Shown: piece after piece, positions 1 through 64,000 of the stretch
Numbering within the stretch: the first letter of the stretch is position 1
How the letters are laid out: the number at the start of each line of letters is the position of its first letter
Source: Mycobacterium sp. 3519A
Lineage (GTDB): Bacteria; Actinomycetota; Actinomycetes; Mycobacteriales; Mycobacteriaceae
Direction: 5' to 3'
Assembly (NCBI RefSeq): GCF_900240945.1
Contig: NZ_OESG01000013.1
Coordinates: 1,962,888-2,026,887 of the forward strand
DNA length: 64,000 nucleotides
The notes under the pieces: model-generated
Told to the model about the DNA's origin: nothing
What the model saw: the letters and a program-made list of their open reading frames with translations, nothing else
The model's database searches: none
Translations under genes and position numbers: made by a program

Positions 1-1
1 C

Positions 2-1240
2 AAGCGCACGTTCATCGCAGGCGTCGCGCTGTTCACCATCGCCTCGATCCTGTGCGGGCTGGCGTGGAACGAGGCCACCCTGGTCACCGCCCGACTGCTG
101 CAGGGCGTCGGCGCGGCGATCGCGTCGCCGACGGCGCTGGCACTGATCGCGACCACGTTCCCGAAGGGGCCCGCGCGCAACGCCGCCACCGCGATCTTCG
201 CCGCAATGACCGGCGTCGGCTCGGTGATGGGACTGATCGTCGGCGGCGCGCTGACCGAGGTGTCCTGGCGGTGGGCGTTCCTGATCAACATCCCGATCGG
301 CCTGCTGATGATCCAGTTGGCCCGCACCACGCTTCGCGAGACGCACCGCGAGCGGCTGAAGCTCGACGCCGCAGGCGCCATCCTGGCGACGCTGGCGTGC
401 ACGTTCGCGGTGTTCGGCTTCTCGATGGGCCCCGAACACGGCTGGCTCAAGCCGTTGACGGTGGGCTCCGGACTCGCCGCGCTGACCTTCTTCGTCGCGT
501 TCCTCTACGTCGAGCGCACCGCCGAAAACCCGGTCGTGCCTTTCGAACTGTTCAAGGAGCGCAACCGGGTGGCGACGTTCGCCGCCGTCTTCCTCGCAGG
601 CGGCGTGATGTTCACGCTGACCGTGCTGATCGGCCTGTACGTGCAGGACATCATGGGCTACAGCGCATTACGCGCAGGCGTCGGCTTCATCCCGTTCGTG
701 ATCGCGCTCGGCATCGGGCTGGGCCTGTCGTCGCATCTGGTGTCGCTGTTCCCGCCGCGGGTGCTCGTGATCGCTGGCGGCGTGCTGGTGCTCGGCGCGA
801 TGATCTACGGCTCGACGCTCAACGGCGGCATCCCGTACTTCCCGAACCTGGTGGTGCCCATCGTGGTCGGCGGGTTCGGCATCGGCATGATCGTCGTCCC
901 GTTGACCGTGTCGGCCATCGCCGGAGTGGGCTTCGACCAGATCGGCCCGGTGTCGGCGATCGCGTTGATGCTGCAGAACCTCGGCGGGCCGGTCGTGCTG
1001 GCAGTGATCCAGGCGGTCATCACATCGCGCACGCTGTATCTCGGCGGCACCACCGGACCGGTGAAGAACATGGACAGCACGCAACTGCACGCCCTGGATC
1101 AGGGCTACACCTATGGTCTGCTGTGGGTGGCCGCGGTCGCGGTGATCGTCGGCGCGGTGGCACTGTTCATCGGCTACACCTCCGAGCAGGTGGCGCATGC
1201 GCAAGAGGTCAAGGACGCGATCGATTCCGGAGAGCTCTAG
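2..1240 (+). CDS. efpA: EfpA-type MFS efflux pump (5' end outside window)
   Basis: This is the C-terminal 412 residues of a 14-TM drug:H+ antiporter (DHA2/QacA-EmrB family) of the inner membrane. The open frame runs in from the left edge, so the N-terminus and the first helices, roughly 115-120 residues by comparison with 530-residue M. tuberculosis EfpA, are missing. The sequence follows EfpA closely from memory, including TFPKGPARNAATA, the GGTTGPVK loop and the VAHAQEVK tail. It lies upstream of proS, as in M. tuberculosis. EfpA exports drugs and has been linked to lipid transport; the natural substrate here is inferred only. A second related pump follows 73 bp downstream. Confidence 0.9.
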   Translation, partial: KRTFIAGVALFTIASILCGLAWNEATLVTARLLQGVGAAIASPTALALIATTFPKGPARNAATAIFAAMTGVGSVMGLIVGGALTEVSWRWAFLINIPIGLLMIQLARTTLRETHRERLKLDAAGAILATLACTFAVFGFSMGPEHGWLKPLTVGSGLAALTFFVAFLYVERTAENPVVPFELFKERNRVATFAAVFLAGGVMFTLTVLIGLYVQDIMGYSALRAGVGFIPFVIALGIGLGLSSHLVSLFPPRVLVIAGGVLVLGAMIYGSTLNGGIPYFPNLVVPIVVGGFGIGMIVVPLTVSAIAGVGFDQIGPVSAIALMLQNLGGPVVLAVIQAVITSRTLYLGGTTGPVKNMDSTQLHALDQGYTYGLLWVAAVAVIVGAVALFIGYTSEQVAHAQEVKDAIDSGEL

Positions 1241-1299
1241 CGGCTTGTGCGCGTTTTCGAGCGCTGAGCGCGCCTGAAGGTGCTCAAATCGCCAATCGG

Positions 1300-1305
1300 T
1301 AGGCT
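1300..1305 (+). promoter_or_regulatory. -10 box (TAGGCT), probable leaderless promoter
   Basis: TAGGCT ends 8 nt before the ATG of the second EfpA-like pump. No Shine-Dalgarno sequence is visible in the gap, so transcription would begin at or next to the start codon. This is inferred from spacing only. Confidence 0.4.
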
Positions 1306-1313
1306 GGCAAGCC

Positions 1314-2807
1314 ATGTCTGCCGGGGAGTCAACTGAACGCTCCACGGCGCCCCTGTCCTCTTCGGTGCTGGGCATCGCGATCATCGCGATCACCGGCATG
1401 CAGCTCATGTCGACGCTCGACGGCACCATCGTCATCGTCGCGCTGCCGCGGATGCAGGCCGAGTTGGACCTCTCCGACGCCGCCAAAAGCTGGGTCATCA
1501 CCTCCTACGTCTTGGCGTTCGGCGGACTGCTGCTGCTTGGCGGGCGGGTCGGCGACGCTATCGGACACAAGCGGGCATTCCTGTCCGGTGTCGGCGTGTT
1601 CACGATCGCCTCGCTGGTGTGCGGGCTGGCCACCGAACCCGTCACGCTGATCGTGGCCCGCGCGGTGCAGGGCGCAGGCGCCGCGGTGGCCGCCCCGACC
1701 GGCCTTGCGCTGATCGCCACGACCTACGCCGTCGGCCAGGCCCGCAACAGAGCGCTCGCGATCTCGGCGGCGATGCAGGGCATCGGGTCGGTGCTCGGCC
1801 TGGTACTCGGCGGGGCGCTCACGGTGATCTCGTGGCGGTTGGCGTTCCTGATCAACGTGCCGATCGGCATCGCGATCATCACCATCGCGGTGCTGCGGTT
1901 GGGCGAGACGCATCACGAACGACTCAAGCTCGACGTCACGGGCGCGCTGCTGGCCACCCTGGGCTGCACGTCGGCGGTGTTCGTGTTCACGCAGGGGCCG
2001 CCGCGCGCGTGGGTCGACCCGTGGGTGATCGGCGCAGGCATCGCGTCGGCGGCGTTCTTCATCGCGTTCCTGATCGTCGAACGCACCGCCGAGCATCCGA
2101 TCGTGCCGTTCTCGGTGTTCGACAACCGCAACCGGGTGATGACGTTCGTCTCGCTGTTCCTGGCCGGCGGGGTCCTGCTGACGCTGACCGTGATGATCGG
2201 CCTACTGGTGCAGGACGTGCTCGGCTACTCGGCGCTCAAAGCAGGTATCGGCTTCATCCCGTTCGCGATCGCGTTCGGCATCGGCAGCGCGGTGGCGGCC
2301 CGACTTGCGCCGCGGATCGCACCGCGCTGGCTGATCATCGGCGGCGGCGTGTTCGTGCTCGCCGCGATGCTCTACGGTTCGACGCTCGACCGCAGCATCC
2401 CGTACTTCCCTGACCTGTTCGCGCCGATCGTCGTCGGCGGATTCGGCATCGGGATGATCGCGGTCATCCTGCCGCTGTGCGCGGTGGCGGAGGTGGGTCC
2501 GCGGGAGATCGGACCGGTGTCGTCGATCACGCTGATGGTGCAGAACCTCGGCGGCCCGCTGGTATTGGTGGTGATCCAGGCCGTACAGACGTCGCGCACG
2601 CTGTGGCTGGGCGGCACCACCGGACCGGTCAACGACATGACGCCCGCGCAGTTGGACGCCCTGGGCCACGGCTACACCTATTCGCTGCTGTGGGTCGCGG
2701 GCATCGCGGTGATCGTCGGTGTGGCCGCATTCTGGATCGGCTTCTCCGCGCGCCAGATCGCCACCGCGCAGCACACCCGCGACGCGGTAGAGGCCGGCGA
2801 GCTGTGA
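1314..2807 (+). CDS. EfpA-like MFS transporter (DHA2 family)
   Basis: A 497-residue 14-TM proton-coupled exporter, paralogous along its length to the efpA product just upstream. Visible signatures are the DHA2 motif LDGTIVIVALP (residues 35-45), MFS motif A GGRVGDAIGHKRAF (76-89), and the C-terminal GGTTGPVND loop shared with EfpA. The ATG follows a possible leaderless -10 box. The next gene starts inside its stop codon (GTGA), suggesting cotranscription with the VOC fusion protein. It looks like a tandem duplicate of efpA. Substrate unknown. Confidence 0.85.
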   Translation: MSAGESTERSTAPLSSSVLGIAIIAITGMQLMSTLDGTIVIVALPRMQAELDLSDAAKSWVITSYVLAFGGLLLLGGRVGDAIGHKRAFLSGVGVFTIASLVCGLATEPVTLIVARAVQGAGAAVAAPTGLALIATTYAVGQARNRALAISAAMQGIGSVLGLVLGGALTVISWRLAFLINVPIGIAIITIAVLRLGETHHERLKLDVTGALLATLGCTSAVFVFTQGPPRAWVDPWVIGAGIASAAFFIAFLIVERTAEHPIVPFSVFDNRNRVMTFVSLFLAGGVLLTLTVMIGLLVQDVLGYSALKAGIGFIPFAIAFGIGSAVAARLAPRIAPRWLIIGGGVFVLAAMLYGSTLDRSIPYFPDLFAPIVVGGFGIGMIAVILPLCAVAEVGPREIGPVSSITLMVQNLGGPLVLVVIQAVQTSRTLWLGGTTGPVNDMTPAQLDALGHGYTYSLLWVAGIAVIVGVAAFWIGFSARQIATAQHTRDAVEAGEL

Positions 2808-3478
2808 GCGACGACGACGCACGGCCGACACGGCAGCAGATCTCCGATGCCGTCGACCCGGCAGGCTGGTGTCTGATCCTCGGCGCGCTGTACACCGAGG
2901 TGCCTGCGCCGACACTCGCCGAGGCCAGCGACATTGCCGCACTTGCGGTTTCGACGACGGGCGCCGACGGCCAAGGGCATCTGAGCATCGACATCCGCGC
3001 CGACCGCACCGTGCTGCGGTTGCAGTCCGCCGACGACTGCCGGGTCACCGGCCGCGATATCCGGTTGGCCCGTGAGGTGTCGACGGCCCTGGCCTCGCGC
3101 GGGTGGCAGGCAGCGCCCGGCGCCGTGCAGGCGTTCGAAATCGCGATCGACGCGTTGGACATCGAACGGCTGCGACCGTTCTGGAAGGCGGTCACCGGCT
3201 ACGTCGACGAACCCGGTTCCGAACTGAACGCGGCGCTGATCGATCCCGCGGGCCGGGCACCGGCCATCTGGTTCCAGCAGATGGATTCGCCTCGGCCGCA
3301 ACGCAATCGGATCCACCTCGACATCGACGTCCCGCACCGGGCCGCCCAAACGCGCATCGACGCGGCGATCGCCGCGGGCGGCAGGCTGCTCTCCGACGCG
3401 GCGGCGCCGGCGTTCTGGGTGCTCGCCGACGCGGAAGGCAATGAAGCATGCATCTGCACCTGGCAGGGACGTGACTGA
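2804..3478 (+). CDS. PCD-like / VOC (glyoxalase) two-domain protein
   Basis: A 224-residue cytosolic protein. Residues about 5-95 resemble the pterin-4a-carbinolamine dehydratase-like module found fused to VOC proteins in actinobacteria (LTRQQI-type start, then DGHL..DIR..R..L). Residues about 105-220 form a glyoxalase/VOC domain (FWKAVTGY, HLDIDVP, WVLADAEGNEACIC). I chose the GTG at 2804 because it overlaps the previous stop as GTGA. Metal ligands are plausible (H in HLDIDV, E in EGNE), but the substrate is unknown. Confidence 0.75.
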   Translation: MSDDDARPTRQQISDAVDPAGWCLILGALYTEVPAPTLAEASDIAALAVSTTGADGQGHLSIDIRADRTVLRLQSADDCRVTGRDIRLAREVSTALASRGWQAAPGAVQAFEIAIDALDIERLRPFWKAVTGYVDEPGSELNAALIDPAGRAPAIWFQQMDSPRPQRNRIHLDIDVPHRAAQTRIDAAIAAGGRLLSDAAAPAFWVLADAEGNEACICTWQGRD

Positions 3479-4424
3479 CACGGCAGCGCGCCGCGCACTT
3501 CTGCTCGGGCTCGGCGTGCTGGTGTTGCAGTTGGCGTTCATCCTGTCCTGCATCGGCGCGCTGCACGCGCCACGGCCGCACCGGATCCCGGTGATCGTGG
3601 TCGCGCCGCAGGACGTGAGCCGCCAGGTCGCCGACCAGTTGAACGCGATACCGGGGCAACCGCTGCAGGCCAGCGCCTCCGACGACGTGCGGGTCGCGCT
3701 TGCGTCGCTGCGCGCAGGCCAGGCCGCGGGGGTGTACGTGGTCAGTGCCGCCGACATCCACGACTTCGCGGCGGTGGCCTCCGCCGCAGGACCGTCGGTG
3801 GCGTCGGCGGTGGAAGACCTGTTCGACACCGCGGCCAAAGTCCACGGCCGGACGGTGTCGGTGCACGACGCCGTGCCACTCGATGCGGGCGATGCGGGCG
3901 GTCTCACCGGCTTCTATCTGGTCATCGGCTGGGTGGTCGGCGGCTGCCTGTTCGCGGTGGTGGTCGGCGCCGCGGTGTGGCGGCTGGCCGCGGCGCTCGG
4001 CTACGCGCTGGCGTCCGGGATCGGCGGTGCGGTGATCGCCGACATCCTGGTGGGCGCGATCGACGGCCACTTCTGGCAGGTCGCAGGAATCGGTGTGCTG
4101 GTGACACTTTCGGCCGCGACGGCGACGCTGGCGCTGCAGACGCGGTTCCGGCTCGTCGGCATCGGGCTGGCCGCGGTGATTTTCGTGATCCTCGGTGTTC
4201 CTTCGGCGGGCGGTGCGTCCCCGCCGCCGCTGCTGCCGCCGTTCTGGCGGGCGATCGGCGGTGTGCTGCCCAACGGCGCGGGCACCGACGCGATCCGGCG
4301 GATCGTGTACTTCGACGCGAACGGCCTCACTCACCCGATCGTCGTGCTGGCAGTGTGGATCGTCGCGGGTGTCGTCCTTGAGGTCGTGTTGCGCAACTCG
4401 AAAGCTGTTGCGACACAGGGGTGA
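3471..4424 (+). CDS. polytopic membrane protein, ABC-2/YhgE-like
   Basis: About 317 residues. One N-terminal helix (about residues 8-28) is followed by a soluble loop of about 110 residues rich in Ala/Val/Asp, then five or so C-terminal helices. This layout resembles ABC-2-type/YhgE-Pip or DUF3533 membrane proteins, but no ATPase is adjacent. The GTG at 3471 overlaps the VOC gene by 8 bp and gives a clean first helix; an ATG at 3441 would overlap more and add charged residues. The function is unknown and the family call is tentative. Confidence 0.6.
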   Translation: MTDTAARRALLLGLGVLVLQLAFILSCIGALHAPRPHRIPVIVVAPQDVSRQVADQLNAIPGQPLQASASDDVRVALASLRAGQAAGVYVVSAADIHDFAAVASAAGPSVASAVEDLFDTAAKVHGRTVSVHDAVPLDAGDAGGLTGFYLVIGWVVGGCLFAVVVGAAVWRLAAALGYALASGIGGAVIADILVGAIDGHFWQVAGIGVLVTLSAATATLALQTRFRLVGIGLAAVIFVILGVPSAGGASPPPLLPPFWRAIGGVLPNGAGTDAIRRIVYFDANGLTHPIVVLAVWIVAGVVLEVVLRNSKAVATQG

Positions 4425-5210
4425 TCACGACTCCTGGTCGACCAGGTCGAACACCGTGACGGCATGGCTGAACGGTTCCGGCGTGACGCCCATCGGGCCG
4501 AACGGATGATCGAGCACATAGACGAGATACAGCAGCAACCCGAGCAGGACCGTGACTGCACTCACCAGGAGCATATGAGCGCGATCGTTCGTGAGCCGCA
4601 TGAAGCTGGTGAGCGTGATCAGCAGCGCACTGCCGAAGAGCAGGGAACACCACAGCAGCGGAGGTATTCGCGGTTTGGAGTTCAGGATTCGTGCGCTGCG
4701 GTCGCTCGCCAGCACGGACAGCTCGCTGAGGAACTGCGAATTGATCGGGCTCGCTGTCGAACCGGTTTGCGGTCCGCCCACGATGCGATACATCTCCGTG
4801 AGCGCGGTGCGCGCCGAGTTGTTGATCTCGCTGAACTGCTCCTTGCCCCACCTCGGGCCCTGCAGCCCCTCGGCGTAGGTGCGCAGTTGTTCGCGCACTT
4901 GCGACTGCTCCGGCTGCGGCATCGCGACGGTCTGGCGGTACAGGGTCGTCAACGCCGACGCCTCGTTGGAGACGTTCACCTGTGCGGTGAGGAACTGCTG
5001 CCATCCGACGACGACGGTGAAGCCGAGCAGTGCACCGTAGACGAGGCCGGTGACCGTCAGGAACGGGGACAGCACTGAGTTGTGCTCCGGTCCGGTGCCA
5101 CGGGCCAGCACGCGGTCGGACAACCGCACGCCGAGGATCGCGATCAGCACCGCGACGGCGAGAACCGCCACCAACAACAGCCATGCGCCGAGCAGTCCGA
5201 AGTCGCCCAT
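4425..5210 (-). CDS. DUF4239-type membrane protein
   Basis: A 261-residue membrane protein with two N-terminal helices (LLGAWLLLVAVLAVAVLIAI, then a second near residues 40-65), a central soluble helical region and two C-terminal helices near residues 180-230. This layout matches the bestrophin-like DUF4239 family, whose function is not established. The start was placed at the ATG at 5210 because the hydrophobic segment begins at once; a longer frame would run into the divergent proS. It is convergent with the preceding membrane protein gene, the stops being adjacent. Confidence 0.7.
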   Translation of the reverse strand: MGDFGLLGAWLLLVAVLAVAVLIAILGVRLSDRVLARGTGPEHNSVLSPFLTVTGLVYGALLGFTVVVGWQQFLTAQVNVSNEASALTTLYRQTVAMPQPEQSQVREQLRTYAEGLQGPRWGKEQFSEINNSARTALTEMYRIVGGPQTGSTASPINSQFLSELSVLASDRSARILNSKPRIPPLLWCSLLFGSALLITLTSFMRLTNDRAHMLLVSAVTVLLGLLLYLVYVLDHPFGPMGVTPEPFSHAVTVFDLVDQES

Positions 5211-5272
5211 CGGTGCAGAATCCCCCAGATAGTGCCGTGCCACACCCGAATGTGCCGAAAGGCTGGGGTCAG

Positions 5273-5278
5273 TAAGGT
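5273..5278 (+). promoter_or_regulatory. -10 box (TAAGGT) for proS
   Basis: TAAGGT lies 8 nt before the proS GTG in the 76-bp divergent gap with the DUF4239 gene. No Shine-Dalgarno sequence is seen, so a leaderless transcript is likely. Confidence 0.4.
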
Positions 5279-5286
5279 GATCGGCT

Positions 5287-7029
5287 GTGATCACCCGCAT
5301 GTCCGAGCTGTTCCTGCGCACCCTGCGTGACGACCCCGCCGACGCCGAGGTGCCCAGCCACAAGCTGCTGATCCGGGCCGGCTACGTCCGCCCGGTCGGC
5401 CCAGGGCTCTACAGCTGGCTGCCGCTCGGCCTGCGCGTCCTGCGCAAGATCGAGAACATCGTGCGCGCCGAGATGAACGCCATCGGCGGACAGGAGATTC
5501 TGTTCCCCGCGCTGCTGCCCAAGGGGCCCTACGAGGTCACCAACCGGTGGACCGAGTACGGCGACGGCGTGTTCCGGCTTCAGGACCGGCGCAAGAACGA
5601 CTACCTGCTCGGCCCGACGCACGAAGAGTTGTTCGCGCTGACGGTCAAGGGGGAGTACAGCAGCTACAAGGACTTTCCGGTGCTGCTGTACCAGATCCAG
5701 ACGAAGTACCGCGACGAAGCCAGGCCGCGCGCGGGCATCCTGCGCGGGCGCGAGTTCCTGATGAAGGACTCGTACTCCTTCGACGTCGACGACGCCGGAC
5801 TCGAGGCCGCCTATCAGCGGCACCGCGACGCATACCAGCGGATCTTCGCCGAACTGGGCGTGCGCTACGTGATCGTCTCCGCGGTGTCCGGGGCGATGGG
5901 CGGCAGCGCATCGGAGGAATTCCTGGCCGAAAGCGAGATCGGCGAGGACACCTTCGTGCGGTGCCTGGAATCGGGCTACGCCGCCAACGTCGAAGCCGTG
6001 GTGACCGCGGCGCCCGACCCGCTGCCGATCGAGGGCCAGCCCGAGGCCAAGGTGTACGACACCCCGAACACCCCGACCATCGCCACGCTCGTCGAGTGGG
6101 CCAACACCGCGCTGGACCGCGAGGTGACCGCCGCCGACACCCTGAAGAACGTCGTCCTCAAGACGCGCCAACCCGGCGGCGACTGGGAACTGCTCGCGAT
6201 CGGGGTGCCCGGCGACCGGGAGGTCGACGAGAAACGGCTCGGGGCCGCGCTTGATCCCGCCGAGTACGCGCTGCTCGAAGACGCCGACTGGCCCAAGTAC
6301 CCGTTCTTGGCCAAGGGCTACATCGGCCCGAAAGGGTTGCTGGCCAACGGAGTTCGCTATCTCGTCGACCCGCGGGTGACCGACGGCACGTCGTGGATCA
6401 CCGGTGCCGACGAACCCGGCAAGCACGTGGTGGGCCTGGTCGCCGGACGCGACTTCGTCGCCGACGGCACCATCGAGGCGGCCGAGGTGCGCGACGGCGA
6501 CCCGTCACCGGACGGGGCGGGCCCGCTGGTGTCGGCCCGCGGCATCGAGATCGGCCACATCTTCCAGCTCGGCCGCAAGTACACCAACGCGTTCGAGGTC
6601 GACGTGCTCGGCGAGGACGGCAAGCCGGTCCGGTTGACCATGGGGTCCTACGGCATCGGGGTGTCGCGGCTGGTGGCCGTGATCGCCGAACAGCACCACG
6701 ACGAGCTGGGCTTGCGGTGGCCGTCGTCGGTGTCGCCGTTCGACACGCACGTGGTGATCGCGAACAAGGACGAGGCCGCGCGGGCAGGCGCCGCCGAACT
6801 GGCCGAGGCGTTGGACGGGCTGGGCGTCGAGGTGTTGCTCGACGACCGGCAGGCCTCGCCCGGGGTGAAGTTCAAGGACGCCGAACTGCTCGGCGTGCCG
6901 TGGATCGTCGTGGTGGGCCGCGGCTGGGCCGACGGTGTCGTCGAGTTGCGCAACCGGTTCACCGGCGAGACGCAGCAGATCCCGGTCACCAGCGCGGCGG
7001 CCGACATCGCGGCGGCGTTGGCGTCGTAA
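5287..7029 (+). CDS. proS: prolyl-tRNA synthetase
   Basis: A 580-residue class II aminoacyl-tRNA synthetase that charges tRNA-Pro in the cytosol. The GPTHEE loop (109-114) and motif 2 ([17 protein letters not shown], about 141-157) are intact. A bacterial-type INS editing domain, which hydrolyses misacylated Ala-tRNA-Pro, fills about 230-400, and motif 3 ([10 protein letters not shown]) precedes the anticodon-binding domain (about 480-580). The GTG at 5287 sits behind a leaderless-type -10 box; an ATG at 5299 is a possible alternative. The stop abuts the stop of the convergent ferritin-like gene. Confidence 0.97.
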
Positions 7030-7557
7030 CTACTCGCTGCCGCCGGGGAACGCCACGGTGATCGGCGAGATGCCGAGCACCTTGCTCCACTGGGCGGCCC
7101 GCACCGCGCACTGCGTCAGCGCGGTCACCCCGAAGGATCGGGTCTTCTCGTCGGTCGCCTGCTCCACCACGGCGCGCCACGCGACCGCGGCGTCCTCTTC
7201 CATCCGCACCGCGAGATTGGCGGCGGCAGTGGGGTTGTCGACTTCGGTCGGCAGCTGGTAGCCGGCGGCAGGCAGCGGCGGATCGATCGAGCGGGCCTCG
7301 AGTATCGCGATGGCAGCCTCGCGGCGGTCCCGGTGCTCGGCCATCGCGTCGGAGACCAGGTCGTTGACGTCGGGCGTGGAATGCGCCGACACCAACCCGT
7401 AGCCGTAGATCGTCGCGTGCTCGGTGGCGATCGCGTCGAACAGCGCACCGTCCGCCGCGTTGGACGGCCGCCCCGGTGCGGCGGGCTCGGCGGCCCGCGA
7501 TGAGGTCGTCGTGGTCGTGGTGGTGGGCGTGGTGGTGGTGGGCTCCGGAGACGTCAT
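7030..7557 (-). CDS. ferritin-like DUF4439 protein
   Basis: A 175-residue protein corresponding to Rv2844 of M. tuberculosis by position. A Pro/Thr-rich N-terminus (residues 3-30, including a Thr run) precedes a helical ferritin-like DUF4439 domain with AIATEHATIYGYG, AEHRDRREAAI and EEDAAVAWRAVVEQA. These provide Glu/His pairs that could bind metal. No signal peptide is evident. Its ATG overlaps the stop of the lipoprotein gene upstream on the same strand (ATGA), so the two are translationally coupled and probably work together. The activity is unknown. Confidence 0.75.
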   Translation of the reverse strand: MTSPEPTTTTPTTTTTTTSSRAAEPAAPGRPSNAADGALFDAIATEHATIYGYGLVSAHSTPDVNDLVSDAMAEHRDRREAAIAILEARSIDPPLPAAGYQLPTEVDNPTAAANLAVRMEEDAAVAWRAVVEQATDEKTRSFGVTALTQCAVRAAQWSKVLGISPITVAFPGGSE

Positions 7558-8042
7558 TGCGCTGCCTTCGCCGGGGCCAGTGCGACGGTGTAGGCCGCGG
7601 TGCAGGAAGCGGCGATCGAGGCCAGCAGACCGGCGCGATAGCCGGATTGTTTGGCCGCCAATTCGGTGGCGGCGTCCGCCGACTGACGCAGCGCCGCGAT
7701 CACATCCGCGGTCGTGGGCGCTTTCGCGTCGGCCGCTGCGGTGGTGGTCGTGGTCGTCGTCGCGGTCGGCGCCTTGCTGCCTGCCATCCGGACCAGCTCG
7801 TCGGACAACGCCTGCGCATGCGCGGCGCGCTCGGAAGCGACCGCTGTCAGCGCCTGCGCAGCCGGGGGCGGCGGTGTGGCCGACGCGGCGTCGGTGGCCA
7901 GTTGACTGTCGGCGCGCGCCCGGTCGACTTGCGCGGCGAGTTCGGCGACCTCAGCAGGCGGCGGCGGCTCGCCGCACGCGGCGACGGCGCCGCCAAGCAA
8001 CGCCAGCATCACGGCCCCGAACAACATCTGACGTCTGCTCAC
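7554..8042 (-). CDS. Tat-type lipoprotein paired with ferritin-like protein
   Basis: A 162-residue predicted lipoprotein, Rv2843-like by position. The N-terminus has a twin arginine (SRRQMLFG, residues 2-9), a hydrophobic core and a lipobox ending at C23 (GGAVAAC), so export by Tat and lipidation are predicted. The mature part is Ala-rich and helical. I took the GTG at 8042 because it places SRR at the extreme N-terminus; ATGs at 8027 or 8072 are alternatives. It overlaps the downstream DUF4439 gene by 4 bp and is divergent from rimP. Function unknown. Confidence 0.65.
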   Translation of the reverse strand: MSRRQMLFGAVMLALLGGAVAACGEPPPPAEVAELAAQVDRARADSQLATDAASATPPPPAAQALTAVASERAAHAQALSDELVRMAGSKAPTATTTTTTTAAADAKAPTTADVIAALRQSADAATELAAKQSGYRAGLLASIAASCTAAYTVALAPAKAAQ

Positions 8043-8218
8043 GGTCGGCGGCGGGCTCGGCACGTGCAACATCCTGCCATTTCCCGCGGTCTGTGCATTC
8101 GCTGCACGCCGCTGCGCGTTTGCCGCGTGCGGCCGCTGCGCTGGCGTATCGTTGATAGACGGTTCCAAGCTGCGCCGCGCGGAATCGTGTCCGGACAACT
8201 CAAGATGAGGAGCTCGCC

Positions 8219-8752
8219 GTGACGGAGCGGTCTGCGGGATTACCGTCGCAGAAACAGGTGATCGAGCTACTCGACGGAGAGTTCGCGCAAGCGGGCTACG
8301 AGATCGAAGACGTGGTGATCGACACCGCCGCGCGCCCGCCAAGGATCACCGTCGTCGCCGACGGCGATGAACCCCTCGATCTCGATTCGATCGCCGCGCT
8401 GTCGCGCTCGGCGTCCGCTGCGCTGGAGCGCGTCGACTCGCCGCCCTACGTGCTGGAGGTCACCTCGCCAGGCGTCGACCGCCCCCTGACCACTGAGAAG
8501 CATTTCCGCCGCGCACGCGGCCGCAAGGTCGAGGTCACGCTCTCCGACGGCTCGCAACTGACCGGGCGACTCGGCGAATTGCGCGACGGCACTGTGCGAC
8601 TCGTGGTTCGCGAGGGCGCGAGGGCCGATTTCTCGGTGCGTGAGCTTCCTGTCGACGCGATCACCAATGCCATTGTGCAGGTTGAGTTTTCGCCGCCAAA
8701 CCAGCGCGAGCTGGAGTTGGCGGGGCAACGGGGGAAGGAGGCTTCAGCGTGA
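8219..8752 (+). CDS. rimP: ribosome maturation factor RimP
   Basis: A 177-residue 30S assembly factor with an N-terminal alpha/beta domain (about 15-90, [11 protein letters not shown] signature) and a C-terminal SH3-like domain (about 95-165). The GTG at 8219 has a GAGGAG Shine-Dalgarno 7 nt upstream. It opens the rimP-nusA-(ylxR)-infB-rbfA cluster, and nusA begins inside its stop codon (GTGA). The 176-bp gap upstream is shared with the divergent lipoprotein gene and must contain the promoter. Confidence 0.95.
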
Positions 8753-9792
8753 ACATCGACATGGCGGCGTTGCACGCCATCGAGGCCGACAAGGGCATCT
8801 CCGTCGACGTCGTCGTGGAAACCATCAAGTCAGCGCTGCTGACCGCATACCGGCACACCGAGGGCCACGAAGCCGACGCCCGCATCGACATCGACCGCAA
8901 GACCGGTGTGGTCAAGGTGATCGCGCGGCAGACCGACGACGACGGCAACGTCATTCACGAATGGGACGACACCCCAGAGGGTTTCGGCCGCATCGCGGCG
9001 ACCACCGCTCGCCAGGTGATCCTGCAGCGACTGCGCGACGCGGAGAACGAGAAGAACTACGGCGAATTCTCGGCCCGCGAGGGCGACATCGTCGGCGGCG
9101 TCATCCAGCGCGATGCCCGCGCCAACGCCCGCGGTCTGGTGGTGGTCCGGATGGGCAGCGAGACAAAGGGGTCCGAGGGCGTCATCCCGGCGGCTGAGCA
9201 GGTCCCCGGCGAGCGTTACGAGCACGGCGACCGGCTGCGCTGCTACGTCGTCGGCGTCACCCGCGGCGCCCGTGAACCGCTGATCACGCTGTCGCGCACA
9301 CATCCGAATCTGGTGCGCAAGCTGTTCTCACTGGAGGTGCCCGAGATCGCCGACGGGTCCGTCGAGATCGTGGCCGTGGCCCGCGAGGCCGGGCACCGCT
9401 CGAAGATCGCGGTGACGTCGCGGGTGCCAGGGCTGAACGCCAAGGGCGCCTGCATCGGTCCGATGGGCCAGCGGGTCCGCAACGTGATGAGCGAGTTGTC
9501 GGGGGAGAAGATCGACATCATCGACTACGACCCCGACCCCGCGAAGTTCGTCGCGAACGCGTTGTCGCCGGCCAAGGTGGTCTCGGTGTCGGTCATCGAC
9601 GAGGCGGCCCGCGCGGCACGGGTCGTTGTGCCTGATTTCCAGCTGTCGCTGGCGATCGGCAAGGAGGGCCAAAACGCCCGACTGGCGGCCCGGCTGACCG
9701 GTTGGCGCATCGACATCCGCAGCGACGCGGCCCCAGCCCCCGGGCCCGATACCGAGTCGGGCAAGGCTCGAGGCGCGGTTCACGACGGCTGA
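8749..9792 (+). CDS. nusA: transcription termination/antitermination factor NusA
   Basis: A 347-residue protein, the short mycobacterial form without the C-terminal acidic repeats of E. coli. Domains in order are an N-terminal RNAP-binding region (about 1-105), S1 (about 108-185, [13 protein letters not shown]), KH1 (about 200-265, [20 protein letters not shown]) and KH2 (about 270-335, [19 protein letters not shown]). It binds RNA polymerase and nascent RNA and modulates pausing and rRNA antitermination. The next plus-strand gene of the operon, ylxR, is 2.7 kb away because an antisense PGRS-like gene intervenes. Confidence 0.96.
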
Positions 9793-9816
9793 GCCGAGCC
9801 GCCCGAACGGCGTAAG

Positions 9817-12168
9817 TCAGCCGTCGGCGCCGTTGTTGCCGTTGACGCCGGTGCCGTTCGGGGTGACACCCTTACCACCTTCGCCGCCTTTGCCACCGGG
9901 TGATCCGCCGTTGCCGCCGTTACCGCCAACAGCGCCTTTGTTGCTGTTGCTCTGGGCAGTGCCGCCTGCGCCACCTGCGCCGCCGCCGCTCGTGGCGTCC
10001 GTGTTACCGCCCTTGCCGCCTTTGCCACCTTGTGCGAGGCCGTCGGCGACGGCGCCGCCGCCCTGACCGCCCTGACCGCCCTGACCGCTCTGGCTGTTGC
10101 CGCCCGCGCCACCTTTGCCACCCGTGCCCGTGCCGGTTCCCAGCAACGGGTCGCTTCCGGTGCCGGTGCCGCCTTTGCCGCCGTTTCCGCCGCCGCCTGC
10201 TCCGAACCCGTCGCCGCCCGCGCCGCCTGCGCCGCCTGTCCCGTCCGCCCCCCGGCCCACCGCATTGCCGCTGCCACCGTTGCCGCCGTTGCCGCCGAAA
10301 CCTCCGCGCAGGTCGACGCCATCGCTTCCTGCGCTGCCGGTGCCTGCGGCCCCGCCGGTACCAGCGGCGCCACCGGAGCCGCCCTTACCACCGGGAGCGC
10401 CGTTACCGCCGTCGCCGCCGTTGCCTCCGACAGCGCGTGGGCCTGATTGATTTGCGCCGTCGGCGCCATCACCGCCGTCGCCGCCGGCCCCTGACGTGCC
10501 GCCGTTCCCGCCTGAGCCGTTTGCGCCTGCCGCGCCGGAAATCACGCCGGCACCAGGCTTACCGCCGTTGCCGCCGTTGCCCCCGTCTCCGCCGTTGCCA
10601 CCGACCTGGCCGTCAGCGCCGTCGGCGCCCGGTGTCGACCCCGCTTGTCCGGTAGCGCCGTGCGCTCCGTTGCCACCTCTGCCGCCTGACGCGCCGTTGC
10701 CGCCGTCCCCGCCGTTGCCGTCGGCACCCGCCTGGCCGGGATTGGCCCCCGCGCCGCCAGCACCGCCGGTTCCGCCTCCGCCGCCTGCGCCGCCGTCGCC
10801 ACCGTCCTGACCGGCTTCACCGTCACCACCCGGCGTCGTCGCGTTGGGGCCGTTGGCTCCGTTGACGCCGTCGCCGCCCCGGCCGCCGTTTGCGCCGGCC
10901 CCGCCGTTGCCGCCGTCGCCGTCTGTTCCTGCCGCACCGGGATTGGCCCCCGCGCCGCCCGCGCCGCCGTGGCCTCCGTTGCCGCCTGCCCCACCGTTGC
11001 CACCGTTTTGGCCGTCGATGCCGTCGGCGCCCGGTGTCGACGGGGTCCGTCCGGCGGCACCGTCGGCCCCAGCGCCGCCGTCACCGCCGCGTCCGCCGAC
11101 GCCGCCCGCACCGCCGTTGCCGTCGGCGCCGGCTTTCCCTTCTGTGGCCCCGAGGCCGCCCGCGCCGCCGCGACCACCGGCGCCCCCGGCGCCGCCGTCG
11201 CCACCGTCCTGACCTCCGCCACCCGTGCCACCCGGGACAGTCGCGTCGGCGCCGTTCGCGCCATTGCCGCCCGCGCCTCCGGTGCCGCCGTCACCACCGG
11301 CGCCGCCAGTGCCGCCGGCGCCCGTCCGACCGTGCACACCGAGTCCAATGGCGGCGCCGCCGGCACCCGCGTCCCCGCCGTCCCCGCCGTTGCCGCCATC
11401 TCCGCCGTGCTGACCGGCAGCGCTCGGGAGCGTCGTATCCGCACCGTCGCCGCCATAACCCCCGGCGCCTCCGGCGCCGCCGGCTCCACCCGTGCCGCCG
11501 TTACCGATCCACTGCCCTCCGGCGCCGCCGCGGCCCCCGGCACCGCCGCGCCCGCCATTGGTCGCGAGCTCGGTGCTGCTGGCGTCGGCGCCTGCCACGC
11601 CGTCGCCACCGGCCCCGCCAGTTCCGCCGTTGCCGATCAGGCCGGCGTTGCCGCCGTTGCCGCCGGCTTGTCCCGGAGCACCCTTACCACCGGCTCCGCC
11701 ATTGCCGAACAGCCCGCCATTGCCGCCGTTGCCACTGGCCACGTCGGGGTCGGTGCTGCTGTAGCCCTTGCCGCCGTTGCCGAACAGCAAGCCGCCATTT
11801 TGGCCGTTCGGGTGTTCTGCGGTGCCGTTTGCGCCATTGCACACCAACCCGCACGCGTTCCCGAATCCGCCGAACAAACTGTTGGGCGTCGGAGCCAGGA
11901 AACTATTACCGATCAGGTTGCTGCCGTTGCGGTTGCCGTCGCTGTTGCTGCCGTTGAGCAACCACCATTCCGTATTTGTGGAAGGCGATTGCGGCACCAA
12001 TGCTGAATCGACCGACGCCAACTGTATTGCCACCGTCGGCGACTCCTGACCACTCGAAAGTGCGATAAGCATGAGGCCGGCTCCGATCGTCGCTGTCCCT
12101 GCGACGCCGGTGGCAAGAACTGGGTAAAAAGCCTTCTGTGCAGAAATGGACTTGCGATACTCGAACAT
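9817..12168 (-). CDS. PGRS-like glycine-rich exported protein without PE domain
   Basis: A 783-residue protein. The N-terminus (residues 1-45) has a basic start and a hydrophobic stretch (about 14-40) that can act as signal or anchor. Residues about 45-115 are Asn/Ser-rich with two Cys (GNACGLVC). From about 120 to the end it is almost wholly Gly-Gly-X with Asn, Ala and Asp, as in PGRS domains. I see no PE domain. Superrepeats of about 60 residues (GGRGG, TPGADG.DGQ, GAGANPG) recur four or five times. The ATG at 12168 has an AGGAGG Shine-Dalgarno 6 nt upstream. It lies antisense between nusA and ylxR, normally adjacent. Surface localisation is inferred. Confidence 0.8.
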   Translation of the reverse strand: MFEYRKSISAQKAFYPVLATGVAGTATIGAGLMLIALSSGQESPTVAIQLASVDSALVPQSPSTNTEWWLLNGSNSDGNRNGSNLIGNSFLAPTPNSLFGGFGNACGLVCNGANGTAEHPNGQNGGLLFGNGGKGYSSTDPDVASGNGGNGGLFGNGGAGGKGAPGQAGGNGGNAGLIGNGGTGGAGGDGVAGADASSTELATNGGRGGAGGRGGAGGQWIGNGGTGGAGGAGGAGGYGGDGADTTLPSAAGQHGGDGGNGGDGGDAGAGGAAIGLGVHGRTGAGGTGGAGGDGGTGGAGGNGANGADATVPGGTGGGGQDGGDGGAGGAGGRGGAGGLGATEGKAGADGNGGAGGVGGRGGDGGAGADGAAGRTPSTPGADGIDGQNGGNGGAGGNGGHGGAGGAGANPGAAGTDGDGGNGGAGANGGRGGDGVNGANGPNATTPGGDGEAGQDGGDGGAGGGGGTGGAGGAGANPGQAGADGNGGDGGNGASGGRGGNGAHGATGQAGSTPGADGADGQVGGNGGDGGNGGNGGKPGAGVISGAAGANGSGGNGGTSGAGGDGGDGADGANQSGPRAVGGNGGDGGNGAPGGKGGSGGAAGTGGAAGTGSAGSDGVDLRGGFGGNGGNGGSGNAVGRGADGTGGAGGAGGDGFGAGGGGNGGKGGTGTGSDPLLGTGTGTGGKGGAGGNSQSGQGGQGGQGGGAVADGLAQGGKGGKGGNTDATSGGGAGGAGGTAQSNSNKGAVGGNGGNGGSPGGKGGEGGKGVTPNGTGVNGNNGADG

Positions 12169-12478
12169 GGAGAACCTCCTGTTCCCACCGGGGCGAGGTA
12201 CTTGCGAACGCAAACACATTGAACACAAGGAAATTGGTTGAAGGGCCGATTTCTGAAAATTGGTGACGCGAATGGATCGATTTCGCATAGCAAAGCTGAC
12301 ATTTACGCGCGCGTCATTAATTGGCGCGCAGCGGCATTTGCTGGGTGGCTTCAGCCCGATCAAAGCCCGTATCCGGCGTTCGCCCTGCGACGACGCATGG
12401 CAGATGTGCTGAGGTGCGCGCTGGCGGACCAGCAGGCACCCCAGGTAGAGCCGTTTCTTTTCGTAAGCAGTGGGACGG
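12169..12478. other. intergenic region between PGRS-like gene and ylxR
   Basis: About 310 bp without a convincing gene. It holds the PGRS-like gene's Shine-Dalgarno (AGGAGG on the minus strand at 12175-12180) and a comparatively AT-rich block (about 12205-12320) that probably contains its promoter. There are small inverted repeats such as TTGCG-AA-CGCAA near 12210 and a GCGCG...CGCGC pair around the TCATTAATTGG segment near 12310-12330. The right end carries the ylxR promoter. Confidence 0.5.
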
Positions 12479-12484
12479 TAGACT
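12479..12484 (+). promoter_or_regulatory. -10 box (TAGACT), probable leaderless ylxR promoter
   Basis: TAGACT ends 5 nt before the ylxR GTG, so transcription could start at the initiation codon. The site matters because the antisense PGRS-like gene separates ylxR and infB from the rimP-nusA promoter. Confidence 0.45.
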
Positions 12485-12489
12485 CAGCT

Positions 12490-12870
12490 GTGATCCAGCG
12501 CGAGACTTCGGCTACTGAGGCCCGTTCCGCCACTGACACCCCCCGGGGACCGGTGCGGACGTGCGTCGGCTGCCGAAAGCGAGAGCTGGCCGTCGAACTG
12601 CTTCGGGTAGTCGCCGTCGACGGGAATGGTGAATACGCCGTGACCGTTGACCCAGCGAGAAAGCTGCCGGGGCGGGGTGCGTGGTTGCATCCCGAGCAGG
12701 CGTGTCTTGACGCAGCAATTCGGCGGCGAGCATTCGTCCGAGCGCTGCGGATCGCCGGTTCACCGGACATCACCGCGGTGGTAGAGCACTTCAAAGCAGT
12801 TGAGGCGCTTGATACACCCGGCAAGAGAACAGGTAGCGAAGAACATGAGCACACCGTGAAGTCCCGATGA
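12490..12870 (+). CDS. ylxR: YlxR (DUF448) RNA-binding protein
   Basis: A 126-residue small basic protein of the YlxR/DUF448 family (Rv2840c in M. tuberculosis), usually encoded between nusA and infB. The signature RTCVGCRKRE, with CxxC, is followed by GRGAWLHPEQACLDAAIRRR. Family members bind RNA or act as nucleoid-associated regulators; the role here is inferred. The GTG at 12490 gives the family N-terminus and follows a TAGACT box. The in-frame sequence continues far upstream, but that part lies in the intergenic region and shows no homology. Confidence 0.85.
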   Translation: MIQRETSATEARSATDTPRGPVRTCVGCRKRELAVELLRVVAVDGNGEYAVTVDPARKLPGRGAWLHPEQACLDAAIRRRAFVRALRIAGSPDITAVVEHFKAVEALDTPGKRTGSEEHEHTVKSR

Positions 12871-12937
12871 CCATGCGTCATAGCTAACCCGAGGCGCGGC
12901 GCCTACCACCGCTGTCGCCTCTCAGACAGGAGATGTA

Positions 12938-15658
12938 GTGGCAGGTAAGGCCCGTGTACACGAGTTGGCCAAGGAACTCGGTGTCACCAGCAAGGAAGTT
13001 CTCGCCCGGCTGAGCGAACAGGGCGAGTTCGTCAAATCCGCGTCCTCCACCGTGGAGGCCCCCGTCGCGCGTCGTCTGCGCGAATCGTTCGGCGGCTCGA
13101 AGCCCGCCGCCGAGAAGGTCCCGGCCGCAGGCAACGGCGCGCCCGCCAAGGCCGCAGAGCCGAAGGCGTCGCCCGCGAAGCCGGCCGCCCCCAAACCCGC
13201 GCCGCCCGCGCCGCCGGCAGCACCGGCGGAGCCCGAGGTCGCACCGCCGCCCGCGGCTGCCGCGTCGGCGCCACCCGCGCCGCCGACACCGGCCCGGCCT
13301 GCCGCCCCGACTCCGGGCGCAACCCCAGGTCCGCGGCCCGGCCCGACGCCCGGCGCGCCCAAGCCCGCAGCGCGCACCCCGCGCGTGGGCAACAACCCGT
13401 TCTCCTCACAGCAGCCGGTCGACCGGCCGATTCCCCGCCCGCAGGCGCCGCGTCCCGGCGCCCCGCGGCCGGGTGCCCCTCGACCCGGCATGTCGCCGGG
13501 CAACATGCCGCCGCGTCCAGGCGGACCCCGCCCGGGTCCCGGCGCGCGTACCGGCGGCCCCCGTCCCGGCCCCGGCGGTCGCGGTCCCGGTGCAGGCACC
13601 GGTGGTCGTCCCGGCGGTGGTGGCGGCGGCGGTAACTACCGCGGCGGCGGCGCCGGTGGCGGAGCCGGTGCACCCGCGGGTGGCGGCGGTGGTTACCGCG
13701 GTCGCCCGGGCGGCGGTGGCCGCCCAGGTCAACGCGGCGGCGCGGCAGGTGCGTTCGGTCGTCCCGGTGGCGCGCCGAAGCGTGGCCGCAAGTCGAAGCG
13801 GGCGAAACGCGCCGAATACGAGAACATGCAGGCGCCGGTCGTCGGTGGTGTGCGGCTGCCGCACGGCAACGGCGAGACCATCCGGCTGGCCCGCGGCGCA
13901 TCGCTGAGCGACTTCGCCGAGAAGATCGACGCCAACCCGGCCTCGCTGGTGCAGGCGCTGTTCAACCTGGGCGAGATGGTGACCGCCACGCAGTCCGTCG
14001 GCGATGACACGCTCGAACTGCTCGGCAGCGAGATGAACTACAAGGTGCAGGTCGTGTCCCCGGAGGACGAGGACCGCGAACTGCTCGAGTCGTTCGACCT
14101 CACCTACGGCGAGGACGAAGGCGGCGAGGAGGACCTCGAGACCCGTCCGCCGGTGGTGACCGTCATGGGCCACGTCGACCACGGCAAGACCCGACTGCTG
14201 GACACCATCCGTCAGGCCAACGTCCGCGAGGAAGAGGCAGGCGGCATCACCCAGCACATCGGCGCCTACCAGGTCGAGGTCGACCTCGACGGCACGATCC
14301 GGCCGATCACCTTCATCGACACCCCGGGTCACGAGGCGTTCACCGCCATGCGTGCCCGCGGCGCGAAGGCCACCGACATCGCGATCCTGGTGGTCGCCGC
14401 CGACGACGGCGTGATGCCGCAGACGGTGGAGGCGCTCAACCATGCGCAGGCCGCGGAAGTGCCAATCGTGGTGGCGGTCAACAAGATCGACAAGGAAGGC
14501 GCGGATCCGCAGAAGATCCGCGGGCAGCTCACCGAGTACGGGCTGATCCCCGAGGAGTACGGCGGCGACACGATGTTCGTCGACATCTCGGCCAAGGCGG
14601 GAACCAACATCGAGGCCTTGCTCGAGGCAGTGGTGCTGACCGCCGACGCCTCGCTGGATCTGCGGGCCAACCCCGATATGGAAGCCCAGGGCGTGGCGAT
14701 CGAAGCGCACCTGGACCGCGGTCGCGGCCCGGTGGCCACTGTGCTGATTCAGCGCGGCACGCTACGCGTCGGCGACTCGGTGGTGGCAGGCGACGCCTAC
14801 GGCCGCGTGCGCCGCATGGTCGACGAGCACGGCGACGACGTCGAGGCGGCGCTACCGTCGCGGCCGGTGCAGGTCATCGGCTTCACGTCGGTGCCGGGCG
14901 CCGGTGACAACTTCCTCGTCGTCGACGAGGACCGCATCGCCCGCCAGATCGCCGACCGGCGCAGTGCGCGCAAACGCAACGCGCTGGCCGCCCGCAGCCG
15001 CAAGCGGATCAGCCTCGAGGACCTGGATTCGGCGCTGAAGGAAACCAGTCAGCTCAACCTGATCCTCAAGGGCGACAACGCCGGTACGGTCGAGGCGCTC
15101 GAGGAGGCCCTGCTGGGCATCCAGGTCGACGACGAAGTCGAGCTGAGGGTGATCGACCGCGGCGTCGGTGGCGTCACCGAGACCAACGTCAACCTGGCGT
15201 CGGCTTCGGACGCGATCATCATCGGCTTCAACGTCCGCGCCGAGGGCAAGGCCACCGAGCTGGCCAACCGCGAAGGCGTGGAGATCCGCTACTACTCGGT
15301 GATCTACCAGGCCATCGACGAGATCGAGAGCGCGCTCAAGGGCATGCTCAAGCCGGTCTACGAAGAACGCGAACTCGGCCGCGCCGAGATCCGCGCCATC
15401 TTCCGGTCGTCGAAGGTCGGCAACATCGCCGGCTGCCTGGTCCAATCGGGCATCATCCGCCGCAACGCGAAGGCGCGGCTGCTGCGGGACAACGTCGTGG
15501 TCGCGGAGAACCTCACCGTTTCGTCACTGCGCCGCGAGAAGGACGATGTCACCGAGGTCCGCGAGGGCTACGAATGCGGTCTGACGCTGACGTACTCCGA
15601 CATCAAGGAAGGCGACGTCGTCGAGACGTACGAGCTCGTGGAAAAAGAGCGTGGGTAG
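12938..15658 (+). CDS. infB: translation initiation factor IF-2
   Basis: A 906-residue GTPase that brings fMet-tRNA to the 30S subunit. An IF2N helix bundle (about 1-50, [13 protein letters not shown]) precedes a long Pro/Ala then Gly/Arg-rich linker (about 50-285, many GGG and RPG runs), a second IF2N domain (about 310-380), and the G domain with GHVDHGKT (411-418), [12 protein letters not shown] and SAK. Domains II, III and C2 complete it. The GTG at 12938 follows an AGGAG-type site. Length and order are normal for mycobacteria. rbfA starts 13 bp downstream. Confidence 0.97.
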
Positions 15659-15671
15659 GAGCGTCGATTAA

Positions 15672-18466
<2,795 letters not shown>

Positions 18467-18472
18467 CCGCCG

Positions 18473-19135
18473 TCACAACCGGCTCCCCGCGGGCGGCAAC
18501 ACCGCGAACCCCGCCAAGATCGTCGCGACGTCGTGTTCGGACTTCGCGCTGTCGGGTGCCGCGGTCGTCACCAGCGTGACCAGGCAGGTCTGGTCGGCGC
18601 CCTCGGCCACCACCACCAGCTGAGTGGCGGGCGCGCCGTGCCGTCCGCCGACGGCCTGATTGGTGACGGCCAGCGTCTCGGCGGGCCGCCCGCAGACGGT
18701 GCTGGCGGTCGCCCGCACGGTCATCGACAGGTCCTTGGCGGCGAGCATGTCCTCCAGCTGAGCCCGGTAGTCGTCGAAGATGATTCGCACATCCAGATCG
18801 GGGATTGGCTCCACCGTCACGACTGCGACCTCCTGAGGGCGCTGTCCGTCGCCGGTCGCGATGGCGAAACGAACGGATTCGTCGACTTCGTCGAGTTCGG
18901 TGGTGGGCCGCCACCCCGACGGCTGCGGTATCCGCAGCCGCGGTTCGGTGTCGCCGGCGGCCGGAATGTCGAGCATCGGCGCGTCGACGTCCGTGCATTC
19001 GCTCGCGGTGGCGGTGAGCGCGACCGGCTCGGCGACCTTGGCGTCGGATCCTGCGACGCAGGCGCTCAGCGGAATCATCAACCCAACCAGTGCGGCGGGG
19101 ATGAAGACCTTCTTGAGGGTCTGAATGCTCGGCAT
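18473..19135 (-). CDS. LpqN/LpqT-family lipoprotein
   Basis: A 220-residue lipoprotein. The signal peptide (MPSIQTLKKV..., h-region 10-22) ends in the lipobox PLSAC with C26. The mature region fits the Lpp-LpqN family: DIPAAGDTEPRLRIPQPSGWR, then a VAVVTVEPI strand and the VTLVTTAAP strand near the end. The ATG at 19135 has AAGGAG 7 nt upstream. An ATG at 19192 in frame would overlap the upstream membrane gene as ATGA but adds 19 residues before the signal. LpqN proteins of other mycobacteria interact with envelope transport machinery; here it is the last gene of a short sigma-linked operon. Confidence 0.75.
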   Translation of the reverse strand: MPSIQTLKKVFIPAALVGLMIPLSACVAGSDAKVAEPVALTATASECTDVDAPMLDIPAAGDTEPRLRIPQPSGWRPTTELDEVDESVRFAIATGDGQRPQEVAVVTVEPIPDLDVRIIFDDYRAQLEDMLAAKDLSMTVRATASTVCGRPAETLAVTNQAVGGRHGAPATQLVVVAEGADQTCLVTLVTTAAPDSAKSEHDVATILAGFAVLPPAGSRL

Positions 19136-19188
19136 GAACTGCTCCTTCGTCGACTGGCTGGCGTTGCGGGCGTGGATGGTGCTGTGCG

Positions 19189-19593
19189 TCATCGGATTTG
19201 CCGGGCCGGGGCCAGGGCGCGGTGAGTGTCGATGGCCACCGCACCGAAGGCCAGGTACGCCAACCCGAAGAACACATGCGGCAAGTCGGTGAACAGTTCG
19301 GCGCGAAACTCGTTGTGCACCGCGGCGGCGTACAGATCGCGAAGCCAGACGATCGACCAGACAAGGGTCAACACTGCGCCGATGCACACGCAGATACCGC
19401 CCAGCACTGCGAGCCCTCGGCGGCACGTCTTCGCGAACCGCTCATGAGTGCCCGACCGGCTCTTCTTCGTGCTCCACAGCGCGGTCGTCCGGCCAATCCA
19501 GCCCGATTGCACGCGTCGCGCCTCGGTCCTCATGCGCCCGGCCCAGTACAACAAGGCGACCGACAAGATCAGATCCCAAACGGCGGTTGTCAC
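19189..19593 (-). CDS. small 3-TM membrane protein in sigma island
   Basis: 134 residues with helices at about 4-19, 60-84 and 103-121 and a basic cytoplasmic loop (about 20-58, many Arg/Lys) between the first two. I do not recognise a family. The GTG at 19593 has TAGGAG about 10 nt upstream. It is the first gene of a two-gene minus-strand unit with the LpqN-like lipoprotein and is divergent from the first sigma factor. The shared bipartite element lies 38 nt upstream of its start. A sensor or envelope role is a guess from context. Confidence 0.65.
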   Translation of the reverse strand: MTTAVWDLILSVALLYWAGRMRTEARRVQSGWIGRTTALWSTKKSRSGTHERFAKTCRRGLAVLGGICVCIGAVLTLVWSIVWLRDLYAAAVHNEFRAELFTDLPHVFFGLAYLAFGAVAIDTHRALAPARQIR

Positions 19594-19631
19594 GTAGTGC
19601 TCCTATCTCGGTGGTCTCGAGCTGGCCTTTC

Positions 19632-19674
19632 ACAGGTAGGAGCGCCGTCGCGGCGGCATGCTGACACTTTTTCG
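19632..19674 (-). promoter_or_regulatory. bipartite promoter-like element, copy 1
   Basis: Read on the minus strand, the element is CGAAAAAGTGTCAG, then 17 nt, then GCTCCTACCTGT (19643 down to 19632). The same blocks with identical 17-nt spacing occur at 23037-23079. The proximal block is 38 nt before the start codon of the 3-TM protein gene. TGTCAG resembles an ECF-type -35 element, so this is a candidate target of one or both sigma factors of the island. Confidence 0.6.
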
Positions 19675-19677
19675 CGA

Positions 19678-19690
19678 GGAGGTTTCCTCC
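19678..19690. promoter_or_regulatory. GGAGG-TTT-CCTCC inverted repeat
   Basis: A perfect 5-bp inverted repeat with a 3-nt centre lies just outside copy 1 of the shared element in the divergent sigma-factor promoter region. A CCAATTGG palindrome follows at 19739-19746. Either could be an operator; nothing else supports this. Confidence 0.3.
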
Positions 19691-19773
19691 CAGTCGGCAG
19701 CAAATTCACCAACCTTGCGCGTGACGTCCTCAGCTGCTCCAATTGGTGAGGGAGTTGCCTGGCAGGAGGCGTA

Positions 19774-21063
19774 ATGACCGCGATTCCTGACTGGAACCTT
19801 GTCGATCCGCGCAACACCGACGCCGAACTGGTGAGCGGCAGTGTCGCGGGCGACAAAGCGGCGTTCGCCCAGATCTATGACCGCTACGCCGATCGGCTTT
19901 ACGACTTCTGCGTCGGCATGCTGCGCGACCGTGACGGCGCCGCCGACTGCGTGCAGGACACCTTCTGCCTGGCCGCGACGCGCCTGGTCCAACTGCGTGA
20001 CCCCGACAAGCTGCGGCCCTGGCTGTATTCGATCGCCCGCAACGAAGCGCTGCGCCGGCTCCGGCAACAGCGCCGCGAGACACCGACCGACGAGTTACCC
20101 GACGTCCAGTCCGAGGACGCCGGACCGGACACCGTGGCCGCCCGCACCGAACTCGCCGAGATGCTGGCCGAGGCCGCCGGCGGGTTGTCGGACCGTGACC
20201 GTGCGGTGTTCGACCTGGCGTATCGCCACGGCCTCAACGGTTCCGACCTCGCCGACGCGCTCGGGGTTACGCCGGCCACCGCCAACACCATCGTCAAGCG
20301 GTTACGCGGCACGATCGAACGGTCACTGGGTGCGCTGCTGGTGGCCCGGCGCGTGCGCGGCAGGGCGGGCAACTGCCCAGAACTCGACCAGATGCTGGCC
20401 AACTGGGACGGCCAGTTCACCGTGCTGATGCGCAAACGGATTTCTCGGCATATCGAGTCGTGTCCCAATTGCGACGACGAGCGACGACGCCTGGTCAGCC
20501 CGGCCGCACTGCTCGGCGCCGCACCGGTGTTCATCCCCGCGCCGGAGTGGTTGCGCGACAAGACACTTGGCGACATCCAGCTCGTCTCGCACGACAGCGC
20601 GATGAGCGGTCGAACCCCACACAAGCGTCGCTGGGCGGTAGCGGTCGCGGTGGTGCTCGCCGTACTCGGCGGCTCGGCCGCGCTGACATTGGCCTGGCTG
20701 AACAAGGATCCGGTGGCGATCATCCCCGCCGAGGTCAGCGAGCCATCGCCGCAACCCGTCGTCGAAAAACCCGCGCCGCCCAGCCCTGTGCCGCCACCGC
20801 CCGTCGTGCAGCCGCCACCACCACCGCCGGTGGTGCCGAATTCGCCTGCGCCACCGAGCCAGTCACCGACCTACGAACAGCCGCCCGCCGAGGCGCCCGC
20901 GCCGACCGCGGTTGAGCCACCCGACGCCGCGCCGCCGTCCCAGAAGCCACCGATGTCGTTCAGCCCGACCGTGATAGCTCCGCGCCCCGGCCCGCCGACC
21001 CCTGGCGGCAACGACGACGGCGGCGGTACGAGGACCGGCGGAAGCAGGGTCGGCGGCGCGTGA
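19774..21063 (+). CDS. ECF-like sigma factor with fused zinc anti-sigma motif, TM helix and Pro-rich tail (paralog A)
   Basis: 429 residues. Sigma region 2 (about 27-95, FAQIYDRYADRLYDFC and DCVQDTFCLAATR) and region 4 (about 136-190, LSDRDRAVFDLAYRHGL...ATANTIVKRL) are followed by C201, H226, C230 and C233. This spacing, C-x24-H-x3-C-x2-C, matches zinc anti-sigma (ZAS) domains. One TM helix (about 287-308) and a roughly 115-residue Pro-rich tail, presumably outside the cell, follow. AGGAGG-type Shine-Dalgarno lies upstream of the ATG at 19774. It thus looks like a membrane-tethered, self-inhibited sigma factor. It converges on paralog B 66 bp away. Confidence 0.8.
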   Translation: MTAIPDWNLVDPRNTDAELVSGSVAGDKAAFAQIYDRYADRLYDFCVGMLRDRDGAADCVQDTFCLAATRLVQLRDPDKLRPWLYSIARNEALRRLRQQRRETPTDELPDVQSEDAGPDTVAARTELAEMLAEAAGGLSDRDRAVFDLAYRHGLNGSDLADALGVTPATANTIVKRLRGTIERSLGALLVARRVRGRAGNCPELDQMLANWDGQFTVLMRKRISRHIESCPNCDDERRRLVSPAALLGAAPVFIPAPEWLRDKTLGDIQLVSHDSAMSGRTPHKRRWAVAVAVVLAVLGGSAALTLAWLNKDPVAIIPAEVSEPSPQPVVEKPAPPSPVPPPPVVQPPPPPPVVPNSPAPPSQSPTYEQPPAEAPAPTAVEPPDAAPPSQKPPMSFSPTVIAPRPGPPTPGGNDDGGGTRTGGSRVGGA

Positions 21064-21128
21064 ACCTCGGCTAGGGCACAGCCGACCCGCCCGGCGACGG
21101 GGCGGCGAGGTCGCCCGGACCTGTGAAG

Positions 21129-22304
21129 TCACCACCCGGCGGCGGTGGTGGCGGGGGCAACGGCCAACGCGGTAAGGGCTGGCTCTGGCGTCAGCTCTGG
21201 AACCGATTGCGGCACAACAGATGTGGGTGGCGCCACCCGCGGCGTCCACTGCGGCGGCGGTGGTGGGGTGACGGGCACGGACGGTGGCACCTCGATCACC
21301 GGCGGCGCGGGCATCGCAGGCGGGCGCACTGCCTCGCTGACCGTGATCGGCGGCGGGACGGTCGTGGCCGGTTGCGTGTTCACCCAGGCGACGGCCAATG
21401 CCGCCGCGGCGAGCAGCGCCACCACGAACGCCGCGACCGGCGCCCGTGGACCGCGCCTGTCCCGTTTGCCGCCAAGAGGTTTCGTCGCCGACGTCAACTC
21501 GATCTCGCTGAGCGTGCGCTCACGCAGCCACTGCGGCGCGGGGATGAACGCCGGGGCCGCCCCGAGCAACGCGGCGGGGGTGACCAGCCGCCGACGCTCC
21601 TCGTCGCAGCTCGCGCACGACTCGATGTGACGCGAAATGCGTTTGCGCATCAGGACATTGAAATGGCCATCCCAACCGTCGAGGATCCCGGCGAGCTCAC
21701 CGCAGCCGCCGTTGCTGCGCACCCGCCGCGACACCAGCAGCGCACCGAGCGACCGTTCGATGGTGTCGCGCAGCCGCTTGACGATGGTGTTGGCGGTGGC
21801 AGGCGTGACGTCCAGGGCGTGCGCCAGATCGGGTCCGCTGAGACCGTGCCGAAACGCCAGCTCCAACACGGAGCGGTCGCGGTCCGACAGGCCGCCCGCG
21901 GCGGCGGCGATCAAATCGGCGAGTTCGGTTCGCGCGGCCAGGGTGTCTGGACCCGCGTCATCTGAAGCCATATCGGGCAGCTCTTCCGAGGGTGTTTCGC
22001 GCCGACGCCCGCGGATGCGGCGCAGCGCCTCGTTACGGGCGATCGAATACAGCCAGGGACGCAACTTGTCCGGGTCGCGCAACTGGGGCAGCCGCGTCGC
22101 GGCGATGCAGAACGTGTCCTGCACGCAGTCCGCCGCGCCGTCCCGGTCGGCCAGCATGCCGGCGCAGAAATCGTGCAGCCGGTCGGCGTAGCGGTCGTAG
22201 AGCTGCGCGAACGCCGTCCGGTCGCCCGCTGTGGACGCCCGAACCAGGTCCCCGTCGGTTCCGGACGGCTCCACGATCTCCCAATGCGGTACTGCGGTCA
22301 TCAC
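21129..22304 (-). CDS. ECF-like sigma factor with fused zinc anti-sigma motif, TM helix and Pro-rich tail (paralog B)
   Basis: 391 residues, closely similar to paralog A through residue 275. Sigma region 2 spans about 28-96, region 4 about 137-190. The putative zinc ligands C201, H226, C230 and C233 are conserved at identical numbers, then comes a TM helix (about 288-308) and a shorter Pro/Val-rich tail of about 80 residues. It is the second gene of an operon, starting 23 nt after the proline-rich membrane protein gene, so the shared element at 23037-23079 probably drives it. Membrane release, perhaps by proteolysis, is inferred. Confidence 0.8.
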   Translation of the reverse strand: MMTAVPHWEIVEPSGTDGDLVRASTAGDRTAFAQLYDRYADRLHDFCAGMLADRDGAADCVQDTFCIAATRLPQLRDPDKLRPWLYSIARNEALRRIRGRRRETPSEELPDMASDDAGPDTLAARTELADLIAAAAGGLSDRDRSVLELAFRHGLSGPDLAHALDVTPATANTIVKRLRDTIERSLGALLVSRRVRSNGGCGELAGILDGWDGHFNVLMRKRISRHIESCASCDEERRRLVTPAALLGAAPAFIPAPQWLRERTLSEIELTSATKPLGGKRDRRGPRAPVAAFVVALLAAAALAVAWVNTQPATTVPPPITVSEAVRPPAMPAPPVIEVPPSVPVTPPPPPQWTPRVAPPTSVVPQSVPELTPEPALTALAVAPATTAAGW

Positions 22305-22327
22305 ACCGACCCCCTACTCCGATGGCG

Positions 22328-22990
22328 CTACGGCTTGACCGGGGCCTGCAGGCCGACATCGGGCAGGCTCGGCGGTTGCGGCTTCGGGTCCGGCTTGGGC
22401 GCGGGCGCCAACGGCAGGTCCGGCGTCAGATCCGGCTTCGGCTTCGGCGGATCCGGCAACTTGAAGCCCAGATCGTCCGGCACCGGCGGCACCGGGTCCG
22501 GCGGTTCGGGCTGCGGGTCCTCGGGCTCCGGGGTCGAATCGTCCGGCTTGGGCGGCAGCGGGGGATAGTCCGGAACCGGGGCCGGGGTCTCGACGACCGC
22601 GGTGTCCTGCGCGGGCGGCGTGGCGACGGCGGCCGGTGCGCGCGCAGGTGCGGGTGCGACGATGACCGGTGCCTGCTGCGGTACTGGTGCGGGTGCAGGC
22701 GCCGGAATGCTCGGCCCGACCACGACCGCACGCTCGTGCGCCGGTGTGACGATCGGGGGTTGTGACGAGTCGCCGAAGTCGAACAGCGTGACACCCAGCA
22801 CGGCGCCGCCGATGACGCCGGCCACCAGCGCCGCGGCGAGGATGGCCCGCTTCGGTTGCGGCCTGCGCTCCTGAACTATGTGCGGATCGGCCGGTGGGAA
22901 GCCGTAGCGGACCTCCCGCTCCGGCTGGCCGAGTTCGCTTGACGCCCACGCGGCGGCGATGGTGGCGGTGTTCGGATCGGTGGCGGTCAT
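22328..22990 (-). CDS. single-pass membrane protein with Pro-rich exterior domain
   Basis: 220 residues: a cytoplasmic N-terminus of about 48 residues, one TM helix (about 49-71, AILAAALVAGVIGGAVLGV), then about 145 residues dominated by Pro with Ala, Val, Asp and Lys (repeated PEP/PDP/KPDP). The ATG at 22990 has AAGGA 8 nt upstream. It begins the operon that ends with sigma paralog B. Its layout (TM plus Pro-rich exterior) echoes the C-terminal halves of both sigma factors, suggesting a partner or sensor in the same pathway. No family recognised. Confidence 0.65.
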   Translation of the reverse strand: MTATDPNTATIAAAWASSELGQPEREVRYGFPPADPHIVQERRPQPKRAILAAALVAGVIGGAVLGVTLFDFGDSSQPPIVTPAHERAVVVGPSIPAPAPAPVPQQAPVIVAPAPARAPAAVATPPAQDTAVVETPAPVPDYPPLPPKPDDSTPEPEDPQPEPPDPVPPVPDDLGFKLPDPPKPKPDLTPDLPLAPAPKPDPKPQPPSLPDVGLQAPVKP

Positions 22991-23036
22991 GATCGGTTCC
23001 TTGGTCTGCGTGCGCTGCCCCGATTGGGCCGCGGTT

Positions 23037-23079
23037 ACAGGTAGGAGCACCGAGCGGGCGCCACTCTGACAATTTTTCG
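23037..23079 (-). promoter_or_regulatory. bipartite promoter-like element, copy 2
   Basis: On the minus strand: CGAAAAATTGTCAG, 17 nt, GCTCCTACCTGT. The distal block matches copy 1 at 13 of 14 positions, the proximal block at 12 of 12, and the spacing is identical. It lies 46 nt before the start of the Pro-rich membrane protein / sigma paralog B operon, so the operon may be autoregulated. Confidence 0.6.
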
Positions 23080-23102
23080 AACAGGATTTTTCGGGGAGGC
23101 TG

Positions 23103-23666
23103 CTAGCCGACCCTGGCGATCACCGCCCAGCCGAAGTCGTTGGTCTTGACCGCGACGTCGCCGAAGCCCGCCGCCGCCAACCGGTCCGGCAGCGACGCCG
23201 GATCGATCGGGTTGTAGATGTCGTCCTCGTGGTGGGCCTTCAGCGCCTCGTCGGCGTGGCTGTCGCTGGCCACCAGCGCGGCACCCGGCCGCAACACCCT
23301 GGCCACTTCGGCGAACAGCCGGTCCTGCAGTTCGGCCGTCGGGACGTGATGCAGCATCGTGAAACATGCCGCGCCGGAGAAGCTGTCGTCGGTGTAGGGC
23401 AGGTTCGTCGCATCGCCGTGCACGATCTGCACCGACGGCACTTGCGCGAACCGCTCGGTCAGCATCGCCGCGAGGTCGCCGTCGATCTCGACCGCCGTGA
23501 GCCGCGGCGCCGACTGGCTCAGCACGTCGGTCGTCGCGCCGTAGCCGGGCCCGACCTCGAGCACGTTGTCGCCCAGCGTGGTCTCACCCAATGCCCACGG
23601 CAGGATGATCTCCCGGATGGTTTGGCGCCATTCGTCGCTGCCGCACGCCTCATGTGCCTTGTTCAT
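23103..23666 (-). CDS. class I SAM-dependent methyltransferase
   Basis: 187-residue cytosolic protein with Methyltransf_11-like motif I VLEVGPGYGATTDVL (35-49), acidic motif II in VEIDGDL and motif IV-like FSGAACFTMLHHV. The substrate is unknown. Its ATG at 23666 overlaps the echA16 stop (ATGA), so it is cotranscribed with the enoyl-CoA hydratase-like gene. The stop is 24 nt from copy 2 of the shared sigma-island element. Confidence 0.8.
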   Translation of the reverse strand: MNKAHEACGSDEWRQTIREIILPWALGETTLGDNVLEVGPGYGATTDVLSQSAPRLTAVEIDGDLAAMLTERFAQVPSVQIVHGDATNLPYTDDSFSGAACFTMLHHVPTAELQDRLFAEVARVLRPGAALVASDSHADEALKAHHEDDIYNPIDPASLPDRLAAAGFGDVAVKTNDFGWAVIARVG

Positions 23667-24418
23667 CGGACCTGCGCCCTTCCCCGCTGCAGCACGGCTT
23701 CGCGGTTGGCGGCGATGTCGTCGCCGGTCGCCGAGTTCATCCACTGCTTGGCCGACGTCGCCTCGATCCACAGTCCCGCGTCGGTCTGCGCGGCGTCGAT
23801 GCGATGGTAGGACGCCAGCAGCGCGCGCACGGCTTGCTGATTGTTGCCCACGATCGACGCCGCGACCCGCCGCGCCGTCGGCAGCAACTCCTCGTGCGGC
23901 ACCACCTCGGTGACCAGGCCCGCCCGCAGCGCGTCGGCCGCGGACAGGTAGTCACCGGTCAGGCTCATCCGGCGGGCCAGCCCGACGCCGACCTTCTGCG
24001 GCAGCCGCACGGAAAGCCCCCACGTCGGCAGCAGCCCGACCCGGGCGTGCGTATCGGCGAACCGGGCCTGCTCGGAGGCGATCAGGATGTCGCAGTACAG
24101 CGCGATCTCCAGGCCGCCGGTCACCGCGGCGCCGTTGATCGCGCCGATCACCGGCTTACTCATCGGCGGCCACTGCGGCGAGATGTCCGGCAGCTGCGAC
24201 GTGTCGCCGAGCTCCTTGAGATCCAGGCCCGCACAGAACACCGGGTCCGCGCCGGTCACGATCACGACGTCGACGTCCGCATCGGCCTGTGCGTCGCGCA
24301 GCGCAGTGAAGAACTCCCTACGGAGTTGGGCCGATAACGCGTTGCGTGACTGCGGTCGGTTCAGCGTCAGGGTCCGCACGCGGTCCTCGGTCTCGATGAG
24401 CAGAATCTTCTCAGCCAT
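23663..24418 (-). CDS. echA16: enoyl-CoA hydratase/isomerase family protein EchA16
   Basis: 251 residues of the crotonase fold, very close to M. tuberculosis EchA16 (Rv2831) from memory. The oxyanion-hole region GADPVFCAGLDLKEL (about 56-70) and NGAAVTGGLEIALYCDI (about 94-110), with one of the two usual Glu, are present. The position of the second catalytic Glu reads HARVGLLP rather than PExGL.P, so classical hydration is doubtful. It is divergent from the DUF2277 gene across only 22 bp, where the -10 boxes overlap. Confidence 0.88.
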   Translation of the reverse strand: MAEKILLIETEDRVRTLTLNRPQSRNALSAQLRREFFTALRDAQADADVDVVIVTGADPVFCAGLDLKELGDTSQLPDISPQWPPMSKPVIGAINGAAVTGGLEIALYCDILIASEQARFADTHARVGLLPTWGLSVRLPQKVGVGLARRMSLTGDYLSAADALRAGLVTEVVPHEELLPTARRVAASIVGNNQQAVRALLASYHRIDAAQTDAGLWIEATSAKQWMNSATGDDIAANREAVLQRGRAQVR

Positions 24419-24424
24419 GCAAGC

Positions 24425-24434
24425 AACCTATCGT
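24425..24434. promoter_or_regulatory. overlapping divergent -10 boxes
   Basis: TAGGTT on the minus strand (24430-24425) lies 6 nt before the echA16 ATG, and TATCGT on the plus strand (24429-24434) lies 6 nt before the ATG at 24441. The two boxes share two bases, so two leaderless promoters would overlap back to back in a 22-bp gap. Confidence 0.45.
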
Positions 24435-24440
24435 GGGGGC

Positions 24441-24707
24441 ATGTGCCGAAATATCACCGAGTTGCGCGGCCTGGAGCCGGCGGCCACCGCCGAGGAGATC
24501 GAGGCCGCCGCGCGGCAATACGTCCGCAAGGTCAGCGGCATGACCCGCCCGACGGGCGCCAACGTCGAGGTTTTCGAGACCGCGGTCGCCGAAGTCACCG
24601 ACGTGACCACCCGGCTGCTGACGGGGCTCGCACCACGACGGCAACCGCCGAAGACCGTGCCGCCGCTGCGGCGCCCCGAAGTGCGTGCGCGGCTGAACCT
24701 GACATGA
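24441..24707 (+). CDS. DUF2277 family protein
   Basis: 88 residues. The start MCRNITELRGLEPAATAEEI and VRKVSGMTRPT are the DUF2277 signature. The family is small, cytosolic and of unknown function. Its stop overlaps the next gene's ATG (ATGA), so the two are translationally coupled. The ATG at 24441 is the family start and follows a leaderless-type TATCGT box. Confidence 0.85.
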   Translation: MCRNITELRGLEPAATAEEIEAAARQYVRKVSGMTRPTGANVEVFETAVAEVTDVTTRLLTGLAPRRQPPKTVPPLRRPEVRARLNLT

Positions 24708-25252
24708 CTCCGCAGGCGCTCAAGGAGTGGAGCGCCGCGGTGCACGCGCTGCTCGACGGCAGGCAGACCGTGCTGCTGCGCAAGGGCGGCATCCACGAAA
24801 AGCGGTTCGCGGTGGCGGCTTCCCGCTTCCTGTTGTTCCCGACGGTGGCGCACAGTCACGCCGAGCGGGTGCGGCCCGAACACCGCGACCTGCTCGACGC
24901 CGCCGCCGCCGACAGCACCGACGAGGCGCTGGTGCTCCGCGCGGGCGCGAAAGTCGTTGCCGCCGTTGAAGTCAACCGGCCTGACGCGCTCGACGAGATC
25001 GCGCCGCTGCACATCTGGACCGCCGACTCGGTGAAAACAGACCGCATCGACTTCCGACCCAAACACCGCCTCACCGTGCTCGTCGTCCAGGCCAGCCCGC
25101 TGGCCGAACCGGTGTCATTGCCCCGCGCCCCCGAATACGCGGGCTGCAAGAGTTGGGTGCCGCTGCCGGTCGACCCGGCGTGGGCCGACCCGGTGCACGA
25201 CGACGCCGCGCTGGCCGAGATCGCCCAGCGGGTGCGCGACGCCGTCGGCTGA
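24704..25252 (+). CDS. DUF1802 family protein
   Basis: 182 residues with the DUF1802 pattern ALKEWSAAVHALLDGRQTVLLRKGGIHE near the N-terminus, FLLFPTVAHS near residue 48, and CKSWVPLP near 147. No catalytic function is known. It overlaps the DUF2277 gene by 4 bp and converges with the CocE/NonD hydrolase, the stops being 1 bp apart. Confidence 0.8.
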   Translation: MTPQALKEWSAAVHALLDGRQTVLLRKGGIHEKRFAVAASRFLLFPTVAHSHAERVRPEHRDLLDAAAADSTDEALVLRAGAKVVAAVEVNRPDALDEIAPLHIWTADSVKTDRIDFRPKHRLTVLVVQASPLAEPVSLPRAPEYAGCKSWVPLPVDPAWADPVHDDAALAEIAQRVRDAVG

Positions 25253-25253
25253 G

Positions 25254-26930
25254 TCACCGCGGCGGATGCGGCCCCGCCGGTAGCACCAGCCGCGACGTGC
25301 CGCCGTCGCCGAGGTGCACCGTGTGCGTCGCCGCCGCCAGCCGCCGACCGCTGAGCACCGGTTCGCCGGTGCCGAGATTGCGGACGAACCGGGGATGCGA
25401 TCCGCCCGCGATGATCACCCGGATCCGCGATCCCGCGGGGAAGCGGTGGGCGATCGCGTCCAGTTCGATCCGGACGTTGCGCGAATCCGGTGTGTTACAG
25501 AGGTATCCGTCGCTGACGTTGCGGGACCGGCCCCGCGCGTCCACCTGGCTGAGCCGGACGAACAGGTCGTTGTAGGAGTTGTCGCAGGAGTGCGACAGCT
25601 GCATCACCGGCGTCCCGACGACGTAGAGGTCCGCAGGCAGCGGTGCGCTGGTGAACGTCAGCACGTCGGCGCGCTCGGCAAGTCGAGTGTCGTTGCGGTA
25701 GCCGCCTTCCGGGGCCAGCAGCCGACCACCGACGGTGGGCGTCGGGTCGCCGGGATAGAACGTGAAACTCTTCGGCGGGGTGTTCTGGTCGGGGGCGGCG
25801 CTGCCGAGGTGGCCGGCGGGCCGCAGATACAGCACATGCTCCGGCATCTCGGGCGGCCAATCGTCGAAGTCCTGCCAGCCGTACCCGTTGAGGTGAAACC
25901 GCACCGGTTTGCGTGCCACGCTGCGGGTGCCCGCTACGTGAGCGTCCAACCAGCCCAACGATTCTCGGAAGACGGTCGCGGCGCCCTTGGTCATCATCTG
26001 GGTGTGATTCCACGGTCCGACGGTGAGCGCGACCGGAACGTCACGCTCACGCAGGCGGCGGTACTGCGTCAGCGTCTGCTCGAGGAACAGGTCCTGCCAG
26101 CCGCTCAGCAGCAGCACCGGGACCTCGGTGCGGTCCAGCGCCTGATGCAGTTGCAGCGGCGCCCAATGCGGGTCGTCGTACTCGGGATGCTCGAGCCACG
26201 ACTCGAACCACGGGGCGCCGGTGCCAAGCAGTCGGCGGGCTGATTCGCCGAGGGGCAGCCCGCGGGTGGCCTCGACCAGTGCCCGTCGCGCCCTGATCTG
26301 CCGGACGAGGGCGGCGATGTTGCGCGGCTCCTCCTGGTGGGCGACCATGTCGGACCAGCCGAGGAAGTCGGTGAGGCCGAATGAGCCGGTGCCCCAACGT
26401 GGTCCGCTGAGGTCGTGGGGTCCCACGGTGATGACCGCTGCAGCCATCTCCGGCGGCGGATCGGTGAGCAGCGCCCACTGGGTGAAGCCCAGGTAGGAGA
26501 TCCCGATGGTGGCGAACGAACCGGTGAACCACGGCTGATCGCGCAGCCACGCCGCGGTATCGGCGCCGTCGGAGATCTCGTTGACCATCGGATTGAATTC
26601 GCCGCCGGAGCCGAACGTGCCTCGCACACTCTGGAACACCACGTGATAGCCGCGGGCCGCGTAGACGTGCGCGTAGAGCGCCGAGAACGGCCAGCCGCGG
26701 CCGTACGGGCCGCGCAGTAGAAGCGTGCCCGCCGGATGGGCCGTCGCGGGTTCGTAGTGGTCGGCGATCAACTCGACCCCGTCGCGCATGGGCACCCGCA
26801 GGCCGCACTCGACGCGGTACTCGGTGGTGTGCGGCGGCAGGTCGAGCAGGCTGCTCATGGCGCGGCCGGTGAGCCGCTTGAGTCGGGAGACGACGGGAGA
26901 AGACGAGGTGCCGGTGCTTACTGCGGTCAC
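25254..26930 (-). CDS. CocE/NonD-family serine hydrolase (X-Pro dipeptidyl-peptidase type)
   Basis: 558 residues: an alpha/beta-hydrolase domain (about 40-340) with the nucleophile S145 in IGISYLGF, and a C-terminal jelly-roll (about 350-545, LTFTSAPLPADLYVVGTPVMQL) as in cocaine esterase and X-Pro dipeptidyl-peptidases. Family activity is hydrolysis of acyl or amide bonds; the substrate is unknown. It corresponds to Rv2800 by position. It has a GTG start and lies 10 bp after the secreted-protein gene, so the two form an operon. Confidence 0.85.
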   Translation of the reverse strand: MTAVSTGTSSSPVVSRLKRLTGRAMSSLLDLPPHTTEYRVECGLRVPMRDGVELIADHYEPATAHPAGTLLLRGPYGRGWPFSALYAHVYAARGYHVVFQSVRGTFGSGGEFNPMVNEISDGADTAAWLRDQPWFTGSFATIGISYLGFTQWALLTDPPPEMAAAVITVGPHDLSGPRWGTGSFGLTDFLGWSDMVAHQEEPRNIAALVRQIRARRALVEATRGLPLGESARRLLGTGAPWFESWLEHPEYDDPHWAPLQLHQALDRTEVPVLLLSGWQDLFLEQTLTQYRRLRERDVPVALTVGPWNHTQMMTKGAATVFRESLGWLDAHVAGTRSVARKPVRFHLNGYGWQDFDDWPPEMPEHVLYLRPAGHLGSAAPDQNTPPKSFTFYPGDPTPTVGGRLLAPEGGYRNDTRLAERADVLTFTSAPLPADLYVVGTPVMQLSHSCDNSYNDLFVRLSQVDARGRSRNVSDGYLCNTPDSRNVRIELDAIAHRFPAGSRIRVIIAGGSHPRFVRNLGTGEPVLSGRRLAAATHTVHLGDGGTSRLVLPAGPHPPR

Positions 26931-26940
26931 CTAACAAAGG

Positions 26941-27510
26941 CTAGTACTTGTAGAAATTGCTCAGCTCACGGCCGCGCTGCAGGTTGGTCTGCAGGCAGTC
27001 GACGTCGTCGGCGGAGTACTTCGGCGAGTAGAACAGCGTCTGCTGGATGACGCCGTAACTGGTCTTGTAGGCGATCCCACACGTGATCCACCAGCGGTCG
27101 TTCCAGTCGGTGGGCTTCATCACCCAGTACTGCGCGGCCCGGTGGCCGTTGACGTCCAACTCGAGGGCGTCGGGCGGCAGCGTCGCCTCGTAGGTGCGCC
27201 AGACGAACGCTTCGACCGTCATCTGGTAGTTGCCCGCGTCGTAGTGGCAGCGCAGCCCGTCTTCGTGGGCTGGCGGGGTGAACGCCAGGCCGATCCGCTG
27301 CACGACGTCGAGCGGGATGTCCTCGCAGGGATCGAACGGCCGCGGGTTCACGGTGTCGATGACGGGCCACTTGATGGACGTCTCGACATTGGTCATCGGG
27401 ATATCGGTGGCGTCGACCCGCACGGGGCCGACGGGACCGCTCTGCCAGACCACGATCACCGCCGCGACCAGCGCACACAGTGCCGACAGGACGCCCAGTC
27501 TGGCGGCCAT
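26941..27510 (-). CDS. exported/membrane-anchored DUF3558-like protein (Rv2799-like)
   Basis: 189 residues with an N-terminal helix (about 1-24, LGVLSALCALVAAVIVVW) as signal or anchor and four Cys in the exported part (DPCEDIP, LRCHYD, WITCGIA, VDCLQ) able to form two disulfides. The pattern resembles DUF3558-type envelope proteins. I chose the ATG at 27510 because AAGGGGG lies 4 nt upstream; an ATG at 27525 is in frame. It leads the operon with the CocE/NonD hydrolase and has a KstR-like box about 95 bp upstream. Confidence 0.7.
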   Translation of the reverse strand: MAARLGVLSALCALVAAVIVVWQSGPVGPVRVDATDIPMTNVETSIKWPVIDTVNPRPFDPCEDIPLDVVQRIGLAFTPPAHEDGLRCHYDAGNYQMTVEAFVWRTYEATLPPDALELDVNGHRAAQYWVMKPTDWNDRWWITCGIAYKTSYGVIQQTLFYSPKYSADDVDCLQTNLQRGRELSNFYKY

Positions 27511-27603
27511 CCAACCCCCTTGCATCGTGGCGGCGGGGCCGCCGGCGTCGTCCGACCCTGCCGGGGAGTGTAGCCGTCCGCCCCAGCGCCCAGGTCGGGA
27601 AAC

Positions 27604-27617
27604 GAGAACATGTTCTA
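27604..27617. promoter_or_regulatory. KstR-like palindrome (AGAACATGTTCT core)
   Basis: The core 27605-27616 is a perfect 12-bp palindrome. With flanks it fits the KstR consensus TnnAACnnGTTnnA at all but the first base. It lies in the 153-bp divergent region between the secreted DUF3558-like gene and the metallophosphoesterase, 47 bp from the start of the latter. The spacing of 2 rather than 4 between GAAC and GTTC argues against a LexA box. Confidence 0.5.
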
Positions 27618-27663
27618 GTTGCCGAATCAGGGCACCACGCTAGCGCAAGTACGCTGGTCGGTT

Positions 27664-28614
27664 GTGACACGAGACGGCCGCCGACCCACGCTCTGGGCGA
27701 TCAGCGACCTGCACACCGGTCACACCGGCAACAAGCCGGTCACGGAGTCCTTGCATCCGTCGTCGCCCGACGACTGGCTGATCGTCGCCGGGGACGTCGC
27801 CGAACGCACCGACGAGGTGCACTGGAGCCTCGACCTGTTGCGCAAGAGGTTCGCCAAAGTCATCTGGGTGCCGGGCAACCACGAGTTGTGGACCACCAAC
27901 CGGGACCCGATGCAGATCTTCGGCAAGGCGCGCTACGACTACTTCGTCAACATGTGCGACGAGATGGGCATCATCACGCCCGAGCACCCGTTTCCGGTGT
28001 GGACCGACGAGGGCGGCCCGGCCACCATCGTGCCGATGTTCCTGCTCTACGACTACACGTTCCTGCCGCAGGGCGCGGCGACCAAGGCCGAGGGGCTGGC
28101 CATCGCCCGCGAGCGCAACGTCGTCGGGACCGACGAGTTCCTGTTGTCCTCAGAGCCCTACGCCACCCGCGACGCGTGGTGCCACGACCGGGTGGCCTAC
28201 ACCCGCAAGCGCCTCGACGATCTGGACTGGATGGACTCCACGGTCCTGGTGAACCATTTCCCGCTGGTCCGTGAGCCCTGCGATGCGATGTTCTATCCGG
28301 AGTTCGCGATGTGGTGCGGCACCACCGCGACCGCCGACTGGCACACCCGCTACAACGCCATCTGCTCCGTCTACGGCCATCTGCACATCCCGCGCACCAC
28401 GTGGTACGACGGCGTGCGGCACGAGGAGGTGTCGGTCGGCTATCCGCGGGAATGGCGGCGCCGCAAGCCATATCGATGGCTTCGGCAGATCCTGCCGGAC
28501 CCGCAATACGCTCCCGGGTACCTCAACGAGTTCGGCGGCCACTTCCAGATCACCCAGGAGATGCGCGAGCACGCCGAGAAGGTGCAGGAGCGCATCAGGA
28601 CGCGGCAGCCATGA
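27664..28614 (+). CDS. calcineurin-like metallophosphoesterase
   Basis: 316 residues with the full metallophosphoesterase set: D15-x-H17 (SDLHTGH), GD 43-44 (VAGDVAE), GNHE 71-74, a later VNHFPL and GHLH (YGHLHIP). It should bind two metal ions and hydrolyse a phosphomono- or diester. It matches Rv2795c and is encoded directly upstream of pptT, with the stop overlapping the pptT ATG (ATGA), as in M. tuberculosis. The GTG at 27664 gives the family N-terminus. The substrate is unproven. Confidence 0.88.
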   Translation: MTRDGRRPTLWAISDLHTGHTGNKPVTESLHPSSPDDWLIVAGDVAERTDEVHWSLDLLRKRFAKVIWVPGNHELWTTNRDPMQIFGKARYDYFVNMCDEMGIITPEHPFPVWTDEGGPATIVPMFLLYDYTFLPQGAATKAEGLAIARERNVVGTDEFLLSSEPYATRDAWCHDRVAYTRKRLDDLDWMDSTVLVNHFPLVREPCDAMFYPEFAMWCGTTATADWHTRYNAICSVYGHLHIPRTTWYDGVRHEEVSVGYPREWRRRKPYRWLRQILPDPQYAPGYLNEFGGHFQITQEMREHAEKVQERIRTRQP

Positions 28615-29294
28615 CGACGGCGCCGTTGCTCACCGTGGTGCTGCCCGGCGCCTCCGGGGCAGACGCTCTGGCGGCCGCCGAACTGTACGACGACCCACCG
28701 GAATTGGCGCCGCTGCCAGAAGAGGAGCCGCTGATCGCCAAGTCGGTGGCCAAGCGGCGCAACGAATTCGTCACCGTTCGCTACTGCGCCCGCCAGGCGC
28801 TCGGCGAACTCGGGGTGGCGCCGGTGCCGATCCTCAAGGGGGACAAGGGCGAACCGTGCTGGCCCGACGGCATCGTCGGCAGCCTGACCCACTGCACGGG
28901 CTTTCGCGGCGCGGCGGTCGGCAGAACCGGTGCGGTGCGGTCGGTGGGCATCGACGCCGAACCGCACGACGTGCTGCCCAACGGAGTGTTGGAAGCGATC
29001 AGCTTGCCTGCGGAGCGCGCCGAGCTGGCGACCATGCCGACAGATCTGCACTGGGATCGAATCCTGTTCTGCGCCAAGGAAGCCACCTACAAGGCGTGGT
29101 TCCCGCTGACCCATCGCTGGCTGGGTTTCGAGGACGCCCACATCACGTTCGATGTCGATGAAACCGGCACCGCAGGGGTCTTCGAATCGCGCATCCTCAT
29201 CGACCCGGCCGCCGAACACGGACCGCCGCTGCAGACGCTGTCGGGACGTTGGTCGGTTCGCGACGGCCTCGCGCTGACGGCGATCGTGCTGTGA
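28611..29294 (+). CDS. pptT: 4'-phosphopantetheinyl transferase PptT
   Basis: 227 residues, Sfp type. It transfers phosphopantetheine from CoA to carrier proteins of polyketide synthases and NRPSs used for mycolate-related lipids and siderophores. The magnesium/CoA motifs VGIDAEP (D115, E117) and [11 protein letters not shown] (E157, K161) are intact. It overlaps the metallophosphoesterase (ATGA) and truB (GTGA), so the three are one operon. Length equals that of M. tuberculosis PptT (Rv2794c). Confidence 0.95.
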
Positions 29295-30172
29295 CCGAAG
29301 CAGGTCTGGTCGTCGTCGACAAGCCCGCAGGTGTCACCAGCCATGACGTGGTGGGCCGCTGCAGGCGGATCTTCGGCACCCGCAAGGTGGGCCATGCGGG
29401 CACCCTCGATCCGATGGCCACCGGCGTGCTGGTCGTCGGAATTGAAAGGGCCACAAAGATTCTCGGTCTGTTGACCGCGACGGACAAAGCGTATGCCGCC
29501 ACCATCCGGCTGGGCCAGACCACCTCGACCGAGGACGCCGAAGGTGAGCTGCTGCAGTCCGTCTCGGCTCGTGAGGTGACCGATCGGCAGATCGCCGACG
29601 CGATCGCCGCGCTGCGCGGTGAGATCGCTCAGGTGCCGTCGGCGGTCAGCGCCGTGAAAATCGGCGGCAAGCGGGCGTATCAGCTCGTCAGGGAGGGGCA
29701 GACCGTCGAACTCGCGGCACGCAACGTCCGCATCGAGAGGTTCGACGTGCTGGCCGTTCGTCGGCACGGCGACCTGGTCGACGTGGACGTCGAGGTCGAG
29801 TGCTCCAGCGGCACCTACATCCGCGCACTCGCCCGCGACGTCGGCGTCGCGTTGGGGGTCGGTGGTCACCTCACCGCGCTGCGCCGCACCAGGGTCGGCC
29901 GGTTCGGGCTGGATCAGGCCCGCACCCTCGACGAACTGGCCGAGCGTCCGCAGCTGAGCTATTCGTTGGATGCCGCCTGCCTGCAGTCGTTTCCGCGCCG
30001 GACCCTGACCGACGCCGAGGCCGAGGACACCCGGCACGGCAGGGCGCTGAAACCGGCCGGCATCGACGGGGTCTACGCCGCGACGACCGCCGACGGGCAG
30101 GTCCTGGCGTTGTTGACCGACCACGCCACCCGCACCAAGTCGGTGGTAGTGCTACGCCCGGCGACGCTGTGA
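29291..30172 (+). CDS. truB: tRNA pseudouridine-55 synthase
   Basis: 293 residues. It makes pseudouridine 55 in the T-loop of tRNAs. The catalytic Asp is D40 in [21 protein letters not shown] and [14 protein letters not shown] further along are also family motifs. The GTG at 29291 overlaps the pptT stop as GTGA and gives the usual start ([14 protein letters not shown]). A C-terminal domain (about 215-293) of the actinobacterial type follows. Confidence 0.96.
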
Positions 30173-30192
30173 GAGGTTTGATCAGGCCCGCC

Positions 30193-30212
30193 TTATCAGC
30201 CTAGGCTGATAA
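30193..30212. promoter_or_regulatory. perfect 20-bp palindrome, candidate MarR operator over -10
   Basis: TTATCAGCCTAGGCTGATAA is fully self-complementary and ends 2 bp before the marR ATG. TAGGCT at its centre (30202-30207) is 7 nt from the ATG, fitting a leaderless -10 box. Binding of the encoded MarR dimer would therefore block the promoter. Confidence 0.7.
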
Positions 30213-30214
30213 TC

Positions 30215-30649
30215 ATGTCCGCCGACACACGCGCCGAGGACGTGGCCAGGGCGCTGTTGCTGTGCGTGGGCCTGCTGCGGCGACGGCTGCGGCAGATCCC
30301 CGTCACCGACGAGCTCAGCTTCCCTCAGACCGCGGCACTGGGCAGGCTCGACCGCTGTGGTCCCGCGACGGCGGCAGACCTCGCCCGCCAGGAACAGATC
30401 AGCCCGCAGTCGATGGGTGCGACGCTGGGCGAACTCGAGACCCGCGGCTTCGTCAAGCGGCAGCCGGACCCCGCTGACGGCAGGCGAATCCTGTTGTCGC
30501 TGAGCGCCGCAGGCAGGCGCGCGCTCAACCGGCGGCGCAACGCGCGCGTGGAACAGCTCGCCAATGGCCTCGCCGAGTTCACCGACGCCGAACTCGAGCA
30601 GCTCGCGGTCGCCGCGCCCCTGATCGAGCGACTGGCGTACCACCTCTAG
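30215..30649 (+). CDS. MarR-family transcriptional regulator
   Basis: 144 residues with a winged-helix MarR domain: dimer helices at the ends and the HTH/wing LARQEQISPQSMGATLGELETRGFVKRQPDPADGRR (about 62-96; the DxR wing motif is DPADGRR). It is the first gene of an operon with the MFS pump that starts at the next base after its stop. The perfect palindrome before it makes repression of both genes the simplest model. The inducing ligand is unknown. Confidence 0.88.
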   Translation: MSADTRAEDVARALLLCVGLLRRRLRQIPVTDELSFPQTAALGRLDRCGPATAADLARQEQISPQSMGATLGELETRGFVKRQPDPADGRRILLSLSAAGRRALNRRRNARVEQLANGLAEFTDAELEQLAVAAPLIERLAYHL

Positions 30650-32329
30650 ATGGCCACGGACCAGCTCGAGGCGACGACCCGCGACAACTACCGGTGGGTC
30701 GCGCTGACCAACACCACCGCGGCGGTGTTCATGTCCGCGCTCGACGGGTCCATCGTGATCATCTCGCTGCCCGCGATCTTTCGCGGTATCCATCTCGATC
30801 CGCTGGCGCCGGCCAACATCGCCTATCTGCTGTGGATGATCATGGGCTACCGGCTGGTGCAGTCGGTGCTCGTCGTCACCCTCGGCCGCATCGGCGACAT
30901 GTACGGCCGGGTCCGGGTCTACAACTTCGGCTTCAGCGTCTTCACGGTCGCGTCGATCCTGTTGTCGTTCGACCCGTTCAGCGGCGCGGCGGCCGCGCAG
31001 TGGCTGATCGGCTGGCGACTGCTGCAGGCCGTCGGCGGGTCCATGCTGACGGCGAACTCGGCGGCCATTCTGACCGACGCCTTCCCGCCCGACCGGCGCG
31101 GTTTCGCGCTCGGCTTCAACCAGGTGGCCGCGTTGGCAGGCCAGTTCATCGGCCTGGTGGCGGGCGGCCTGCTGGCGGCATGGGACTGGCGGGCGGTGTT
31201 CTGGGTCAACGTGCCGGTCGGGGTGTTCGGCACCGTGTGGGCTTACCGGCGGTTGCGCGACAACGGCGAACGCCACCGCGGACGCATCGACTGGTGGGGC
31301 AACATCACTTTCGCAATCGGACTCTCCGCGGTGCTGGTCGCGATCACCAGCGGGATCCAGCCTCACGGCGGACACACCACCGGTTGGCACAGCCCGTTCG
31401 TGCTGACCGCGCTGGCGGCCGGGATACTCCTGCTGATCGCGTTCGTCGTGATCGAAACCCGGGTCGCCGAACCGATGATCCGGCCCAGCCTGTTCCGGAT
31501 CCGCGCGTTCACCGCAGGCAACATGGCGACGCTGGCCGCGGCGCTGGCGCAGGGCGGCCTGCAGTTCATGTTGATCATCTGGCTGCAGGGCATCTGGTTG
31601 CCGCTGCACGGGTACGACTACGCCGAAACACCTTTGTGGGCGGGCATTTTCATGCTGCCCCTGACCGCGGGCTTCCTGGTCGCCGGACCCGCCGCGGGCG
31701 CGCTGTCGGACCGCTTCGGTGCGCGCGGTATCGCGTCGACCGGCATGCTGGCGTTCGGGCTCAGCTTCGTCGGCCTGCTGCTACTGCCGATCAACTTCCC
31801 GTACTGGGCGTTCGCACTGCTGATCGGGCTCAACGGAATCGGCAGCGGCATGTTCGCGGCGCCGAACACGTCGGCGATCATGGGCAGCGTGCCGCCCGAA
31901 GAGCGCGGTGTGGTGTCAGGTATGCGTGCGACGTTCCAGAACAGCGGCACCGCGCTGTCGATCGGGGTGTTCTTCTCGTTGATGATTGTGGGCCTTGCTC
32001 ACACGCTGCCCTCCGCGTTGACCACCGGCCTGCAGGACCAGGGTGTGCCGAACGCCGTCGCCGACCAGGTCGCCGCGCTGCCGCCGGTGTCGACGTTGTT
32101 CGCCGCGGTGCTGGGCGTCAATCCGCTCGAACACCTGCTTGCGCCAAGCGGAGTGCTGACGCACCTGCCCGCCGACAACGTCGCCACGATCACCGGCGGA
32201 GAGTTCTTCCCGCACCTCATCTCGGATCCGTTCCATCACGGACTGATCGTCGTGTTCGGCGTCTCGATCGCCCTCGCCGTGCTGGCCGGTGTGGCCTCGC
32301 TGGCTCGCGGGCGCGCGCCCCGCGGCTAG
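30650..32329 (+). CDS. MFS drug transporter, DHA2/EmrB family
   Basis: 559 residues with 14 predicted helices. Signatures are ALDGSIVIISLPAI (helix 1), GRIGDMYGRVR (motif A) and LLQAVGGSMLTANSAA. The ATG directly follows the marR stop and has no Shine-Dalgarno of its own, indicating coupled translation. Regulated export of a toxic compound is the usual role of such a pair. Its stop shares CTAG with the stop of the convergent mntR gene, an overlap of 4 bp. Confidence 0.87.
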   Translation: MATDQLEATTRDNYRWVALTNTTAAVFMSALDGSIVIISLPAIFRGIHLDPLAPANIAYLLWMIMGYRLVQSVLVVTLGRIGDMYGRVRVYNFGFSVFTVASILLSFDPFSGAAAAQWLIGWRLLQAVGGSMLTANSAAILTDAFPPDRRGFALGFNQVAALAGQFIGLVAGGLLAAWDWRAVFWVNVPVGVFGTVWAYRRLRDNGERHRGRIDWWGNITFAIGLSAVLVAITSGIQPHGGHTTGWHSPFVLTALAAGILLLIAFVVIETRVAEPMIRPSLFRIRAFTAGNMATLAAALAQGGLQFMLIIWLQGIWLPLHGYDYAETPLWAGIFMLPLTAGFLVAGPAAGALSDRFGARGIASTGMLAFGLSFVGLLLLPINFPYWAFALLIGLNGIGSGMFAAPNTSAIMGSVPPEERGVVSGMRATFQNSGTALSIGVFFSLMIVGLAHTLPSALTTGLQDQGVPNAVADQVAALPPVSTLFAAVLGVNPLEHLLAPSGVLTHLPADNVATITGGEFFPHLISDPFHHGLIVVFGVSIALAVLAGVASLARGRAPRG

Positions 32330-33027
32330 CCGACCACCCAGATCGCTTCTGCCGCAGGGCTTCCCAAGTCCACGGTGACTTCCGCGTCGCCGGCGGTTTC
32401 GGGATTGTTGACCGCGACGGAGATCATCCCGGCGAAATCGCGCCTGGCCACCACCCGCAGCCGGGAGTCCAGGCTGATGCCCACAGTGTCGAAGTAGCGC
32501 AACATCTCCGGATCGGCGTCGGAGATGCGGGCCACCGTGCCGGAGTCGCCGTCGCGGCACACCGAAAGTTGCCGCGCGTCGGGTGTCGGCACCTGACCGT
32601 CCTTGGCCGGGATCGGATCGCCGTGCGGATCGCGGGTCGGATGCCCCAGCTTGGCGTCGATGCGGTCCAGCATCCGGTCCGACACCGCGTGCTCGAGCAC
32701 CTCGGCCTCGTCGTGCACCTCGTCCCAGCTGTAGCCGAGTTCGCGGACGAGGAACGTCTCCATCAACCGATGCCTGCGCACCATCGCCAGCGCGGCCGCC
32801 CTGCCCGCGTCGGTCAGCGTGACGGCGCCGTACTTCTCGTGATCAACCAGCCCCTGATCGGCGAGCTTGCGGATGGATTCCGAGGCGGTGGAGGCCGACA
32901 CGCCGATCCGCTCGGCCAACAGCTTGGTGCTGACCTTCTCCAGCGACCACTCCTGAGCGGTCCAGATGACCTTGAGATAGTCCTGAGCAACCGTGGTCAG
33001 GTCACGGGGATCGGGTTCAGGACTCAC
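32326..33027 (-). CDS. mntR: DtxR/MntR-family metal-dependent repressor
   Basis: 233 residues: a DtxR-type winged helix (about 1-75, LTTVAQDYLKVIW...SASTASESIRKLADQGLV), a metal-binding dimerisation domain (about 75-145, RHRLMETFLVRELGYSWDEVHDEAEVLEH) and a C-terminal SH3-like/FeoA domain (about 155-233). It corresponds to Rv2788 (SirR/MntR), a manganese-responsive repressor of Mn uptake. The GTG start has a TAAACT box about 8 nt upstream. No Mn transporter lies nearby. Confidence 0.85.
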   Translation of the reverse strand: MSPEPDPRDLTTVAQDYLKVIWTAQEWSLEKVSTKLLAERIGVSASTASESIRKLADQGLVDHEKYGAVTLTDAGRAAALAMVRRHRLMETFLVRELGYSWDEVHDEAEVLEHAVSDRMLDRIDAKLGHPTRDPHGDPIPAKDGQVPTPDARQLSVCRDGDSGTVARISDADPEMLRYFDTVGISLDSRLRVVARRDFAGMISVAVNNPETAGDAEVTVDLGSPAAEAIWVVG

Positions 33028-33095
33028 GGTTGCAAAGTTTAGGCAATCTTCACCTGATCCGGTGGTCCAGCGGAGCCGGCTGCGTCGGTGCGCCG

Positions 33096-33101
33096 TAGGC
33101 T
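33096..33101 (+). promoter_or_regulatory. -10 box (TAGGCT) for ribF
   Basis: TAGGCT ends 7 nt before the ribF GTG in the 81-bp divergent region with mntR. There is no Shine-Dalgarno, so leaderless initiation is likely. Confidence 0.4.
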
Positions 33102-33108
33102 AGCTGCT

Positions 33109-34083
33109 GTGCAGCGCTGGCGGGGGCAGGAAGACATCCCGACGGACTGGGGCCGATGCGTGGTCACCATCGGCGTGTTCGACGGTGTACATCGCGGGCA
33201 TCAGGAACTGATCAATCACGCCGTGAAGGCAGGCCGCACCCGCGGCGTCCCTTCGGTGCTGATGACCTTCGACCCGCATCCGATGGAGGTCGTGTTCCCC
33301 GGCAGCCATCCCGCGCAGCTGACCACGCTGACGCGGCGCGCCGAACTGGTCGAGGAAATGGGCATCGACGTGTTTCTGGTGATGCCGTTCACCACCGACT
33401 TCATGAAATTGACCCCGGACCGCTACATCCACGAGTTGCTGGTCGAGCACCTGCATGTGGTCGAAGTGGTGGTGGGGGAGAACTTCACGTTCGGCAAGAA
33501 GGCCGCGGGCAATGTCGAAACGCTGCGCAAGGCCGGTGAGCGGTTCGGGTTCGCGGTGCAGGGCATGTCGTTGGTCAGCGAGCACCACCAGAACGAGGAC
33601 ATCACGTTCTCATCGACCTACATCCGGTCCTGCGTGGACGCCGGCGACGTGGTGGCGGCCGCCGAGGCGCTCGGCCGCCCGCACCGGGTGGAGGGTGTGG
33701 TGGTCCGCGGCGAGGGCCGCGGCCAGGTGCTGGGCTTCCCGACCGCCAACGTGGCGCCGCCGATGTACTCGGCGATTCCCGCCGACGGCGTGTATGCCGC
33801 CTGGTTCACCGTGCTGGGCCACGGCCCCATCACGGGCAGCGTCATCCCGGGGGAGCGGTATCAGGCCGCGGTGTCGGTGGGCACCAACCCAACGTTCTCC
33901 GGGCGCACCCGCACCGTGGAGGCGTTCGTCCTCGACACCAGCGCCGACCTGTACGGCCAGCATGTCGCGGTGGATTTCGTGGCCCGGATCCGCGGCCAGG
34001 AGAAATTCGACCGGGTCGAGGATCTGGTCGCGACGATGGGTGAAGACACCGAGCACGCCCGCACGATTCTGTCCGCGACGTGA
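33109..34083 (+). CDS. ribF: bifunctional riboflavin kinase / FAD synthetase
   Basis: 324 residues. It converts riboflavin to FMN and then FAD. The N-terminal nucleotidyltransferase domain has GVFDGVHRGHQELI (about 23-36) and FTFGKKAAG, TYIRS further on. The C-terminal flavokinase domain (about 185-310) has HRVEGVVVRGEGRGQVLGFPTAN and SVGTNPTF. The GTG at 33109 follows a TAGGCT box. rpsO is 94 bp downstream, with another -10-like TAGACT at 34092. Confidence 0.94.
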   Translation: MQRWRGQEDIPTDWGRCVVTIGVFDGVHRGHQELINHAVKAGRTRGVPSVLMTFDPHPMEVVFPGSHPAQLTTLTRRAELVEEMGIDVFLVMPFTTDFMKLTPDRYIHELLVEHLHVVEVVVGENFTFGKKAAGNVETLRKAGERFGFAVQGMSLVSEHHQNEDITFSSTYIRSCVDAGDVVAAAEALGRPHRVEGVVVRGEGRGQVLGFPTANVAPPMYSAIPADGVYAAWFTVLGHGPITGSVIPGERYQAAVSVGTNPTFSGRTRTVEAFVLDTSADLYGQHVAVDFVARIRGQEKFDRVEDLVATMGEDTEHARTILSAT

Positions 34084-34091
34084 CCCGCTGC

Positions 34092-34097
34092 TAGACT
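34092..34097 (+). promoter_or_regulatory. -10 box (TAGACT), possible rpsO promoter
   Basis: TAGACT lies 80 nt before the rpsO start, which would leave a 5' UTR of about 75 nt containing the GGAG Shine-Dalgarno. The UTR is AT-richer than its surroundings. In E. coli the rpsO leader is the site of S15 autoregulation; that is only an analogy here. Confidence 0.3.
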
Positions 34098-34177
34098 TCC
34101 TGCCGACCTGGCGTGTGCTGCAGTTCGCGGTGGCCCGCCTAGAAAATTGTCGCGGACCGATTTGATGGAGTTATTTC

Positions 34178-34447
34178 GTGGCGCTCACTGCCGAACAGAA
34201 GAAAGACATTCTGGGCCAGTACGGCCTGCATGACACCGACACCGGTTCGCCGGAGGCGCAGGTCGCGCTGCTGACCAAGCGCATCTCGGATCTGACCGAG
34301 CACCTGAAGGTGCACAAGCACGACCACCACTCACGTCGTGGGCTGTTGCTGCTGGTCGGGCGCCGTCGTCGGCTGCTCAAGTACGTCGCGCAGGTGGATG
34401 TCGCGCGGTACCGGTCGCTGATCGAGCGGCTGGGTCTCCGCCGCTGA
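34178..34447 (+). CDS. rpsO: 30S ribosomal protein S15
   Basis: 89 residues, normal length. The S15 signature [36 protein letters not shown] is complete. It binds the central domain of 16S rRNA. The GTG start has GGAG 9 nt upstream. Its stop codon lies inside the first copy of a 24-bp tandem repeat. pnp, its usual downstream neighbour, is 1.3 kb away with a methyltransferase gene between. Confidence 0.97.
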
Positions 34448-34552
34448 GCGGCGAATGGACTCACGCGCTGAGCGGCGAATGGACTCACGCGCTGAGCGGC
34501 GAATGGACTCACGCGCTGAGCGGCGAATGGACTCACGCGCTGAGCGGCGAAT
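34443..34552 (+). repeat. 24-bp tandem repeat spanning the rpsO stop codon
   Basis: Four exact copies of a 24-bp unit beginning GCTGAGCGGCGAATGG occupy 34443-34538, followed by 14 bp of a fifth (34539-34552). The TGA in the first copy is the rpsO stop. Each unit contains CGCTGAGCG, palindromic except for its centre. There are no unique spacers, so it is not a CRISPR array. No T-run follows. Confidence 0.95.
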
Positions 34553-34602
34553 CGAAATCCAGCGGCTGACTAATTGGGCCGGGTTTTGGCGTTGAAGTCC
34601 GT

Positions 34603-35418
34603 GTGACCCAACCCGCATACGTTCTAGGCAGCGACGAACCCGAGATCACTCGGCTACAGGCGCAGGCCGCGATCCTGGCTGAACCGACGGCACTGCTGCT
34701 GCAGCGAGGTGGCATCCGGCCAGGCATGCGGGTGCTTGACCTTGGCAGCGGTCCCGGCGACGTCGCTTTCCTCCTCGCCGAAATGGTCGGCCCGCACGGT
34801 CGGGTGGTCGGCGTCGAGCGGGATGAGGCGCAAGTGGCCGCCGCCAACCAGCGTCGCGATGCGCTTGGATTGGACAACGTCGAGTTTCGCCAGGATGACG
34901 TGCGCAGCTTCGTCGACGATGAGCCCTTCGACGCAGCTGCCTGCCGGCTGCTCCTGCTGCATCTGCCCGACGCGCTCGATGTCCTTGCCCACCACCAACG
35001 CAACCTTCGCCAAGACGGTGTTTTCCTCGCGATCGATTTCGACACCGGTGGTTTGCGCACGTTGCCCGAGGTCGAGTTGTATTCGACCCTAACGGGGTGG
35101 CTGACGGCTGCGTTCGACTATGCGCACGCTGATCTTCGCGTCGGCATGCGCCTTCCGGTGCTTCTTCACCAGGCGGGTTACCGCGATATCGAGTCGCTGG
35201 GAGTGCAGCTCTACTCGTCGCCGGCCAACCTCCTATTGGCCGAGCACCTGGTCGGGGTGGTGAGCGCGATGAAAGACGCGATCGTCGCCTCCGGCGCCGC
35301 AACCGAGGAAGAGATCGGCCTGGACACGCTTGCGCAACGGTTATCAGCTGAGATCGCCGCCTCGAACGCTGTCATCACCATGCCGACCGTGGTCGGCGGC
35401 TGGGCGCGCCGTCCCTGA
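34603..35418 (+). CDS. class I SAM-dependent methyltransferase
   Basis: 271 residues with motif I VLDLGSGPGDVAFLL (44-58), motif II VVGVERDE, an AACRLLLLHLPD segment and a C-terminal helical region. The substrate is unknown; the layout resembles small-molecule methyltransferases. The GTG at 34603 follows the rpsO repeat. Codons such as CTA, CTT and TTA appear more often than in neighbouring genes. It separates rpsO from pnp, suggesting an accessory insertion. Confidence 0.8.
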   Translation: MTQPAYVLGSDEPEITRLQAQAAILAEPTALLLQRGGIRPGMRVLDLGSGPGDVAFLLAEMVGPHGRVVGVERDEAQVAAANQRRDALGLDNVEFRQDDVRSFVDDEPFDAAACRLLLLHLPDALDVLAHHQRNLRQDGVFLAIDFDTGGLRTLPEVELYSTLTGWLTAAFDYAHADLRVGMRLPVLLHQAGYRDIESLGVQLYSSPANLLLAEHLVGVVSAMKDAIVASGAATEEEIGLDTLAQRLSAEIAASNAVITMPTVVGGWARRP

Positions 35419-35723
35419 GCCACTGATTTCGGCGGCGTACCTGCGGCAAGGTAGGATGGCTTCGTTCGCCAGCCGTTTCGGCGCGAACGATCGGTGCGGT
35501 TCTCGCAGTTCCGCGAGCATCGCTCCCGCGTCTCATATCGGACAGTGTCTGGCCCAAGACGTGCCTGAGCGAGCGCGGTCTTCGGTAGTGGCTGCCGGGT
35601 GGCAACCCCGACAGCTTCGATCGATGGCCGTAGCCGCATCCAGGTCGGTGCTTCACCCGCTGTGACGACGCAAAACAGCTGAACAGTGAATGCACTGAAC
35701 CAAGAGAGGCCATACGGACACCC
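35419..35723 (+). other. long leader region upstream of pnp
   Basis: 305 bp with no convincing gene. TAGGAT at 35452-35457 could be the -10 box of a pnp promoter, leaving a 5' UTR of about 260 nt. Short inverted repeats (CTCGC-AGTTCC-GCGAG near 35500, TGCC-GGGT-GGCA near 35590) suggest a structured leader. I see no clear Shine-Dalgarno before the pnp ATG. Confidence 0.4.
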
Positions 35724-38012
35724 ATGTCTGTAGTCGAAATTGAAGACGGCGTGTACGAATCCACCGCCGTGATCGACAACGGGAGCTACGGCACCCGCAC
35801 CATCCGCTTCGAGACCGGGCGACTCGCCCAACAGGCCGCAGGCTCAGCCGTTGCCTATCTCGACGACGAGACCATGCTGCTGTCGGCGACCACCGCCAGC
35901 AAGAACCCTAAAGACCACTTCGACTTCTTCCCGTTGACCGTCGACGTGGAGGAGCGCATGTACGCCGCAGGGCGCATCCCCGGCTCGTTCTTCCGTCGTG
36001 AGGGGCGCCCGTCCACGGACGCGATCCTGACCTGCCGACTGATCGACCGGCCGCTGCGCCCGTCGTTCGTCGACGGCCTGCGCAACGAGATCCAGGTTGT
36101 GGTGACCGTTTTGTCGCTGGACCCACAGGAGCTCTACGACGTCGTCGCGATCAACGCGGCGTCGATGTCCACCCAACTGGCCGGTCTGCCGTTTTCCGGT
36201 CCGATCGGCGCCGTGCGCGTCTCGCTGATCGACGGCACCTGGGTGGCGTTCCCGACCGTCGAGCAGGGCGAGAAGGCCGTGTTCGACATGGTGGTCGCGG
36301 GCCGCGTCCTCGAAGATGGTGACGTCGCGATCATGATGGTCGAGGCCGAGGCCACCGAGAACGTCATCGAGCTCGTCGCCGGCGGCGCGCAGGCGCCGAC
36401 GGAATCCGTTGTCGCCGAAGGCCTCGAGGCCGCCAAGCCGTTCATCAAGGCACTGTGCGCCGCCCAGCAGGAGTTGGCCGACCGCGCCGCCAAGCCGACC
36501 GGCGAGTACCCGGTCTTCCCCGACTACGCGGAAGACGTCTACTACTCCGTCGCCTCGGTCGCGACCGACGCGCTGTCGGAGGCGCTGACCATCGCGGGCA
36601 AGAACGAGCGCAACGACCGCACCGACGAGATCAAGGCCGAGGTGCTCGAGCGGCTGGCCGAGCAGTTCGCGGGCCGCGAGAAGGAGATCGGCGCTGCGTT
36701 CCGGTCGCTGACCAAAAAGCTTGTGCGCCAACGCATCCTGACCGACCACTTCCGCATCGACGGTCGCGGCATCACCGATATCCGCGCGCTTTCCGCCGAG
36801 GTGGCCGTGGTGCCGCGGGCGCACGGCAGCGCGCTGTTCGAGCGCGGCGAGACCCAGATCCTGGGCATCACCACCCTCGACATGATGAAGATGGCCCAGC
36901 AGATCGACTCGCTTGGACCGGAAACCAGCAAGCGCTACATGCACCACTACAACTTCCCGCCGTATTCGACCGGTGAGACCGGTCGCGTCGGTTCGCCCAA
37001 GCGCCGCGAGATCGGCCACGGCGCACTGGCCGAGCGGGCGCTGGTGCCGGTGCTGCCCAGCATCGAGGAGTTCCCGTACGCCATCCGGCAGGTGTCGGAA
37101 GCGTTGGGCTCCAACGGTTCCACGTCGATGGGGTCGGTCTGTGCGTCCACGCTGGCGCTGCTGAACGCCGGTGTGCCGTTGAAGGCACCGGTCGCCGGCA
37201 TCGCGATGGGCCTGGTCTCCGATGACGTCGAGACCGAAGGTGGCGGCACCGAGCGCCGGTTCGTCGCGCTGACCGACATCCTCGGCGCCGAGGACGCGTT
37301 CGGCGACATGGACTTCAAGGTCGCGGGCACCAAGGACTTCGTCACCGCGCTGCAGTTGGACACCAAGCTCGACGGCATCCCGTCGCAGGTGCTGGCAGGC
37401 GCGCTGAGCCAGGCCAAGGACGCGCGGCTGACCATCCTCGAGGTGATGGCCGAGGCCATCGACACCCCCGATGAGATGAGCCCGCACGCTCCGCGCATCA
37501 CCACCATCAAGGTGCCGGTGGACAAGATCGGCGAGGTGATCGGGCCCAAGGGCAAGATGATCAACTCGATCACCGAGGAGACCGGCGCGCAGATCTCCAT
37601 CGAGGACGACGGCACGGTGTTCGTCGGCGCGTCCGACGGGGTGTCCGCGCAGGCCGCGATCGACAAGATCAACGCCATCGCCAATCCTCAGCTGCCCAAG
37701 ATCGGCGAGCGGTTCCTCGGAACCGTGGTCAAGACAACCGATTTCGGTGCCTTCGTGTCGCTGCTGCCGGGACGTGACGGGCTGGTGCACATCTCCAAGC
37801 TCGGCAAGGGCAAGCGCATCGCCAAGGTCGAGGATGTGGTCAAGGTCGGCGACAAGCTGCGCGTGGAGATCGCGGACATCGACAACCGCGGCAAGATCTC
37901 ACTGGTGCTGGTCGCCGAGGAAGAGACAGCGGACACTGCAGCAGATACCGCGGACACCGCCGCCGAGGCACCCGCGGACGCGCCCGCCGATGCCGCGACC
38001 GCCAGCAGCTAG
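35724..38012 (+). CDS. pnp: polyribonucleotide nucleotidyltransferase (PNPase/GpsI)
   Basis: 762 residues. It is a 3'-5' phosphorolytic exoribonuclease; in actinobacteria it was first described as guanosine pentaphosphate synthetase. Two RNase PH domains (about 15-235 and 345-560) flank a helical linker, followed by KH (about 590-650, [19 protein letters not shown]) and S1 (about 660-730, [21 protein letters not shown]). The acidic/Ala C-terminal tail is typical. The pepR start codon lies inside its last codons. Confidence 0.97.
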
Positions 38013-39336
38013 GTCCCGGGCGCTGCATCGCGGCGCCGGCGCCGACAAATCGTCGGACGTCGTGCGCCGCAGCACGTTGCCCGGTGGCCTGCGAGTTGTC
38101 ACAGAGTTCATTCCCGCGGTGCGTTCGGCATCGGTCGGTGTGTGGGTCGGCGTCGGATCGCGCGACGAGGGCCGCACGGTGGCCGGCGCCGCGCACTTCC
38201 TGGAACACTTGCTGTTCAAGGGAACTCCGAAACGCACGGCGGTCGACATCGCCCAGGCGGTCGACGCTGTCGGCGGTGAACTGAACGCGTTCACCGCCAG
38301 GGAGCACACCTGCTACTACGCCCACGTGCTCGACACCGACCTGGCGTTGGCCGTCGACATGGTCGCCGATGTGGTGCTGCGCGGCCAGTGTGCGGGCGAG
38401 GACGTCGAGGTCGAACGCGACGTCGTGCTCGAGGAAATCGCGATGCGCGACGACGACCCCGAGGACACCCTCGGCGACCTGTTCCTGTCCGCGATGTTCA
38501 CCGACCATCCCGTCGGCCGTCCCGTGATCGGCAGCGTCGAGTCGATCTCGGCGATGACCCGCGCGCAACTGCATTCGTTTCATGTCCGCCGCTACACCCC
38601 GGAACGGATGGTCGTCGCGGTGGCAGGCAACGTCGACCACGACGAGGTCGTGGCGCTGGCGCGGGAACACTTCGGGCCCAGCATGGTTCGCGGTCGACGA
38701 CCGGTGCCGCCGCGCAAGGGCACCGGCCGGGTGAGCGGGAGACCGACACTGCGGGTGGTCAATCGCGACGCCGAGCAAACCCACCTGTCGCTCGGGGTAC
38801 GCACCCCAGGCAGACACTGGGATCACCGGTGGGCGCTGTCGGTGCTCAACACCGCGCTGGGTGGCGGCCTGAGTTCGCGTCTGTTCCAAGAGATCCGGGA
38901 GATGCGCGGGCTGGCGTACTCGGTGTACTCGACCATCGACACGTTCTCGGACAGCGGGGCGTTGTCGATCTACGCCGCATGTCAACCTGAGCGGTTCGAC
39001 GAAGTGGTCCGGGTGACCACCGAAGTGCTCGAAACGGTTGCGCGCGACGGCATCACCGAATCCGAATGCCGAATCGCCAAGGGGTCCATGCGCGGCGGAC
39101 TGGTGCTCGGCCTCGAAGATTCGGGTTCACGGATGAACCGGATCGGCCGCAGCGAACTCAACTACGGCGAACACCGCAGCATCGCGCACACGCTGAACAA
39201 AATCGACGCGGTCACTTTGGACGAGGTCAACGCCGTCGCGCACCAACTGCTGTCGCGTCCTTTCGGTGCCGCAGTGCTGGGCCCGCATCGGTCGAAACGG
39301 TCTCTGCCGCAGCCGCTTCGGCACATCGCGGGCTGA
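37990..39336 (+). CDS. pepR: M16-family zinc protease PepR
   Basis: 448 residues. The inverted zinc motif HxxEH reads H69-FLE-H73 in [15 protein letters not shown], and the downstream [18 protein letters not shown] carries the third ligand Glu. Both M16 halves are present (about 25-215 and 225-420). The ATG at 37990 overlaps pnp by 23 bp and gives MPR as in M. tuberculosis PepR (Rv2782c). It probably processes peptides in the cytoplasm; substrates are unknown. Confidence 0.93.
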
Positions 39337-39353
39337 CCGGTAACCTGGGCCCG

Positions 39354-40235
39354 ATGACCGGACTGTCTCGGCGCTCGGCGCTGCTCGGTGGACTGGCACT
39401 CGCGGCCGCGGCCGCATCGACGCCGAAAAGCGCGCTGGCCCAGCCGCCCGTCGCGGATCGGATCGCGGCGCTGGAGCGACGCCACAACGCCTACATCGGT
39501 GTGTTCGCCGTCGACCTCGTCGGCGGCCGGTCGTTCTCGCATCGCGGCCAGCAGCCCTTCGCCATGTGCTCCACTTTCAAGGCCTACGCCGCGGGGCTGG
39601 TGCTGCAGATGGTCGAGCAGGGTCAGCTGACGCTGGATCAGCAGGTGTTCGTCGACCCGGCAGGCGTCGTCGCCAACTCGCCGCGGACCGAGCCGAGGGC
39701 AGGCGGCAGCATGACTCTCGACGAGCTGTGCCAGGCCGCGCTGCAGGTCAGCGACAACACCGCGGGCAACCTGCTGCTGACCACCATCGGCGGGCCGCCG
39801 GCCGTCACGGCCTTCGCGCGCAGCATCGGCGACCAGGCCTCGCGGCTGGACCGCTGGGAGACCGAACTGAACTCCGCGATCCCCGGCGACCCGCGCGACA
39901 CCAGCACGCCCGAAGCGCTCGGCGGCGGATATCGCACCCTGCTGACCGGTGCGGCGCTCGCTCCGCCGCAACGACAGCAACTCGAGGACTGGATGCGGGC
40001 GAACGAGACGTCGAGCATGCGGGCGGGCCTGCCCCAGGGGTGGACGAGTGCCGACAAGACCGGCAGCGGGGACTACGGCACGGCCAACGACGTCGGCATC
40101 GCCTACGGTCCCGAAGGTCAGCGGCTGCTGCTCGCGATGATGACGCGATCGCAGCTCAGCGACCCACAGGCCGCGAGTATGCGGCCGGAGATCGGTGAGC
40201 TCACCTCGCTGCTGGTACCCGAACTGCTTGCATAG
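39354..40235 (+). CDS. blaS: class A beta-lactamase (BlaS/BlaC type), Tat-exported
   Basis: 293 residues. A Tat signal ([10 protein letters not shown] at 4-13, cleavage probably after ALAQ) precedes a complete class A enzyme: S73-TF-K76, S133-D134-N135, the omega-loop RWETELN with E169, and K235-T236-G237. It keeps SDN, where M. tuberculosis BlaC has SDG. It hydrolyses beta-lactams in the periplasm. It follows pepR by 17 bp, the same place as blaS in M. smegmatis by memory. Confidence 0.93.
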
Positions 40236-40350
40236 GCGGCAAGTTCGAGGGAAACACCTGATTCCTCCGCCGCCCCTTCTGCAATACCTTTTTGCGAGGC
40301 AGTCGGGTCCTGCCTGCTATCGACCGGGCAAACGGGGGGAGCGATACACG

Positions 40351-41073
40351 TTGGCCATCGAAACAATTGCGATCCACCGCGATATGGACAGCCGTCATGC
40401 ACCGCGCGCGACAGCGCACAATGGCACGGCCGCGGTAGCGGTGATCGACGAACACGACGCCATCCACGCCGCAGTGCAACTGTGGTGCCATCAGGCGCAG
40501 CCGCCGATTCCGTTCGCGGGTAACTACTTTTCGGCTGATCAATTCCTCGCCGAGCACCCGTCCGCACCCGCGGTCGGCCCCGTCGTGCTCGAACTGCAGA
40601 AATACCGCAACGGCGTTGACTTCTCCGCGCTCGATCGCATCGTTTCGCGACGGCATCGGGTAATCGTCTACTCGCACTTCGCAACTGACGAGGTGATCCT
40701 GACGGCGTTGGACCGCGGCGCGGTCACCTACCTGACCAAGGCGGAGAGCAAGGAACACCTGATCGACGCGATACGGGCGGCCGGGACGGACACCCCCTAC
40801 GTGGGTCCAAGGATGGCGCTGGCGATGATCAACGACAGCACCGTCGGCCGTGCGAATCTCGCGCCGCGGGAGAAGGAAGTGCTCGTCGCCTGGTTCCGCA
40901 CCGAAAGCAAGGATCTGGTTGCGCGCCAGTTGCAGATCGCGCCGACCACCGTCCGGACGCATCTGCAGCGCGTGCGGGCCAAGTACGCGGCCGTGGGGCG
41001 GCCAGCCACCACCAAGGCCGCGCTGGTGGCGCGTGCCATCCAGGACGGCATCGTCAGCGTCGACGACATCTAG
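40351..41073 (+). CDS. atypical response regulator with LuxR-type HTH
   Basis: 240 residues from a TTG at 40351 (GGGGGAG about 10 nt upstream; an ATG at 40384 is an alternative). The receiver domain (about 25-145) keeps the acidic pair D33-E34, S108 and K130, but the phosphoacceptor position reads VVLEL with E81 instead of Asp. A LuxR HTH (about 168-230, LAPREKEVLVAW...TTVRTHLQRVRAKY) follows. No histidine kinase is adjacent. It may act without phosphorylation; targets are unknown. Confidence 0.78.
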   Translation: MAIETIAIHRDMDSRHAPRATAHNGTAAVAVIDEHDAIHAAVQLWCHQAQPPIPFAGNYFSADQFLAEHPSAPAVGPVVLELQKYRNGVDFSALDRIVSRRHRVIVYSHFATDEVILTALDRGAVTYLTKAESKEHLIDAIRAAGTDTPYVGPRMALAMINDSTVGRANLAPREKEVLVAWFRTESKDLVARQLQIAPTTVRTHLQRVRAKYAAVGRPATTKAALVARAIQDGIVSVDDI

Positions 41074-41685
41074 CGGCAGCGCAGCAAAACTGACAGTTGC
41101 TGCCAAAACAGCAGTTCAGAAATAGCCATCAGCACGTCTAACCAGTTGCCTGCGTCGACGGGGAGGCCAGTTCGCGAAGCCTAGACGGCGTCTCGGTGTG
41201 ACCCGTGTGTCCTTCGGCATGGGCATCGGGGCCGCGCTACAGCCCGCGCGAAGGCATGCGATTCGAGCAACATCCTGAGGATGGCGACCGAGCCGCCCGA
41301 CAACCCCTCGCAGCCGGGCGACCGGCCTCCTTTCACATCCGGTTCAGCGGTGTCCGCGTTAGCCGCTGATACCGCAGTCTCTTCTCTGTGGTGGGAGTTT
41401 ACCGTTCGGTGCCGTCCCGGTGTACTGAGAGCCTATGTCCTGATGCCCCAGTTCACACGAGTAGAGCACTACTTGTCTCCGCTCGTGTCGAATCTTGCAC
41501 GATCGTCGACAGCAAATATAGGGCCATTGGTCCCGACCTCTGAAGTCGAGGTCAGCGACAGGCTGGGCGCGGGGGCGGCTATGTTTCGTTGGATGGATAG
41601 CGCGCGGGGTCGAGCATCGCGCGACGGGCGTTGCTGTCGATGTGGTCGATGAGTTGCTGGGATCGTCTCGGCGGCCACAATGACA
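41074..41685. other. 612-bp intergenic region with no supported gene
   Basis: Between the response regulator and the ald terminator I see no gene that I can support. It contains AACTG-A-CAGTT followed by a TGCTG-CCAAAA-CAGCA hairpin at about 41088-41112, perhaps a weak terminator for the regulator gene, and a GACCTC-7 nt-GAGGTC inverted repeat near 41540. A 123-codon frame (41281-41652) lacks any recognisable feature. Confidence 0.4.
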
Positions 41686-41718
41686 AACCCGGGCACCGCT
41701 GATTGCGGCGCCCGGGTT
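41686..41718 (-). terminator. stem-loop terminator of ald
   Basis: AACCCGGGC (41686-41694) pairs with GCCCGGGTT (41710-41718); inside, CCGC and GCGG extend the stem around TGATT. It lies 17 bp beyond the ald stop. The T-tract after it on the minus strand is short (TTTGTC). Confidence 0.65.
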
Positions 41719-41735
41719 CGCGGGGGTGAGAAGCG

Positions 41736-42851
41736 TCAGGCCAGCACTGAGGCCGGGTCGGTGAACGGTAGGTCGAGATCGGCCGCCACCTGCTCGGAGA
41801 GCAGTGCGCCCTCGTGCGTGGACAGGCCCTTGGCCAGCGAGGCATCGGCCTTGCAGGCCGCCTGCCAACCCTTGTCGGCCAACTTCACCACGTACGGCAT
41901 GGTGGCGTTGGTCAATGCGTAGGTCGACGTGCGGGGCACCGCGCCCGGCATGTTGGCCACGCAGTAGAACAGCGTGTCGTGCACGGCGAACGTCGGGTCG
42001 TCGTGGGTGGTCGGCCGCGAATCCTCGAAGCAACCGCCCTGGTCGATCGCGATATCGACCAGTACTGCACCCGACTTCATCTGAGCGACAGTCGAATTCG
42101 TCACCAGCTTGGGCGCCTTCGCGCCCGGCACCAATACGGCGCCGATGACCAAGTCTGCCTGCTTGACCGCTTCCTCCAGATCCAACCTCGACGAGTAGCG
42201 GGTCTCGATGGCGCCGCCGTACTCGGCGTCGATCTTGCGCAGAATGTTGATGTTGAGGTCGAACACGGTGACGTGTGCGCCCATACCCCAGGCGACGGCA
42301 GCGGCGTTGTCGCCTGCCATTCCGCCGCCGATCACCACGACCTTGGCCGGAGCGACACCGGGGACACCGCCCATCAGGACGCCGCGACCGCCCTGGGTGC
42401 GCATCAGGTGGTACGCGCCGACCTGTGCCGACAGACGCCCGGCGACCTCGCTCATCGGAGCCAGCAGGGGCAGCGCTCCGTCGGCGGTCTGCACGGTCTC
42501 GTAGGCGATCGACGTGGTGCCGGACGCGAGCAGTGCATCGGTGCACGGCTTGGACGCCGCGAGATGCAGGTAGGTGAAGAGTGTCTGGCCCTTGCGCAGT
42601 CGTGAGTATTCGGCCTCGATCGGCTCCTTGACCTTGAGCAGCAGTTCGGCTTCTTCCCAGACCTGGTCCGCGCTGTTGATCAGCTGCGCACCCGCGCGCT
42701 TGAAGTCGGCGTCGGTGATGGCTGAGCCTTCGCCGGCACCGGACTGGACGATCACCTCGTGACCGCGGTGGACCAGCTCGGCGACGCCGGCCGGGGTGAT
42801 GGCGACGCGGTATTCGTTGTTCTTGATCTCGGTCGGGATTCCGACGCGCAT
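41736..42851 (-). CDS. ald: L-alanine dehydrogenase
   Basis: 371 residues. It interconverts L-alanine and pyruvate plus ammonia with NAD(H), and also reduces glyoxylate in mycobacteria. Catalytic K75 and H96 are in place, and the NAD fold [18 protein letters not shown] lies near 174-191. The ATG at 42851 gives [17 protein letters not shown], the family start. It is divergent from an Lrp/AsnC regulator, as with ald/aldR in M. tuberculosis (Rv2780/Rv2779c), and is therefore probably activated by alanine through AldR. Confidence 0.96.
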
Positions 42852-42883
42852 GACGGCTCCTAAAAAGTCCAGTTGGATAGGTA

Positions 42884-42930
42884 AATTGTGAAGAACTTTC
42901 GATGTGATGGCAATAACTCCGTTGACAATT
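42884..42930. promoter_or_regulatory. AT-rich ald-aldR operator region
   Basis: The 94-bp divergent gap is unusually AT-rich for this window. It contains AATTGT (42884-42889) and its inverted partner ACAATT (42925-42930), 35 bp apart, plus a TTGACA at 42922. Lrp-type regulators wrap such AT-rich spaced sites. AldR binding is inferred from position. Confidence 0.4.
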
Positions 42931-42945
42931 CGATAAGATCGCGTC

Positions 42946-43461
42946 ATGTCTGAAGGATCGACGAAAACTGTGCCCTCGCCGGCCCGGCCGTCGAAGGATG
43001 TTCGGCCGGTGGAGATCGACGACGTCGATCGGCGCATTCTGACGGCCCTGCACGCCGATGCGCGGATGTCGAACAGCGCGCTCGCCGACCTCGTGGGCGT
43101 CGCCGCGTCGACCTGCCATGGCAGGGTGCGCCGCCTTCAGGAGTTGGGCGTGATCCGCGGCTTCTATGCCGATATCGATCCGGCCGCGCTCGGATTGACG
43201 CTGCAGGCGATGATCTCCGTCAGCCTGCAGTCCAACGCCCGCGGGAAGATTCGCAATTTCATTCAGCACATCAGGACTCGGCCGCAGGTGATGGACGTGT
43301 ACTTCCTGGCAGGGGCGGACGACTTCATCCTGCATGTCGCGGCGCGTGACACCGACGATCTGCGCGCGTTCGTGGTGGAGAACCTCAACGCCGACGCCGA
43401 CGTGGCGGGCACCCAGACGTCGCTGATCTTCGAACATCTGCGTGGCGCCTCGCCGCTGTAG
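42946..43461 (+). CDS. aldR: Lrp/AsnC-family regulator AldR
   Basis: 171 residues: an Lrp HTH (about 22-72, [41 protein letters not shown]) and a RAM/AsnC ligand domain (about 85-160). Its position divergent from ald identifies it as AldR, which controls ald in response to L-alanine. The first 20 residues are a polar extension, so the start could lie further in. A LuxR-type gene follows after 9 bp on the same strand. Confidence 0.9.
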
Positions 43462-43470
43462 CTTGGAATC

Positions 43471-46194
43471 GTGCTGCACGGACGGGCGGCGGAGCTGGGC
43501 CAGATTCGACAACTGCTCGCCGCTGCCCGCGCCGGGCACAGTTCGATGCTGGTGCTCGCGGGCGAGACGGGCAGCGGTAAGACCGCCCTGCTGGAACATG
43601 CGGCTTCGGCAGCCGAGGACTTCCGGGTATTGCGATGTGCCGGAGTCGAATCCGAGTTCGAACTGCCGTTCGCGGCGCTACATGTGCTGCTCCGCGACTG
43701 GCTGACCCGACTGGCCGTGTTGCCACCCCCGCAGGCGACGGCATTGCAGTCCGCGTTCGGGTTGATCGACAGTCCCGGCGCCGACCGCTTCTTGACCGGG
43801 TTGGCCACCCTGACGCTGCTCTCCGAGGCCGCGGCGGAGCAGCCGCTGCTGTGCCTGATCGACGACGCCCAGTGGGTGGACCGCGAATCGCGGGAGGCGC
43901 TGCTCTTCGCGGGTCGGCGGCTTGGCGAGGAAGGCGTGGTCGTGTTGTTCGCGGTGCATGAGCACACGACGACGGACTTGCGCGGGCTGCCGATGATGGC
44001 GGTCGGCGGTATCGATGACTCGGCCGCCGCGGGGTTGATCGCCGAGCACGCGGCGGACCTCACGCCGCAGACGCGTGACCGATTGATCGCGGACGCGCGC
44101 GGAAACCCGTTGGCGCTCATCGAGTTCGCCGCCGCCGCAGGCGCCGGGCAGCTCACCCCCGCCGCACCGCCGATGGCCGCGCACCGGGTGCTCGACTCAT
44201 TCGGTTCGCAGGTCGACCGGCTGCCGCCGACCACCAGGCTGGCCCTGTTGTTGGCGGCGGCGGAGGGGACCGGTGAGCTCGGGTCCGTGCTTGGTGCGGG
44301 ACGTCGGCTAGGGCTGGGGCTCGAGGACTTCGAATCCGCCGAGCGCCGCCGCCTGGTCCGCGTCGGTGATGATGTCGTCGCGTTCCGGCACCCGTTGATC
44401 CGTTCGGCGGTCTATCAGCGCGCGCCCGCCGCCGATCGCGTTGCGGTGCATCGTGCGCTCGCCGATGCGCTTGGGGGACACGATGATCGGCGCGCCTGGC
44501 ACCTCGCCGCCGCGGCGGAAGGATTCGACGACGAGGCCGCAGACGGGCTGGAAGCCGCCGCGCTGCGGGCCGACCGGCGCGGCGGATACGCGGCCAGCGC
44601 CGCCGCGCACGAACGGGCGGCGCAACTGACCGCAGACCGGCTGGTGCGCGGCGACCGACTGACCGCCGCCGCGATGAGCGCGCGCGACTCTGGTCAGCTA
44701 CCCCGCGCCGCCGCGCTGGCACACGAGGCGTCTGCATTGACCGAAGATGCCAGGGCGTTGGCCAAGCTGGCCTGGGTCAGGGCCCGACTGGAGTTCGAAC
44801 GCGGCACCCCCCGGCACGCGTCGGAGATGGTGCTGGCGGGTGCCGAGACGGTGTACGGCTGTGATGCCGAAGAGGCAGCCCGAATGCTGATCGAGGTGGT
44901 CCGGATGGCCTATTTCGCCGATGCCGCACCGCAACTCGGCCGTACCGCTGAGCTGATCGACGCGGTGCCACTGGCCGCCGATCATCCGCTGCGTCCGATG
45001 CTGGCGGCCAGCGCGATCCTTGCCCGGTTGCAGTCCGGCGAGCCCGACGACCAGATTCCGCCGCTGCCACCCGCGGTGCGCGCGATCCAGCCCGAACAGC
45101 TGGGAATGACGGTCGGCAATCTGGCCGTCCACCACGCGTTTCTGCTGATGGTCATCGGTGACGCCGACGAGGCGTTGGCACAGACCGAACGAATGCTGGT
45201 CGAAGCCCGCGCCCGCGGGCTGATCGGAGGATTGCCGCACATCCTGTTGCAGCATGCACAGGCGGCATTGGTCAGCGGCCGGCTCCGTGAGGCGTTGCGC
45301 GCCGCGAACGAGGGCGTGCAGATCGCAGAGGACACCGGCCAATTGCATTCTGCGGCGAACCTGCGCGGGGTCGTCGCGAGGATCACCGCGATGACCGGCG
45401 ACGAGCAGACCTGCGTCGCATTGGCGCGAGAAGCGATACACGTTGGTACGGAACGGCATTCGTCCAGCGTCGGGTTGGCGGTACTCGCGCTGGCGGTGTT
45501 AGAACTCGGATACGGACGGTATTCGGCAGCGCTCGAGCGGCTGGCGTCGCTGCCCTCACTTCTGCGTCGGCATCCCACGTTCGCCTACCTGTCGCCGCCG
45601 GAATGGGCCGAGGCCGCGGCGCGCAGCGGGCAGCCCGAACGCGCCGCGGAGATGATGACGGCCTACCTGGCGTGGGCGACCCATCGCGACAGCCCCGTAG
45701 TCGGAGCCAACGTGCACCGCTGCCGCGCGCTGCTCGGACCCGACGACGAAGCAGAAGCTCACTACCGGGCGGCGATTCGGCTCTATGACGGCATCAACCG
45801 GCCGATGGCCAGGGCCCGCTGCGAACTGCTCTACGGGGAGTGGCTACGACGCATGCGGCGACGGTCGGAATCGCGCGAACCACTGCGCGGTGCGTTGCGG
45901 GTCTTCGACCGGATCGGTGCGCGGTCGTGGGCTGAACGCGCGCGGGCCGAACTGCGAGCGACCGGCGAGACCGTCGCTGCGCTCTCAGAACCCGGCGGCG
46001 CGCAACTGACCCCGCAGGAACTGCAGGTCGTGCGGCTTGCCGCGGCCGGTCTGTCCAACCGGGACATCGGGGCGCAGTTGTTCATCAGCCCGCGCACCGC
46101 CGGCTACCACCTGTACAAGGCATTCCCGAAGCTCGGCGTCGCGGGCAGGCACGAACTGGCCTCGCTCGACCTGTCCGCCAATACAGTCATCTGA
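43471..46194 (+). CDS. large LuxR-family regulator with AAA/ATPase domain (LAL type)
   Basis: 907 residues. The N-terminal P-loop ATPase has Walker [11 protein letters not shown] (31-40) and Walker [11 protein letters not shown] (about 126-135). A long helical TPR-like region (about 350-820) leads to a LuxR HTH (about 845-900, [40 protein letters not shown]). This is the LAL (MalT-like) architecture. The ligand is unknown. The GTG start lies 9 bp after aldR. The F420-type oxidoreductase 39 bp downstream is a possible target. Confidence 0.87.
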
Positions 46195-46233
46195 CAGATT
46201 CGGCGCCGGGCGTGCACCCGTCATGGTTGCCGC

Positions 46234-47250
46234 ATGAAGTTCGGAGTCGACGTCCCCACATGCCTGGCCGGGATGGCGTACCCGGTGCCGTTCGCGACCG
46301 CAGACGACGTAGTCCGGATCGCAGTCGAGGCCGAGCAACTCGGCTATCACGAGGTGTCGGGCAACGATCACCTGAGCACCCAGCGGTTCGTCCGGGAGGC
46401 GTGGCGCCAGCCGCCCGACTACTTCGAACCGTTGATGATGCTGGCCACCATCGCGGCCAAGACGTCGGTGGTGCGACTGGGCACGGGCATTCTGGTGCTG
46501 CCGATGCGCGAGCCGGTGCTGCTGGCCAAGCAGGTCGCCACGCTGGACCACATCAGCGGCGGTCGTGTCACGCTGGCCGTCGCCGCGGGCGGATATCGCG
46601 ACGAATTCGAAAGTGTGGTACCGGATCTCGCCGATGCGTCGCGCATCGACCTGATGGCCGAGGGCATCGAGTCGTTGCGGATCCTGTTCGAGCGGCCGCG
46701 ATCCACCTACGAAGGGAAGTACCGCCGTTTCGTCGACGTCGAGTCGTATCCGAAGCCTGTGCAGGACCCCCTGCCGATCTTCTCCGGCGGCAACGGCAAC
46801 GGTGCGCTTGCGCGGGCAGGTGAGCGCTGCCAGGGCTGGCTACCCGCGAAGATCGGTCCCGCGGAGATCGCCGCGGGCCGTGCCGAGGTGGCGGCGTATG
46901 CCCGTGCGGCGGGCCGTGATCCGGCGGCGGTGACGATCGGTCTGCAGACGGTTGTCTGCATCGCCGACACAGCGGACGAGGCGCGGGATCGGTTGGAACG
47001 CTCCACGTTCGATCTGTTTCGCCGGTCGCTGAAGGACACCATGATGAAGGGTGTCGACCTGGACAAGTACCTGGCCGACAACCTCATCGGCACTCCGGAC
47101 GACGTCTGCGCCAAGGTGGTTGCCTTCGCTGAGGCCGGCCTGGACGGCTTCTTCGCGACGCTGTTCGTCGCCGACACCGTCGACGAAATGGTCGACCAGA
47201 TGCGGCTTTTCGCGCGGTACGTGCTGCCTGCCTTCGGTGACATGACGTAA
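46234..47250 (+). CDS. LLM-class F420-dependent oxidoreductase
   Basis: 338 residues with the luciferase-like TIM barrel: MKFGVDVPT..., RLGTGILVLPMREPVLLAKQVATLDHISGGRVTLAVAAGGYRDEF and PIFSGGNGNGALARAGERCQGWLP. In mycobacteria such enzymes normally use F420 rather than FMN. The substrate is unknown. It follows the LAL regulator by 39 bp and ends at a strong terminator. Confidence 0.83.
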   Translation: MKFGVDVPTCLAGMAYPVPFATADDVVRIAVEAEQLGYHEVSGNDHLSTQRFVREAWRQPPDYFEPLMMLATIAAKTSVVRLGTGILVLPMREPVLLAKQVATLDHISGGRVTLAVAAGGYRDEFESVVPDLADASRIDLMAEGIESLRILFERPRSTYEGKYRRFVDVESYPKPVQDPLPIFSGGNGNGALARAGERCQGWLPAKIGPAEIAAGRAEVAAYARAAGRDPAAVTIGLQTVVCIADTADEARDRLERSTFDLFRRSLKDTMMKGVDLDKYLADNLIGTPDDVCAKVVAFAEAGLDGFFATLFVADTVDEMVDQMRLFARYVLPAFGDMT

Positions 47251-47256
47251 CGAGAA

Positions 47257-47282
47257 GGCGCCCCCACCGAAGTGGGGGCGCC
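47257..47282. terminator. bidirectional stem-loop terminator
   Basis: GGCGCCCCCAC (47257-47267) pairs perfectly over 11 bp with GTGGGGGCGCC (47272-47282) across a 4-nt loop. It lies 6 nt beyond the oxidoreductase stop and 18 nt from the stop of the convergent glycine-rich frame, so it can serve both. There is no long T-tract. Confidence 0.75.
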
Positions 47283-47300
47283 GACTCGATAGTTGAGGCG

Positions 47301-47577
47301 TCAGCCGTCCGAGCCGTCGGAGCCGCTGCCGCCGCTCTTGCCGGTCGAGGATCCGCCCTCGCCGCCGGTGCCGCCGTGGTTACCGACGCCGCCGGCACCG
47401 CCGTCGCCGCCGGTGCCGCCGGTGGCCTTGCCGCCGGTGTTGTTGGTGCCGGTGGTCGCCGCCCCGCCGGAGCCGCCGTCGCCACCGTTGCTGCCGATGC
47501 TGCCGCCGGTGCCGCCGGTACCGCCGCTGCCGCCGGTGGCGTCACCCGAGCCCGTGTGCAGGGTGGTGTTGCCGGAC
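47301..47577 (-). pseudogene. out-of-frame C-terminal part of PGRS-like gene
   Basis: In the frame ending at 47301 the minus strand encodes about 90 Gly/Thr/Ser-rich residues (GSGDATGGSGGTGG ... STGKSGGSGSDG) that continue the glycine-rich domain of the gene ending at 47542. The junction is near 47578-47590, at a run of three G (47580-47582) in a GC-rich stretch. One base too many there would explain the break. It may be a real mutation, a sequencing error or, less likely, programmed frameshifting. Confidence 0.6.
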
Positions 47578-48498
47578 GTGGGCGCCGCCCGCACCGCCAT
47601 CGCCACCGTCACCGAGGACAATGCCGCCGTTGCCGCCGTCGCCGCCGGAGCCTGCCGTGCCCGCCACCACAGCGGAGGCGCCTCCGCCGCCACTGCCGCC
47701 GCTGCCGATCAGGATGCCGCCGTTACCACCGTCGCCACCGTCGGCCGTTCCCACCAGGCCGGTGGCGCCGCTACCGCCGTCACCAATCAAGCCCGAGTGG
47801 CCACCGTTGCCGGTGGTCGGGTCGCTGTCGGTGCTGACGACCGACGAACCGCCGTTGCCGAGCACCAGGCCGGAATCGCCGCCATTGCCGCTGAGCGACA
47901 AGCCGCCGCTACCGATCAGCACTGCGCCGTTGCCGCCGTCGCCGGTGCCCGAGATCCCGCCGTTGCCGAGGACGATGCCGGCGTTGCCGCCGTCGCCAGT
48001 GGCCGAGATGCCGCCGTTGCCAAGCAGCAGCCCGCCGTTGCCGCCGTCCGCGCCGGCAGCGGTCGCAGTACCGCCGTTGCCGATCAACAGGCCGCCGTTG
48101 GTGGCGGTGCCGTCGGGATTGGTGGTGCCGTTACTGATCAGCGGCGTCACGATCGGCGCCAGCGGGGCCAACGGCGAGGTCGGCGCGACCAGCGAGTCCA
48201 CCGTCGTCGTCACGATCGGCGTGGCCACCGTCGGCACGGCCGTCACGACCGGCACGGCCGTCGACACGACGTCGGACACCGTCGAAACAACCGGCGCCAC
48301 CACCTTCTTGACCAGCGAGCCGAGCAGGCCGCCGAGGCCGGTCAACTGCACGTCCTGCGGCGCTGCTGTCGGCGGGGTGGCCGGGGTGACCGCGGCGGTC
48401 AGCGCAGCGGCGCCGCCGCCGCTCGCCAGCACACCCGCGGCGAGATACGTGGTTACTTTGAGCTTCCTTGAGGTGTTCTTCGTGCTGTGTTTGGCCAT
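47542..48498 (-). CDS. PGRS-like glycine-rich exported protein, probably frameshifted
   Basis: 318 residues as read. The N-terminus has a basic stretch and a hydrophobic signal (about 16-40), VQLTGLGGLLGSLV, then a Val/Pro/Thr region (about 65-115). From about 120 on it has repeated GGLLLGNGGISATGDGG modules. No PE domain is seen. The glycine pattern stops abruptly at AHVRQHHPAHGLG because the reading shifts; the other frame continues to 47301, for an intact length of about 398 residues. Surface location is inferred. It converges with the oxidoreductase gene. Confidence 0.7.
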   Translation of the reverse strand: MAKHSTKNTSRKLKVTTYLAAGVLASGGGAAALTAAVTPATPPTAAPQDVQLTGLGGLLGSLVKKVVAPVVSTVSDVVSTAVPVVTAVPTVATPIVTTTVDSLVAPTSPLAPLAPIVTPLISNGTTNPDGTATNGGLLIGNGGTATAAGADGGNGGLLLGNGGISATGDGGNAGIVLGNGGISGTGDGGNGAVLIGSGGLSLSGNGGDSGLVLGNGGSSVVSTDSDPTTGNGGHSGLIGDGGSGATGLVGTADGGDGGNGGILIGSGGSGGGGASAVVAGTAGSGGDGGNGGIVLGDGGDGGAGGAHVRQHHPAHGLG

Positions 48499-48954
48499 CG
48501 CCCCGGAATACCTTTCGTTGCCGATTGCAGTTCTGCTCTCTGGACAGCTAATAGATCTAGGTCAGCGAGCAACATAATGCCACTAATAATCTGATTGCCA
48601 TAGCAAAATCAGGAAGATTTTTTCGGCGTGCGGTGCAAGACGCAGTTTCACCTGAGCATCGGGCCTTCTGTGGAGCGTTGGTTGGCTAACCACACGTGTC
48701 TAGCAGCTATGGTGGCAGGTCCCGTGCGGAGCGTCTTTGGGAAACAAGATCGAGTTGATCTTGAATGGCGTTTCGCAGCGCAATGTTCCCAAGTGTAGAA
48801 ATCGACGGAAACGCAAATAACAGCAACTTGCCTGGCAAAGATTCACAGGCATCTCGCAGCGCGGTCCGCCAATTGCCCGTCGCACCGCTGTTGTAACGGA
48901 TGCGCCAAGCCGGCACACAGCACTTCGACACGCACTTCGTCGAAAGGAAGACCA
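48499..48954. other. 456-bp intergenic region, promoters of two divergent exported-protein genes
   Basis: This is the least GC-rich stretch of the window, especially 48545-48625, and probably holds the promoter of the PGRS-like gene. A 7-bp perfect hairpin lies at 48745-48763 and a smaller one (TGGTT-GGCT-AACCA) near 48680-48693. The right end has AAGGAAGACC before the ATG at 48955. No gene is supported inside. Confidence 0.45.
48745..48763. other. hairpin CAAGATC-5 nt-GATCTTG
   Basis: A perfect 7-bp inverted repeat with loop GAGTT in the AT-richer intergenic region. It could be an operator or part of an RNA leader. No T-run follows on either strand. Confidence 0.4.
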
Positions 48955-49257
48955 ATGCAGGTGTTCATGCCGATCATCACCGGCGCAGTCGCCGCCGCCG
49001 CCCTGAGCCTGGCCGGTACCGCGGCAGCGGCACCGTCGGGTGCACCCGACGCCTCGCAGACGATCGGACAACTCCAGGCCCGCGGCTTCGACGTGATCGT
49101 CAACAAACTCGACGCCGCACCCCTGCACCAGTGCGTCGTCAATTCGGTGCGGCCCGGGCACACGTTCTCCCGGATGGATTCCGGGGCGCCCGGCGCGATG
49201 GACGACATCGTCACCACAGTCACTTCGATGACCGTCTACGTCGACGTGGCGTGCTGA
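48955..49257 (+). CDS. small secreted protein with two cysteines
   Basis: 100 residues. Sec signal peptide at 1-26 (MQVFMPIITGAVAAAALSL..., cleavage near AAAA-PSG), then about 74 mature residues with C60 and C100, able to form one disulfide, and the motif QLQARGFDVIVNK..PLHQCVVNSVRPG. Similar short exported proteins recur in mycobacteria; no function is known. AAGGAAG lies 8 nt before the ATG. An ATG at 48967 is a possible alternative start. Confidence 0.75.
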   Translation: MQVFMPIITGAVAAAALSLAGTAAAAPSGAPDASQTIGQLQARGFDVIVNKLDAAPLHQCVVNSVRPGHTFSRMDSGAPGAMDDIVTTVTSMTVYVDVAC

Positions 49258-49290
49258 ACCGCGGCAGGGGGTGACCACGCTGGCGGGAGC

Positions 49291-50506
<1,216 letters not shown>

Positions 50507-50510
<4 letters not shown>

Positions 50511-50959
50511 AGACGCTGCTGCTGATCCACCACACACCGTCGCCGTACATGCAGGAGATGTTCGAGGCGGTGGTCAACGGCGCCACCGATCCCGACATCG
50601 AAGGCGTCGAGGTGGTTCGGCGGCCTGCGTTGACGGTGTCGCCCGCCGACGTGCTGGCGGCCGACGGCTATCTGCTCGGCTCGCCGGCGAATCTCGGCTA
50701 CATGAGCGGCGCACTCAAGCACGCGTTCGACGTCTGCTACTACCCGTGTCTGGACACCACGCGCGGCAGGCCCTTCGGTCTGTACCTGCACGGCAACGAA
50801 GGCACCGAAGGGGCCGAGAACGGCGTCACGGCGATCACGACCGGGCTCGGTTGGGTGAAAGCCGCTGCGTACGTTCGGGTGTCAGGCAAGCCGAGCAAAG
50901 ACGATCTGCAGGCGTGCTGGGAACTCGGTGCGACGGTGGCCGCTCAGTTGATGGACTGA
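50507..50959 (+). CDS. flavodoxin-like NAD(P)H-dependent oxidoreductase
   Basis: 150 residues with a flavodoxin/NADPH-dependent FMN reductase fold: LLIHHTPSPYMQEMFEAV (phosphate loop) and LLGSPANLGYMSGALKHAFD (flavin-binding). Rv2771c-like by position. GTG start overlapping the upstream stop. It probably reduces quinones or flavins in the cytosol; this is inferred from the family. Confidence 0.8.
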
Positions 50960-51041
50960 GCGCGCCCGTTTCCCTGATCGGCGTGCACACCTGGCGGTAT
51001 CGTCGGTGGGCCAACGTCTTCGAGGGGTGAGGTGGAGGTCG

Positions 51042-51317
51042 ATGGGGGAGAAGGCCACACACTCGAAGCGGACCGCGCGTCATCCGATGGGGCCGAGCGA
51101 CATCGCCCAGGCCGCACTGTTCGCCGACATCCTGTCCGCCGAAATCGCCACCCTGCGGGCCCAGCTGCGCAAGGCGGAGAAGCAATGGGACCATCGCCGC
51201 GATCGCAGCCGCGGCGAGGTCGAGACGCCTGCCCGGCTGATCCGGCTGCGGGAGCAATTGACTGAGGCACGGCGGCTCGCCGCCCGGCTCCGCAAGCTGC
51301 CAACCCCTACAGTGTGA
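51042..51317 (+). CDS. small basic helical protein
   Basis: 91 residues, rich in Arg/Lys/Glu. Residues about 22-85 should form a long alpha-helical coil ([28 protein letters not shown]... [18 protein letters not shown]). GGAGG lies 5 nt before the ATG. It sits 4 bp ahead of the PhoU-like gene on the same strand. I do not recognise the family. Confidence 0.6.
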
Positions 51318-51321
51318 CGTC

Positions 51322-51966
51322 ATGCGGACCGCGTTTCATGAGCAGCTCGACGCGCTAGCCGCCGACATCGCCGACATCTGCGGGATGGCGGGCACGGCGA
51401 TGGAACGCGCGACGCAGGCCCTGCTGCAGGCGGACCTGGTGCTGGCCGAGGACGTCATCTCGACACATGAGGCGTTCGCGGCGCGGATCAGGAAGGCCGA
51501 GGAAGCGGCGATCACGGTCCTTGCGCTGCAGGCGCCGGTGGCAGGCGACCTGCGTTTGGTCGTCAGTTCGTTGTCCAACCTCGCCGACGTCGACCGGATG
51601 GGTGCGCTCGCATTGCACGTCGCCAAGTTGACGCGCCGCCGCCACCCCGCGAAGGCGTTGCCTGAGGAGGTCAACGGCTACTTCACCGAAATGGGGCGGA
51701 TCGCGGTCGACATCGGCAACAGCGTGAAAGACGTTGTGCAGTCCGGTGATCCGGATCGGGCGGCGCAGCTCGACGATGACGACGACGACATGGACAACCT
51801 GCACCGGCACCTGTTCACCGTGCTGATGGACCGCGAGTGGAAACACGGGGTGGCCGCCGCCGTCGACGTGACGTTGCTGGGCCGCTACTACGAACGGTTC
51901 GCCGACCACGCCGTCGAGATCGGCCGCCGCGTCATCTTCCAGGCCACCGGTCAACCGACGGAATAG
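51322..51966 (+). CDS. PhoU-family phosphate-signalling regulator
   Basis: 214 residues with two three-helix PhoU repeats (about 10-95 and 115-205). The E/DxxxD-type metal motifs are visible in [26 protein letters not shown] and [17 protein letters not shown]. PhoY proteins of mycobacteria link Pst transport to SenX3-RegX3 and affect drug tolerance. No pst genes lie nearby, and which PhoY paralog this is cannot be settled here. Confidence 0.9.
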
Positions 51967-51974
51967 GACAGCAC

Positions 51975-52433
51975 ATGCCCGGAATCGCCGAACTCGCGTT
52001 GGGCGCAGCGCCGATCGCCGGCGGAGCCTTGTTGGGTGTCGCTGCGGGAAACCTCAAGCCGCCGGACGTCCGCGGCAACATCGTCAAGGACATGGACCTG
52101 CTGGAACGGATTCCCGTCGAACAAGCCGAACTCAGGGCGCGCCTGAAAGACAGCATCGATCGACGGATAGATGCGCTCATCAAGGCAGACGAGCGCAGCC
52201 GCGAACTGCGCATCGCGGCCATGTCCTACAGCGGCAACTGGCGCGACATCGTCGTGTTCGTCTGCGCCGTGCTGTTCACGATCGTCTGGTGGAACGTCAG
52301 CCACAGCCGGGCCAACTGGCTGGTGATGTTCGTCGTGATGATCATCGTCTCGGTCGTCGCAGGCATCTATGCGGGCCGCGGCCTGTTACGCGTCGTCCGC
52401 CGGTTGCTGCACCGCAACGACGCAGGCGAATGA
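51975..52433 (+). CDS. conserved membrane protein
   Basis: 152 residues. A hydrophobic N-terminal segment (about 8-26, Gly/Ala rich) is followed by a charged helical stretch (30-85, ERIPVEQAELRARLKDSIDRRIDALIK) and two helices (about 91-108 and 114-134) with a basic tail. It lies 8 bp after the PhoU-like gene. No family function is known to me. Confidence 0.65.
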   Translation: MPGIAELALGAAPIAGGALLGVAAGNLKPPDVRGNIVKDMDLLERIPVEQAELRARLKDSIDRRIDALIKADERSRELRIAAMSYSGNWRDIVVFVCAVLFTIVWWNVSHSRANWLVMFVVMIIVSVVAGIYAGRGLLRVVRRLLHRNDAGE

Positions 52434-52434
52434 C

Positions 52435-53175
52435 TCAATTGGGCAGTGCCGACGCGAACAACTCCTGCAGCGCGATCCAGTGCCGCTCGGCGGCGGCCTC
52501 GTCGTAGGGCGCGTTGTCGGGCACGGCGAAACCGTGTGCGGCCGGATAGAACTCGACCGTGTGCGTGACGTTGGCCGCTGTCAGCGCCTTGTCCAGCGTC
52601 TCGGCCTGTTCTGCGGTGAACGACGCGTCGTTCTCGGCGCCGGCGACATAGACGGTCGCCTTCATCCGGTCGGCGAGCAGGTGGGGGCTGTTCGCGTCGT
52701 CGGTGACCAGGCCACCGCCGTGGAACGACCCGGCGGCGGCCACCCGATCGGGCAACTTGCCCGCGACGATCACCGACGTGCGTCCGCCCATGCAGTATCC
52801 GCAGACACCGAAGGCGTCGCCCTTGACCTCGGGTCGCGAGGCCAGGAAGTCGAAGAACGCGGACGCGTCGGCGGCCATCATGTCGGGCGTGATGCTGCCG
52901 ATCATCCCGAACAAGCGCTTGCGCTCGCTCTGGTCGGAGAACACGGTTCGCATATCGAACGGCTGCCAGTCGCCGTGGCGGTAGTAGACGTCGGGCAGCA
53001 GCACGGCGTGGCCGTAGCCGGCCAGGCGGTCGGCCATCTCCTGAAAGGTGGGCCGGACGCCGCCGGCGTCGACGTACATCACGACAGCCGACCAGGGGCC
53101 GGGGCCGTTGGGGGTGTGCAGGGTCACGGGGCAGGCGCCGTCGGGAGTGGTGACGGTGGCGGAGATGGTCGGCAT
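52435..53175 (-). CDS. dienelactone hydrolase family protein
   Basis: 246-residue alpha/beta hydrolase with the DLH triad C128 (GYCMGG), D183 (AENDAS) and H214 (PAAHGF). Family members open lactones or cleave esters and thioesters in the cytosol. The ATG at 53175 gives the typical N-terminus. It is divergent from thyA across 43 bp and convergent with the membrane protein gene, the stops being 1 bp apart. Substrate unknown. Confidence 0.88.
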
Positions 53176-53205
53176 GGCTTCCGTTCTACTCGCCGGGCCT
53201 CGACG

Positions 53206-53211
53206 TAAGCT
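53206..53211 (+). promoter_or_regulatory. -10 box (TAAGCT) for thyA
   Basis: TAAGCT ends 7 nt before the thyA GTG in the 43-bp divergent gap. No Shine-Dalgarno is seen, which suggests leaderless expression. Confidence 0.4.
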
Positions 53212-53218
53212 GAGCGAC

Positions 53219-54019
53219 GTGCCCATCGCCACGCCGTACGAGGATCTGCTCCGGCTGGTGCTCGAGCGCGGCACCCCGAAAGCGGACCGCACCGGCACCG
53301 GCACCCGCAGCCTGTTCGGCCACCAGATGCGCTACGACCTGTCGGCCGGCTTCCCGTTGATCACCACCAAAAAGGTGCACACCAAGTCGATCGTCTACGA
53401 GTTGCTGTGGTTTCTGCGGGGCGACTCCAACGTGCGTTGGCTGCAGGACCGCGGCGTCACGATCTGGGACGAATGGGCCAGCGAGACAGGCGATCTGGGT
53501 CCGGTGTACGGCGTGCAGTGGCGGTCGTGGCCCACGCCGTCGGGTGAGCACATCGACCAGATCAGCGCGGCGGTCGAATTGCTCAGGGCCGATCCGGACT
53601 CGCGGCGCAACATCGTCTCGGCCTGGAACGTCGGCGAGATCCCGCAGATGGCGTTGCCGCCGTGCCACGCGTTCTTCCAGTTCTACGTCGCCGACGGGAG
53701 GCTGTCCTGCCAGCTGTATCAGCGCAGCGCCGACCTGTTCCTCGGCGTGCCGTTCAACATCGCCAGCTACGCGCTGCTCACCCACATGATGGCCGCGCAG
53801 GCCGCCCTCGAGGTGGGCGAGTTCATCTGGACCGGCGGCGACTGCCACATCTACGACAACCACGTCGAGCAGGTCACCGAACAACTCAGTCGCCGGCCGC
53901 GGCCATACCCGGAACTCGTTCTGGCGCCGCGTGATTCGATCTTCGACTACACCTACGACGATATCGTCATCAAGAACTACGACCCGCATCCGGCGATCAA
54001 GGCGCCCGTCGCTGTATGA
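53219..54019 (+). CDS. thyA: thymidylate synthase ThyA
   Basis: 266 residues. It methylates dUMP to dTMP with methylene-THF, releasing dihydrofolate. Catalytic C149 lies in [14 protein letters not shown]130-R131 (DSRR) and the folate-site YDPHP near the C-terminus are conserved. The GTG at 53219 gives [15 protein letters not shown]. dfrA, which recycles the dihydrofolate, overlaps its stop (ATGA). The window also carries the unrelated thyX. Confidence 0.97.
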
Positions 54020-54564
54020 CTCTCGGCGCCGAACGTGAAGATTTGCTCGAAAATTCGACGGAAAATCGCGCACAAGCTCACGTTCGCCAGCTCGGGCTGA
54101 TCTGGGCCCAGTCGACCTCGGGTGTGATCGGTCGCGACGGCGGCATCCCGTGGCGGCTGCCCGAGGACCAGGCCCGGTTCAAGGAGCTGACCCTCGGACA
54201 CACCGTGGTGATGGGGCGGCTGACGTGGGAATCGCTGCCCGCGAAGGTGCGCCCGCTGCCGGGCCGGCGCAACATCGTCGTCACCCGGCAGGCCGACTAC
54301 GCCGCCGACGGCGCGCAGGTGGTGCAGACGCTGGACGGCGCGCTCGGCGACGACGCGGTCTGGGTGATCGGCGGCGCGCAGATCTACGCGCTGGCGCTGC
54401 CCGCCGCGACCCGGTGCGAGGTCACCGAGGTGGAGATCGACCTGCCGCGCCGGGACGCCGACGCGGTGGCGCCGGTGCTCGACGAGACCTGGATCGGCAC
54501 CAGCGGGGAGTGGCTCACCAGCGCCTCAGGGCTGCGCTACCGGTACCACAGCTACAGCCGCTAG
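54016..54564 (+). CDS. dfrA: dihydrofolate reductase with unusual N-terminal extension
   Basis: 182 residues; the canonical enzyme begins near residue 26 ([26 protein letters not shown]) and is otherwise complete ([25 protein letters not shown]). It reduces dihydrofolate with NADPH. The ATG at 54016 overlaps the thyA stop (ATGA). The extra residues 2-25 are encoded by an AT-rich segment bounded by a 9-bp inverted repeat, unlike the short N-terminus of M. tuberculosis DHFR. A TTG at 54043 is the only later start before the core. The extension may be a repeat insertion. Confidence 0.92.
54030..54086. repeat. AT-rich segment bounded by 9-bp inverted repeat in dfrA 5' end
   Basis: CGAACGTGA (54030-54038) and TCACGTTCG (54078-54086) are perfect inverted repeats. 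The 39 bp between them are AT-rich and include the smaller inverted repeat TCGAA-AA-TTCGA. The element covers almost exactly the extra N-terminal codons of dfrA. Confidence 0.7.
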
Positions 54565-54598
54565 AGCGGTTGTCGGTGGCGTACTGCAGGATGACGAG

Positions 54599-55819
54599 GT
54601 GCCGACCAGACTGACGGCCGCCCAGGCGCGCCGTATCGCCGTCGCCGCGCAGGGCTTCACCGAGCCCAAGCCGCGCGGGCCCGTCACCCGCGCGCACCTG
54701 CGGCGGCTCATCTCGCGGATACAGGTGCTGCAACTGGACTCGGTGTCGGTGGCGGTGCGCGCCCACTATGCACCGGTGTTCAGCAGGCTCGGGCCCTATG
54801 ACCGCACCGTGCTCGACCGCGCGGCCTGGAGCCACTCGGCTCGGTCGCCACGCCTGCTGGTGGAGTACTGGGCGCACGAGGCGGCACTGATGGCGGTCGA
54901 CGACTGGCCGCTGCTGCGTTGGCGGATGCGCGAATACACCCACGGCCGCTGGGGCACCCACATCGTCAAGGACAACCCGAAGCTCGTCGAGGACGTCATC
55001 GCGGCGGTCAAGGAGATCGGGCCGTCGACCGCCGGGCAGATCGAGGCCCACCTCGGTGCCGCGCAACGCGGCCGCAAGGGGCCGTGGTGGGACCGCAGCG
55101 ACACCAAATGGGTGACCGAGGCGCTGTTCGCCGCGGGCGTGCTGACCACGGAGACCCGTGTCGGCTTCGCGCGCCACTACGATCTGGTGGAGAACGTGCT
55201 GCCACCGGAGGTGGTGGCCCGCCAGGTCGACGACGAGCAGGCGGTGCGTGAACTCACGATGAGGGCCGCCACAGCGTTGGGCGTTGGCACCGAAACCGAC
55301 ATCCGGGACTACTTCCGGCTGTCGCCCAAGCTGTCCAAACCGGCGATCGCCAAACTCGTCGCGGACGGTGCCCTCGAAGAGGTCGAGGTCGCCGGCTGGA
55401 CCGCCCCGGCGTATCTGCCTGCGGGACAGGGGATTCCGCGGCGGGACCGCGGAACCGCGCTGCTCTGCCCGTTCGACCCGCTGATCTTCTTCCGGCCGAG
55501 GGTCGAGCGGCTGTTCGGCTTCCACTACCGCATCGAGATCTACGTGCCGGCGCCGAAACGCCAATTCGGTTACTACGTCTGGCCGTTTCTGCTCGACGGC
55601 CGACTCGTCGGTCGCGTCGACCTGAAGGCCGAGCGCGCCCGCGGCGCGCTGCACGTCGTCGGCGCGTTCGCCGAACCCAACCAGGACAAGTCGCGGGTGG
55701 CCGAGGCGCTGGCCGGGCAACTGCAGACGATGGCGTCCTGGCTGGAGCTGTCCGACGTCACCGTCGCCGCCAACGGCGACCTGTCCAAGCAGCTACGGGC
55801 GGCCGTCAACCGGCTGTGA
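54599..55819 (+). CDS. YcaQ/AlkX-type DNA glycosylase (HTH_42 family)
   Basis: 406 residues made of three winged-helix domains and a C-terminal beta domain. The family's catalytic motif reads Q45-L46-D47 (QVLQLDSVSV), the Q-x-D form of AlkX/YcaQ enzymes that unhook interstrand DNA cross-links; AlkZ enzymes have Q-x-Q. Further conserved parts are LLVEYWAHEA and LLCPFDPLIFFRPRVERLFGF. GTG start, 34 bp after dfrA. Confidence 0.85.
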   Translation: MPTRLTAAQARRIAVAAQGFTEPKPRGPVTRAHLRRLISRIQVLQLDSVSVAVRAHYAPVFSRLGPYDRTVLDRAAWSHSARSPRLLVEYWAHEAALMAVDDWPLLRWRMREYTHGRWGTHIVKDNPKLVEDVIAAVKEIGPSTAGQIEAHLGAAQRGRKGPWWDRSDTKWVTEALFAAGVLTTETRVGFARHYDLVENVLPPEVVARQVDDEQAVRELTMRAATALGVGTETDIRDYFRLSPKLSKPAIAKLVADGALEEVEVAGWTAPAYLPAGQGIPRRDRGTALLCPFDPLIFFRPRVERLFGFHYRIEIYVPAPKRQFGYYVWPFLLDGRLVGRVDLKAERARGALHVVGAFAEPNQDKSRVAEALAGQLQTMASWLELSDVTVAANGDLSKQLRAAVNRL

Positions 55820-55833
55820 ACAGCCGGGCCGGC

Positions 55834-57243
55834 TCACCGCAGTGCGCCCTCGGCGTTCGGTTGTCCCTCGCCGGGCACCGCCGACTCTCCGCTGAATTTT
55901 GGCACGCCGCGGCCGCGCACCTTGTTCACGATGAACACTCCCGCGCCGACGCACAGCCAGACCAGCCCGCCGACCTTCGCGAGGTAGTCCGCGTTGAACA
56001 GCACGTAGCCGATGATCAGGAAGCCGAGCGTCGGAACCACCAGATGCAGCAGGTAGTTCTTCGACTTCTTGCGTCCGATGTAGTACCAGATGACCGACAC
56101 GTGCAGCAGGCAGAAGGCAAACAGCGCACCGAAATTCACCAGCGACGAGATGAGCTCGATCTGCCCGACGAAGAACAGCACCAGCACCACGCTGATCGCG
56201 CTGACCACCAGGATCGCGGCCATCGGCACCTGACGCGCGCTCACCTTCGACAAGAAACTCGGCAACTGCCGGTCGCGACTCATCGAGTACAGCAGTCGAC
56301 TGGTCGCCGCCTGCGCGGCCATCGCGTTGGCGAAACCGACAGCGAGCACGTTCACGACGAAGAACGCGTTCATCCACCCGGTGCTCGACGCCGCCTCGAC
56401 CAGTTTGAAGAACGCGTTGCCCGCTTCGTCGTCGCTGAACGACGACCGCCCACCTGCCAGCAGGCTGGCCAGCCACGTCTGCCCGATGAACAGGAACGCC
56501 ACGATGAACAGCGCGCCGACCATCGCCTTGCCCGCCGGGTTGCGATCACCGGTGGATTCCTCCGCGAGTGTCGAAATACCGTCGAAGCCAAGGAAACTCA
56601 GCACGGCGATGGACAATGCAGCCGCCAGTAGCGGCGCGCTGACAGTTTCCGGATTCCAGATCGGCGTGGTGCTCCAATGCACATTGGGCAGCCGTTCGCC
56701 GCTGATGGCGCGCACCGCGATCACGACGAAGATCGCCAGGAAAGCCAATTCCAGCGCCAGGAAGACACGGTTGGCCATCTTCAGCGAATCGACACCGAGC
56801 AGGTTGATCACGGTGTTGACGGCGACGAACAGCAGCGCCCACACCCACCGCGGGGTGCCGGGGAACAAGCCGATCATCGACTCCGCCGCCAACACGTACA
56901 GCAGCGTCGGCACCAACAGATAGTCGAGCAGAATCGCCCAGCCCGCGAAAAAGCCGACGCCCGAATGGATTCCGCGGCCCACGTAGGCGAACACCGAACC
57001 CGCCAGCGGGAACGACTTCGCCATCTGCGCGTAGGCCAACGCGGTGAACACCATCGCCACCAGGCCGATCAGATAGACCAGCGGCACCATGCCTTTGGCG
57101 CTGTTGTAGACGACGCCGAAGATCGTCCACGGCGCGATCGGCACCATGAACACCAGCCCGTACACCAGCAGATCGAAGGTCGATACCGATCGGTGCAATT
57201 CCTGCTTGTAGCCGAAGGATTCGAGCGTGCGCTGATCGGCCAT
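55834..57243 (-). CDS. APC-family amino acid permease
   Basis: 469 residues with 12 predicted helices. The APC consensus is seen in helix 1 (LVYGLVFMVPIAPWTIFGVV) and helix 6 (LSFLGFDGISTLAEES), which line the substrate site. The ATG at 57243 gives a short cytoplasmic N-terminus. It lies 41 bp after the proline iminopeptidase gene on the same strand, and a GntR gene is divergent, so import and use of a proline-containing peptide or amino acid under GntR control is likely. Confidence 0.87.
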   Translation of the reverse strand: MADQRTLESFGYKQELHRSVSTFDLLVYGLVFMVPIAPWTIFGVVYNSAKGMVPLVYLIGLVAMVFTALAYAQMAKSFPLAGSVFAYVGRGIHSGVGFFAGWAILLDYLLVPTLLYVLAAESMIGLFPGTPRWVWALLFVAVNTVINLLGVDSLKMANRVFLALELAFLAIFVVIAVRAISGERLPNVHWSTTPIWNPETVSAPLLAAALSIAVLSFLGFDGISTLAEESTGDRNPAGKAMVGALFIVAFLFIGQTWLASLLAGGRSSFSDDEAGNAFFKLVEAASSTGWMNAFFVVNVLAVGFANAMAAQAATSRLLYSMSRDRQLPSFLSKVSARQVPMAAILVVSAISVVLVLFFVGQIELISSLVNFGALFAFCLLHVSVIWYYIGRKKSKNYLLHLVVPTLGFLIIGYVLFNADYLAKVGGLVWLCVGAGVFIVNKVRGRGVPKFSGESAVPGEGQPNAEGALR

Positions 57244-57284
57244 GACCGTCCTATCCGAAGGTGAGAGTGGGTGGGGGCTGGAGG

Positions 57285-58208
57285 TTAGCTGCGGGCCGAG
57301 GCGTCGCGCGCGGCGTCGTGGCTGGCCAGGAAGTCGCCGACGACGGCGCGGAACTCTTCGGGCTTCTCGAGGTGCGAGCAGTGGCTGGTGTCGGGGAACA
57401 CGTGGCTGCGCGCGTCGGGGATGAGCTCGGCGTAGGGCTGCCAGGCGGCGGGCACCGCCTCGTCGAACTCGCCCGCGATCACCAGCGCCGGCGCGGTGAT
57501 CTGCGGCAGCCGGTCGATGATCGTCCAGCCACGCAGAGTGCCCAGCACGTAGAACTCGTTGGGCCCGTTCATGGTGTGGTAGACCGTCGGCTCGGCCTCC
57601 ATCTGGGTGATGGTGTCGACCAGGTCCTGCGGCATCGGGTCGACCCGGCACAGGTGCCGCAGGTAGAACTCGTTGGTGGCCTGTACGTACTCCGGATCGC
57701 CGTAGTTGCCGGTCTCCTCGTGGCGGGTCAGCGCCGCCTGGGTCTCGGCTGGCAGTTGGGCCCGCAGTTGCGCGCAGCCCGCCATCCACAGCTCCATCGA
57801 CGCGGGCGAATTGCAGATCGCCAGCGAGGCGAGCCCCTGCGGTTGGCGGACCGCGATCTCGGCGCCCAGCATGCCGCCCCAGGACTGGCCGAGCACGTGG
57901 TACTCGTCGATGCCCAGCGCGGTGCGCACGGCGTGGAACTCCTCGACGAACAGGTCCGGGGTCCAGAAGTCGGCGGGCGCGTCCGGGAGATGGCTGCTGT
58001 TACCGCAGCCGATCTGGTCGTAGTGGATGACCGTCCGCCCGGTCTCCGCGGCCAGGCCGGCGATGTTGCGCACGTAGTTGTGCGCCATTCCCGGGCCGCC
58101 GTGCAGCACAAACAGCGGCAGGGCGCCCTCGCGCGCGTCGTCGGGTGCGGTGATCTGCACCCAGGTTTCGTGGTCGCGGAACGGCACCGTCCTGGTCGTC
58201 GAAGTCAT
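57285..58208 (-). CDS. proline iminopeptidase-type alpha/beta hydrolase
   Basis: 307 residues. HGGPG (36-40), DQIGCGNS (64-71) and the nucleophile S109 in LGQSWGGMLG are diagnostic of family S33 prolyl aminopeptidases and related L-amino acid amidases; the His lies in DTSHCSHLEKPEEF near the C-terminus. It releases N-terminal proline or hydrolyses amino acid amides. The ATG at 58208 was preferred over one 12 bp upstream. It is first in the operon with the permease. Confidence 0.88.
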   Translation of the reverse strand: MTSTTRTVPFRDHETWVQITAPDDAREGALPLFVLHGGPGMAHNYVRNIAGLAAETGRTVIHYDQIGCGNSSHLPDAPADFWTPDLFVEEFHAVRTALGIDEYHVLGQSWGGMLGAEIAVRQPQGLASLAICNSPASMELWMAGCAQLRAQLPAETQAALTRHEETGNYGDPEYVQATNEFYLRHLCRVDPMPQDLVDTITQMEAEPTVYHTMNGPNEFYVLGTLRGWTIIDRLPQITAPALVIAGEFDEAVPAAWQPYAELIPDARSHVFPDTSHCSHLEKPEEFRAVVGDFLASHDAARDASARS

Positions 58209-58231
58209 GGCGGACAGCATGGACCCGTAAA

Positions 58232-58248
58232 GGTCTCATGACAAGACC
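58232..58248. promoter_or_regulatory. candidate GntR/FadR operator
   Basis: GGTCT-CATGACA-AGACC is a perfect 5-bp inverted repeat with a 7-nt centre in the 66-bp divergent gap between the iminopeptidase and the GntR gene. The GGTC/GACC arms resemble FadR-type sites. Confidence 0.5.
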
Positions 58249-58261
58249 ATTGATCGAGATT

Positions 58262-58267
58262 TAACAT
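58262..58267 (+). promoter_or_regulatory. -10 box (TAACAT) for the GntR gene
   Basis: TAACAT ends 7 nt before the ATG at 58275. No Shine-Dalgarno is visible, so a leaderless promoter is likely, with the candidate operator 14 bp upstream. Confidence 0.4.
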
Positions 58268-58274
58268 TTCCGCC

Positions 58275-59042
58275 ATGGCGCACATCGGTGCATCCGCGAC
58301 CCCGGGTTTGCTCCAGCAGCAGCTGGACAGCTCATCCCGGGTCGACGAGATCACCGACCGGCTGATCACCGCGATCGCGATCGGCGAGTATCTGCCCGGC
58401 GCTCGGCTACCGGTGGAACGGGATCTCGCCGCGTCGCTGGGGGTCGGCAGGATGACGGTGCGGGCCGCGCTGGCGCGGTTGCTGGACCGCGGCCTCATCG
58501 AAACCCGGCGCGGTCGCGGCGGCGGGTCCTATGTGCTCGACCAGTGGCCCGAGTCGTCGACCGACGCGGTGGGCCGCACCCTGCGCGCGCGACTCGACGA
58601 CCTGCGCGACCGCTGCGACGCGATATGCCGTCTGCAGGGCACCGTCTGTCGCGCAGCAGCGGAGTCCAGGTCCGAGTACGACATGTCGGTGCTGCGCACC
58701 CGTTTCGAGGCGTACCGGACCGCCGACAGCGGGCTTGCCGCGCAGCAAGCCGACAGCAGATTTCATCTGGCGATCATGGATGCCGCCCACAACGACGTCC
58801 TCAAACAGGTGCTGCTCGACCTGAAAGCCACCGTCAGCATCGGTTCACCCGCACACCCCTGGGGTGAGCCAACGACCATGCGCAGCATGGAATTACGCGC
58901 GCTGCGGGAGCACGAGCAGTTGGTGCAGGCGATCGCCGACGGCCGCGGTGACGACGCCGAGCATCTGGCACGTCATCACGGCGCGATCGACTTCGAGCTC
59001 ATCACCACCGCGATGCACCGCGCGGGCGTGCTCACCGACTGA
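58275..59042 (+). CDS. GntR-family regulator (FadR/FCD subfamily)
   Basis: 255 residues: GntR winged helix (about 24-87, ITAIAIGEYLPGARLPVERDLAASLGVGRMTVRAAL) and a helical FCD ligand domain (about 100-245) with metal-ligand-type His/Asp (DSRFHLAIMDAAHN, RHHGAIDFEL). Its place divergent from the iminopeptidase-permease operon makes it the probable local repressor. The 3' end overlaps the convergent membrane gene by 11 bp. Confidence 0.87.
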   Translation: MAHIGASATPGLLQQQLDSSSRVDEITDRLITAIAIGEYLPGARLPVERDLAASLGVGRMTVRAALARLLDRGLIETRRGRGGGSYVLDQWPESSTDAVGRTLRARLDDLRDRCDAICRLQGTVCRAAAESRSEYDMSVLRTRFEAYRTADSGLAAQQADSRFHLAIMDAAHNDVLKQVLLDLKATVSIGSPAHPWGEPTTMRSMELRALREHEQLVQAIADGRGDDAEHLARHHGAIDFELITTAMHRAGVLTD

Positions 59043-59973
59043 CGCCGTCGCTTTCGAACTCGGGCGGACGATCGTCACCGCGCGAGAACGACAGGCTGGC
59101 GCTTTGCAGCACCACGACGAGCGTGCAGACCAGCACGAGCACCTTGGCCTGGTTGGCCCCGATGTGGGCGCCGACGGAGAGTCGGCCCAGCATGGCCGTG
59201 CGCCACACCGCGTAGGCGACGAGCGCGAGGCTGGTGTAGGGCAGGTAGGTCAACGCCGTCGACACCACCCTGGTCACAGTGGCGCTCAGACCCTGCGGCG
59301 GTTCGGTGGCCCGCCGCCAGCGGAACCCGATCAGCCACATCGCCAGGCAGAGTGCGAACACCGTCGGTATCAACCACGTCATCACGTTGTGCGCGAAGTT
59401 CCACAGCGACGCGCTGGCGTCGGTCCAGCCCGGGGCCAGCGATTCGTGCGGCCCGACCGGCTGCTGCGGCGGGTTGGCCAACGACAGCGCGAGCTCGTCG
59501 AGGCTGGCGACGATGAAGGAGACCACGACGGGCGGCGCGAGCACCGCGACGATGAAGCGGAAGTGCACACCCAGCGTGGCCGCTGAAATCAGTTGCACCG
59601 CACCGAAAAGCAGTGTGTAGACCGAGAAATGGAAGGCCACCCCGGCGAGCACTTCCTTCGACAACGCCCGGCCGCTGATGAGCGCGCAGCCCTCTTCGCC
59701 CGACAGTAACGAGAACAGCGTCGCCGCAGTGATCAGGCCGACGCAGGCGCTGCCCAACGCGGTGAGGAAGCGGTTGTCCTGACGGTGCTCGATCGCGGCG
59801 TCGATCGCGCCGTCCCGCCGGTGCTGGCGGTTCAACACGAGCATGATGGCCAGGAACGCGAAGCCGGCCAACACCCCGGCGAGCCCGGAGTAGTTGCTCG
59901 CGGCCTGGGAGAAGTCGAATTGCATCCACAAGTCGCAGGAGGACGCCTCACGCAGAAAATGGATGCCGACCAT
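59032..59973 (-). CDS. polytopic membrane protein
   Basis: 313 residues with about seven to eight hydrophobic helices (about 25-47, 70-90, 110-130, 135-160, 195-217, 240-262, 270-290). The first is GLAGVLAGFAFLAIMLVL. GGAG lies 6 nt before the ATG at 59973, which favours this start over an ATG at 59925. I do not recognise the family. It is divergent from thyX and overlaps the GntR gene tail to tail. Confidence 0.7.
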   Translation of the reverse strand: MVGIHFLREASSCDLWMQFDFSQAASNYSGLAGVLAGFAFLAIMLVLNRQHRRDGAIDAAIEHRQDNRFLTALGSACVGLITAATLFSLLSGEEGCALISGRALSKEVLAGVAFHFSVYTLLFGAVQLISAATLGVHFRFIVAVLAPPVVVSFIVASLDELALSLANPPQQPVGPHESLAPGWTDASASLWNFAHNVMTWLIPTVFALCLAMWLIGFRWRRATEPPQGLSATVTRVVSTALTYLPYTSLALVAYAVWRTAMLGRLSVGAHIGANQAKVLVLVCTLVVVLQSASLSFSRGDDRPPEFESDGVSR

Positions 59974-60068
59974 GAATCTCCAGCTAACAGGTTGGAGTAC
60001 CTCGACCGCGCAAACGTAGCAGGTGACGGGCGTCGCCGGTGCGCATTGCCGCCGGATACTGTGTGCTC

Positions 60069-60821
60069 GTGGCCGAGACCGCGCCGCTGCGCGTGCAACT
60101 GATCGCCAAGACCGACTTCTTGGCGCCGCCGGACGTGCCGTGGAGCACGGATGCCGACGGCGGCCCGGCGCTGGTCGAGTTCGCCGGGCGGGCCTGCTAC
60201 CAGAGCTGGTCGAAGCCCAATCCGAAGACCGCTACCAACGCGGCTTACCTGCGGCACATCATCGACGTCGGTCACTTTTCGGTGCTCGAGCACGCGTCGG
60301 TGACCTTCTACATCACCGGCATCTCGCGGTCATGCACGCATGAGCTGATCCGGCATCGGCATTTCTCGTATTCGCAGCTGTCCCAGCGGTTCGTGCCCGA
60401 ACACGACGCGCAGGTCGTCGTGCCGCCGGGGATGGAGGACGACGAGGAACTGCAGACCATTTTCACGGCCGCCGCCGACGCCAGCCGCGCCACCTACACC
60501 GAACTGCTGGCCAAATTGGAGGCCAAGTTCGCCGATCAGCCGAACGCGGTGCTGCGCCGCAAACAGGCTCGACAGGCTGCGCGTGCGGTGCTGCCCAACG
60601 CGACCGAGACGCGCATCGTTGTGACCGGGAACTACCGGGCCTGGCGGCATTTCATCGCGATGCGGGCCAGCGAGCACGCCGATGTGGAGATCCGCCGGCT
60701 GGCCATCGAATGCCTGCGCCAGCTGATCGACATCGCGCCGCAGGTGTTCTCAGACTTCGAGATCTCCGAGCTTGCTGACGGGACAGAGGTGGCGACGTCG
60801 CCGCTAGCCACGGAGGCGTAG
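60069..60821 (+). CDS. thyX: flavin-dependent thymidylate synthase ThyX
   Basis: 250 residues. It makes dTMP with FAD, NADPH and methylene-THF without producing dihydrofolate. The ThyX motif RHRx7S reads [11 protein letters not shown] near 95-105, and [10 protein letters not shown] and [13 protein letters not shown] are conserved. The GTG at 60069 reproduces the M. tuberculosis start [17 protein letters not shown] and total length; TACTGT ends 6 nt before it, a leaderless-type -10. Its final codons are the start of a 35-bp tandem repeat. Confidence 0.97.
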
Positions 60822-60959
60822 CCGGAGCTGGCCAGACCTGAGCCACGGAGGCGTAGCCGGAGCTGGCCAGACCTGAGCCACGGAGGCGTAGCCGGAGCTG
60901 GCCAGACCTGAGCCACGGAGGCGTAGCCGGAGCTGGCCAGACCTGAGCAACGGAGGCGT
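60806..60959 (+). repeat. 35-bp tandem repeat spanning the thyX stop codon
   Basis: Four exact 35-bp copies (60806-60840, 60841-60875, 60876-60910, 60911-60945) begin AGCCACGGAGGCGTAGCC. They are followed by 14 bp of a fifth with one change (60946-60959). The TAG of the first copy is the thyX stop and the bases before it encode its last residues, ATEA. Each unit contains the palindrome CTGGCCAG. Not a CRISPR array, as no spacers exist. Confidence 0.95.
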
Positions 60960-60980
60960 GACGGGGCCGGGCGTATATAG

Positions 60981-61921
<941 letters not shown>

Positions 61922-61922
<1 letters not shown>

Positions 61923-63598
61923 TGAACGAAGAACTCAAGCCGCCGGGGCCACTGGCTCCTGGCGGTCTGCGGGTGACCGCGCTCGGCGGCATCAGCGAAA
62001 TCGGCCGCAACATGACCGTTTTCGAGCATCTGGGCAGGTTGCTGATCGTCGACTGCGGCGTGCTGTTTCCCGGTCACGACGAGCCCGGTGTCGACCTGAT
62101 CCTGCCCGATCTGCGCCACGTCGAGGACCGCCTCGACGACGTGGAGGCGCTGGTGCTCACGCATGCGCACGAGGACCACATCGGCGCAATTCCGTTCCTG
62201 CTCAAGTTGCGTGCCGACATTCCGGTGGTCGGCTCCAAGTTCACGCTCGCGCTGGTGGCGGAGAAGTGCCGCGAGCACCGCATCAAGCCCGTGTTCGTCG
62301 AGGTCGACGAAGGCCAGAGTTCGCGGCACGGTGTGTTCGAGTGCGAGTACTTCCACGTCAACCATTCGATTCCGGGTTGTCTGGCGATCGCGATACACAC
62401 CGGCGCAGGCACCGTGCTGCACACCGGCGACATCAAGCTCGACCAACTGCCGCTGAACGACCGGCCGACCGACCTGCCGGGTATGTCGCGGCTTGGCGAC
62501 GCCGGGGTGGACCTGTTCCTCTGCGACTCAACGAATTCCGAGATTCCCGGGGTCGGCCCGTCGGAGAGCGAGATCGGGCCGAACATGCATCGGCTGATCC
62601 GCGGCGCCGAAGGCCGGGTCATCGTGGCGTGCTTCGCCTCCAATGTGGCGCGGGTGCAGCAGATCATCGACGCATCGGTGGCGCTGGGCCGCAAGGTGTC
62701 GTTCGTGGGCCGGTCGATGGTGCGCAACATGGGCATCGCCAGGGAACTCGGTTATCTCCGGGTCGACACCGACGACGTGATCGACATCGGTGCCGCGGAG
62801 ATGATGGCGCCCGAGCGGATCACGCTGATCACCACCGGCACGCAGGGTGAGCCGATGGCGGCGTTGTCGCGGATGTCGCGTGGTGAGCATCGCAGCATCA
62901 CCCTGACCTCGGGTGACCTGATCATCATGTCGTCGTCGCAGATCCCCGGCAACGAGGAAGCGATTTTCGGTGTCCTTGACGCGTTGGCCAAGATCGGGGT
63001 CCGGGTCGTCACCAACGCCCAAGTGCGGGTACATGTTTCGGGCCACGCCTACGCGGGTGAGCTGCTGTTTCTGTACAACGCGGTACGCCCTCGCAACGTG
63101 ATGCCGGTGCACGGGACGTGGCGGATGCTGCGCGCAAACGCGAACCTGGCCGAGCGAACGGGTGTCGATCCGCAGGCGATCATGCTGGCGGAGAACGGCG
63201 TCAGCGTCGACCTGGTGGCGGGCAGGGCGTCGATCGCGGGCGCGGTGCCCACCGGCAAGATGTTCGTCGACGGATTGATCACCGGTGACGTCGGCGACGC
63301 GACGCTGGGCGAGCGCCTCGTGCTGTCGTCGGGTTTCATCGCGGTGACGGTGGTGGTGCGCCGTGGCACCGGCAAGCCCGCCGCACCCGCGCATCTGCAT
63401 TCGCGGGGCTTCTCAGAGGATCCGAAGGCCCTTGAGCCGGTGGCCCGCAAGGTGGAGGCTGAGCTGGAAGCCCTTGCCGCCGAGCGCATCACCGAGACAA
63501 CGCGGATCGCACAGGCGGTCCGCCGCGTCGTCGGCAAGTGGGTGGGGGAGACCTACCGCAGGCAGCCGATGATCGTGCCGACGGTCATCGAAATCTGA
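61922..63598 (+). CDS. rnj: ribonuclease J
   Basis: 558 residues. A metallo-beta-lactamase domain with H81-x-H83-x-D85-H86 (LTHAHEDHIGA) is interrupted by a beta-CASP domain (about 210-370), and a C-terminal domain follows (about 460-558). It has endo- and 5'-exoribonuclease activity in mRNA and rRNA maturation and probably works with PNPase, also encoded in this window. The GTG at 61922 overlaps the dapA TAG by one base. Equals Rv2752c. Confidence 0.96.
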
Positions 63599-63606
63599 CG
63601 GGATTC

Positions 63607-63945
63607 TCAGCCGAGGCCGGGTGGTGGGGCCGGTTCGAACGTCTGGGTGACGACCCCCGGCTGCAGCGCGGGTCGGCCGTGCTGCAGGGCCAAGCCGGCA
63701 CAATCATAACTCGAGTAGAGGTACTTACCGTCCTTGTCGTAGTACCTGGTCTCGGTCCATTCGCCGCCAGCCAGACTGCAGCAGAGCCGCTTGTTCGACC
63801 CGCGGCCGACGCATTCCTCGTAGGAAGCCTTGCTGCCCACGGGTGCCGCGCACGCGGTCGCTGGGTGTACGACAGCGCTGCCTGCCACTATGGCCGCCGC
63901 GAGGACGAGGGCCGCCAGTACCAGTCGGGGCCAGAGTGATCTCAT
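63607..63945 (-). CDS. small secreted cysteine-containing protein
   Basis: 112 residues. A Sec signal peptide (1 to about 33, LVLAALVLAAAIVAGSAVV, ending ACA) precedes a mature part with four Cys (C45, C55, C56, C82), enough for two disulfides, and an aromatic/charged segment (GEWTETRYYDKDGKYLYSSYDC). The tail is Pro-rich. AGGAG lies 8 nt before the ATG. Convergent with rnj, the stops being 8 bp apart. The family is not known to me. Confidence 0.72.
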   Translation of the reverse strand: MRSLWPRLVLAALVLAAAIVAGSAVVHPATACAAPVGSKASYEECVGRGSNKRLCCSLAGGEWTETRYYDKDGKYLYSSYDCAGLALQHGRPALQPGVVTQTFEPAPPPGLG

Positions 63946-64000
63946 GATTTGTCTCCTGGTTGGTTGCTCGGCACCCGCGTGACGGGAGATATTGCGGGCG

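Follow-up and report, generated by a model that had tools for sequence, protein, structure and literature searches.

The window, which is the whole stretch of DNA analysed here (64,000 nucleotides of the Mycobacterium sp. 3519A genome), contains an island of genes in which two paralogous ECF sigma factors, here called sigma A and sigma B, are accompanied by two copies of a bipartite, promoter-like element (Table 1). As the preliminary description had proposed, the genes behind copy 1 encode a small membrane protein followed by an LpqN-like lipoprotein. Sigma A has no copy of the motif in front of it in the window. Neither the leader protein of the sigma B operon nor the 3-TM protein belongs to a family in Pfam or NCBIfam; an AWASSxLGxP peptide of the leader is shared by another protein with a predicted promoter of its own.

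Table 1. Features of the sigma island in window coordinates (promoter parts and hairpin are predictions).
Feature	Position	Strand	Description
LpqN-like lipoprotein	18473..19135	-	PF10738; start taken at MPSIQTL; second gene behind copy 1
Small membrane protein (3-TM)	19189..19593	-	First gene behind copy 1
Promoter copy 1	19635..19671	-	A-rich part 19667-19671; -35-like TGTCAG 19661-19666; -10-like GCTCCTACC 19635-19643
Sigma A	19774..21063	+	Paralog, 65% to sigma B; architecture as sigma B; divergent from copy 1
Sigma B	21129..22304	-	ECF sigma fused to HxxxCxxC block, hydrophobic segment and Pro-rich tail
Leader gene of sigma B operon	22328..22990	-	N-terminus carrying AWASSELGQP; a single hydrophobic segment and a Pro-rich tail
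5'-end hairpin of copy 2	23013..23033	-	CGC-g-GCCC / GGGC-a-GCG; just past the predicted start near 23035
Promoter copy 2	23040..23076	-	A-rich part 23072-23076; -35-like TGTCAG 23066-23071; -10-like GCTCCTACC 23040-23048

Both sigma proteins contain PF04542 (Pfam) and match TIGR02937 (NCBIfam) above cut-off, while PF08281 was found below cut-off in sigma A and not in sigma B; regions 2 and 4 are the only sigma regions present, as in ECF factors. The HxxxCxxC residues within a C...HxxxCxxC block are invariant in all 10 aligned sigma proteins, with no Pfam zinc-finger match in sigma A or B, and by eye this zinc-finger-like block is followed in both by a hydrophobic segment and a Pro-rich tail. 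This succession of C-terminal zinc finger, transmembrane segment and long tail is like that of the fused membrane anti-sigma domains of ECF48, ECF52 and ECF53. Because the region-4 helix TPATANTIVKRLR is identical in sigma A and sigma B, the two may read the same promoters. Sigma B is 91% identical in the best segment to its homolog in Mycobacterium sp. ACS1612, and 60% identical to that of M. deserti.

This fused architecture is already known. ECF sigmas joined to their own membrane anti-sigma domain have been predicted in Actinobacteria, and ECF48, ECF52 and ECF53 are described as expected to be freed by proteolysis (PMC8999054); the only fused ECF for which section 3.5.3 of that 2022 review gives a characterised proteolytic release is from Pseudomonas. 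There IutY of Pseudomonas putida likewise combines its sigma and membrane anti-sigma parts within a single polypeptide and is freed by proteolysis, a release that would apply to sigma A and B by analogy, although IutY serves iron-siderophore signalling in a Gram-negative organism (PMC8999054, section 3.5.3). As described for the ECF52 member SCO4117 of Streptomyces coelicolor (PMC5826349), that protein also fuses its sigma part to a zinc finger, a transmembrane part and a Pro-rich tail, and autoregulation has been suggested for it. It differs in having a terminal carbohydrate-binding domain, whereas sigma A and B have no Pfam match beyond the sigma regions, and its published putative motif, CSGYN-17-SRHA, is unlike the element found here (PMC5826349).

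The two elements share TGTCAG-N17-GCTCCTACC in one orientation (19635-19666 and 23040-23071, both on the minus strand), flanked in both window copies by CGAAAAA[G/T] on the 5' side and TGT on the 3' side, and they lie 38 nt before GTG 19593 (copy 1) and 46 nt before ATG 22990 (copy 2), all as originally reported. Allowing gaps of 15-19 still gave two matches in the window, with none in 100 dinucleotide shuffles, and the exact pattern occurs only at these two places in the 7.3-Mb genome. The spacers, first described as otherwise different, do differ, yet 9 of 17 positions are identical by eye and they are not wholly dissimilar. Similarly, the reported absence of a third copy holds for the window but not for the genome: a search with the core pattern plus A-rich flank (up to three mismatches; reversed pattern as control) identified five sites, comprising the window pair and three more, with none for the control. 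One of these (C14:1481008) precedes a 124-aa secreted-looking protein that starts 50 nt on; an imperfect site with CGTCAG (C12:954313) precedes a 266-aa protein; and another imperfect site, with TGTGAA (C13:689817), precedes an aldehyde dehydrogenase gene, whose best identifiable start is 135 nt away. Neither the 124-aa nor the 266-aa protein has a Pfam family. Searching the same genome with one mismatch returned these five and two unconvincing sites (reversed control 1), and leaving the gap free added C13:1883811, where the gap is 19 (reversed control also 1). A short pattern with three mismatches was discarded as noise (117 matches against 289 for the control).

Across 297 genomes of the genus, a degenerate pattern with the gap fixed at 17, which cannot itself show gap rigidity, gave 106 matches in 45 genomes (reversed control 2). 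Homologs of sigma B (cut-off E 1e-30) were identified in 62 genomes; motif and sigma occur together in 36 genomes, sigma only in 26, motif only in 9 and neither in 226. The motif is present in 36 of 62 sigma-positive versus 9 of 235 sigma-negative genomes (Fisher p 2.4e-21, overstated since the genomes are related). Among the nine motif-only genomes, three (G051, G241 and G325) have a sigma-operon promoter on a contig that ends inside the leader gene, five (G045, G101, G123, G218 and G237) show weak single matches, and G013 has a good site and no detected sigma gene. In three of the 26 sigma-positive genomes lacking the strict motif (G244, G246 and G263), a one-mismatch site was found upstream.

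Examination of the sigma loci themselves covered 34, each from a different genome and most of them top scorers among the 62, with 1.5 kb of upstream DNA each (443 bases in one) and up to two mismatches. The motif stands upstream in 26 of 34 loci, against three on the opposite strand and none for the reversed pattern; chance may account for a few of these 26, because three of the 34 have a wrong-strand motif. Eight loci, one with only 443 bases upstream, lacked even the relaxed motif. Where the gap was left free (15-19) in the first sigma loci, all six matches had 17. In G184 and G331 the site lies directly before the sigma gene, at 119 and 128 nt, and ACS1612 has four sites around its sigma pair, two in a looser form, one of those directly before LpqN; LpqN-like relatives elsewhere also have a site of their own. 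A SigE/SigH-like promoter tried as a control was uninformative (13 matches, 12 reversed). In a survey of the order, homologs (E 1e-25) were found in 14 of 200 genomes, seven of them outside the genus, and a related form, TGTTGGC...CTCC[CT]ACC, in three of those seven outside-genus loci (L030-L032, L214-L217), as judged with a pattern that was chosen after seeing two of them and run with no control. At L031 this form lies upstream of sigma on the same strand, and behind it stands a GC-rich hairpin (-12.2 kcal/mol) whose sequence is different; at L032 and L215 it adjoins sigma yet faces away, before a divergent gene, and has no good hairpin. These loci are suggestive of a related element beyond the genus.

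Of 102 distinct matches in loci, 97 were retained for position, profile and hairpin counts; the five left out were three weak singletons (L081, L086 and L088), a truncated duplicate (L021) and L105, truncated by a contig end within its first gene. Site counts also leave out the single matches of G123 and G237, while the genome counts above include all these genomes. The sites are placed tightly before genes: for 81 of 97 the best ORF start follows at 30-60 nt, compared with 13.8% of random positions (81 of 100 with the three weak singletons restored), and for 67 of 97 it follows at 46-53 nt, compared with 3.6%. Two blocks at near-fixed spacing are found shortly upstream of both the targets and the sigma operon, as for an ECF promoter. 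Proteins encoded behind the 97 sites form 29 BLAST clusters, which are not independent families, the sigma-operon leader being split over several, and a few of the picked ORFs are probably wrong (e.g. L022, L167 and L169). Ten example targets include above-cut-off Pfam matches to LpqN (PF10738), OmpA, an alpha/beta hydrolase, an aldehyde dehydrogenase and a partial aminotransferase, and matches below cut-off to a CDP-alcohol phosphatidyltransferase and a methyltransferase; three of the ten have no Pfam match. By eye, several other targets start with signal-peptide-like segments.

Over the 62 distinct sites, the element consists of a -35-like TGTCNG and a -10-like GCTCCTACC, with conserved columns outside the search pattern (A in columns -13 and -12, T in columns -7 to -5, G in columns 21 and 28), and past the -10-like block a conserved TGTGA is followed by GCGGCCC-A-CC-GGG. 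Taking GCTCCTA as the -10 places the predicted RNA start on the A of TGTGA or close to it, which would make the hairpin described below the first part to be transcribed. Typical ECF promoters have AAC in the -35 and CGT in the -10 (PMC3426412), in place of which the element has TGTCNG and GCTCCTACC; ECF41 promoters likewise depart from the AAC -35. The promoter given for ECF41 (SigJ type), TGTCACA - 16 +/- 1 bp - CGTC (PMC3426412), resembles the element in its TGTC-type -35 and in a gap of almost equal length, and ECF41 sigmas also possess a fused C-terminal regulatory domain. However, that domain is SnoaL-like (PMC8999054), which Pfam does not find here, where a zinc finger and membrane tail are present; the ECF41 -10 is CGTC rather than GCTCCTACC; and a single target transcript was detected there, as against several sites per genome here (PMC3426412).

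The preliminary description had interpreted the element as an ECF-type promoter, with copy 2 implying autoregulation. Both interpretations gain support from co-occurrence with the sigma gene across the 297 genomes, the presence of the motif in front of 26 of 34 sigma loci, the tight start-codon distance and the few control matches. Judging from these sequence patterns, the elements are very probably autoregulated core promoters that are read by the fused, membrane-tethered ECF sigma A and/or B and serve a small regulon. That they are instead read by a different sigma, or need an activator bound at the A-rich part, with sigma A and B as mere neighbours or targets, would accord with the good site in G013, with the sigma-positive genomes that lack the strict motif and with the strong conservation of the A-rich part; we consider this unlikely given that the motif co-occurs with the sigma gene and stands before the sigma operon.

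Downstream of the predicted start, a 24-nt window beginning 42 nt past the motif start folds 3.7 +- 0.35 kcal/mol below shuffled sequences. Windows starting at 39 and 45 reach -3.2 and -1.8, those from 48 on are at zero or above, and most others fall in the range -0.6 to +0.8 (one, at 24, gives -1.2). Counted by target cluster, the value is -3.98 +- 0.52 and falls below -1 in 23 of 29 clusters; the CDP-alcohol cluster (six sites) has no hairpin (+1.6), and no good hairpin was found at copy 1 (a -5.1 kcal/mol fold) or at its ACS1612 counterpart (mean dE +0.3). Perfect stems of at least 7 were present at 19 of 62 sites (1.1 in shuffles), and of at least 5 at 36 of 62 (12.3 in shuffles). By sequence comparison, the hairpin arms covary across the promoter sites. 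With a fixed 7-bp stem, 62 rows, 500 shuffles and slid versions of the stem, 62.7% of cells were paired (53.9% shuffled; 0/500), and the covariation score was 0.196 (0.111 shuffled, 0/500; no slid version exceeded 0.111). Two-sided changes were seen in 30 cells against 13 (0/500), though slid versions reach 26, and such a change was present in 7 of 7 stem pairs, a count also reached by 116 of 500 shuffles. An arm-swap test, which needs no alignment, gave a cost of 2.8 kcal/mol for exchanging arms between clusters (0 of 200 swaps as low), with no such effect in a control region further downstream. RNAalifold, given a MAFFT alignment, called no pairs; variable loop length and register are the probable cause. 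The transcripts of a majority of sites would be expected to start with a 5' hairpin.

Stem-loops at the very 5' end can stabilise mRNA, ompA being an example. The hairpin resembles these 5'-terminal stem-loops (PMC3997798) in its position, and differs in that it is found, with covarying arms, after numerous sites belonging to a single promoter class; any effect it has here is putative. The covarying hairpin just downstream, together with a weak excess of pairing in the spacer, might also indicate that the block in its entirety belongs to the transcript as an RNA element (a leader or riboswitch-like structure) rather than being a promoter. The spacer pairing is, however, only weak: arm swaps gave -3.92 versus -3.29 over the 62 sites (0 of 200 as low) and -3.96 versus -3.25 by target cluster (2 of 200). 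Two sequence-conserved blocks with a 17-base gap wherever it was left free in sigma loci, an A-rich part upstream and a hairpin located at the expected start render this explanation very unlikely. A spacer dyad acting as an operator was rejected: some spacers look palindromic, but folds are only ~0.2 to 0.6 kcal/mol below shuffles. Recent duplication or a functionless repeat, to which the likeness of the window copies over ~43 nt and the 9 of 17 shared spacer bases might point, is scarcely credible and already contradicted by genus-wide conservation, since 62 distinct sites with divergent spacers precede 29 target-protein clusters in dozens of genomes.

For autoregulated promoters read by the fused sigmas, the following mechanism may be envisaged. 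At rest, the C-terminal zinc-finger anti-sigma domain and transmembrane segment would hold the sigma at the membrane, and a surface signal might trigger stepwise proteolysis, by analogy with known fused factors, that frees the sigma part. RNA polymerase with freed sigma A and/or B would then read both elements through a core promoter made up of the A-rich upstream part, the -35 TGTCNG, the 17-bp gap and the -10 GCTCCTACC. Transcription of the leader-sigma B operon would provide positive feedback. A limited number of further genes, including several for secreted or envelope proteins, would be transcribed as well, with the 5' hairpin perhaps protecting the mRNA or tuning early elongation. Among the literature matches listed, none describes the motif, the regulon or the 5' hairpin, and the regulon and hairpin are without a published counterpart there; a prediction in the main ECF classification is possible.

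For the biology of Mycobacterium, this fused-sigma family gains a concrete promoter, a candidate target list and a testable feedback loop, to which the recurrent 5' hairpin adds an unexpected second layer. It is possible, rather than probable, that the family marks most of its targets with both the promoter and a structurally conserved 5'-terminal hairpin. If so, activation would set not only the transcription but also the mRNA lifetime (or early elongation) of the regulon, and the promoter with its hairpin would be a single module that spreads and evolves as a unit.

Among the 62 distinct sites of the genus-wide search, the 17-bp spacers of the putative ECF-type promoter showed a weak excess of self-complementarity, the arm-swap test returning 2/200 for swaps by cluster and 0/200 for swaps by site. 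Three sites fall within a single 9-kb stretch of one surveyed locus (L181), preceding an OmpA-domain protein and two glycine-rich proteins, secreted-looking; the glycine-rich pair resembles PGRS proteins. The 3-TM gene of Mycobacterium sp. ACS1612 seemingly carries a separate site, as do a small gene and LpqN, whose sites are of a looser form; in the window, LpqN comes after the 3-TM gene and has no site of its own, as if a piece had been lost.

In two genomes of another family, the related motif, a suggestive pattern chosen after two examples had been seen, adjoins the sigma gene but points away from it, ahead of a divergent gene. A short sigma variant was also identified in loci L027-L029 (genomes G036, G001, G010) and in similar rows of the homolog search, with open frames of ~264-278 aa and apparently lacking the membrane tail. 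Furthermore, the leader protein of the sigma operon and a second protein with a separate promoter share a short N-terminal peptide, AWASSxLGxP, which may bind sigma or its anti-sigma part.

Coordinates of the features discussed
Feature	Locus	Position
Outward-facing related motif beside sigma	L032	1385-1416
Outward-facing related motif beside sigma	L215	2594-2625
3-TM gene, small gene and LpqN, ACS1612	L077	10733-11768
Sigma-operon leader gene, with AWASSxLGxP	window	22331-22990
AWASSxLGxP	L084, L095, L100, L157 and others
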